DNA of 38,553 nt from NCBI RefSeq assembly GCF_003003075.1, contig NZ_PVTX01000017.1, positions 1-38,553 on the forward strand, in the 5' to 3' direction. The notes below the pieces were generated by a model. That model worked only from the letters and a program-made list of their open reading frames with translations, was not told the DNA's origin and ran no database searches. Below are positions 1 to 38,553 of this stretch, piece after piece. This DNA comes from Isoptericola halotolerans (GTDB taxonomy: Bacteria; Actinomycetota; Actinomycetes; Actinomycetales; Cellulomonadaceae). The position numbers and the translations under genes are program-made. Position 1 is the first letter of the stretch; the number at the start of each line of letters is the position of its first letter.

Positions 1-975
1 CTAGGTGTACTGACTCGGGACGTTGTTGATTCGGTCGATGGGGCGTAGGCCGCCGATGCCGGTGTGGGGTCGTTCCAGGTTGTAGTGGTCGAGCCAGATC
101 GGCAAGGCGCGGGCGCGCTCGGAGTTGGAGTCGTAGGCCCGGGCGTAGGCCCATTCGGTGGCCAGGGTCCGGTTGAGGCGTTCGGCCTTGCCGTTGGTCC
201 AGGGGCAGTGCGGCTTGATGAACTTCAACCGGATGCCCAGGCCGGCTGCGGCGTCGCGGAACGCGTGTGACTGGCGGTAGTTCTTCGCGTTGTCGCTCAA
301 GACCCGTTCGATGGTGATGCCGTGGGCGGCGTAGAACGCCGTGGCCCGGGCCAGGAACCCGGCGCAGGTCGTGCCCTTCTCATCGTCGTGGATCTCCGCG
401 TAGGCCAGCCGGGAGTGGTCATCGATCGCGGTATGGACGTAGTCGAACCCGAGCCCTCGCTTGCGGTGCGGGCGCTGCCCGCGCCCATGAACCTTCCACC
501 CGCCGCCATCGGGGATGCGGCCGAGCTTCTTGACGTCGATGTGCACCAGCGATCCCGGATGCGGGTGCTCGTAGCGGCGCGGCGTTCGCCGCGAGGCGCG
601 GATCACTTGCCCGGTGAGCGGGTCGCACTCGTGCAACAACGGCGTGTGGTGGCGGGCCAGAACACGCCCCACGGTGGAGGCTGGCACCCCGACCCGGCGA
701 GCCAGATCCACCGGACCACGGCGGGCCAGGTGCCGCCAGATCCGGATCCTGGCCTCAGTGCACGCGTGGGTGCGATGCGGGCACGAGCGCGGCCGTGAGG
801 AGCGATCCACCAGACCCGCCCGACCCTGCTGCTCGTAGCGGCGCCACCACCGCCACGCCGTGGTGCGCGAGACACCCATCTCAGCCGCGACGTGCGCCAC
901 CGGGCGACCTGCCGCGATCCGCCGGACCATCGTGAATCTTCCAGCAGGCGTCAGCCGGGCGTTAGCGTGGGACAC
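1..975 (-). CDS. IS481-family DDE transposase
   Basis: A 324-residue transposase that catalyses cut/join of the surrounding element. Residues 1-60 hold a helix-turn-helix (GVSRTTAWRWWRRYEQQG) followed by a second winged region. The RNase H-like integrase core follows, with the DDE residues visible as D147 (HIDVKK), D228 (LSDNAKNY) and E265 (GKAERLNRT), the usual IS481/rve layout. The start is GTG, preceded by GGAGG at a 6-base spacing. That ribosome-binding site lies in one arm of a perfect 12-bp inverted repeat. The TAG stop lies in the CTAG outside the inverted repeat, so it belongs to the target duplication rather than to the element. Length is normal for the family and no frameshift is seen. 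Confidence 0.93.
   Translation of the reverse strand: MSHANARLTPAGRFTMVRRIAAGRPVAHVAAEMGVSRTTAWRWWRRYEQQGRAGLVDRSSRPRSCPHRTHACTEARIRIWRHLARRGPVDLARRVGVPASTVGRVLARHHTPLLHECDPLTGQVIRASRRTPRRYEHPHPGSLVHIDVKKLGRIPDGGGWKVHGRGQRPHRKRGLGFDYVHTAIDDHSRLAYAEIHDDEKGTTCAGFLARATAFYAAHGITIERVLSDNAKNYRQSHAFRDAAAGLGIRLKFIKPHCPWTNGKAERLNRTLATEWAYARAYDSNSERARALPIWLDHYNLERPHTGIGGLRPIDRINNVPSQYT
6..30. repeat. IS left terminal inverted repeat
   Basis: It reads TGTACTGACTCGG inward and matches the right end (1068 back to 1044) at 21 of 25 positions. It also encodes the C-terminal residues of the transposase, so coding sequence runs through the repeat to the very end of the element. Confidence 0.85.
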
Positions 976-1039
976 GAGAGACCTCCGTTGGTACGAGCCG
1001 GGTTCCTAGACAGCTCCCACTCGACCCGGAGGTCTCTCG
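975..1039 (-). promoter_or_regulatory. Inverted repeat sequestering the transposase RBS
   Basis: CGAGAGACCTCC (975-986) and GGAGGTCTCTCG (1028-1039) form a perfect 12-bp inverted repeat separated by 41 bases. In a minus-strand transcript entering from outside the element, the distal arm would pair with the GGAGG ribosome-binding site and the first base of the GTG start. A transcript initiated inside the loop would lack the distal arm and leave the site free. IS10 and IS50 use this logic against read-through transcription; its use here is inference. Confidence 0.6.
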
Positions 1040-1043
1040 CTAT

Positions 1044-1068
1044 GTCAACAACCTGCCGGGTCAGTACA
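1044..1068. repeat. IS right terminal inverted repeat
   Basis: Read from 1068 inward it is TGTACTGACCCGG followed by GGTTGTTGAC. A TTGACA hexamer (1048-1043, minus strand) overlaps its inner edge and could be the -35 box of the transposase promoter. A convincing -10 is not evident: TCGAGT at an 18-bp spacer matches consensus only in part. Confidence 0.8.
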
Positions 1069-1070
1069 CC

Positions 1071-1076
1071 TAGGGT
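1071..1076 (+). promoter_or_regulatory. -10 element of glgC, rebuilt by IS target duplication
   Basis: TAGGGT ends 6 bases before the glgC ATG, the geometry of a leaderless promoter, which recurs five more times in this window. Its first four bases (TAGG) belong to the right copy of the IS target duplication CCTAGG. The insertion therefore kept the -10 element but replaced everything upstream, including any native -35 box, with IS sequence. No good -35 is visible 16-18 bases upstream inside the IS end. Confidence 0.55.
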
Positions 1077-1082
1077 CGGGGC

Positions 1083-2327
1083 ATGGCGTCGTCACATCCC
1101 CGGGTCCTGGCCATCGTCCTCGCCGGCGGAGAGGGCAAGCGACTCATGCCGCTCACTGCCCAGCGCGCCAAACCCGCCGTCCCGTTCGGCGGCATCTACC
1201 GGCTGGTCGACTTCGCCCTGTCGAACATCATCAACTCGCGCTACCTGCAGGTCATCGTGCTGACGCAGTACAAGTCGCACTCGCTGGACCGGCACATCTC
1301 CAAGACGTGGCGCATGTCCCCGCTGCTGGGCAACTACGTCTCGTCCGTCCCGGCGCAGCAGCGCGTCGGCAAGCACTGGTACCTCGGCTCGGCGGACGCG
1401 ATCTACCAGTGCCTGAACATCATCGACGACGAACGGCCCGACATCGTCGTCGTGGTCGGTGCCGACCACGTCTACCGGATGGACTTCTCGCAGATGGTCG
1501 ACGCGCACGTCGAGTCGGGCGCCCGCGCCACCGTCGCGGCGATCCGCCAGCCGATCGCGCTGGCGGACCAGTTCGGCGTCATCGACGTCGAGCCGGAGGA
1601 CCCGACGCGCATCCGCGACTTCCTCGAGAAGCCGGTGGCACCCGTCGGGCTGCCCGACTCCCCGCAGGAGGTGCTGGCCTCCATGGGCAACTACGTCTTC
1701 GACGCCGACGCCCTCGTCGAGGCGGTCACGAAGGACGCCGCCGATCCCGACTCCCGGCACGACATGGGCGGCGACATCGTCCCGGCCTTCGTCGAGGAGG
1801 GCACCGCCGGCGTGTACGACTTCATCCGCAACGAGGTCCCCGGTTCCACCGACCGGGACCGGGCGTACTGGCGTGACGTCGGGACGATCGACGCGTACTT
1901 CGACGCCAACAAGGACCTGATCGCGGTACAGCCGGTCTTCAACCTGTACAACGAGGACTGGCCGCTGTACACCGGCTACACCGGCCTGCCGCCGGCGAAG
2001 TTCGTCCACGCCGGCCCGGGGCGTCTCGGGCACGCGGCAGACTCGATCGTCTCACCAGGTGTCCTCGTCTCCGGCGCGACCGTCGCAGGGTCCATCCTGT
2101 CCCCGGGCGTGCACCTGCACTCCTGGGCGACGGTCACCGACTCCGTGGTGATGGACGGCGTCCAGGTGCACCGGCACGCCCAGGTGCACCGCGCCATCCT
2201 CGACAAGTTCGTGGTGGTGGACGAACGGGCCCGGATCGGCGTCGACCACGAGGAGGACCGGGCCCGGGGCTTCACCGTCACCGACTCGGGGATCACCGTC
2301 GTCCCGAAGGGTTCCCACGTTGCCTGA
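1083..2327 (+). CDS. glgC: Glucose-1-phosphate adenylyltransferase
   Basis: A 414-residue enzyme making ADP-glucose from glucose-1-phosphate and ATP, the first committed step of glycogen synthesis in the cytosol. The N-terminal nucleotidyltransferase domain shows [13 protein letters not shown] (about residues 13-25) with [10 protein letters not shown] following, and later FLEKP at the sugar-phosphate site. The C-terminal third is a left-handed beta-helix typical of GlgC. Length matches the family. No Shine-Dalgarno sequence lies between the IS and the ATG; the start instead follows a leaderless -10 element. The IS ends 9-14 bp upstream, so native transcriptional control is probably lost or altered. 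The stop overlaps the serB start, suggesting co-transcription. No glycogen synthase gene lies in the window. Confidence 0.96.
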
Positions 2328-3033
2328 GAGCGCCCCCGCCGCGCCCCGTCCCCGCCCGTCCGGCCCGCCGCGTCGTCGCCGGCTCGTCGTGACCGACGTC
2401 GACTCGACCTTCGTCACGCAGGAGGTCATCGAGCTCATCGCCGAGCACGCCGGCACCCGGCACGAGGTGGCCGCCGTGACCGAGCGCGCCATGCGGGGCG
2501 AGCTCGACTTCGCCGCCTCGCTGCGCGAACGCGTCGCCACCTTCGCCGGTGTGCCGGTGTCCGCGCTCGACGCGGTGCGCGAGGCGGTGGTCCTGATGCC
2601 CGGCGCCGCCGAGCTCACGGCCGAGGTCCAGCGCCGCGGGTGGGAGATCGGCCTCGTCTCGGGCGGGTTCGCCGAGATCCTGGCACCGCTCGCGGCATCG
2701 CTCGGGATCACCCGCTGGCGCGCGAACCGCCTGGAGGTGGCCGACGGCGTCCTCACCGGCCGGACCGTGGGCCCGGTCGTGGACCGTGCCGACAAGGAGG
2801 CCACCCTGCGCGAGTGGGCGGCCGAGCTGGACCTGGACATGGCCGACACCGTCGCGGTGGGCGACGGCGCCAACGACCTCGACATGATCCGCGCCGCCGG
2901 GATCGGCATCGCGTTCGCCGCGAAGCCGCTCGTGCGCGAGCAGGCGCCCTACCGGCTCGACGGGCCGCGGCTCGACGAGGTGCTGCGCGTGATCGACGAG
3001 GTCGACGCCGCCGCCCCGGCAGCCCGGGCCTAG
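2320..3033 (+). CDS. serB: Phosphoserine phosphatase (HAD superfamily)
   Basis: A 237-residue haloacid-dehalogenase hydrolase that removes phosphate from O-phosphoserine in the last step of serine synthesis. Visible motifs are motif I DVDST (nucleophile D26, acid D28), motif II LVSGGF, and motifs III/IV with K and GDGANDLDM. The SerB-type cap region lies between motifs I and II. There is no N-terminal ACT domain, so it is the short form; a proline/arginine-rich stretch precedes motif I. The TTG start at 2320 overlaps the glgC stop by 8 bases and has GAAGGG 8 bases upstream. The stop overlaps that of the convergent sixA gene at a shared CTAG. Confidence 0.9.
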
Positions 3034-3593
3034 CTCGGGCGGCCGACCCGCAGCAGCGTGGCCGACCGCTTGCCCCACTCCGACCACGGCTGCTTGGTGG
3101 CGTGCAGCACCGAGTAGGTCGCCGTCGGCACCCCGACACGGACCTGGGCCAGTGCGGCGTCGTCCGACGACTTGTCGGCGAGGTAGGCGGCGGTGGCCGC
3201 CATCGTGGGCTCGTGCCCGATGACCAGCAGCGTCCTGACCTCCGGGTCCACGTCCCTGACCAGCGCGAGCACGTCGGCGATGCTGGCCGCGTAGAGCTCG
3301 TCGCGCACCTCGGCGGCGAGGTGGTTGCGCTCGCCGTGGTTGCCCAGGTGGGCACGGGCGAGCTCCCAGGTCTGGCGGGTGCGCAGCGCGGAGGACACGA
3401 TCGTGAGGTCGGGAACCAGACCGGCCGCCGTCAGGGCCATCCCGACCCGGCCCGCCTGCTTGCGGCCGTTCAGCGCGAGCGCGCGATCCGCGTCGAGCAC
3501 GGCGCCCTTGCCGGGCTCGGCCTTGGCGTGCCGAAGCAGCACGAGCCGACGTCCCTTGTCCGGGACGTCGACCGCGTGCTTCGGCTGCTTCAC
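3030..3593 (-). CDS. sixA: SixA-like histidine phosphatase
   Basis: A 187-residue member of the histidine phosphatase (phosphoglycerate mutase-like) superfamily. The catalytic RHG-type motif is RHAKAEPG (H22), followed by TAxR-like SSALRTRQT and a late catalytic GHEPTM. Its small size and the RHAKA motif resemble SixA, which dephosphorylates phosphohistidine in signalling proteins; the true substrate here is unknown. I chose the GTG at 3593 because GAGG lies 4 bases upstream and it begins 10 bases after the fabI stop. An upstream extension would run into fabI in another frame. It is probably the last gene of the fabG-fabI-sixA operon, and it ends on a CTAG shared with serB. Confidence 0.85.
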   Translation of the reverse strand: MKQPKHAVDVPDKGRRLVLLRHAKAEPGKGAVLDADRALALNGRKQAGRVGMALTAAGLVPDLTIVSSALRTRQTWELARAHLGNHGERNHLAAEVRDELYAASIADVLALVRDVDPEVRTLLVIGHEPTMAATAAYLADKSSDDAALAQVRVGVPTATYSVLHATKQPWSEWGKRSATLLRVGRPS

Positions 3594-3603
3594 AGGACCT
3601 CGC

Positions 3604-4371
3604 TCACTGACCCATCGCGTGGACGCCGCCGTCCACGTGCACGATCTCGCCCGTGGTCGCGGGGAACCAGTCGGACAGCAACGCGACGACCGCGCGAGCC
3701 GCCGGCTCCGCCGTCGTCTGGTCCCAGCCGAGGGGCGCGCGGCGCGGCCACGCGTCCTCCATGGCCTCGAAGCCGGGGATGGACTTGGCGGCGGTCGTGC
3801 GGATCGGCCCCGCGGAGACCAGGTTGGCCCGGATGCCCGACGGGCCCAGGTCGCGGGCGAGGTACCGGTTGGCGGACTCGAGCCCGGCCTTCGCGACTCC
3901 CATCCAGTCGTAGACGGGCCAGGCGAACCCGGCGTCGAAGGTGAGTCCGACGTAGGCACCACCGTCGGTCATCAGCGGCTGGGCCGCCGTGATGAGCGAC
4001 TTGTACGAGAAGGTCGAGACCTGCACCGCGGTGGCGACGTCGTCCCATCCCGCCGAGAGGAAGTTGCCCCCCATCACGCTCTGCGGCGCGAAGCCGATCG
4101 AGTGCACGACGCCGTCGAGGCGGTCGGTGTGCTCCCGCACCTGGTCGGCGAGCGAGTCCAGGTCCTCGGAGCTGGTCACGTCGAGCTGGACGACCGGCGC
4201 GGTCACGGGAAGCCGCTTGGCGAACGCCTGGGTCAGCTTCATCTGCCGACCGAACGACGTCAGGACGATCTCCGCGCCCTCCTCCTGGGCGAGCCGCGCC
4301 GCGTGGAAAGCGATCGAGCTGTCCGTCAGGACGCCCGTGATGAGCAGCTTCTTGCCGTCGAGCAGAGCCAT
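3604..4371 (-). CDS. fabI: Enoyl-ACP reductase (NADH), InhA/FabI type
   Basis: A 255-residue short-chain dehydrogenase-like enzyme that reduces trans-2-enoyl-ACP in the final step of each fatty-acid elongation cycle. It has an N-terminal Rossmann motif with the FabI variation (ITGVLTDSSIAF) and the catalytic pair Y154 and K161 in YDWMGVAK. S91 in SIGFAP aligns with InhA Ser94. Similarity is closest to mycobacterial InhA. It starts at ATG with AAAGG upstream and sits 59 bases after fabG, the same order as fabG1-inhA in M. tuberculosis. Here it should serve ordinary FAS-II; nothing in the window suggests mycolic acids. Confidence 0.95.
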   Translation of the reverse strand: MALLDGKKLLITGVLTDSSIAFHAARLAQEEGAEIVLTSFGRQMKLTQAFAKRLPVTAPVVQLDVTSSEDLDSLADQVREHTDRLDGVVHSIGFAPQSVMGGNFLSAGWDDVATAVQVSTFSYKSLITAAQPLMTDGGAYVGLTFDAGFAWPVYDWMGVAKAGLESANRYLARDLGPSGIRANLVSAGPIRTTAAKSIPGFEAMEDAWPRRAPLGWDQTTAEPAARAVVALLSDWFPATTGEIVHVDGGVHAMGQ

Positions 4372-4405
4372 GGTGACCTTTCAGTAAAGTTCTGGTGGGA
4401 GCGTA

Positions 4406-4422
4406 TCGGGCGATGCGCCCGA
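4406..4422 (-). promoter_or_regulatory. Small hairpin between fabG and fabI
   Basis: TCGGGCG and CGCCCGA form a perfect 7-bp stem with a 3-base loop in the 59-base fabG-fabI spacer. There is no U-tract, so it is not an obvious intrinsic terminator. It could tune the fabI to fabG transcript ratio or stabilise a processed end; this is speculative. Confidence 0.35.
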
Positions 4423-4430
4423 GGGACAGT

Positions 4431-5153
4431 TCAGTGACCCATGCCGAGGCCGCCGTCGACCGGCACCACAGCACCGGAGACGTAGCCCGCGGCGTCCGAC
4501 GCGAGGAACTCCACCACGCCGGCGACCTCGTCCGGTGTCGCGAACCGACCGGCGGGGATCGCGTCCCGGTACTTCTTCTGGGTGTCCTCGGGCAGCGCGG
4601 CGGTCATGTCGGTCTCCACGAAACCGGGGGCGACCACGTTGGCCGTGATCCCGCGACCACCGAGCTCGCGGGTGATCGACCGGGCCATGCCCACGAGCGC
4701 GGCCTTCGTCGCGGAGTAGTTGACCTGACCGGGACCGCCGTAGAGCCCGACGACCGACCCGATCAGCACGATCCGTCCCGACCGGGCCCGGATCATCGGC
4801 TTGGAGGCGCGCCGCACGCAGCGGAACGTCCCCGTGAGGTTCACGTCGACGACCTGTTCGAACTCCTCGTCGCTCATCCGCATCAGCAGCTGGTCGCGGG
4901 TCACGCCCGCGTTGGCGACCAGCACCGTGGGCATGCCGAGCTGCGCCTCGATCTCGCCGAACGCGGCGTCGACCGCCGCGCTGTCCGTGACGTCCGCCAC
5001 GAATCCGTGGACGCCCTCCGGCAGGTCGCCGCCCCGGTAGATCGTCGCGACCGTGTCCCCGGCGGCGACGAATCGCTCGGCGATCGAGCGACCGATGCCG
5101 CGCGCGGCCCCGGTCACGACGACCACACGGCCGGATGCTGCCTGCTCTGCCAC
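4431..5153 (-). CDS. fabG: 3-oxoacyl-ACP reductase
   Basis: A 240-residue SDR enzyme that reduces beta-ketoacyl-ACP with NADPH in fatty-acid elongation. It shows TGAARGIG at the cofactor site (residues 14-21), NAGV, catalytic S133, and Y146/K150 in YSATK, then PGFVETDM. The GTG start at 5153 is preferred because AGAGGAG lies 6 bases upstream and the protein begins just before the Rossmann strand. A longer GTG/ATG extension upstream would be atypical. It is the first gene of a likely fabG-fabI-sixA operon. The 173-base divergent spacer to DUF3099 should hold its promoter, but I could not pick one with confidence. Confidence 0.95.
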   Translation of the reverse strand: MAEQAASGRVVVVTGAARGIGRSIAERFVAAGDTVATIYRGGDLPEGVHGFVADVTDSAAVDAAFGEIEAQLGMPTVLVANAGVTRDQLLMRMSDEEFEQVVDVNLTGTFRCVRRASKPMIRARSGRIVLIGSVVGLYGGPGQVNYSATKAALVGMARSITRELGGRGITANVVAPGFVETDMTAALPEDTQKKYRDAIPAGRFATPDEVAGVVEFLASDAAGYVSGAVVPVDGGLGMGH

Positions 5154-5314
5154 GGGATGCTCCTCTCGACGACGGACCTGCGGCCCGGGTGCACGGCGGT
5201 GCGCCTGTGCGACCGTACCCCGGTGCCGGACCTGTCCCGCGCTGACGCCGAGGCACACGTCGTCGGACGGGATTGTCGGATTCCTCCAAAGACCGAGCAG
5301 CGTGTGAGCGGCCG

Positions 5315-5320
5315 TAGACT
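5315..5320 (+). promoter_or_regulatory. -10 element, leaderless DUF3099 gene
   Basis: TAGACT ends 6 bases before the GTG at 5327, so transcription would start at or next to the start codon. No Shine-Dalgarno sequence precedes the GTG, which supports leaderless translation. No clear -35 box is visible. Confidence 0.6.
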
Positions 5321-5326
5321 GGACGG

Positions 5327-5713
5327 GTGAGCACGCCCCGGCCTCACGAGGTCCCCTCGATCACGGGCGTCCCGGCGAGTCTCGCCGAGGACCAGAGTCG
5401 GCGCCTGCGCCAGTACCTGCTCCAGATGGGACTGCGGATCGTCCTGATCCTGGCTGCCGCTCTCCTCGTGGAAGGCTGGCTGATGTGGGTCTGCTTCGCC
5501 GGCGCCGTCGTGCTGCCATACTCTGCGGTGCTGCTCGCCAACGCCGGTCGCGACCGCTCCACGCGGGAGTCCTCCGGCGTACCGGCCACCCCGCCTGCAC
5601 AGCCTCGCCAGATCGAGGCGACCACCGTTCCCCTGGAGGACCCGGGCGTGCGCGTGGTGGAGCACACCGACGACCCGCCGTCGACCGGGACAGCCGACCG
5701 GAAGGACGACTGA
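5327..5713 (+). CDS. DUF3099 membrane protein
   Basis: A 128-residue protein of the actinobacterial DUF3099 family, function unknown. The N-terminal SITGVPASLAEDQSRR is family-typical. Two hydrophobic segments follow at about residues 33-50 and 52-70, then a polar, proline-rich cytosolic or external tail of about 55 residues. It overlaps the next small gene (TGATG), and the third gene is SURF1. The trio is therefore likely one transcript, and a role in membrane or respiratory-complex biogenesis is possible by context only. Confidence 0.85.
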   Translation: MSTPRPHEVPSITGVPASLAEDQSRRLRQYLLQMGLRIVLILAAALLVEGWLMWVCFAGAVVLPYSAVLLANAGRDRSTRESSGVPATPPAQPRQIEATTVPLEDPGVRVVEHTDDPPSTGTADRKDD

Positions 5714-5952
5714 TGGACGTGCTCGGACTGGGCGCCGACCCCGTGGCCGCCGACGAGCTCGTGTGCTCCGCCAAGGGCTGTCGCGCCGAGGCCCGCTGGG
5801 GCCTGCTGTGGAACAACCCGAGGCTCCACACGCCCGAACGCCGCAAGGTGTGGCTCGCCTGCGACGACCACCGCGAGCACCTCGAGCAGTTCCTCGGCGC
5901 GCGGTCGTTCTGGAAGCAGACCGTGCCCGTCGGCGAGCTGGAGCACGTGTGA
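5713..5952 (+). CDS. Small Cys/His protein upstream of SURF1
   Basis: A 79-residue conserved actinobacterial hypothetical protein. The core has CSAKGC near residue 17, then RWGLLWNNPRLHTPERRK, then WLACDDHREHLEQFL. This C-x4-C ... C-x2-H pattern looks like a small metal-binding (zinc-ribbon-like) fold. Homologues have sometimes been labelled acetone carboxylase, which the sequence does not support. The start ATG overlaps the DUF3099 stop (TGATG) and the stop overlaps the SURF1 start (GTGA), so the three genes are translationally coupled. A metal or cofactor role in oxidase assembly is a guess from context. Confidence 0.8.
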   Translation: MDVLGLGADPVAADELVCSAKGCRAEARWGLLWNNPRLHTPERRKVWLACDDHREHLEQFLGARSFWKQTVPVGELEHV

Positions 5953-6833
5953 AGCGGACCCGTCGGCAGTGGGTCACGCTCGGTCTCGCCGCGGTGCTGC
6001 TCGCGGCCCTGTGCGTGCTCGCGGCGTTCTGGCAGTGGCACCGGTACACCGACCGCCAGGAGCAGATCGACCTCGTCGACGCGAACTACGCCGCGCAGCC
6101 CGTGCCGCTGGAGGAGCTCGTCGCCGGTCCCGGGTCGACGCTCGCGGCCGACGACGTGTGGCGGCCCGCCGTCGTCGTCGGCGAGTACGTTCCCGAGGAC
6201 ACGGTGCTCCTGCGCAACCGTCCGGTCAACGGCACCCCCGGCTTCCACCTGCTGGTGCCGCTGCGCACCGAGCTCGGCGGAGAGCCCGTGGTGATCGTCG
6301 TCGACCGCGGGTTCGTCCCGCTCGGCGCCGACGCCAGCGAGGCCGCGTCCGTCCCCGACCCCCCGGCCGGCCAGGTCGCCGTGACGGTCACGCTCCGGGC
6401 CGACGAGCCCGCCGCCGACCGTGGCGCCGAGGGCGGGACGGTGTCGCGGATCAACACCGAGCAGGTGCTGGCCGCCACGCAGGGCGCGAGCACGGCCGAC
6501 GGCGGGACCGTCGGCGCGTACGGGCAGATGCGCAGCGAGGACCCGGCCGCCGACCAGGCCCTGGTCCCGGCGCCCCGGCCGGACACCGACCCCGGCTCCC
6601 ACCTCAGCTACACGTTCCAGTGGGCGATCTTCGCCCTCGGTGCGGTCGGCGGCTTCGTGCTGCTGTGGCGGCGTGAGACGCGCGCTGCCACCGTCACCGC
6701 CGGCGAGCTCATCGCCGCCGAGGAACCCGAGGGATCCTCGCGGCCGCGCCGCGAGCGCCGCCGGCCACGCCGGGTGGACGAGGAGCACGAGGACGCGCTC
6801 GTCGACGCGGCGCGCCCGGGCCACCGGGGCTGA
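5949..6833 (+). CDS. SURF1-family cytochrome oxidase biogenesis protein
   Basis: A 294-residue membrane protein of the SURF1 family, which helps insert heme A into subunit I of aa3-type cytochrome c oxidase. It has the hallmark layout: one N-terminal transmembrane helix (about residues 8-28, followed by FWQWHRY), a large extracytoplasmic domain with LRNRPVNGTPGFHLLVPL and VDRGFVP, then a C-terminal helix (SYTFQWAIFALGAVGGFVLLW) ending in WRRE. A charged arginine/glutamate-rich tail of about 45 residues follows. The GTG start overlaps the previous stop (GTGA). Its partner ctaA (heme A synthase) lies at 24153. Confidence 0.92.
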   Translation: MKRTRRQWVTLGLAAVLLAALCVLAAFWQWHRYTDRQEQIDLVDANYAAQPVPLEELVAGPGSTLAADDVWRPAVVVGEYVPEDTVLLRNRPVNGTPGFHLLVPLRTELGGEPVVIVVDRGFVPLGADASEAASVPDPPAGQVAVTVTLRADEPAADRGAEGGTVSRINTEQVLAATQGASTADGGTVGAYGQMRSEDPAADQALVPAPRPDTDPGSHLSYTFQWAIFALGAVGGFVLLWRRETRAATVTAGELIAAEEPEGSSRPRRERRRPRRVDEEHEDALVDAARPGHRG

Positions 6834-6859
6834 CGCCACCGCGGCTCCGCACGGGCGCC

Positions 6860-8458
6860 TCAGGCGAGCGACACGAGCTCCGCGTAGTCGTCCGACCACA
6901 GGTCCTCGTCGCCGTCGGGCAGCAGCAGCACCCGCTCCGGGTTGAGCGCGTCGACGGCGCCGTCGTCGTGGGTGACCATGATGACGGCGCCCTCGTAGGT
7001 GTTCAGCGCACCCAGGATCTCGGCGCGCGAGGCCGGGTCGAGGTTGTTGGTCGGCTCGTCCAGGAGCAGGACGTTCGCGCTGGAGACGACGAGCGTGGCC
7101 AGGGCGAGCCGTGTCTTCTCCCCGCCGGACAGCACGTGCGCCGGCTTGTCGGCGTCGTCCCCGCTGAAGAGGAACGATCCGAGGGTGGTCCGCACCTGGG
7201 TGTCGGTGAGGTCCGGTGCACTGTGCCGCAGGTTCTCGACGACGGTGGCGTTCATGTCCAGCATGTCGTGCTCCTGGGCGTAGTAACCCATCTTGAGCCC
7301 GTGGCCCGGCAGGACCTCGCCGGTGTCCGGGGTCTCGACGCCGGCCAGGAGCCGCAGCATCGTCGTCTTGCCGGCGCCGTTGAGGCCGAGGATCACCACA
7401 CGCGAGCCCCGGTCGATCGCCAGGTCGACGCCCGCGAACACCTCCAGGGAGCCGTAGCTCTTCGACAGCTCGCGAGCGGTGAGCGGGGTCTTCCCGCAGG
7501 GTGCCGGCTTCGGGAACCGCAGCGCGGCCACCTTGTCCGTCTGCCGCTCGCCCTCGGTGCCGGCGAGCATCCGTTCGGCGCGCTTGATCATGTTCTGCGC
7601 GGCGGTCGCCTTGGTCGCCTTGGCCCGCATCTTGTTGGCCTGCGCCAGCAGCGTGCCGGCCTTCTTCTCGGCGTTGGCACGCTCGCGACGGCGACGGCGC
7701 TCGTCCTGCTCGCGCTGACCGATGTAGGCGTCCCAGCCGAGGTTGTACTGGTCCAGCTCCCCACGGTTGGCATCCAGGTGGAAGACCTTGTTCACCGTCG
7801 CGCGCAGCAGCTCGACGTCGTGAGAGATCACGATGAACCCGCCGGAGTACGACTTGAGGTAGTCGCGCAGCCAGACGATCGAGTCCGCGTCCAGGTGGTT
7901 GGTGGGCTCGTCCAGCAGCAGCGTGTCGACCCCCGAGAACAGGATCCGTGCCAGCTCGACGCGGCGGCGCTGGCCACCGGACAGCGTGTGCAGGGGCTGG
8001 CCGAGGATGCGGTCGTCGAGCGCCAGGTTGCTGGTGATCCGGTGCGCCTCCGACTCCGCGGAGTAGCCGCCGGCCGCGAGGAACCGCGTCTCCAGCTTCG
8101 GGTAGCGCTCCATCGCCGCCGCCTGGACGTCGGCGTCCTCGCTGGCCATCTCCTTCTCCGCCAGCCGCATCTTGGCCACGATCTGGTCGAGGCCGCGCGC
8201 ACTGAGGACCCGGTCCATCGCGACGACGTCGAGGTCCCCGGTGCGCGGGTCCTGCGGCAGGTAGCCGATCTCGTTGCCGCGCGTGATCGTGCCCCCGGCC
8301 GGCAAGGTCTCGCCCGCGAGGGTCTTGGTGAGCGTGGTCTTGCCGGCGCCGTTGCGGCCGACCAGGCCGATGCGGTCGCCCGGGGCCACGCGGAACGTGG
8401 CCTCGTGCAGCAGGACGCGGGCGCCGAAGCGCAGCTCGACGCCGTGGGCGGTGATCAA
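6860..8458 (-). CDS. ABC-F family ATPase
   Basis: A 532-residue soluble protein with two tandem ABC ATPase domains and no membrane segment, i.e. the ABC-F family that acts on ribosomes (translation factor or antibiotic protection). Domain 1 has Walker A GRNGAGKTT, signature LSGGQRRR and Walker B LLLDEPTNHLD. An arginine/lysine-rich linker (QDERRRRRERANAEKKAG and on) lies in the middle. Domain 2 has GLNGAGKTT, LSGGEKTR and LLLDEPTNNLD. The start is TTG at 8458, giving MITAHGVELRFG; GAAGGA lies about 12 bases upstream, a rather long spacing. It converges with SURF1 (26-base gap) and diverges from the channel gene. Whether it confers resistance cannot be told from sequence. Confidence 0.93.
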   Translation of the reverse strand: MITAHGVELRFGARVLLHEATFRVAPGDRIGLVGRNGAGKTTLTKTLAGETLPAGGTITRGNEIGYLPQDPRTGDLDVVAMDRVLSARGLDQIVAKMRLAEKEMASEDADVQAAAMERYPKLETRFLAAGGYSAESEAHRITSNLALDDRILGQPLHTLSGGQRRRVELARILFSGVDTLLLDEPTNHLDADSIVWLRDYLKSYSGGFIVISHDVELLRATVNKVFHLDANRGELDQYNLGWDAYIGQREQDERRRRRERANAEKKAGTLLAQANKMRAKATKATAAQNMIKRAERMLAGTEGERQTDKVAALRFPKPAPCGKTPLTARELSKSYGSLEVFAGVDLAIDRGSRVVILGLNGAGKTTMLRLLAGVETPDTGEVLPGHGLKMGYYAQEHDMLDMNATVVENLRHSAPDLTDTQVRTTLGSFLFSGDDADKPAHVLSGGEKTRLALATLVVSSANVLLLDEPTNNLDPASRAEILGALNTYEGAVIMVTHDDGAVDALNPERVLLLPDGDEDLWSDDYAELVSLA

Positions 8459-8676
8459 GGCAGAGGTGTCCTTCAGAAAGCAGGTTCGGGGGTCCGCTGC
8501 CAGTCTACGGTGCGGAGCCGCGCACGGCCGCGGCGCAGGTCACACCGAGAGACCGGGTTCTCCCGCACCGTGAGAGGCGTTGGACGACCGGCGCCGGTTA
8601 CCCCTAGGCTGCGGCCCGCATCGCCGGTACCGACGTTCGGGCTGGTGAGAACGCCGAGGACGAAGGAGAGCCGGCA
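8459..8676. promoter_or_regulatory. Divergent promoter region, ABC-F and channel cassette
   Basis: A 218-base gene-free spacer. For the rightward cassette, TTGGAC (8580-8585) and TAGGCT (8605-8610) are a plausible -35/-10 pair with a 19-bp spacer, about 65 bases before the channel GTG. For the leftward ABC-F gene, TAGACT (8507-8502) is a plausible -10 with a leader of about 37 bases. A CCTAGG (8603-8608), the same hexamer the IS used, overlaps the rightward -10. No long hairpin was recognised. Confidence 0.45.
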
Positions 8677-9120
8677 GTGATCCAGCACGTAACCGGTGTC
8701 GTGTCGTGGCTGTGCGACGCCGGCCGGCGGGTCGTGACGGCCATCGTCGCCAACGTCGCCGTGTGCGCCGGGGTGTTCGCCGTCCTGGAGGGCGTCGACT
8801 ACTTCGAGGGGCTGTACTGGGCGGTCACCACCGCCACCACCGCCGGGTACGGCGACCTCTCCCCCGCGACGACGGCAGGGCGGGTGACCGCCATGTGGCT
8901 CATGGTCTCCAGCGTGGCGCTGGTGGCCGTCGCGACCGCACGGCTCGCCGCCCGGCTCGTGCAGGATCCGCACCTCTTCTCCCACGAGGAGCAGGAGGAG
9001 CTCAAGGACGACGTCGACGACGTGCGGGACATGCTGGTCCGCGTGTGCGAGAAGCTGGACGTCCCCGTGCCGCAGTCGGTCGAGGAGTACGACCGCCCGA
9101 CGCTCGAGACCGACCGGTGA
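8677..9120 (+). CDS. Two-helix potassium-channel-like protein
   Basis: A 147-residue protein of the Ion_trans_2 type. It has a transmembrane helix at about residues 20-38, a pore loop with the filter TTAGYGDLSP (T55-A56-G57-Y58-G59-D60), and a second helix at about residues 67-92. A charged C-terminal segment (HEEQEELKDDVDDVRDMLVRV) looks like a coiled coil for tetramer assembly. The filter has Ala where TVGYG is canonical. There is no RCK domain, so gating would come from elsewhere. The GTG start has GAAGGAGA about 8 bases upstream, one of the best ribosome-binding sites in the window. First gene of the cassette; its stop overlaps the permease start. Confidence 0.85.
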   Translation: MIQHVTGVVSWLCDAGRRVVTAIVANVAVCAGVFAVLEGVDYFEGLYWAVTTATTAGYGDLSPATTAGRVTAMWLMVSSVALVAVATARLAARLVQDPHLFSHEEQEELKDDVDDVRDMLVRVCEKLDVPVPQSVEEYDRPTLETDR

Positions 9121-10502
9121 ACGCTCCGGACGCTCCGCCTGCGCCGGGTCTGCGTGCCGGGGTCGTCTCGCGTCTCGACTCGTCGGTGTTCGGGATCGCC
9201 TCGACCGCGCCGGCGTACTCGCTGGCCGTCACCGTCGGGGTGCTGGCCGCGGCGGTCGGCACGGCGTCGCCCACCGCGCTGCTGCTCTCCGCGGTGCCCG
9301 TCGTGCTCGTCGCGCTCTGCTTCCGTGAGCTCAACCGCGCGCAGCCGGACTGCGGCACCGCCTACTCCTGGGCGCAGCGTGCGCTCGGCCCGCGGACCGG
9401 CGCGCTCTCCGGCTGGCTCACCATCACCGCCTGCCTGCTGGTCATGGCGAACCTCGCCCTGGTGACCGCCGTCTACGCCTTCGAGCTGCTCGGCGCGGAG
9501 ACCCTGGCCGACTCCCCGCTGGCCCGGGCGGCGGTCGGCTCCGTGGGCATCGTGGTGATGGCGTGGCTCGCCTACCGCGGCGTGCAGCTCGCCGCCCGGC
9601 TCCAGGCGGTGCTGGTGGTCATCGAGGTCGTCGCGCTGCTGTGGTTCGCTGCTCGTGCGCTGGCCGAGGCCGAACGGATCACCTGGCCGACGCTCCAGGC
9701 CACCGGGACCGGCGGCGTCGACGGCTGGAGCGCCGCCTTCCTCGCCGCCGTGTTCCTCTACTGGGGCTGGGACTCGTCGTTCTCGACGAACGAGGAGTCC
9801 GACGACCCTCGCGAGACACCCGGGGTCGCGGCCCTCGCGGCCAACGGCGTCCTCGTGGTGCTCTACGTCGTGGTCACCTGGGCAGCGATCACCTGGGCCG
9901 GCACCGACCGGCTGGCCGACGTCGCCGACGACGACTTCTTCGCGGTGCTCGCCGGGGACCTGATGGGCACCACGGGCGGCACGGTGCTCGTCGCGGCGGT
10001 GCTGGTCTCCGGACTGGCGTCGGCGCAGACGACGGTCCTGCCCACCACTCGTACGCTGCTCGCGATGGGACGGGACGGGGTCGGGTCGTCCCGGCTGGCG
10101 GGGATCTCGCGGCACGGCACGCCCTCGACCGCGACGTGGGTCTTCACGGTCGCGTCGGTCGGCCTGTACGTGCTGCTCGTGTGCACCTCGGAAGCCGTGC
10201 TGTGGGACTCCGTGGCCGCCACGGCGGTGCTGGTCTCCGGGTACTACCTCGTCACGGCGGTGGCCGCCCTGCGCTACCCCTACGCCGACGGCGTGCGGGC
10301 CCGCCCGCTGTGGCGTCTGGTCGTGCCGGGCCTCGCCGCCGTCGTCTTCGCCGGTGTCCTCGTCGTGTCCCTGTTCGACCTCAGCGCCGTCTCGCTGGGC
10401 GTCGTCGCCCTGTCCCTCGCGCTCGGTGCGCCGCTGCTGCGTGCGCGACGCACCGCCCCGATCCAGTCCCCGCACCCGACCCCCCAGGAGACCCGTCCGT
10501 GA
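9117..10502 (+). CDS. APC-superfamily amino acid permease
   Basis: A 461-residue integral membrane transporter with about 12 predicted helices. The N-terminal GIASTAPAYSLAVTVG is the unwound first-helix substrate-site motif of the amino acid-polyamine-organocation (APC) superfamily. Later YWGWDSSFSTNEESDDPRETPG and TTVLPTTRTLLAMGRDG are family-typical. The substrate (amino acid, polyamine or other amine) cannot be assigned. The GTG start overlaps the channel stop (GTGA), and the stop overlaps the lipoprotein start, so it belongs firmly to the cassette. By context it may bring in, or move out, a substrate of the downstream ATP-grasp ligase. Confidence 0.88.
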   Translation: MNAPDAPPAPGLRAGVVSRLDSSVFGIASTAPAYSLAVTVGVLAAAVGTASPTALLLSAVPVVLVALCFRELNRAQPDCGTAYSWAQRALGPRTGALSGWLTITACLLVMANLALVTAVYAFELLGAETLADSPLARAAVGSVGIVVMAWLAYRGVQLAARLQAVLVVIEVVALLWFAARALAEAERITWPTLQATGTGGVDGWSAAFLAAVFLYWGWDSSFSTNEESDDPRETPGVAALAANGVLVVLYVVVTWAAITWAGTDRLADVADDDFFAVLAGDLMGTTGGTVLVAAVLVSGLASAQTTVLPTTRTLLAMGRDGVGSSRLAGISRHGTPSTATWVFTVASVGLYVLLVCTSEAVLWDSVAATAVLVSGYYLVTAVAALRYPYADGVRARPLWRLVVPGLAAVVFAGVLVVSLFDLSAVSLGVVALSLALGAPLLRARRTAPIQSPHPTPQETRP

Positions 10503-10891
10503 CGTTCCCAGCCCGCCGCCGTATGCGGAGCGCGTCGGTCACCCTCGGGGTGACCGCGCTCGTCGCCGCATCCCTCACCGGTTGCGCACCCGAGGCGGAC
10601 AACCGCGCGATCTGCGTCGACCCGGAGACGACGGAACGCGTCGACGACGATCTCTGCGACGAGGACGACGACGACTACCACGGCTCAGCCACCGGCACCG
10701 GGGGCGGGCACTACTGGTACTACGTCCGGGCGGGCTCCCGCGCGCCGGCCGTCGGCTCGTCGTACGCGACGACCTCGGGCACGTTCGACTCCTCGACGTT
10801 GCGCGGATCGACGGCCAAGGGCGGAGTGTCCGCCGACGGCGGCACCGTCACGCGCGGCGGCTTCGGCGGCAGCGGCAAGTCCAGCTCCTGA
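10499..10891 (+). CDS. DUF1190 (YgiB/YjfM)-like lipoprotein
   Basis: A 130-residue exported lipoprotein: basic N-terminus, hydrophobic stretch, then lipobox LTGC with C29 as the lipidation site. The mature part has CVDPETTERVDDDLCDEDDDD (a Cys pair and an acidic run), then HYWYYV and a Gly/Ser/Thr-rich tail with TRGGFGGSG. The paired Cys, aromatic HYWYY block and terminal RGGFG resemble DUF1190 proteins (E. coli YgiB, YjfM), which also neighbour glutathionylspermidine-synthase-like genes. The assignment rests on this pattern and context. The GTG start overlaps the permease stop and has AGGAG about 10 bases upstream. Function unknown. Confidence 0.75.
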   Translation: MTFPARRRMRSASVTLGVTALVAASLTGCAPEADNRAICVDPETTERVDDDLCDEDDDDYHGSATGTGGGHYWYYVRAGSRAPAVGSSYATTSGTFDSSTLRGSTAKGGVSADGGTVTRGGFGGSGKSSS

Positions 10892-10928
10892 CCCGGCCAT
10901 CGGCCCACCACCCCCCGAAAGGCTCGAC

Positions 10929-11351
10929 GTGATCGACCTCCTCTCCGCCCTCTCCTACGGTGCCGCCTACTGCGTCGTCGGCACCCTCGTGCTCATCGCG
11001 TCGTGGAAGGTGCTGGACCTCCTCACACCGGGCTCGCTCGGCGAGCACCTGCACCGCTCCCACTCGGCGGCCCTGGTGTCGGCCACGTGGATGGTGGCCC
11101 AGGGCTTCATCGTCTTCACCGCCATCTGGACCAACGCGGACTCGGCGTTCGGTGTGGCGCTCGCCTGGACGGTGGCGTTCAGCGTCGTCGGCGTGCTCCT
11201 GCAGGCGCTCGCCTGGCGCCTGGTCGATGCGGTCACACCGGGCACGCTGGGCGAGGAGGTCACCGTCCCCGGCCCCGTCGTGCCGCTGGCCGGCGTGAGC
11301 GCCGGCGTCATCGTCGCCGTCGCGCTCGTCGTGGTCGCCTCGATCGCCTGA
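10929..11351 (+). CDS. DUF350 membrane protein (YjfL-like)
   Basis: A 140-residue protein with four predicted transmembrane helices arranged as two repeats. Each repeat carries the DUF350 signature: DLLTPGSLGEHL near residue 30 and DAVTPGTLGEEV near residue 100. The family, which includes E. coli YjfL, has no established biochemical role but is repeatedly linked to glutathionylspermidine-synthase-like ligases. The GTG start has GAAAGG upstream at an 8-base spacing. The stop overlaps the next ATG (TGATG), so it is translationally coupled to the ligase. A plausible but untested role is a membrane platform or transporter for the ligase product. Confidence 0.88.
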   Translation: MIDLLSALSYGAAYCVVGTLVLIASWKVLDLLTPGSLGEHLHRSHSAALVSATWMVAQGFIVFTAIWTNADSAFGVALAWTVAFSVVGVLLQALAWRLVDAVTPGTLGEEVTVPGPVVPLAGVSAGVIVAVALVVVASIA

Positions 11352-12583
11352 TGCGCCGCCACCCCATCACCCCGCGGCTCGGCTGGCGCTCGACGGTCGA
11401 GTCCCAGGGGCTGGTCTTCCCGGTCACGCCGGTGGAACGTGCCGACGGCACGACGGACGAGGTGCCGTACTGGCACGAGGCCGCCTGGTACGAGTTCTCG
11501 ATGTCGGAGGTGGAGCAGCTCGAGGCGGCCACCGACGAGCTCTACGGCATGTGCCGCGAGGCCGCGGGCGAGATGGTGCGCCGCTACAGCGACACCGACC
11601 TGTGCCTGCCGAGCGGTTCGCTGGCGCTCGCTCAGGCGTCGCTCGACCGCGACGACCCGTCGGTGTACGCGCGCTTCGACCTCGTCTACGACGGCACCGG
11701 GCCCGCCAAGATGCTCGAGATCAACGGGGACACCCCCACGGGCCTGGTGGAGACGGCCGTCGCCCAGTGGAACTGGCTGGAGGACGTCTTCCCGTACCGC
11801 GACCAGTGGAACTCCGTGCACGACCGTCTGGTGCGCTGGTGGTCCGAGGAGCTGGCCGCCGGCCGCTACCCCGACGGCGTGCACTTCCTGCACTCGACGG
11901 TCGACGACTCCGGCGAGGAGGAGATGACCGTCACCTACCTGCGCGACACGGCCGCCCTGGCGGGTGCCCGGACGTTCGGGCACCCCATCGACCAGCTCGG
12001 CTGGACGACGGACGCCCGGGGCGGCCGGTTCGTCGACGACTTCGACCTGCCGGTGCGAGCGGCGTTCAAGCTGTACCCGTGGGAGGACATGGTGCACGAG
12101 CCCTTCGGGGCCCACGTCCTGGCGGGCGCCGAGGACCGGCCCGTGCAGTGGCTGGAGCCGGCGTGGAAGATGTTGCTGTCCACCAAGGCGATCCTGCCCG
12201 TGCTGTGGGAGATGTTCCCCGGGCACCCGAACCTGCTCCCCGCCTACCTCGGCGAGCCACGCGGGATGTCCGAGTGGGTCGCCAAGCCGCTGTGGGGCCG
12301 CGAGGGCGACAACGTCCACGTGCACGCCGCCGGCCTGGAACAGGTCAACGACGGCGACTACGGCGACCAGCCGCTCGTGTACCAGGAGTACGTCCCCCTG
12401 CCCGACTTCGACGGCAACCGCGTGGTCCTCGGGTCGTGGGTCGTCGGCGGGGTCGCCGCCGGATGCCTGGTGCGCGAGTCAGACGGTCCGGTCACCGACT
12501 ACTACTCACGCGTCGTGCCGCACGTCATCGGGGACGCCCGCATGCCCGACGAGGCCCAGGTGCAGGCCTGGCTCGCGGAGTGA
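11351..12583 (+). CDS. Glutathionylspermidine synthase-like ATP-grasp ligase
   Basis: A 410-residue cytosolic ATP-grasp amide ligase of the Gsp_synth family, as in E. coli YgiC/YjfC. Family motifs seen are LEINGDTPTGLVE (122-134), KLYPWEDMVHEPFG (240-253), EPAWKMLLSTKAILPVLWE (269-287), HPNLLPAY (292-299) and KPLWGREGDNV (312-322), the last two contributing to ATP/Mg binding. It lacks the N-terminal CHAP amidase half of bifunctional E. coli GspSA, so it would only synthesise, not hydrolyse. Actinobacteria use mycothiol rather than glutathione, so the true substrates are probably a different peptide or protein tail and amine. Last gene of the cassette; the next gene has its own leaderless promoter. 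Confidence 0.92.
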   Translation: MRRHPITPRLGWRSTVESQGLVFPVTPVERADGTTDEVPYWHEAAWYEFSMSEVEQLEAATDELYGMCREAAGEMVRRYSDTDLCLPSGSLALAQASLDRDDPSVYARFDLVYDGTGPAKMLEINGDTPTGLVETAVAQWNWLEDVFPYRDQWNSVHDRLVRWWSEELAAGRYPDGVHFLHSTVDDSGEEEMTVTYLRDTAALAGARTFGHPIDQLGWTTDARGGRFVDDFDLPVRAAFKLYPWEDMVHEPFGAHVLAGAEDRPVQWLEPAWKMLLSTKAILPVLWEMFPGHPNLLPAYLGEPRGMSEWVAKPLWGREGDNVHVHAAGLEQVNDGDYGDQPLVYQEYVPLPDFDGNRVVLGSWVVGGVAAGCLVRESDGPVTDYYSRVVPHVIGDARMPDEAQVQAWLAE

Positions 12584-12587
12584 TGGG

Positions 12588-12593
12588 TAGGGT
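12588..12593 (+). promoter_or_regulatory. -10 element, leaderless DUF2809/VanY gene
   Basis: TAGGGT ends exactly 6 bases before the GTG at 12600, and there is no ribosome-binding site. It separates this gene's transcription from the cassette ending 17 bases upstream. TAGGGT is the same hexamer as at glgC. Confidence 0.55.
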
Positions 12594-12599
12594 TCACCC

Positions 12600-14099
12600 G
12601 TGACCTCGCCCGACGCCCGCGTCCCCCGCGCAGCATCGGCGGTGCTCGTCGTCGTGACCGTGCTCGCGGGGCTGGGCGGACGGCGGTGGTTGCCCGCCGA
12701 CGTCGCCGGACCGCTCGGTGACGTCCTCTACGCGATGCTCGTCGTCTGGCTCGTGGTCCTGGTCTTCCCGCGCGCACCCCGTGGCCTGGCGTCCGCGACA
12801 GCACTCGCTCTCTGCACGGCGATCGAGCTGTCGCACCTCACCGAGTGGCCCGCAGCGCTGCTCGAGCGTCTGCCCGCCGCACGGTTCGTGCTGGGCACGA
12901 CGTTCGGTGCGGCGGACCTCGCCTGGTACGCGCTCGGAGCGTTCCTGGGCGGTGCTCTGCTCGTCGTCGTCGGCGGACGTCCGGAGGCTGTCGACGAGGC
13001 GCTGCGGCACGTGCGTGCCGCGCGGGCCCGCCCGGCCGGCCGGCGCGTCACGGCCTTCCTCGTCCCGCTCACCCTGCTGGGCGTGGTCGCCGCCGTGGGG
13101 ATCGGCGTCGGGCGGAGCCTGTCGATCGAGGCCGACGAGCTGGCCGCTCAGGTCGAGGTCGCGCAGGCCGAGCTCGACGGATCCGCCGACAAGGTCGCCG
13201 ACGACGACGTCCGGTCGGCCCTGTCGACCGCGATCGACGACGCCGGCACCGTCCTGGAGGGCAGGCCGGTCCTCGACCGGCGGCCGGGCGACGCCACCGA
13301 CGCCGGTGAGCGGCTCGAACGGGCCGTGACCGCGGTGCACGACTCCCGCCGCACGTTCGCGACGACCGCGGCGGCCGAGGTCCGGGAGACGTTCGCTCCC
13401 GTGCAGCGCAAGGCCGAACGCATCCTGACGGCCACCGACGAGCTGGCCGACGCCGGCCAGGCGGCCGACGAGTCCGCGAGGGCCGCGCTGCGCGACGCCC
13501 TCGACGCGGCGACCGCCGCGCACACGACCACCGGACCGGACCAGCTCACCGAGCTGCCGCTGGCCGAGCTGGAGAGCGTGGCGGGCGACCTGACCACGCG
13601 TCGCGACGACGTCGATCTCGCCACCCACGACCTGATGTCGGCCCAGGACGCCGCCGTCTGCCCCGAACCCGACCAGGTGTGGTTCCCGCAGGCAGGGAAG
13701 CTGGCCGCGAAACGTCTCGCGCCGATCCCGTGGGCACCGCAGCACTCCGTGCGGGCGGACCTGCTCGAGGGCCTCGTCGCGCTCGACGAGGCCTACCAGG
13801 CGGAGTTCGGCGAGCACCTCACCGTGAACTCCGGCTACCGCTCGTACGACGACCAGCTCGCGGTCTACAACCCGGACCAGCCGAACCCCCTCGCCGCTCC
13901 CCCCGGCTGCTCGAACCACGGGCTGGGCACCGCCGTCGACCTCAGCATGGGCCCCGAGAGCTTCGACGGCGCGCGGTACGCCTGGATGAAGGAGCACGCC
14001 GAGGAGTACGGCTGGACCCACCCGGCGTGGGCGGAGCCGGACGGCCGTCTCCCGGAGCCGTGGCACTGGGAGTCGGTCGAGACGCCGCTCGGCTACTGA
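12600..14099 (+). CDS. DUF2809 / D,D-carboxypeptidase (VanY, M15) fusion
   Basis: A 499-residue membrane protein with three parts. Residues 11-125 form a four-helix DUF2809 domain (note AIELSHL and FVLGTTFGAADLAWYALG). A fifth helix at about 152-171 anchors a long Ala/Glu/Asp-rich helical stalk (176-345). Residues 380-499 are an M15B/VanY zinc D,D-carboxypeptidase, with TVNSGYRS (408-415), zinc ligands H440 and D447 in SNHGLGTAVDLS, and H489 in EPWHWE. The peptidase would trim the terminal D-Ala of peptidoglycan stem peptides outside the membrane, lowering cross-link potential or recycling wall. The GTG start is leaderless. The DUF2809 part has no known function. Linkage to vancomycin resistance is not implied, as no vanHAX genes are present. 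Confidence 0.88.
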   Translation: MTSPDARVPRAASAVLVVVTVLAGLGGRRWLPADVAGPLGDVLYAMLVVWLVVLVFPRAPRGLASATALALCTAIELSHLTEWPAALLERLPAARFVLGTTFGAADLAWYALGAFLGGALLVVVGGRPEAVDEALRHVRAARARPAGRRVTAFLVPLTLLGVVAAVGIGVGRSLSIEADELAAQVEVAQAELDGSADKVADDDVRSALSTAIDDAGTVLEGRPVLDRRPGDATDAGERLERAVTAVHDSRRTFATTAAAEVRETFAPVQRKAERILTATDELADAGQAADESARAALRDALDAATAAHTTTGPDQLTELPLAELESVAGDLTTRRDDVDLATHDLMSAQDAAVCPEPDQVWFPQAGKLAAKRLAPIPWAPQHSVRADLLEGLVALDEAYQAEFGEHLTVNSGYRSYDDQLAVYNPDQPNPLAAPPGCSNHGLGTAVDLSMGPESFDGARYAWMKEHAEEYGWTHPAWAEPDGRLPEPWHWESVETPLGY

Positions 14100-14119
14100 T
14101 CGAGGCCGGCCGCTTCGCC

Positions 14120-14125
14120 TACGGT
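14120..14125 (+). promoter_or_regulatory. -10 element, leaderless DUF1697 gene
   Basis: TACGGT ends exactly 6 bases before the GTG at 14132, with no ribosome-binding site upstream. The spacer from the previous stop is only 32 bases, so the -35 region would overlap the end of the upstream gene. Confidence 0.5.
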
Positions 14126-14131
14126 GGTGCC

Positions 14132-14668
14132 GTGACCGAATCACCGGAGAACCGTTCGTTCGTGGCCCTGCTGTGCGCCGTCAACGTGGGCGGCACCGGC
14201 AAGCTGCCGATGAGCGACCTGCGTGCGATGTGCGAGCGGATCGGGTTCGACGACGTGCGCACCTACATCGCGAGCGGGAACGTGCTGTTCTCCACCGGTC
14301 TCGACGCCGACGCCGCCCGCGACGCCCTCGAGGCCGCCCTGCACCAATACGCGGGCAGGCCGGTGGGCGTCGTGATCCGGACACCGGCCGAGATGGCACG
14401 CGTCCGTGCCGCGAACCCGTTCCCGTCCGCGGTGCCGAGCCGGGTCGGCGTGGTTTTCCTCGACGCGCCGCCCGACGCCGACACGGCCGGGCGTGCACGA
14501 GGAGTCGCCGAGGAGGAGATCGCCCTGGGTGACCAGGAGATCTACGTGCACTACCCGCAGGGCATGGGGCGGAGCAGGCTGCACCTGCCCGGCGCGACCG
14601 GCCGAGCGACGACCCGGAACATGAACACGGTGACGAAGCTCGCCGCGCTCGCCGCCGAGCGGTCGTAG
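14132..14668 (+). CDS. DUF1697 family protein
   Basis: A 178-residue cytosolic protein of the DUF1697 family, function unknown. It has the family opening FVALLCAVNVGGTGKLPMSDL, then FDDVRTYIASGNVLF, and the C-terminal TRNMNTVTKLAAL. The fold is predicted to be ferredoxin-like alpha/beta; no catalytic residues are assigned. I chose the GTG at 14132 because it begins just before the conserved block and is placed 6 bases after a -10-like TACGGT. It converges with the SUF operon, and nothing in its surroundings suggests a pathway. Confidence 0.88.
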   Translation: MTESPENRSFVALLCAVNVGGTGKLPMSDLRAMCERIGFDDVRTYIASGNVLFSTGLDADAARDALEAALHQYAGRPVGVVIRTPAEMARVRAANPFPSAVPSRVGVVFLDAPPDADTAGRARGVAEEEIALGDQEIYVHYPQGMGRSRLHLPGATGRATTRNMNTVTKLAALAAERS

Positions 14669-14724
14669 CGATGGCCGGCCGGTCGGCCTGGCGCACTCCC
14701 TGGACGCGGCCAAGGCCTTCACCC

Positions 14725-14742
14725 GACGTGCCGGCACACGTC
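14725..14742. terminator. Possible bidirectional hairpin terminator
   Basis: GACGTG and CACGTC form a perfect 6-bp stem around CCGGCA in the 85-base spacer between the convergent DUF1697 gene and sufT. No U-tract follows on either strand, so its activity as an intrinsic terminator is uncertain. Confidence 0.35.
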
Positions 14743-14753
14743 AGGGCTGCGAG

Positions 14754-15119
14754 TCAGACGTTGAAGCCCAGCATCCGCAGCTGCTCGCGACCGTCGTCGG
14801 TGATCTTCTCCGGGCCCCACGGCGGCATCCAGACCCAGTTGATCCGGTGGCCGGAGACGAGCCCCTCGAGGGCCTGTGCCGACTGGTCCTCCAGGACGTC
14901 GGTGAGCGGGCACGCCGCCGACGTCAGGGTCATGTCGATCGTGGCGTGGTTGTTCTGGTCCACCTCGACGCCGTAGACGAGGCCGAGGTCGACGACGTTG
15001 ATCCCGAGCTCGGGGTCGATGACGTCGCGCATGGCCTCCTCGACGTCAGCGGCGGTCGTCGCGCCCGGCGTCGGGCCGGCCGCTGCCGGCGCAGCCGTCT
15101 CGGTCGTGTTCTCAGTCAT
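14754..15119 (-). CDS. sufT: SufT-like Fe-S assembly factor (DUF59/MIP18)
   Basis: A 121-residue protein of the DUF59/MIP18 family, which helps mature iron-sulfur proteins. The core motif DPELGINVVDLGLVYGV (35-51) is followed by MTLTSAACPL with the conserved C70, then PPWGPEKIT. About 25 Ala/Thr-rich residues precede the domain. I chose the ATG at 15119 because GGAGGAA lies just upstream and it overlaps the sufU stop by 8 bases. Last gene of the SUF operon, as Rv1466 is in M. tuberculosis. It probably acts in Fe-S transfer to clients rather than as the main scaffold. Confidence 0.93.
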   Translation of the reverse strand: MTENTTETAAPAAAGPTPGATTAADVEEAMRDVIDPELGINVVDLGLVYGVEVDQNNHATIDMTLTSAACPLTDVLEDQSAQALEGLVSGHRINWVWMPPWGPEKITDDGREQLRMLGFNV

Positions 15120-15618
15120 CGGTTCCTCCGGTGGGGTCGGCCAGCGCGCCGCTGCGCGCCAACGAGTCCTTGAGCGCTGCCCAGCCGAGCAGCGCGCACT
15201 TGATGCGGGCGGGGTACTGCGAGACGCCGGTGAACGCCTCACCGTCACCGAGGGCGTCGAGCGCCGCGTCGTCGTCCAGCCCCTTGCCGCGCGAGGCCAT
15301 GAGCGCGTGGAAGGTCGCGTCGAGCTGCCGCACGTCGGCGATCTCCCGGCCGGTCACGAGCTCCGTCATGACGGAGACGGAGGCCTGGGAGATCGAGCAT
15401 CCCTGACCCTCCCACGACACGCCCGAGACCACCGCCGGACCGACGTCGTCCGTCCGGACGTCGACCCGCAGGGTGACCTCGTCGCCGCACGTCGGGTTCA
15501 CCTGGTGGGACTCGCCCGCCAGGTGCCCGGCGGCGGGCTCGACGAGGCCGCGACCGTGCGGGTGCTTCGCATGGTCGAGGATGACCTGCTGGTACATCTG
15601 CTCCAACGAGCCGCTCAT
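15112..15618 (-). CDS. sufU: SufU zinc-dependent sulfurtransferase
   Basis: A 168-residue SufU/IscU-fold protein. In Gram-positive SUF systems it takes persulfide sulfur from SufS by zinc-ligand exchange and passes it on to SufBCD. Zinc ligands C44 and D46 (PTCGDEV), C74 (GQGCSIS) and C141 (IKCALLGW) are all present. The SufU-specific insertion between the second and third Cys regions separates it from IscU. The ATG at 15618 is preceded by AAGGAGGG. It lies 13 bases after sufS, and its stop overlaps sufT. Confidence 0.95.
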   Translation of the reverse strand: MSGSLEQMYQQVILDHAKHPHGRGLVEPAAGHLAGESHQVNPTCGDEVTLRVDVRTDDVGPAVVSGVSWEGQGCSISQASVSVMTELVTGREIADVRQLDATFHALMASRGKGLDDDAALDALGDGEAFTGVSQYPARIKCALLGWAALKDSLARSGALADPTGGTDD

Positions 15619-15631
15619 GCGCCCTCCTTCT

Positions 15632-17715
<2,084 letters not shown>

Positions 17716-17763
17716 CAGTGGTTCTCCAAAGTGTGTCGAAAGTCTCGGATCGAGAAGAGTGGG

Positions 17764-18111
17764 TCAGGACGCGACGGCGACCGGCTCGTCGATGTCGACG
17801 AGCACCTGGTCGCCCTCCACGGTCACCGGGTAGACGGGCACCGGCCGGGTGGCAGGCAGCTGCAGCGGCCGACCGGTCCGCAGGTCGAACTGCGAGCCGT
17901 GCAGCCAGCACTCCACCCGGCAGCCCTCGACCTCGCCGTCGGACAACGACACCGCTCCGTGGGAGCAGATGTCGCTGATCGCGTGGAAGTCGCCGTCGGC
18001 GTCCCGCACGAGCGCGACAGGGACGGTGGAGCCGTCCGCGGCGTCCAGCTCGACGAGCTTGGCCTCCTCGGGTCCGAGGTCGGCCGTCGTGGCGACGATC
18101 TGCTTGGTCAC
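17764..18111 (-). CDS. Rieske [2Fe-2S] ferredoxin-like protein in SUF operon
   Basis: A 115-residue protein with one Rieske domain. The cluster ligands C49-x-H51 and C68-x2-H71 are all present, separated by 16 residues. It resembles the small ferredoxin subunits of ring-hydroxylating dioxygenases, for which homologues are often named, but no dioxygenase is nearby. It sits between sufD and sufC, a placement also known from Streptomyces. It could donate electrons for cluster assembly or be an early client; the role is unproven. The GTG start is preceded by GGAG at 7 bases and lies 4 bases after the sufD stop. Confidence 0.92.
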   Translation of the reverse strand: MTKQIVATTADLGPEEAKLVELDAADGSTVPVALVRDADGDFHAISDICSHGAVSLSDGEVEGCRVECWLHGSQFDLRTGRPLQLPATRPVPVYPVTVEGDQVLVDIDEPVAVAS

Positions 18112-18115
18112 GCCG

Positions 18116-19324
18116 TCACTCCGCCGCGGTGGGGACGCCGGTGATCACGCTCATCGACTTCTCGAGCTCGGCCTCGATCGAGGCGAGGAGCCGCTCCTCG
18201 ACGGCGGCCACACCGATCTCGTCGATGAGCTCCGCGAAGAAGCCGCGCACCACGAGCCGACGCGCGTCGACCTCCGGGATACCACGGGCCATCAGGTAGA
18301 AGAGCTGCTCGTCGTCGAACCGGCCGGTCGCCGACGCGTGGCCGGCTCCCGCGATCTCGCCGGTCTCGATCTCGAGGTTCGGCACCGAGTCCGCCCGTGC
18401 CCCGTCGGTGAGGACGAGGTTGCGGTTGAGCTCGTAGGTGTCCGTGTTCTCGGCCTCGGCCTGGATGAGGACGTCACCGACCCACACGGTGTGTGCGCCC
18501 GACCCCTGCAGCGCGCCCTTGTACGTCACGCGCGACTTGCAGCTGGGCACCGCGTGGTCGACGAACAGGCGGTGCTCCTGGTGCTGGTCCGCGTCCGCGA
18601 AGTACAGCCCGACCATCTCGACCTCGCCGCCCTCGGCGGTGAACGTCGCGTCGGGGGTGATGCGCACGACGTCGCCGCCGAACGTCACCACGACGTGCTT
18701 GAGGCGAGCGTCACGGCCGATCGTGGAGCGGTGCGCGGCCGCGTGCACGGCGCCGTCGGCCCAGTCCTGGACGGACACGACGGTCAGGTGCGCGCCCTCG
18801 TCGACGACGACCTCGACGGTCTGGTTCAGCAGCGCGACGCCGCGGTGGTCGATGACGACGACAGCCTCGGAGTGCCGCTCGGCGTGCACCAGGAGGTGCT
18901 GCGCGGTCGCGTCCTGCGAGACACCGTCGATGCGGACGGACGTCACGTCGGAGGCGACCGCCTCGGCGGGCACCGTGACGACGGTGGCCTCGGCCACGGC
19001 GTTCCAGGCGCTGACCGCCGTGCGGTCACCGGGCTTGCCGGCCTTGCCGAGGCGTGCGTCGTCGCGGGCGACCGTCTCGACCTTGACCTCGGGTGCCGCG
19101 TCGACGGCGACCGTGACGCCGTCGGCGCCCAGGGTCTCCGCGAAGAGCGGCTGGAGGCGGGCGACCGGCGAGAAGCGCCACTCCTCCTCGCGGCCCGAGG
19201 GGACGGGGATGTCCGCGAGGTCGAAGGAGGTCACCCGCTCGGCGCGGGACCCGGCGGGAACCACTCCGTGGGAGTGGGCGCCGTCGGCCGCGGCGCGTGA
19301 GTGATCGGTGGTGGTGGCAGTCAT
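18116..19324 (-). CDS. sufD: SufD, SufBCD scaffold subunit
   Basis: A 402-residue subunit of the SufBC2D Fe-S scaffold, built on a right-handed parallel beta-helix. The C-terminal region has GAGHASATGRFDDEQLFYLMARGIPE, where the GH histidine corresponds to the catalytically important SufD histidine. The ATG at 19324 begins 1 base after the sufB stop (TGATATG), indicating coupling; an in-frame upstream start would overlap sufB in the wrong frame. The N-terminal segment (VTSFDLADIPVPSGREEEWRFSP) is typical. Confidence 0.95.
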   Translation of the reverse strand: MTATTTDHSRAAADGAHSHGVVPAGSRAERVTSFDLADIPVPSGREEEWRFSPVARLQPLFAETLGADGVTVAVDAAPEVKVETVARDDARLGKAGKPGDRTAVSAWNAVAEATVVTVPAEAVASDVTSVRIDGVSQDATAQHLLVHAERHSEAVVVIDHRGVALLNQTVEVVVDEGAHLTVVSVQDWADGAVHAAAHRSTIGRDARLKHVVVTFGGDVVRITPDATFTAEGGEVEMVGLYFADADQHQEHRLFVDHAVPSCKSRVTYKGALQGSGAHTVWVGDVLIQAEAENTDTYELNRNLVLTDGARADSVPNLEIETGEIAGAGHASATGRFDDEQLFYLMARGIPEVDARRLVVRGFFAELIDEIGVAAVEERLLASIEAELEKSMSVITGVPTAAE

Positions 19325-19325
19325 A

Positions 19326-20789
19326 TCAGCCGACGGACCCTTCCATCTGCAGCTCGATGAGGCGGTTGAGCTCGAGCGCGTACTCCATGGGCAGCTCACG
19401 CGCGATGGGCTCGACGAACCCGCGCACGATCATGGCCATGGCCTCGGTCTCGTCCAGGCCTCGGGACATGAGGTAGAACAGCTGGTCGGCGCTCACCTTG
19501 GACACCGTCGCCTCGTGCCCCATGGACACGTCGTCCTCGCGGACGTCGACGTACGGGTAGGTGTCGGACCGGGAGATCTGGTCCACGAGCAGCGCGTCGC
19601 AGAGCACGTTGGACGCCGACGCCTCGGCACCCTCGAGCACCTGCACGAGCCCGCGGTACGACGTGCGGCCGCCGCCACGCGCGACGGACTTCGACACGAT
19701 CGACGACGACGTCCGGGGCGCGGCGTGCACCATCTTGGCGCCCGCGTCCTGGTGCTGGCCCTCGCCGGCGAAGGCGATGGACAGCGTCTCGCCGCGGGCG
19801 TGCTCGCCCAGCAGGTAGATCGCCGGGTACTTCATGGTGACCTTGGAGCCGATGTTGCCGTCGACCCACTCCATCTGTGCGCCGGCCTCGGCCGTGGCGC
19901 GCTTGGTCACCAGGTTGTAGACGTTGTTCGACCAGTTCTGGATGGTCGTGTACCGCACGCGGGCGTTCTTCTTGACGACGATCTCCACGACGGCGCTGTG
20001 CAGCGAGTCCGACGAGTAGATCGGCGCGGTGCAGCCCTCGACGTAGTGCACGTAGGAGCCCTCGTCGGCGATGATCAGCGTCCGCTCGAACTGGCCCATG
20101 TTCTCGGTGTTGATCCGGAAGTAGGCCTGCAGCGGGATCTCGACGTGGACGCCCGGGGGCACGTAGACGAACGAGCCGCCCGACCAGACGGCCGAGTTCA
20201 GCGCCGAGAACTTGTTGTCACCGGCGGGGATGACCGTGCCGAAGTACTCCTGGAACAGCTCGGGGTACTCACGCAGGCCCGTGTCGGTGTCGACGAAGAT
20301 GACGCCCTGCTCCTCCAGGTCCTCGCGGATCTGGTGGTAGACGACCTCGGACTCGTACTGCGCGGCCACGCCGGCGACGAGGCGCTGCTTCTCCGCCTCG
20401 GGGATGCCGAGCTTGTCGTAGGTGGCCTTGATGTCCTCCGGCAGGTCCTCCCAGCTGGTGGCCTGCTTCTCGGTGGACCGCACGAAGTACTTGATGCGGT
20501 CGAAGTCGATGCCGGTGAGGTCGGCACCCCAGCTCGGCATGGGCTTCTTGCCGAAGAGGCGCAGAGCCTTGAGCCGGGCCTTGAGCATCCACTCGGGCTC
20601 GTTCTTCAGCAGGGAGATGTTGCGCACGACGGACTCGTTCAGGCCGCGCTCGGCGACCGCACCGGCCTCGTCGGTGTCGTGCCAGCCGTACTCGTACGAG
20701 CCGATCGAGGCGATGATCTCGTCGTCGGAGGGCCTCTCGGTCTGTGCCTCTGCCGCCTTGGCGGCGGCGTCCTGGGTAGGAGCGCTCAT
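19326..20789 (-). CDS. sufB: SufB, SufBCD scaffold subunit
   Basis: A 487-residue core scaffold protein on which nascent Fe-S clusters form. It shows SVWKR-region equivalents, [26 protein letters not shown], and near the C-terminus SNVLCDALL with C397, which aligns with the sulfur-accepting Cys of E. coli SufB, followed by E426 in GHEATVSK. Unlike M. tuberculosis SufB it carries no intein; the length is the plain family length. The ATG overlaps the sufR stop (ATGA) and has GGAAGGA about 6 bases upstream. Confidence 0.97.
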
Positions 20790-21532
20790 CGTGATCCTTC
20801 CTGCGTGCCGCCGGAGCGGCCGGCGGGGGTGGGGGGAGTCAGCGGGATGTTCGTGACGCAGGCGTGCGCGCCGCCTGCGAGGGTGGCCAGGCGTTGGACG
20901 TGCGTGCCGAGCAGCTCGGAGAACGCGCGGGCCTCGGCCTCGCACAGCTCGGGGAAGTCCTCGGCGGCGTGCTGGACCGGGCAGTGGCCCTGGCACAGCT
21001 GGACGGTCGGGACGAGCGGTCCGACGACAGGCCGCACCGAGGAGGCGTAGCCGTCGGCCGCGAGCAGGTCGGCGAGCTGGGCTGCCCGCTCCTGGGGGTC
21101 GGTGGCGGTCAGCCGAGGGGCGTAGCGCCGCACGACGGCGTCGTTCCGTTCGGTGGCGAACGCCTCGACGGCCTCGTCGCCGCCCGTGCGGCGCAGGTAC
21201 CGCATCACCTGGGTGGCGAGCTCGGAGTCCTGCTCGCCGAGCTCGGCCTGCCCGGCGGTGCTGACGACGTAGTGCCGCGCCGGCCGGCCGCGGCGGGCCC
21301 GCCCCGCCCCGGCGCCGCCGTCGTGCACCGTGATGGTGCCGTCGCTCTCGAGCCCGGCCAGGTGACGCCGGACGGCGGCCTGGGTGAGCCCGAGGACGTC
21401 GGCGAGGCGACCGGCGGTCACCGGGCCCTCGGTGGCGACGAGCTCGAGCACCCGGCGGCGGGTGCCGTCGCTCTCGGCGTGGGAGGCGTGGGCAGCGGCG
21501 GGCGCGCCCCAAGGGGTCTGGGTCGTCGTCAC
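20786..21532 (-). CDS. sufR: SufR, Fe-S-responsive SUF operon repressor
   Basis: A 248-residue DNA-binding regulator. The N-terminal winged helix (about residues 24-95) has [20 protein letters not shown] as recognition segment, followed by a basic wing ([14 protein letters not shown]). The C-terminal half carries four cysteines, C180, C184 (CQGHC), C197 (FPELC) and C225 ([11 protein letters not shown]), which in SufR proteins ligate an Fe-S cluster that senses cell iron-sulfur status. The GTG has GGAGGTG upstream. It heads the operon and overlaps sufB by 4 bases, so it represses its own transcript. A candidate operator lies just upstream. Confidence 0.93.
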
Positions 21533-21560
21533 GTGCTCACCTCCGTCGTCGATATACAGA

Positions 21561-21590
21561 ACATCCTTGTTGCGTAATCAGGGATGTCAA
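21561..21590 (-). promoter_or_regulatory. suf operon promoter with SufR operator candidate
   Basis: ACATCCTT (21561-21568) and AGGGATGT (21580-21587) form an inverted repeat with one mismatch and an 11-base spacer. A consensus -35 TTGACA (21590-21585, minus strand) overlaps one arm, and the best -10 (AAGGAT, 16-bp spacer) overlaps the other. Protein bound to the repeat would block RNA polymerase. It lies about 30-55 bases before the sufR start. Confidence 0.55.
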
Positions 21591-21685
21591 GCAAGGCATG
21601 CCTCACCGAACCCGCGAAACCGCAGGTCCTCCGACGACGTGCGACGTACGTCACACAGGTTTCACCGGCCGTTCACCGGCACGGC

Positions 21686-22303
21686 TCAGCCCTCGACGAC
21701 CTCGCCGTCGATGACGTCACCGCTCGCCGGTCCCTGCGCGGCGAGGGCCCGGAGCTTGACCCCGAGCGCCACCAGGGCGACCCCGATGACGACGGCGAAG
21801 ATGCCGATGATCACCGACATCACCTCGATCGTGCCACCGGGGTTGGTGAAGCAGACGATCGCCAGCGCGACGAACAGCAGGCCCGAGACGAGGGTCCACA
21901 GCCACGACGCGCCGCCCCGGGTCCGCATGGCGAAGGCCCCGAAGATCTGCAGCAGGCCGAAGGCCAGCGCCCAGACCGCGATGAGCGCGAGCACGAGCCC
22001 GAGCGCGAGACCCGGCAGGAACAGCAGCACCCCGCCGAAGACGATCGCCACCACGCCGATGCCGACGTTCACCGACCCGGCCTGGCTGCCCCGGCGACGC
22101 AGTCCGTCCACGAGCGAGACGATCCCGTCGACGACGACGAACGCGCCGAAGACCTGGACCAGCAACCCCGGCGTCTTGTCCGGCAGGAAGACGGCCAGCA
22201 GCCCGAAGGCCACTGCGAGCACGCCGCGGACCACGGGCCAGTACCAGATGCGACGCGCGAGCTGCGCGAGGTCGGCGGGCTGGGCGAAGGTGTAGAAGGT
22301 CAT
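21686..22303 (-). CDS. HdeD/DUF308 family membrane protein
   Basis: A 205-residue protein with six predicted transmembrane helices, arranged as repeats with the DUF308 pattern (RGVLAVAFGLLAVFLP, NVGIGVVAIVFGGVLLFLPG, ALGLVLALIAVWALAFGLLQIFGA). The family includes E. coli HdeD, linked to acid stress; the function here is unknown. A short acidic tail (VIDGEVVEG) ends the protein. The ATG has AGGAG 5 bases upstream. It diverges from the ABC gene with only 40 bases between starts, and it ends 153 bases before the sufR start. Confidence 0.88.
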   Translation of the reverse strand: MTFYTFAQPADLAQLARRIWYWPVVRGVLAVAFGLLAVFLPDKTPGLLVQVFGAFVVVDGIVSLVDGLRRRGSQAGSVNVGIGVVAIVFGGVLLFLPGLALGLVLALIAVWALAFGLLQIFGAFAMRTRGGASWLWTLVSGLLFVALAIVCFTNPGGTIEVMSVIIGIFAVVIGVALVALGVKLRALAAQGPASGDVIDGEVVEG

Positions 22304-22331
22304 CGTCACTCCTGGTGTCTGGACGCGTCCG

Positions 22332-22337
22332 TAGAAT
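22332..22337 (+). promoter_or_regulatory. -10 element, leaderless ABC exporter operon
   Basis: TAGAAT, the closest match to TATAAT in this set, ends exactly 6 bases before the GTG at 22344. The ribosome-binding site is absent. It lies inside the 40-base divergent spacer shared with the DUF308 gene. Confidence 0.62.
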
Positions 22338-22343
22338 CTTCTG

Positions 22344-23306
22344 GTGCCCACCACCGATACGCCACCCGGCGGCGCCGTCGACGTGCGCGGACTGCGCAAG
22401 ACGTACGGCGGCCGCGACGTCGTCGACGGCCTCGACCTGCAGGCTACCGCCGGAGCCGTCACCGCGGTGCTGGGACCCAACGGCGCCGGCAAGACCACCA
22501 CCGTCGAGTGCTGCGAGGGCCTGCGCTCCCCCGACGGCGGGACGGTCCGCGTCCTCGGTCTCGACCCGGTCGCCGACGCCGCCGCCCTGCGCCCGCGGGT
22601 CGGCGTCATGCTGCAGGACGGCGGCCTGCCGACCGGGGTGCGCGCGATGGAGATGCTGCGGCACGTCAGCCGCATGTACGCCGCGCCGCGCGACGTCGAC
22701 GAGCTGGCCGAGCGCCTCGGCCTGCACGCGTTCGCCCGGACCGCCGTGCGGCGGCTGTCCGGAGGCCAGCGGCAGCGCCTGGCCCTGGCCGCCGCGGTCG
22801 TCGGGCGGCCGGAGGTCGTCTTCCTCGACGAGCCGAGCGCCGGCATGGACCCGCAGTCGCGGCACGCGGTCTGGGACCTCGTGCGCGAGCTGCGCGCCGA
22901 CGGCGTCGCCGTCGTCCTGACCACCCACCTCATGGACGAGGCCGAGGACCTCGCCGACGTCGTCCACGTCGTCGACCACGGCCGGGTGATCGCCTCGGGC
23001 GACGTCCCGCACCTCCTCTCCGACGGCGCCTCCGGCAGCGCACCCCGGGTCCGCTTCGCCGCGCGACCGGGCCTGCCGGTCGGTGCTCTCGCCGCCCACC
23101 TGGCGCGCGACCTGCCCGACGCCGGATGGTCGGCCGTCGAGGCGGAGCCCGGCGAGTACGTGCTCGCCGGACCCGTGGCACCGGCGACCCTCGAGGCGCT
23201 GACCGGATGGCTCGCCGCTCAGGACACCCTGGTCACGCGCCTCACCGTGGGCCGCCGCACCCTCGAAGACGTGTTCCTCGACCTCACCGGACGGCACCTG
23301 CGATGA
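22344..23306 (+). CDS. ABC exporter ATP-binding protein
   Basis: A 320-residue ATPase of the DrrA-like exporter class. Walker A is GPNGAGKTT (about 44-52), signature LSGGQRQRLAL, Walker B VVFLDEPSAGMDPQS, and the switch His is in LTTHLMDEAEDLAD. A C-terminal extension of about 100 residues follows, typical of such exporters. It pairs with the downstream permease (ATGA overlap). M. tuberculosis has an equivalent ABC/ctaA group beside sufR (Rv1456c-Rv1458c), so a conserved link with heme, respiration or Fe-S supply is possible; the substrate is unknown. The start is leaderless GTG. Confidence 0.92.
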   Translation: MPTTDTPPGGAVDVRGLRKTYGGRDVVDGLDLQATAGAVTAVLGPNGAGKTTTVECCEGLRSPDGGTVRVLGLDPVADAAALRPRVGVMLQDGGLPTGVRAMEMLRHVSRMYAAPRDVDELAERLGLHAFARTAVRRLSGGQRQRLALAAAVVGRPEVVFLDEPSAGMDPQSRHAVWDLVRELRADGVAVVLTTHLMDEAEDLADVVHVVDHGRVIASGDVPHLLSDGASGSAPRVRFAARPGLPVGALAAHLARDLPDAGWSAVEAEPGEYVLAGPVAPATLEALTGWLAAQDTLVTRLTVGRRTLEDVFLDLTGRHLR

Positions 23307-24064
23307 CCAGCCCCTTCCCCGCGCCCGCACCGGCCCGACGACGGATCGCCGCCCAGGCCTCGTTCGAGACCCGCGCGATCCTGCGCAACGGCGAGCAGCT
23401 GCTCGTGACGATCGTGGTGCCCGTCCTGCTCCTCGTCGGGCTCGTGCGCACCTCCGTCGTCGACCTCGACACCGGCGGCGTCGACCGGGTGGACTTCGTG
23501 ACGCCCGGGATCCTCGCGCTGGCGTGCGTCACCACCTCCTTCACGTCGCAGTCGATCGCCACCGCGTTCGACCGTCGCAACGGTGTGCTCCGGCTCCTGG
23601 CCACGACCCCGCTCGGGCGAGGCGGCCTGCTCGCCGGGAAGATCCTCGGGGTGCTGGCGGTGCAGGTGGTCCAGGTCGCGGTGATCGGCGCCGTCGCGCT
23701 CGGCCTCGGCTGGCAGCCCGTGCTCGCCGGCGTCCTGCCCGCTCTCGGGCTCGGGCTGCTCGGGACCGCGGCGTTCACCGCGCTGGCCCTGCTGCTCGCC
23801 GGCACCCTGCGTGCCGAGGGGGTGCTCGCCGTGGCGAACCTCGTGCTCGTGCTCCTGGTCGTGGGTGGCGGGCTGATCGTGCCGCCCGCCGAGCTTCCCG
23901 GCCCGCTGGCCCACGTGGCCGCGTTCCTGCCCTCCGGCGCGCTCGGTGAAGGACTGCGTGGGGCGCTGCTCGGCACCGGCGTGCCGGCACTCAGCGTGGT
24001 GGTCCTGCTCGGGTGGACGGCCGCGTTCGGTGCCGGGGCGAGCAAGCTCTTCCGCTGGCACTGA
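23303..24064 (+). CDS. ABC-2 type exporter permease
   Basis: A 253-residue integral membrane protein with six predicted helices, matching the ABC-2 permease fold. The family-typical central part TPGILALACVTTSFTSQSIATAFDRRNGVLRLLATTPLGRGGLLAGK holds the coupling region. It overlaps the ATPase gene by 4 bases (ATGA). Two such pairs assemble an exporter. It may work in the same process as the next gene, ctaA, which has its own promoter 77 bases on. The substrate cannot be assigned. Confidence 0.9.
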   Translation: MTSPFPAPAPARRRIAAQASFETRAILRNGEQLLVTIVVPVLLLVGLVRTSVVDLDTGGVDRVDFVTPGILALACVTTSFTSQSIATAFDRRNGVLRLLATTPLGRGGLLAGKILGVLAVQVVQVAVIGAVALGLGWQPVLAGVLPALGLGLLGTAAFTALALLLAGTLRAEGVLAVANLVLVLLVVGGGLIVPPAELPGPLAHVAAFLPSGALGEGLRGALLGTGVPALSVVVLLGWTAAFGAGASKLFRWH

Positions 24065-24140
24065 TCCGCGCGCCCCGCGGGCACGACCGATCTCACAGCC
24101 CGGCGCCCCCGGCACGGACCGGTGCAGCGCCGTCGGCCAC

Positions 24141-24146
24141 TATCGT
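24141..24146 (+). promoter_or_regulatory. -10 element, leaderless ctaA
   Basis: TATCGT ends exactly 6 bases before the GTG at 24153, and there is no canonical ribosome-binding site at the right distance. The -35 region is not recognisable. Confidence 0.52.
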
Positions 24147-24152
24147 GGAGCC

Positions 24153-25118
24153 GTGAGCACGCCCGCGCCCGTCACCCCCTCCGACCCGGCCTCGGAGGCC
24201 GCCCGCCCTGCGGGTGGTGCCGCCGACCCGTTCTCGCGCTTCCGCGGCTGGACGCGCGGCGTCCTGATCGCCAACGTGGTGGCCCAGATCGGCATCATCG
24301 TCACCGGCGGCGCGGTGCGGCTGACCGGGTCCGGGCTCGGCTGCTCGACCTGGCCCCTGTGCGAGCCCGGCCAGTTCACGCCCGTCTTCCACGAGGCCAC
24401 CAGCTATCACCCGTTCGTCGAGTTCGGCAACCGCACCATGACCGGCGTCCTGGCGGTGATCGCGCTGGCGGTGCTGCTGCTGGTGTGGTCCGACCGCCGC
24501 CGGACGGACTCCTACCGGCTCCTCGGCGTCGTGCCCCTCGCCGGGGTGGCGGCCCAGGCCCTCATCGGCGGGGTCGTCGTCCTGCTCGACCTGCACCCCG
24601 GCTGGGTCTCCCTGCACTTCGTCGTGTCGGGGGCGCTGGTCTGGGTCTCCGCCTACCTCCTGCACCGGCACGGTGAGGGCGACGGCGCGCCCCGGCCCGT
24701 CGCGTCGGGAGCGGTGACGCTCACCGGGCGGGTGCTCGGGTTCCTCGTGATCCCGGTCGTGGTGCTGGGCGTCGTCGTCACCGGCTCCGGGCCGCACTCG
24801 GGCGACACCGAGGTCGGGTACCGCCTCGCCGTCGACCCGCTGACGATGACCCGCGCGCACTCGGCGTCCGTCTGGCTGTTCGTCGGGTTCCTCGCCCTGC
24901 TGCTGGTCCTCCTGCTGCGCCAGCCTGCCACCGACCTCGTCCGGCGCGCCCGCCGCGGCGCCTGGCTGCTCCTGGCCGTCACCCTGGCACAGGGTGCCGT
25001 CGGCTACGCCCAGTACTTCAACGGCCTGCCGGCGCTGCTCGTCGGGCTGCACATGCTCGGAGCCGGGCTGCTGGTGTGGGCCACGGCGAACGCGGTGCTG
25101 CGGCTGCGCACCCGCTGA
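24153..25118 (+). CDS. ctaA: Heme A synthase, COX15/CtaA family
   Basis: A 321-residue membrane enzyme that oxidises the heme O methyl group to give heme A for aa3 oxidase. About eight transmembrane helices in two four-helix halves are visible. Family motifs are GGAVRLTGSGLGCSTWPLCEPG, EFGNRTMTG, SLHFVVSG, TRAHSASVWLFVG and VGLHMLGAGLLVWA. Three of the usual four heme-coordinating histidines are seen (H in SLHF, RAHS, GLHM). The first position reads E-F-G-N-R instead of ExGHR, a change I believe is common in actinobacteria. The start is GTG and leaderless. A partner SURF1 lies at 5949; ctaB is not in the window. Confidence 0.93.
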   Translation: MSTPAPVTPSDPASEAARPAGGAADPFSRFRGWTRGVLIANVVAQIGIIVTGGAVRLTGSGLGCSTWPLCEPGQFTPVFHEATSYHPFVEFGNRTMTGVLAVIALAVLLLVWSDRRRTDSYRLLGVVPLAGVAAQALIGGVVVLLDLHPGWVSLHFVVSGALVWVSAYLLHRHGEGDGAPRPVASGAVTLTGRVLGFLVIPVVVLGVVVTGSGPHSGDTEVGYRLAVDPLTMTRAHSASVWLFVGFLALLLVLLLRQPATDLVRRARRGAWLLLAVTLAQGAVGYAQYFNGLPALLVGLHMLGAGLLVWATANAVLRLRTR

Positions 25119-25149
25119 CCGGTCGGCGACGCCGGTCGGTCGGCGGTCG

Positions 25150-25806
25150 TCAGTCGGGCAGCTCGCCCCGACGATAGGGCCACGGCGCGTCGACGCCCCG
25201 CAACGACGACCATCCGCCGGCACGGCTCGCCGCCGCGGCGAGGATGCCGACGACGGCGGCCGGGTTGTGCAGGTGGCCCGCGAGCGTCCGCTCGACCGCC
25301 TCGTCCAGCGGCACCCAGCGGGTGACGATCTCCGCCTCCTCGCCCGTGCGCGTGTGGCGGTCGGTGTGCGGGACCTCTCGGACGTCGCGGGCCAGGAACA
25401 CCCGCAGCGACTCGTTGCTCGAACCGGGCGACGTGGCGAAGTCGACGAGGACGTCCCACCTGCCGGCGACCAGGTCGGCCTCCTCGGCGAGCTCGCGGGC
25501 CGCGGCGTCGACGGCGGGCTCGCCGTCGACGTCGAGCAGGCCGGCGGGGATCTCCCAGAGATCGGCGCGCAGCGGGTGCCGGTACTGCCGCAGGAGCAGC
25601 ACCCTGTCCTCCTCGTCGAGCACGACGACGGCGACCGCCCCGGGATGGTCGAGGTACTCGCGGGTGACGACCCCGGCGTCGCCGAGGTCGACGTCGTCCC
25701 GCACGAGGTCGAAGATCCTGCCCTCGTGGACCGCGGTGCGACCCACCACCTGCCGAGGCGCCACGCGATCCTCGACGCCCACCTCGGCCGGCCGGGGCTC
25801 CGTCAC
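25150..25806 (-). CDS. Nudix hydrolase, ADP-ribose pyrophosphatase-like
   Basis: A 218-residue Nudix hydrolase. The Nudix box runs from G89 to L112 as G-x5-E-x7-RELAEEA-x-L, with Ala replacing the last Gly. The preceding [20 protein letters not shown] is the hallmark of ADP-ribose pyrophosphatases, which cleave ADP-ribose to AMP and ribose-5-phosphate. The GTG start overlaps the pyrG stop by 4 bases (GTGA), matching Rv1700 next to pyrG in M. tuberculosis. It converges with ctaA. Confidence 0.93.
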
Positions 25807-27491
25807 GCCGTCGCGCCCTGGCGCACCAGCGCCGCGGCGACCAGACCGTGGAAGAGCGGGTGCGACCGCGTCGGACGCGACTTGAACTCGGGGTGCGCCT
25901 GGGTGCTGACGTAGTACGGGTGCACCTCGGCGGGCAGCTCGACGAACTCCACGAGCGTGCCGTCGGGCGACGTCCCGGAGAAGCGCAGGCCGGCCTCCTC
26001 GAGCTGGTCCCGCACGGCGTTGTTGACCTCGTACCGGTGGCGGTGACGTTCGGTCACCTCGGTGGAGCCGTAGGTCTTCGACACCACGGAACCCTCGGCG
26101 AGCGCCGCCGGGTAGTCGCCCAGCCGCATCGTGCCGCCCAGGTCGCCGTCACCGCCCACGATCGCCAGCTGCTCGGCCATCGTGGCGATGACCGGGGTGG
26201 GGGTGTCGGGCTCGAACTCGGTCGACGAGGCGTCCGTCAGGCCGAGCACGTTGCGGGCGTACTCGATCACCATGGACTGCAGTCCCAGGCAGATCCCGAG
26301 CGTGGGCACCAGGTTCTCCCGCGCCCAGCGCAGCGCACCGATCTTGCCGTCGATGCCGCGCACGCCGAAGCCGCCGGGCACCAGGATCGCGTCCACGCCC
26401 TCGAGCGCGTCCTGCGCCCCCGCCGGCGTGCTGCAGTCGTCCGCCGCGACCCAGCGGATCGCCACGCGGGTGTCGTTGTCGAAGCCGCCGGCGCGCAGCG
26501 CCTCCGTCACGGAGAGATAGGCGTCCGGCAGGTCGATGTACTTGCCGACCAGAGCGATCTCGACCTTGTGCTCCGGCTCGTGGACCCGCTCGAGCAGGCG
26601 GTTCCAGCCACCCCACTCGACGTCGTGGAACGGCAGGTCGAGGCGGCGGACGACATAGGCGTCGAGGCCCTCGGAGTGCAGCACGCGCGGGATGTCGTAG
26701 ATGCTCGGCGCGTCGGCCGCGTTGACGACCGCCTCGTTGTCGACGTCGCAGGACATCGCGATCTTGCGCTTGATGCTGTCCGGCACGGCGCGGTCCGAGC
26801 GCAGCACGATCGCGTCCGGCTGGATGCCGATCGAGCGCAGCGCGGCGACGGAGTGCTGCGTCGGCTTGGTCTTCAGCTCGCCGGAGGGACCGATGTAGGG
26901 CACCAGCGAGACGTGCAGGAAGAAGCAGTCGTCCCGACCGAGCTCGTGGCGCACCTGGCGCGCGGCCTCGAGGAAGGGCTGGGACTCGATGTCACCGACG
27001 GTGCCGCCGATCTCGGTGATGATGACGTCGACGTCGGGGCCCGCCTGGTCCCGCATGCGCAGCTTGATCTCGTCGGTGATGTGCGGGATCACCTGCACCG
27101 TGTCGCCGAGGTACTCGCCACGGCGCTCCTTGGCGATCACTCGCGAGTAGACCTGCCCCGTCGTGACGTTCGACGAGGCCGGCAGCTCGATGTCGAGGAA
27201 GCGCTCGTAGTGCCCGATGTCCAGGTCGGTCTCGGCGCCGTCCTCGGTGACGAACACCTCGCCGTGCTGGAACGGGTTCATGGTGCCCGGGTCCACGTTG
27301 AGGTACGGGTCGAGCTTCTGCATCGTGACCCGCAGCCCGCGGGACCGCAGCAGCCGCCCCAGGGAGGACGCCGTGAGTCCCTTGCCGAGCGAGGAGGCCA
27401 CACCGCCCGTCACGAAGATGTGGCGCGTCTGGTGCGTCGCACCGGCGCGGCTGGAGGAGCGGGAGGACGTTCGGTTCACGGTGTCAGCCAC
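25803..27491 (-). CDS. pyrG: CTP synthase
   Basis: A 562-residue enzyme converting UTP to CTP with glutamine and ATP. The N-terminal amidoligase domain starts with [17 protein letters not shown] (P-loop) and has [15 protein letters not shown]. The C-terminal class I glutamine amidotransferase domain has the nucleophile C401 in LGICLGLQ and the His/Glu pair in [11 protein letters not shown] Ser/Arg/Thr-rich leader of about 20 residues precedes the domain. The GTG has GGAG 4 bases upstream. A TAGCAT (27505-27500) lies 8 bases before the start and could be a -10 element, which would leave almost no leader; this conflicts with use of the GGAG and is unresolved. Confidence 0.97.
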
Positions 27492-27576
27492 GGAACTCCA
27501 TGCTATCCGAGACTTCGACCCCCGGCGCCCGGGACGCGCCCGCCGCCGGGGTGGGATGCGGCACAGCCGACCGTCG

Positions 27577-29271
27577 TCAGCGTCGGGCGACGCGGCGGCC
27601 GACGGCGGCGAGCCGGGCGCGCACGGCGCCGTCGGCCAGCGCGGCGGCCACGAGCACGACGGCGGCCGCCACCAGGCCGGCGAGGAGCCCGAGACCGACG
27701 TCCGTCACGAAGCTCTCGAGGCGGAACGGCGTCTCGACCGGCGTGCCGTCCGCCCCGGGCGGTCCGACCGGCACCGCCCGGTCGGCGACCGGCACCGCGA
27801 CCCGGCCGAGCCAGGCACCCAGCCCGCCGGCGAGGACCGCCACGAGGAGCGTCGGCCCCACCCTCGCGAGCGCCGGCCGGCCGACCTTGCGCCGCACCGT
27901 CGTCAGCAGCGCGAGCCCCGCGACGGTCATGCCGACGGTCGTCGCGCCGCCCAGCCAGGCGAGCACCCGCTCCTGGGTGTCCCCGGTGGTGGGGTCCTGG
28001 ACCCCGGAGAACATCGGCACGGCCAACGACACCCCCACGGCGACGACCACCCAGCCGGCGGCCGTGGCGACGACGGTGGCCCTGGCGGCGTCGACCGCGT
28101 AGAGGAGCCGGGAGAGCTGCAGGATCAGTGCGTACCCGAGCAGCCCGGGCGCCATCCAGGCGAGCGCGGCGGCCAGGCCGTCGGCGTCCCCGTCCGCGAC
28201 GCCGTCGAACACGTTCTCCACCAGGGGTGCGGCGGCCACCAGTGCCGCCGCCCCGGCCACCGACACGACAACCAGCACGCGCGTCGTCGACGAGACCAGG
28301 CGGGCCAGGTCGTCCCGGCGCCCCTGGGAGGCCAGCTCGGCGAAGCGCGGGAAGGCGCTGGTCGCGATCGGGAACGCCAGGACCGCGTACGGCAGGAAGT
28401 ACACGTTCTGCGCGTACAGGAAGATCGTCCAGGTGCTGTCACCACCTGCCTCGTTGCCTGCCTTCATCGTGGCCAGCAGGGCGAGCTGCTGGGCCACCAG
28501 CGCTCCCACACCGGCGAACGCGAGGCGAGCCGCACGGCGACCCTCGCCCGCCGGGAACCGCAGCGTCGGCCGCAGCCGCAGCCCTGTCCGGGCGACCGGC
28601 CAGACCAGCGGCAGCGCCAGGAAGGCGACACCCGCGGTCATCCCCCACGCCAGCCAGCCCAGCGCCTGCGACGAGAGCTCGGCCACGTCCTGCTGGTTGC
28701 CGTCGGCCAGCGCACCGAACCGCCAGTAGACGCCGATCACCACGAGGCTCGACACCAGCGGGGAGAACGCCGGCCAGAAGAACCGGTTGTGGGCCTGCAG
28801 CATCCCGCCGAGCACCACGGCGACGCCGTACAGCGGCACCTGCACCGCGAACACGCGCAGGAAGTCGGCGGCCACGGCCACGTTGACCGGGTCGTTCAGG
28901 CCCGTGAGACGTACCAGCGGGTCGGCGAGCAGCGCGACGAGCGCGCCGAGCGGCACCAGGACCGCCAGCGTCCAGCCCAGCAGCGCCGACGCCGTCCGGG
29001 AGGCTTTCTCACGGTCCCCCCGCACCAGGTACCCGGAGAGCAACGGGACGACGGCGCCCGCCAGCGCGCCGCCCGCCGCGACCTCGAACAGGACGTTCGG
29101 CAGGAAGTTCGCCGCGTTCAGCGGGCCGTCGACGCCGCCGGTCCCGACGTAGTGCGCCTGCGCGAGCCATCGGCCGAAGCCGACGACACGGCTGGCGAGC
29201 GTCACGACGGTGATGAGGGCCGCCGCACCGGCGACCGTCGTGGCGGTGCGGCGACCGCCCGGCACGCTCAC
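27577..29271 (-). CDS. MurJ-like lipid II flippase (MviN family)
   Basis: A 564-residue polytopic protein of the MOP/MviN family with about 14 predicted helices. It shows [50 protein letters not shown] and [26 protein letters not shown]-like segments ([19 protein letters not shown]). MurJ moves undecaprenyl-linked wall precursor across the membrane. In M. tuberculosis the canonical mviN lies near trxB with a C-terminal pseudokinase; this copy lacks that domain and sits with an MraY-like gene and steAB, so it may be a second, specialised flippase. The GTG start overlaps the MraY-like stop (GTGA). Confidence 0.9.
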
Positions 29272-30152
29272 GCCGTCGGACCCTCGTCCGACGCCGCCTC
29301 CCGGTCCTCCGGCGGCACGTCGGCCGCCCTGCGGCCCGCCTGGTCGATCCGGCGGAGCCAGGGTGTGCGTTCGATGACGGCCGAGAAGCTCACCCGCTCG
29401 GAGGCGAGCGTCAGTCCCGCGACGCCGGCGAGCGCCAGCAGGCGCACGGGGCGGGGCGCGCAGAGCGCCCACCGGGTTCCGACGAACGCTCCCAGCGCGT
29501 TCGCCCCGCCGTCGCCGAGCATGTCGCGTGCACCGAGGTCCGCCGGGGCCGCCGCGGCCGACGCCCCGACCAGCGCGCCCACCTGCCCGCCCGCGCAGCC
29601 GACCAGCGGCGCGGCGAGCAGGGCCGACGCCTTGAGCGCTCGGCCAGGCCGCAGGTCCAGGAGGTTGACGAGGTTCGCGGTGCCGGCGATCAGCGCCCCG
29701 TTGACCGCGACGTCGGTCGCGTGACCCACGGCACCACCCCGGCGCCGGGTGCCGACGGCGGCCGCCAGCAGCGAGGTCGTCCCGATCCCGAGCACCTTGA
29801 GCCCGCCGGTGGTCAACCGTCCCTGGGCCAGCGCCCCGAGGTGGCCCCGCAGGCCCTTGGTGCGGTGCGTGGTGTCCTCGGCGAGGTCGTCGAGGACACC
29901 GAAGGCGCCCGCCCCGGCGCAGGCCAGCACCGCGGCAGCCCTCGCCCGCGGCTCGCCGTCCGAGACGGCCGACCCGGCCACGAGGCCGAGCGCCACCGCC
30001 GGCCCCTCCAGCATCGAGACCGGCTCACCGCCGTGGTTGGTGCGTGTCCAGCGGTCGGCACCACCGGGGGGCGCGACGTCCAGCACCCGGCGCGCCGCGA
30101 GCGTCGCCGTGGCAGCGACCACGGCCGCGGCCAGCGTCCGCGCACCACGCAT
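29268..30152 (-). CDS. MraY/WecA-like polyprenyl-phosphate sugar transferase, divergent
   Basis: A 294-residue membrane protein that looks like a divergent member of the MraY/WecA (GT4) phospho-N-acetylhexosamine transferase family. Seen: WTRTNHGGEPVSMLEGPAVA (35-54), GVLDDL with the Asp pair D88/D89, NLLDLRPGRALK (163-174) where canonical enzymes have N-L-x-D-G-x-D-G, and GARDMLGDGGANALGA (207-222). The third motif has lost one acidic residue, so substrate or activity may differ. It lies between steB and the MurJ-like flippase, both overlapping. A transferase-plus-flippase pair for a lipid-linked sugar is the natural reading. An inactive paralogue is the alternative. Confidence 0.78.
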   Translation of the reverse strand: MRGARTLAAAVVAATATLAARRVLDVAPPGGADRWTRTNHGGEPVSMLEGPAVALGLVAGSAVSDGEPRARAAAVLACAGAGAFGVLDDLAEDTTHRTKGLRGHLGALAQGRLTTGGLKVLGIGTTSLLAAAVGTRRRGGAVGHATDVAVNGALIAGTANLVNLLDLRPGRALKASALLAAPLVGCAGGQVGALVGASAAAAPADLGARDMLGDGGANALGAFVGTRWALCAPRPVRLLALAGVAGLTLASERVSFSAVIERTPWLRRIDQAGRRAADVPPEDREAASDEGPTA

Positions 30153-31189
30153 CAGGAATCACCGCCGGCATCCCCGGCGCCGACGGTCCCCGCACCGCCG
30201 TCGGTCGCACCGGAGGTGTCCTGGTCCGGGGCCGGGAGGTCGACGGCCGGCGGAACCACGGTGGCGTCCTCCTCGAAGCCGTACTGCCCCACCTCGCCGG
30301 CGATCTGCGCGGCCAGGGCCAGGGGCACGTTCAGCCGCATGACCTCGCGCTCCGTCCCGCTGACGGTGCTCACGCGCGCCGCGACGTCCTCGGCGGCACG
30401 GACGTCCGAGACCATGTCGCCCTCTGCGGTCGTCGGTCCGGCGACCACCACGTCCTCAGCGGTGGCCTGCAGGGCCGACACGACCGCCACGACGTCGACG
30501 TCCTCCGGTTCCTCCGCACCCTCGGCCTCGGCCGTCGCGCCCTCCTCGGGCACCGCACCACCGAGCAGCAGCACGGCGTCGGCCGGGCCGGACGGTTCGA
30601 AGCGGGACTCGACGAGGCCCACCCGGAGCATCAGCTCGTACAGCTCGACGCTCCGCTCGCTGCGCTCCGACGGCACCTGCGGGTCGGGCTCGGTCATCGC
30701 CAGTCCCAGCACCGCGCCGAGCACCTCGGCGGTACCGGCCTCCTCGTCGATCGCGTCGGCGACGTGCTCGCGCTGACCGTCGGCGACCGTCCCCCGCAGC
30801 ACGGAGTCCTCCGCGGAGCTCCAGGCGCCGGTGAGCGACGCCTGGGCGACGATGCGCGCCCCGGCCGCCTCCAGCTGGCTGACGACGTCGGCCTCCAGCG
30901 TGTCCGCCGCGTCCCCGGCGTCGACCACCGCCACGGTGACGCCCTCGAGCGAGCCGGCGACCAGCTCGGCGCCGGCAGCCAGCGCGTAGGCGTTCTGGTC
31001 GATCAGCTCGGACTCCGTCTCGACGAGGCTCTCGCGCAGGTCGGTGCGCTCGGCCCGCAGGGCCTCCACCTGGTCGGTGAGCTGGTCGCCGATCGCGTTC
31101 TGCAGCGGTCCCGCGCCGAGGATGATGCCGACCGCGAGCGCGACGAACACGGAGATCAGCGAGACGAGGTGGTAACGGAAATCGATCAC
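30152..31189 (-). CDS. steB: SteB/MctB-family protein (cell separation)
   Basis: A 345-residue protein with one N-terminal helix (about residues 8-28, in HLVSLISVFVALAVGIILGAGP) followed by a coiled coil (EALRAERTDLRESLVETESEL) and an extracytoplasmic alpha/beta domain. The family was named copper transporter (MctB, Rv1698), but in Corynebacterium glutamicum the homologue SteB works with SteA in daughter-cell separation. The C-terminus is Gly/Asp-rich. I use GTG at 31189, giving MIDFRYH, the conserved family start; AAGGAG lies 12 bases upstream, longer than usual. The stop overlaps the next start (TGATG). Confidence 0.88.
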   Translation of the reverse strand: MIDFRYHLVSLISVFVALAVGIILGAGPLQNAIGDQLTDQVEALRAERTDLRESLVETESELIDQNAYALAAGAELVAGSLEGVTVAVVDAGDAADTLEADVVSQLEAAGARIVAQASLTGAWSSAEDSVLRGTVADGQREHVADAIDEEAGTAEVLGAVLGLAMTEPDPQVPSERSERSVELYELMLRVGLVESRFEPSGPADAVLLLGGAVPEEGATAEAEGAEEPEDVDVVAVVSALQATAEDVVVAGPTTAEGDMVSDVRAAEDVAARVSTVSGTEREVMRLNVPLALAAQIAGEVGQYGFEEDATVVPPAVDLPAPDQDTSGATDGGAGTVGAGDAGGDS

Positions 31190-31227
31190 GAGGTGCGGGT
31201 ACTCCTTGGTTCAGGGGTCGCGACGGG

Positions 31228-32421
31228 TCAGCCGCCGAAGAGGCTACCGACCCACGAGACGATGTCGTCGATCTGGGCGCCCACGAGGCCGAAGGCGGTC
31301 TGTCCGGCCGCCGTCGACCACAGGGCCGCCAGCACGGCCCCCACGCCCGCCAGCGACAGGAGCGTGAGCTGGAGGTTCGAGATGCGCGTGCGGTACAGCC
31401 GGGACACACCCTTGGCGTCGACCAGCTTGCCGCCCACGCGGAGCCGGGTCAGGAAGGTGCTCGCCATGCCCGCCCGGCCCTTGTCGAGGAACTCCACGAG
31501 GGTGGCGTGCGTGCCCACGGCCACGATCAGCTCCGCGTCCTTGTCGTCGGCGAGCAGCATGGCGATGTCCTCGCTCGTGCCGGTCGCCGGGAAGACGACG
31601 GGATCCACGCCCAGCGCCCGGACGCGCTCCAGGCCCGGGGCGTCGCCCGTCCGGTAGGCGTGCACCACGATCTCGGCGCCGCACGCCAGCGCCTTGTCCG
31701 AGACCGAGTCCATGTCGCCCACGATCATGTCCGGACGCCAGCCGGCGTCCAGGATGGCGTCCGCGCCGCCGTCGACGCCGACCAGCACCGGCCGGTTCTC
31801 CTGGATGTAGGACCGGAGCATCGCCAGGTCCTCGCGGTAGTGGTAGCCGCGCACCACGATGAGGACGTGCCGCCCGGCGAACCGGGTCCGCACTTCCGGG
31901 ACGCCGACCCCGTCGAGGAGCAGGTCCCGCTCGCGACGCAGGTAGGTCATCGTGTTCTCGGCGAACCGCTCGATCTCGTCCGACAGCCCGTCCCGTGCCG
32001 CGGCGAGCGCGGTCTCCACGGTCTCGGGCGTCTGTCGCGTCCCGGTCGCCCACGGCTTGCCGTCGACGAGGACGGTGCCCTCCTCGACGGCGACGCGAGC
32101 GCCCTCGTGGATGTCCATCACCTCGGGCCCGAGGCCGTCGACGAGCACGATCCCCGCCTCGAGCAGGATGCCCGGGCCCGCGTTCGGATAGCGCCCGGTG
32201 GTCGACGGCGCGGCGTTCAGCACCGCCGACGGGCGTGCGGCGACGAGGGCCTCGGCAGCGACCCGGTCGATGTCGGCGTGGTCGATCACGGCCACGTCAC
32301 CGGCGGAGAGACGCTTCGTCAGGTCCTTGGTGCGTGCTCCGACGCGGGCGGCACCGTGGTGCTCGGCCGCGTCGTCGCTGGTGTCGGGGCCACGGTCGGC
32401 CCGGCGCAGGGTCAGTCTCAT
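31228..32421 (-). CDS. steA: SteA, cytokinetic-ring/cell-separation protein
   Basis: A 397-residue protein with an N-terminal region of the SteA family (GDVAVIDHADIDRVAAEALV, PSTTGRYPNAGPGILLEAGI) and a central domain resembling thiamine pyrophosphokinase (VGVDGGADAILDAGWRPDMIVGDMDSVSD). One hydrophobic helix lies near the C-terminus (LQLTLLSLAGVGAVLAALW), so the domains are probably cytosolic and membrane-tethered. In C. glutamicum SteA partners with SteB to coordinate septal wall hydrolysis. It sits 38 bases before steB and 5 bases after recN. Confidence 0.9.
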   Translation of the reverse strand: MRLTLRRADRGPDTSDDAAEHHGAARVGARTKDLTKRLSAGDVAVIDHADIDRVAAEALVAARPSAVLNAAPSTTGRYPNAGPGILLEAGIVLVDGLGPEVMDIHEGARVAVEEGTVLVDGKPWATGTRQTPETVETALAAARDGLSDEIERFAENTMTYLRRERDLLLDGVGVPEVRTRFAGRHVLIVVRGYHYREDLAMLRSYIQENRPVLVGVDGGADAILDAGWRPDMIVGDMDSVSDKALACGAEIVVHAYRTGDAPGLERVRALGVDPVVFPATGTSEDIAMLLADDKDAELIVAVGTHATLVEFLDKGRAGMASTFLTRLRVGGKLVDAKGVSRLYRTRISNLQLTLLSLAGVGAVLAALWSTAAGQTAFGLVGAQIDDIVSWVGSLFGG

Positions 32422-32426
32422 CGCGC

Positions 32427-34139
32427 CTATCGTCCCACGACGGAGGACTCGAGGAGCTCGACGGCATGGCGACGCGCGGTCTCCGAGTCGTCCTGACCCG
32501 ACAGCATGCGGGCCAGCTCACGGACCCGCTCGTCGTCGGACACGGCGCGGACGCCGGTCACCGTGGCGTCGTCGCCGGTGGCCGACTTGGTCACGACCAG
32601 GTGGGTGTCGGCGAACGCCGCCACCTGCGCGAGATGCGTCACCACCACGACCTGGGTGCTGCGGGCCAGGGATGCGAGCCGACGGCCCACCTCCACGGCG
32701 GCCCGTCCGCCGACACCGGCGTCCACCTCGTCGAACACGAAGGTCGGCAGGACCGTGTCGGCGTCGTCGGAGGCGGTGGCGAGCGCCACCTCGACGGCGA
32801 GCATCACGCGGGAGAGCTCGCCGCCCGAGGCGCCCTTGCCCAGGGGCCGGGCGGGCGCGCCGGGGTGCGGCACCAGGAGGAAGGTCACCTGGTCCGCGCC
32901 GGCGGGCCCGGGTTCGGCCGCGGACACCTCGATCTCGAGCCGGGCACCGCTCATCGCGAGGCCCGCCAGCTCTGCGGTGACGGCGGCGGCGAGCCGCCCC
33001 GCTGCCTCCGTGCGCCCCTCGGTCACCCGGGCGGCCAGCTTGGCCACCTGCTCGTCGAGCTCCGCGACCCGTTCCCGCATGCCCTCGACCCGCTCACCGC
33101 CGTCGTCGAGGTCGAGCAGGCGCAGCCCGGCGTCCGACGCCCACTGCAGGACCTCGTCGACCGTGCTGCCGTAGCTGCGCGTCAGCGTCCCCAGCTCGGC
33201 GAGCCGGGCGTGCGCCGTCTCCAGCGCCGCCGGGTCGGCCTGCAGGTCGGCGACGTACCCGGACAGCTCGCTGGCGATGTCGCCCAGCAGGTAACCCGCC
33301 TCGGCCAGACGGCGGGCCGGTTCCTGCAGACCGGGGTCGTCGCCCACGACGCTCTCGAGGGACCGCCGCGCACGCTCGACCGCGTGCACGGCCGAGCCCT
33401 CGGTGTCCATGTCCTCGCCGGCGACCGCGTCATGGGCGAGCTGGGCCGCCTGACGCAGCTGCTCGGCGTTGCCCAGTCGTGCCACCAGGGTGCCGAGCTC
33501 CACGTCCTCGCCGGGCTGCGGGTCGATGCGTTCCACCTCGGCGAGCCCGAGCCGCAGGAGCTCGCCCTCACGCGCCCGCTCCGCCGCGCGGGAGGTGAGG
33601 TCGTCGATCTCGGCCTGCAGGGCCGCGCGTTCCGCCCACGCCGTGCGGTGCTCGGCCAGCACCGCGGCATGGTCCGCGCCGGCGAAGCGGTCCAGGGCCG
33701 CCCGCTGCATGGCAGGGGTGCGCAGCCGGAGCTGGTCGGACTGCCCGTGCACCGTCACCAGGTCGTCCGCGATCTCGGCCAGCACGCCTTGTGGCACCCC
33801 GCGACCGCCCAGGTGCGCCCGGGACCGACCGCCGGCGACGGTGCGCAGGACGACGACGGTACCGTCGTCGTCGACCGTACCTCCGGCGTCGTCGACCCGA
33901 CGCGCCGCGGCCGGGTGGCGGGTGAGGTCCCACCTGCCCTCGACGACGGCACGGTCGGCGCCCGCCCGGACGGTCCCGGGGTCCGCCTTGCCGCCCATGA
34001 GCAGCCCGAGCCCCGTGAGCACCATCGTCTTGCCGGCACCGGTCTCGCCGGTGATGACCGTCAGTCCCGCGGCCAGCGGGACGCGAGCCGCCCGGATCAC
34101 CCCGAGGTCCTCGATCGCGATCTCCTCGAGCACCCTCAT
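32427..34139 (-). CDS. recN: DNA repair ATPase RecN
   Basis: A 570-residue SMC-like ATPase active in double-strand break repair. Walker A is GETGAGKT (31-38). A long coiled-coil middle (about 155-350) separates it from the C-terminal half with signature GASGGELSRVMLA, Walker B VFDEVDAGVGG and VVVTHLAQVAAFAD. The length is normal. The ATG overlaps the nadK stop (ATGA), as in the conserved actinobacterial order tlyA-nadK-recN. No LexA-like box was looked for rigorously, since it is transcribed from upstream. Confidence 0.96.
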   Translation of the reverse strand: MRVLEEIAIEDLGVIRAARVPLAAGLTVITGETGAGKTMVLTGLGLLMGGKADPGTVRAGADRAVVEGRWDLTRHPAAARRVDDAGGTVDDDGTVVVLRTVAGGRSRAHLGGRGVPQGVLAEIADDLVTVHGQSDQLRLRTPAMQRAALDRFAGADHAAVLAEHRTAWAERAALQAEIDDLTSRAAERAREGELLRLGLAEVERIDPQPGEDVELGTLVARLGNAEQLRQAAQLAHDAVAGEDMDTEGSAVHAVERARRSLESVVGDDPGLQEPARRLAEAGYLLGDIASELSGYVADLQADPAALETAHARLAELGTLTRSYGSTVDEVLQWASDAGLRLLDLDDGGERVEGMRERVAELDEQVAKLAARVTEGRTEAAGRLAAAVTAELAGLAMSGARLEIEVSAAEPGPAGADQVTFLLVPHPGAPARPLGKGASGGELSRVMLAVEVALATASDDADTVLPTFVFDEVDAGVGGRAAVEVGRRLASLARSTQVVVVTHLAQVAAFADTHLVVTKSATGDDATVTGVRAVSDDERVRELARMLSGQDDSETARRHAVELLESSVVGR

Positions 34140-35083
34140 GCCTCCTTGTCGTCCTGGTCGGCGACGTGCCGCGCCGCGCGGCGTGCCGCTGCCTCGTCCG
34201 CGGCCTCCCGCCACCCGATCACCGGCAGGTTGAACTTCGAGACCAGGCGGTCGCTGAACGGCGCGTGCACGAGCCGCGCGAACCGCAGCGGGACCGCTCC
34301 TCGCCGCACCTGGACCCGCGATCCCACCGGAAGGTCGATGCTGCGCCGGCCGTCGCACGTGAGCACCGCCGGCAGCGGGCTCCGAGCCAGCACGTCGACG
34401 GTGTACTCCGAACGCGGGCCGATCACCAGGGGCCGCGAGAAGAGCGCGTGCGCGGAGAGCGGGACCAGCAGCACCGCGTCGACGTCGGGCCACAGGACCG
34501 GACCGCCGGCCGAGAAGGCATGGGCCGTGGACCCGGTCGCCGTCGACAGGACGACGCCGTCGCAGCCGAACGAGCTGACGGGCCGCTCGTCGACAGCGAT
34601 CGCGACCTCGATCATCCGGTCGCGCTGCGCCTTCTCCACCGTGGCCTCGTTCAGCGCCCACCCCGTGACCGGCTCGCTCTCCCCCGGCCGGTGCACCACG
34701 ACGTCCACGACGCTGCGCTCCTCGACCACGTACTCACGGGAAGCGACGCGGCGGACGGCGTCGTGCAGGTTCTCGCGCTCCGACTCGGCGAGGAAGCCGA
34801 CGTGGCCCAGGTTGACTCCCAGCAGCGGGACGTCCGTCCCGTGGGTGAGCTCGGCGGCCCGCAGGATCGTGCCGTCGCCGCCGAGCACCATGACGATCTC
34901 GGACTCCGCCACGCCCTCGCGCACCCGCGTGGAGGACATCTGGTCACCGAAGGTCTCCGCGAGATCGTCGTCGTGCAGGGCGACCTCGAAGCCGGCGCTC
35001 TCCAGCTCCGCGACCGCCTCGGCCATGGCGGCGACCGCCTCGGGGCGTCCACCGTGGGTCACGATGAGCACGCGTCGGGTCAT
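34136..35083 (-). CDS. nadK: NAD kinase
   Basis: A 315-residue enzyme that phosphorylates NAD to NADP in the cytosol. It carries GGDGT (68-72) with the catalytic Asp, the second ATP/NAD-site motif NEATVEK, and the glycine-rich SSFGCDGVVLSTATGSTAHAFSAGGP (C-terminal domain). The length is typical of actinobacteria. The ATG overlaps the tlyA stop (ATGA), and GGAGGTG sits inside the end of tlyA. It supplies NADPH precursor for, among others, the FabG step encoded elsewhere in this window. Confidence 0.96.
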   Translation of the reverse strand: MTRRVLIVTHGGRPEAVAAMAEAVAELESAGFEVALHDDDLAETFGDQMSSTRVREGVAESEIVMVLGGDGTILRAAELTHGTDVPLLGVNLGHVGFLAESERENLHDAVRRVASREYVVEERSVVDVVVHRPGESEPVTGWALNEATVEKAQRDRMIEVAIAVDERPVSSFGCDGVVLSTATGSTAHAFSAGGPVLWPDVDAVLLVPLSAHALFSRPLVIGPRSEYTVDVLARSPLPAVLTCDGRRSIDLPVGSRVQVRRGAVPLRFARLVHAPFSDRLVSKFNLPVIGWREAADEAAARRAARHVADQDDKEA

Positions 35084-35970
35084 GAGTCACCTCCAGGGAC
35101 GTCCGCGGGCACCCGGACGACGGGCGGGAGCGTACCGGCGCCCGGCTGCCACGCGACGGCGGTCCGTGCCGCCGCGGTCAGCGCCGCGCGGTCGGCGGTC
35201 GCCACCTCGCCCCGGCGCATCCAGCAGAAGTACTCGCGGTTCCCGCTGGGGCCGGGCAGTGCGCTCGGCACGACGGCACGGACGGGCAGCCCTGCGGCGG
35301 CCGCCGCCGCACCGACGTCGAGCACCGACTCGACGTGCAGGTCGGGGTCGCGCACGACCCCGCCGCTGCCGAGCCGGTCACGACCGACCTCGAACTGCGG
35401 CTTGACGAGCAGCAGGACGAGGGCCCCCGGGGCCGTCACACCGGCGACCGCAGGGACCACCAGCCGGAGCGAGATGAACGACAGGTCACCGACGACGACG
35501 TCCGGGGGCGAGCCCAGGTCGTCGGGGACCAGGTGCCGGACGTTGAGCCCCTCGCGGACCGTGACCCGCGGGTCCGTCCGCAGCGCCGGGACGAGCTGGT
35601 CGTGCCCGACGTCGAGCGCCGTCACGTGCGCGGCACCGCGCCGCAGGAGCACGTCGGTGAAGCCTCCGGTCGATGCGCCCACGTCCAGGCAGCTCGCGCC
35701 GGGCAGGCGGTCCGGCAGCTCGCGTCCGGCGACGTCGCCCTCGAGCGCCTCCAGGGCACCCGCGAGCTTGCCGCCGGCGCGCGACGCGTACCCCGGGTCG
35801 TCCGGATCGGGCTCGACGCTCAGGTCTCCCCCCGCCGGTACCGGGAACGAGGCCTTGGCCACGGTCGTCCCGTCGATCCGGACGCGTCCGTCGGCGATCA
35901 GGACAGAAGCCTGCTTGCGCGACCGGGCCAGGCCGCGCCGCACGAGCTCGGCGTCGGCACGTTCGGGCAT
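35080..35970 (-). CDS. tlyA: TlyA 2'-O-ribose rRNA methyltransferase
   Basis: A 296-residue SAM-dependent methyltransferase with an N-terminal S4 RNA-binding domain (about residues 3-65: RADAELVRRGLARSRKQASVLI) and a FtsJ-type Rossmann domain with LDVGASTGGFTD (95-106). Catalytic-tetrad candidates are K68 (SRAGGKLAG), D162 (VGDLSF), K190 (LLVKPQFE) and a later Glu in GNREYF. The mycobacterial enzyme modifies 16S C1409 and 23S C1920, and its activity makes ribosomes sensitive to capreomycin and viomycin. The long N-terminus suggests the dual-specificity type. The start overlaps the upstream small gene (TGATG). Confidence 0.94.
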   Translation of the reverse strand: MPERADAELVRRGLARSRKQASVLIADGRVRIDGTTVAKASFPVPAGGDLSVEPDPDDPGYASRAGGKLAGALEALEGDVAGRELPDRLPGASCLDVGASTGGFTDVLLRRGAAHVTALDVGHDQLVPALRTDPRVTVREGLNVRHLVPDDLGSPPDVVVGDLSFISLRLVVPAVAGVTAPGALVLLLVKPQFEVGRDRLGSGGVVRDPDLHVESVLDVGAAAAAAGLPVRAVVPSALPGPSGNREYFCWMRRGEVATADRAALTAAARTAVAWQPGAGTLPPVVRVPADVPGGDS

Positions 35971-36149
35971 CAGCCACCCGCCTCGTGGGCCGGGCCGTCG
36001 TCGAGGCGCGCCCGCAGGCGGTCGTGCACAGCCTCGAAACGTGCGACGTGCTCGTCGGTGGGAATCTCCTCCAGACCGTCGAGCGGGGCCAGCGGCGGCT
36101 CAGGGCGGTCCGGCGCTGACGCGTGCGACGCCTCCGCGTCCTGCGACAT
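35970..36149 (-). CDS. Conserved 59-residue protein upstream of tlyA
   Basis: A 59-residue acidic, proline-rich protein: MSQDAEASHAS, then PDRPEPPLAPLDGLEEIP and a helical HVARFEAVHDRLRARLDD. The ATG has a strong AGGAGGGG 3 bases upstream, and the stop overlaps the tlyA ATG (TGATG). It corresponds in position and size to Rv1693 of M. tuberculosis, which supports a real gene. No domain is recognised. A role in coupling to tlyA translation, or as a small partner protein, is conceivable but unsupported. Confidence 0.82.
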   Translation of the reverse strand: MSQDAEASHASAPDRPEPPLAPLDGLEEIPTDEHVARFEAVHDRLRARLDDGPAHEAGG

Positions 36150-36182
36150 GTCCCCTCCTCGCTGCTCGTACGTCCCGGGGCA

Positions 36183-36188
36183 ACGCTA
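36183..36188 (-). promoter_or_regulatory. Candidate -10 of the tlyA-murJ operon
   Basis: TAGCGT (36188-36183, minus strand) lies about 33 bases before the ATG of the 59-residue gene. That would give a leader of roughly 27 bases carrying the AGGAGGGG site. The 84-base spacer it sits in is the largest break within the run from the TPR gene to murJ. No -35 is obvious. Confidence 0.35.
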
Positions 36189-36233
36189 CCTGCTGGGTGC
36201 GACGGCCCCGGCACGGCGCACGGTTGGCCGCCC

Positions 36234-37247
36234 TCAAGCAGTCAGCTCGGGTACACCATCAGGTTCCAGCGCCGCACCGCCGTCGACCGCGGACCACGCG
36301 GCGGCACAGGCGGCGCGGACCACGTCGATCCCCGACGGCCCCTGACCGTCCAGCTCGAGGGCGCCGTCCACGACGCGCGCAGAGCGCTCCCCGCACCGCC
36401 ACCAGCCGTCGTCGGCCTCCGACGGCGCCGGGTGCGGCTCGAGGAGCGCGCGCAGGTCGGCGCCGAGGTAGTCAGGACGCAGGCCGGGTTCCGCCAGCAC
36501 GGCGTCCCGGGCGCTCGACACCCCGGTCAGGACGTGCAGGCCCGGGTAGCCTCCGGCACGGGCACCGGCCAGATCGGTGTCGAGCCGGTCACCGATCACG
36601 AGCGGACGCCGGGCGCCGTGCCGTTCCACGGCCATCCGGTACATGGTGGGCTCCGGCTTGCCGGCGCTGTCGGGCTGGATGCCGGTCGCCGCGACCACCG
36701 CGGCCACGAGCGCACCGTTGCCCGGCGCGAACCCGCGCTCCGTCGGCAGCGAGAGGTCCCGGTTGCTCGCCACGTGCCACGCTCCGCCGGCGACGGCATA
36801 GGCCGCCTCGGCCAGGTCGGGCCACGCGAGCTCCGGCGAGAACCCCTGGGCGACGGCGTCCGGTCCGTCGTCGGCGGAGGACACCACCTGGTAGCCGGCC
36901 TCGGCCACCGCGGTTTCCAGTCCCTTGCCGCCGACCACCAGCACCTTGGCGCCCGGTTCCAGCCGGGTCCGGAGCAGGTTCGCGCACGCCTGCGCGGCGG
37001 TCATGACCTCGTCGGGCTCGGTCGGGATGTCGAGGCCGGTGAGCCGGCTCGCCACCTCCTCGGGCTCCCGCGAGGCGTTGTTCGTCACGAAGAGCAGTCG
37101 CAGGCCGCGCTGCCGCGCCTCGGCCAGCGAGTCCGCCGCGTGCGCGATCGGCAGCCGCCCCTGGTAGGCGACACCGTCCAGGTCGACCAGGGCCAGGTCG
37201 TGGGCCTCGGCCAGCGGTCGTTCGCTGCCCGACAGCGAGGCGGTCAC
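36234..37247 (-). CDS. HAD-IIA family phosphatase (NagD-like)
   Basis: A 337-residue hydrolase of the HAD-IIA (NagD/p-nitrophenylphosphatase-like) class. Motif I is LVDLDGVAYQG (nucleophile D22, D24), motif II FVTNNAS, a Lys in GKPEPTMY and motif IV GDRLDTDLAGA. The C2-type cap lies between motifs II and III. The C-terminal 60 residues (DDGWWRCGERSARVV and on) extend beyond the standard domain and are found in actinobacterial homologues. The position matches Rv1692. The substrate is probably a small sugar or glycerol phosphate but is not shown by the sequence. The GTG overlaps the TPR stop (GTGA). Confidence 0.9.
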   Translation of the reverse strand: MTASLSGSERPLAEAHDLALVDLDGVAYQGRLPIAHAADSLAEARQRGLRLLFVTNNASREPEEVASRLTGLDIPTEPDEVMTAAQACANLLRTRLEPGAKVLVVGGKGLETAVAEAGYQVVSSADDGPDAVAQGFSPELAWPDLAEAAYAVAGGAWHVASNRDLSLPTERGFAPGNGALVAAVVAATGIQPDSAGKPEPTMYRMAVERHGARRPLVIGDRLDTDLAGARAGGYPGLHVLTGVSSARDAVLAEPGLRPDYLGADLRALLEPHPAPSEADDGWWRCGERSARVVDGALELDGQGPSGIDVVRAACAAAWSAVDGGAALEPDGVPELTA

Positions 37248-38299
37248 GCGCCGGCCTCGTCGTCGTCCGCCTCCTCGTCGAAGACGTCGTAGACCACGTA
37301 GTCCTCGTCGTCCGCGAGCACGCCAGCGGCACGCTCCAGCGCCGCCGGGTCGACCCCGGAAAGCACCTGCGCCGCCTCCTCCGTGCGACCTGCTGCCTCG
37401 AGGGCCACGGCACGCGCCTGGAGGACGCGGAGACCGAGGTCTCCCTGGCGCTCGGAGGCCGGGACCCGGTCCAGCACCGTCAGTGCGGCGTCGTGGTCGC
37501 CCAGGTCGCTCCGTGCGCCGCTGACGACGATGGCCAGCTCTGTGCGTGCCTCGGGCTCGAGCGTGGCCGCCTCCTCGGACTGCGCCAGGGCGATCGCCCG
37601 CTCGGGCCGTCCCAGCCCTCGCTCGGCGTCTGCCATGAGGGGGAGGTGCTCGGAGGAGCCGTTCAGACGACGCACCGTGCGCAGCTCGCGCAAGGCCTCG
37701 GCGTAGCGTCCCGTGCGGTACGCCGCGATCCCTGCGGCCTCCCGCACGACGTCGATCCGTCCGGCGCGTCGCACCGCCGCCTGGGCGTGGAGGTAGGCCA
37801 GCTCCGGGTCGGTGTCGAGCAGCCGACCAGCCATCACCAGGTGCGCGCCGACTCCCTCGGCGTTGTCCTTGCTCAGCCCGCGCAGCCGCGCTCGCGCCTC
37901 CTTGCTGAGCTGGCGGGAGTCGACGTCCTCGGGCACCTCAGGGTCCGGGACACGCTCCGCGTCGCGGGGACGCTCCGGCCGCGCCGGTCGATCCGGACCA
38001 CCACGGGCACCGTAGGAACCCCCGCGCGAGCCGGCGTGGCGGTCGTCGCGCCGGCCCCGGTCGCCGCCGTGCGAGTTGCCGTCGCGGCGCTCACCGCGAG
38101 CGCCCGCACCACCCCGCCCGGAGCCTCCGGCCCGGCGGTCGTCGCCGTCCCGACGGTCTCCCGCGTCGCGGCGCTGCCCCTCCGAACGCCGCTGGTCGTT
38201 CCGGGGTCGACGCGGACCACCGTCGCGGCCCCGACCCTGCGGGCGCCGCGAGCCGTCCTCGCCTCGGGCAGGGCCGTCCTCGCGCGGAGTGTCGTTCAC
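37244..38299 (-). CDS. TPR-repeat protein with Arg/Gly-rich N-terminus
   Basis: A 351-residue protein. Residues 1 to about 125 are low-complexity, built from Arg, Gly, Asp and Pro (RRDGDDRRAGGSGRGG, DRGRRDDRHAGSRGGS) and surely disordered. From about 130 on, helical tetratricopeptide-like repeats follow (ELAYLHAQAAVRRAGRIDVV, GIAAYRTGRYAEALRELRTV, ALTVLDRVPAS), ending in a very acidic tail. The position matches Rv1691. I chose the GTG at 38299 because AGAGGA lies 6 bases upstream; a GTG at 38338 would add 13 residues but lacks a ribosome-binding site. The RG-rich part resembles RNA-binding RGG regions; the function is unknown. Confidence 0.85.
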   Translation of the reverse strand: MNDTPREDGPARGEDGSRRPQGRGRDGGPRRPRNDQRRSEGQRRDAGDRRDGDDRRAGGSGRGGAGARGERRDGNSHGGDRGRRDDRHAGSRGGSYGARGGPDRPARPERPRDAERVPDPEVPEDVDSRQLSKEARARLRGLSKDNAEGVGAHLVMAGRLLDTDPELAYLHAQAAVRRAGRIDVVREAAGIAAYRTGRYAEALRELRTVRRLNGSSEHLPLMADAERGLGRPERAIALAQSEEAATLEPEARTELAIVVSGARSDLGDHDAALTVLDRVPASERQGDLGLRVLQARAVALEAAGRTEEAAQVLSGVDPAALERAAGVLADDEDYVVYDVFDEEADDDEAGA

Positions 38300-38342
38300 C
38301 GTCGTCCTCTCGTTCTGGTCAGTGAATGATTGTCCCACGCTC

Positions 38343-38356
38343 GCAGACCGGTCTGC
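38343..38356. promoter_or_regulatory. 14-bp perfect palindrome upstream of TPR gene
   Basis: GCAGACCGGTCTGC is its own reverse complement. It lies about 45-60 bases before the TPR start and about 10 bases upstream of a -10-like GACAAT on the minus strand, i.e. about where a repressor or activator would bind. No matching second site was found by eye. Confidence 0.35.
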
Positions 38357-38415
38357 CGACCGCGGAGCTCAGGACCGGCGGACCGCGTCCGCGACCTGTT
38401 CATGGGCGCGCAGCG

Positions 38416-38447
38416 AGGCCCCCCGCACCGTGTGGTGTGGGGGGCCT
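38416..38447 (-). terminator. Hairpin terminator of the rRNA operon
   Basis: AGGCCCCCCGCACC and GGTGTGGGGGGCCT form a 14-bp stem (one G-T pair) with a 4-base loop. It begins about 12 bases after the 5S rRNA 3' end on the minus strand. There is no U-tract, as is common for actinobacterial stem-only terminators. The position makes a terminator role likely. Confidence 0.75.
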
Positions 38448-38459
38448 GCTGTGAAGGGT

Positions 38460-38553
38460 GTCCGGCGGCGTCCTACTCTCCCACCCCGTCTCCAGGGCAG
38501 TACCATCGGCGCTGAAGGGCTGAGCTTCCGGGTTCGGTATGGGACCGGGCGTT
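38460..38553 (-). rRNA. rrf: 5S ribosomal RNA, 3' part (5' end outside window)
   Basis: The reverse complement reads AACGCCCGGTCCCATACCGA and continues through CCGGAAGCTCAGCCC, CGCCGATGGTACTGCCCTGG and GGGTGGGAGAGTAGGACGCC, ending near GCCGGA. These are the conserved 5S loop B/C and helix IV-V sequences and the 3' strand of helix I. About 94 of roughly 117-120 bases are inside the window; the 5' arm and presumably 23S and 16S lie beyond position 38553. The 3' end is placed by helix I pairing and could be off by 2-3 bases. Confidence 0.95.

Follow-up and report, generated by a model that had tools for sequence, protein, structure and literature searches.

What becomes of a gene whose promoter has been entered by a mobile element at the -10 box itself? 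The question is raised by a stretch of 38,553 nucleotides from Isoptericola halotolerans (NZ_PVTX01000017.1), called the window below, which is contig C17 from its first base in a genome of 3.85 Mb and 22 contigs. At its left end an insertion sequence stands immediately in front of glgC. An earlier note on this DNA had proposed that the insertion, at CTAG, preserved the -10 hexamer of glgC by target duplication and removed the native -35 and operators. The features concerned are the following.

1 to 5, no strand: left target copy, CTAGG of CCTAGG, its first base cut off by the contig end; the full copy and its flank lie on C15
1 to 975, minus strand: transposase, 324 aa, with a GTG start at 975 and the stop TAG at 3-1, inside the target copy
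6 to 1068, minus strand: body of an IS481-family insertion sequence, 1063 bp, with ends TGTACTGAC (6-14) and GTCAGTACA (1060-1068)
975 to 1039, minus strand: inverted repeat with arms 975-987 and 1027-1039, over the transposase start and GGAGG; strong predicted hairpin
1069 to 1074, no strand: right target copy CCTAGG, from sequence and empty sites
1071 to 1076, plus strand: TAGGGT, putative leaderless -10 box of glgC rebuilt by the duplication, 6 nt upstream of its ATG
1083 to 2327, plus strand: glgC, glucose-1-phosphate adenylyltransferase (PRK00844, 656.5 bits, cut-off 458; TIGR02091, 429.1, cut-off 424.9)
2320 to 3033, plus strand: serB, phosphoserine phosphatase, overlapping the end of glgC; sole serB match over cut-off in the genome

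The element and its ends

The transposase matched the IS481-family profile NF033577 with 309.9 bits against a cut-off of 224, and the domains rve, rve_3 and HTH_28 all scored above their Pfam cut-offs, giving a DDE/rve integrase core and an N-terminal HTH; its catalytic residues are covered by these domain-level matches and not by a residue-by-residue alignment. The terminal inverted repeats start with TGT, and TGTACTGAC was found at both element ends. The element is an ordinary IS481-family member in an unusual, well-documented position. A point overlooked by the earlier note is that the left CTAG supplies the stop codon of the transposase, TAG at window 3-1.

The contig break inside the element presumably arose because the assembly broke at a repeated element. 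Four contig ends carry it, with right flanks on C17 and C10 and left flanks on C16 and C15, which means that the genome holds two copies. C15 ends in GAGGTCCTAGG followed directly by TGTACTGAC, and C17 has GTCAGTACA followed directly by CCTAGGGTC. Target words pair C15 with C17 (CCTAGG) and C16 with C10 (GCTAGG); it is these words, together with the relatives, that support the pairing, and not sequencing reads. Since the words of the two copies differ, the duplication is 6 bp, NCTAGN; the idea that CCTAGG is a fixed inverted repeat was rejected for the same reason, its first base differing between the two. The second copy (L003 on C16, L002 on C10) has entered the TAG stop of an ORF of 164 codons, and this stop is preserved by the duplication. 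We also noted that the inverted repeat at 975-1039 has a predicted RNA fold of -49.2 kcal/mol, with z -4.19 and none of 200 shuffles reaching that stability; such a hairpin could block transposase synthesis from transcripts entering from outside.

The target site is the glgC box

Two close relatives, 2 of the 5 loci listed, served for an empty-site comparison. Of the final 60 bases of the C15 flank, 57 are matched by L007 and 49 by L008, the alignment crossing the join without a gap, and both relatives read CCTAGGGTC at the target. The 500-base flanks aligned without gaps as well, at 89.4% (L007) and 86.8% (L008) on the left and at 93.2% and 93.0% on the right. This gap-free fit of the C15 and C17 flanks to the empty sites establishes the 6-bp CCTAGG duplication. 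Across window positions 1069-1082, where an empty site of different sequence would have spoken against the earlier proposal, L007 has the same 14 bases and L008 is one base off, outside the box. The proposed geometry was also confirmed: the right copy CCTAGG (1069-1074) runs into TAGGGT (1071-1076), six bases (1077-1082) follow, and the ATG stands at 1083. The same spacing had been ascribed to five other genes, and we indeed found TANNNT 6 nt before the start in 6 of the 40 called genes of the window, glgC included.

We then read 50 glgC loci (our own, 17 of the same genus and 32 of the same family; 218 of 220 genomes had a match). TANNNT lies 6-7 nt before the glgC ATG in all 50, and in 20 of them the word is CTAG. 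The choice of start favoured starts with a box, and all 50 chosen starts are an ATG at the conserved N terminus. This constancy indicates that the target was a conserved leaderless -10 box, and, judged from the empty sites and the conserved box together, the claim that insertion at CTAG kept the hexamer by rebuilding it through duplication stands. The promoter matters beyond glycogen because serB overlaps glgC and has no second match over the cut-off, although three weaker matches lie under it. serB adjoins glgC in 18 of 18 same-genus loci, our own included.

Leaderless promoters and the lost upstream region

In order to judge what was lost, it has to be considered what a leaderless promoter of this genus contains. 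Gene and promoter calls were computational, with a coding model trained on 312 ORFs of this genus and applied to others too. At coding-like starts, the gap between TANNNT and the start was 6 nt in 37 cases and 7 nt in 21 in the sample from our own genome, against 0-7 cases at each of the other gaps from 0 to 30; in genome G003 the figures were 48 at 6 nt, 21 at 7 nt and 0-10 at other gaps. Genome-wide, the pattern CTAGNNTN{6,7}RTG occurred 134 times, against 11 for N{9,10} and 74 for a reversed-pattern control which contains the common GATC. These distances agree with published work: the accessible parts of PMC3160421 and PMC3898074 place TANNNT of actinobacterial leaderless promoters about 12 bp before the start, as for the first T of the glgC box, and state that a conserved -35 was not found in M. 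tuberculosis. No link to IS targets is described in those parts of either paper (PMC3160421, PMC3898074).

In 117 leaderless promoters from our own genome and G003, no position between -45 and -1 carried more than 0.06 bits of information, and TTGACA was matched no better than at genomic positions picked at random. These sequences thus give no hint of a -35 that glgC could have lost, and the -10 box is probably what matters. The hybrid promoter matches TTGACA at 2 of 6 bases and the native site at 3 of 6, and if -35 contacts are important, the exchange of the upstream half could have an effect. That the element itself supplies a -35 box was not supported, the best TTGACA match being 2/6 at spacers of 16-19; wider spacers of 15-20 gave 4/6 at spacer 20, a match on which we do not rely.

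The divergent glgA, on C15, has its own leaderless box, TACGTT, 7 nt before a GTG. Such a box was seen at glgA in 18 of 18 loci, in 2 of which it is TAGGTT, 6 nt before a GTG that gives glgA a longer N terminus. Across the genus both genes of the glgC-glgA pair are leaderless-looking, and in most loci their boxes lie close together. From its layout, the intergenic region looks like a compact shared control region. The short stretch between the two boxes stays with glgA, now about 1 kb off, and glgC retains its box and everything downstream. The statement that the native -35 and operators were removed therefore has to be divided: the 117 promoters give no evidence for a native -35, whereas the loss of a region common to the divergent glgA is borne out.

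Related copies in other genomes

The arrangement of the transposase stop is not peculiar to this copy. Among 77 relatives that were fetched, 55 have the stop within the target copy, as TAG in 53 and as TAA in 2. The remaining 22 comprise six whose reading frame ends 15 bp within the element, eight for which no element end was matched, and eight that either run past the end or stop well ahead of it. Element ends were located in 76 related copies, of which the target words were identical in 62 and had one mismatch in 4, and the core CTAG was present on the right in 70 and on the left in 67. Outside Microbacterium lacticum, copies with at most one mismatch had CTAG on both sides in 31 of 31 cases. 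We observed three targets other than CTAG, namely GTTAGA, CCTAAC and GCTAAG (L063, L070 and L087), in which TAG or TAA is retained at the place that the transposase needs for its stop. For L064, L076 and L116 the left and right target copies are unequal, which points to recombination among the M. lacticum copies of the element.

Among these relatives we found further copies in putative leaderless promoters. A copy in M. lacticum DSM 20427 (L107, 2390-2406) lies in the -10 box of metG (TAGAAT, 6 nt, GTG), the gene being the single match over the cut-off in that genome. Methionyl-tRNA synthetase, the product of metG, is essential. As metG is thus presumably essential here, the rebuilt box, or a different promoter contributed by the element, must be enough for its expression. 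All 29 loci read, that of M. lacticum among them, have the metG box, with CTAG in 22 (30 loci were fetched from 59 genomes, and one without a start was dropped). A second M. lacticum copy (L081, 3471-3487) lies in the mdh box with its transposase end facing mdh, so that the TAG at 3473-3475 is both the transposase stop and the start of the mdh -10 box. The mdh box was present in 30 of 30 loci, M. lacticum included, and carried CTAG in 2 of them, so CTAG at this place was not ancestral to the genus. For metG and mdh the relatives were compared at the box and the start only.

In Cellulomonas sp. B6 (L099, 2391-3497), leaderless starts were observed on the outer sides of both target copies, TAGGCT-6-ATG and TAGGGT-7-ATG. 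This arrangement suggests, from the sequence, that one palindromic CTAG was common to two divergent genes before the insertion. A search of 60 genomes for its empty site did not find one: matches came from 10 genomes and were strong in 4 (its own included), one strong match gave no start, and the loci read had no comparable start and box.

What drives glgC

On the reading that we prefer, with a probability of roughly 80%, a CTAG-inserting IS481-family element with a 6-bp NCTAGN duplication landed in the leaderless -10 box of glgC, CCTAGGGT-N6-ATG, and the duplication left a complete TAGGGT at its normal distance from the ATG. The copy at the other end supplies the transposase stop, and the glgC-glgA intergenic region has stayed with glgA; these three points are seen in the sequence. 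The rebuilt -10 box most likely still starts a leaderless glgC-serB transcript, because leaderless promoters of the genus have no detectable -35 signal, and this transcript would lack the lost upstream regulation.

Two other outcomes have to be weighed against this. The insertion might have silenced glgC-serB, the -10 box being present in a promoter that is dead without its upstream part, in a cell that tolerates the absence of glycogen and has another source of serine. Removal of the region common to glgA and glgC would fit such an outcome, and the three weaker serB matches could substitute for the lost enzyme; however, serB has no second match over the cut-off, leaderless promoters here carry no -35 information, and in M. 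lacticum a related copy lies in an equivalent site before the sole metG that passes the cut-off. We therefore consider silencing unlikely. Still less likely is that most glgC transcription starts at an outward promoter within the element and gives a leadered mRNA, as with IS481 upstream of katA in Bordetella, where an outward promoter was reported (DeShazer 1994, cited in the part of PMC3053399 available to us). Such promoters are thus known in the family, and besides the rebuilt box the element has one outward TANNNT, at 963, which by its sequence could also serve glgC; but the transposase reads away from glgC and no other outward TANNNT is present. The proposal in the earlier note that transcripts from the element might drive glgC is accordingly improbable as the main source, and the rebuilt leaderless box is preferred.

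CTAG in the genome and the steering of insertions

CTAG had been described as rare in GC-rich genomes and as tied to -10 boxes, and both points were upheld. Our own genome has 54 sites in 325 kb against 778 expected from base composition, and 50 in a fresh 400 kb against 957; sites derived from the element, and with them the glgC site, were removed from these counts. The depletion is milder against the trinucleotide expectation (63 seen, element-derived sites included, against 207). Outside called genes, which is 11% of the sequence, lie 37 of the 54 and 39 of the 50 sites. By strict criteria CTAG forms a leaderless -10 box in 18/54 sites, in 11/50 of the fresh sample and in 13/66 of G003, far more often than at the control gaps of 3, 4, 9 and 10 (0 and 2 in our own samples, 1 in G003). 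In total, 29 of 104 own sites are leaderless -10 boxes, 16 are stop codons of coding-like ORFs, and 43 are either. The word is not unique as a -10 word, since enrichment counted by strand position was 32/258 for CTAG, 11/146 for ATAG and 7/66 for TTAG. As the values for ATAG and TTAG are near that of CTAG, the cause lies in scarce TAG-bearing words and TAGNNT boxes and not in CTAG as such.

The earlier note had further expected an element targeting CTAG to be steered to promoters, and a genome-wide check of its copies had been proposed. We counted related insertions in strict leaderless -10 boxes: in M. lacticum 4/33, against 5/46 other CTAGs in the flanks, and elsewhere 3/31, against 8/48 background CTAGs; summed, 7/64 insertions against 13/94 CTAGs, with our own two copies excluded. 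For M. lacticum, the stricter set (at most one target mismatch, CTAGs near other copies removed) reduced 35 distinct insertions and 50 background CTAGs to 33 and 46 and left the -10 counts of 4 and 5 unchanged. The expectation holds in that CTAG often stands at -10 boxes; the steering is passive, at the background rate of CTAG. An active preference for promoters beyond the word itself, for example for open DNA at -10 boxes, could point to those 7 of 64 insertions and to 1 of our 2 own copies, but it is not supported by these counts in either set, and it is stop codons that exceed the background, in one of the two sets. We regard active preference as very improbable. At stop codons lay 7/33 insertions in M. 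lacticum against 4/46 (p=0.19) and 16/31 elsewhere against 9/48 (p=0.003, one of six tests), and the latter excess would fit the retention of harmless insertions. Called genes of M. lacticum held 11/35 insertions against 6/50 background CTAGs (p=0.05, with a gene model that left 32% of the flanks uncovered), and hence the idea that CTAG insertions spare genes was not borne out by that test.

Taken together, CTAG is scarce in genes and many of its sites are TAG-bearing -10 boxes or stops that duplication regenerates, so that, as we infer from the census, the choice of target would lower the cost to the host. We lean somewhat towards the more general view that IS481 elements of the CTAG type use a self-repairing target, in which the duplicated TAG ends the transposase and also restores a host stop codon or leaderless -10 box. 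About 40% of sampled CTAGs of our own genome (43/104) are such signals, the word is scarce inside genes of GC-rich Actinobacteria, and entry would be permitted even into the metG promoter, with its core restored and its upstream regulation cut. Collectively, the core claim of the earlier note is upheld, and it gains in generality through the census and the metG case, promoter activity being predicted. Accounts of the target specificity of insertion sequences usually stop at the sequence. In the present case a scarce target word falls together with host signals which duplication regenerates, and this would explain in a simple way how such elements come to sit in the promoters of important genes. 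A further prediction is that GC-rich bacteria carry natural promoter swaps, in which the -10 box and start codon are kept and the upstream region is new. On such natural alleles it can be tested directly what a leaderless promoter requires in addition to its -10 box.

Comparison with known systems

In 1993 Fournier reportedly described IS870 as needing a CTAG target in order to generate the stop codon of its large ORF. IS870 is an Agrobacterium element that lies outside the IS481 family; it differs from our element in this respect and shares with it the stop generated by CTAG. A transposase stop supplied by the target is already known within the IS481 family as well. According to the available part of PMC2516522, ISLxc2/ISLxx4 of Leifsonia xyli belong to this family, duplicate NCTAGN and have the transposase stop inside the host target, all of which is shared with the present element; a role of the target in a promoter is not described in that part. 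ISRe46/TnRErm46 of Rhodococcus equi likewise uses a CTAG target, where the TAG of one repeat ends the transposase and that of the other can end parB, so that on the host side a stop codon is regenerated and not a -10 box (PMC6794481, as far as its accessible text goes). An insertion sequence that rebuilds a leaderless -10 box was not found in the open-licence literature searched. In E. coli, CTAG is scarce in the genome and preferred in the 100 bp upstream of genes, as in our census; in the available part of PMC1166578 these are taken as repressor sites, whereas here about one quarter of the sampled sites are leaderless -10 boxes. Further counterparts are IS481 and IS1002 of Bordetella, which form an NCTAGN group (Stibitz 1998, as cited in the accessible part of PMC3053399). 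The Bordetella IS481 resembles the present element in transposase family, 6-bp NCTAGN duplication and size (1,043 bp there, 1,063 bp here), and its effects on the host, so far as the same text describes them, are outward promoters (PMC3053399), whereas in front of glgC it is the duplication that appears to rebuild a -10 box of the host.
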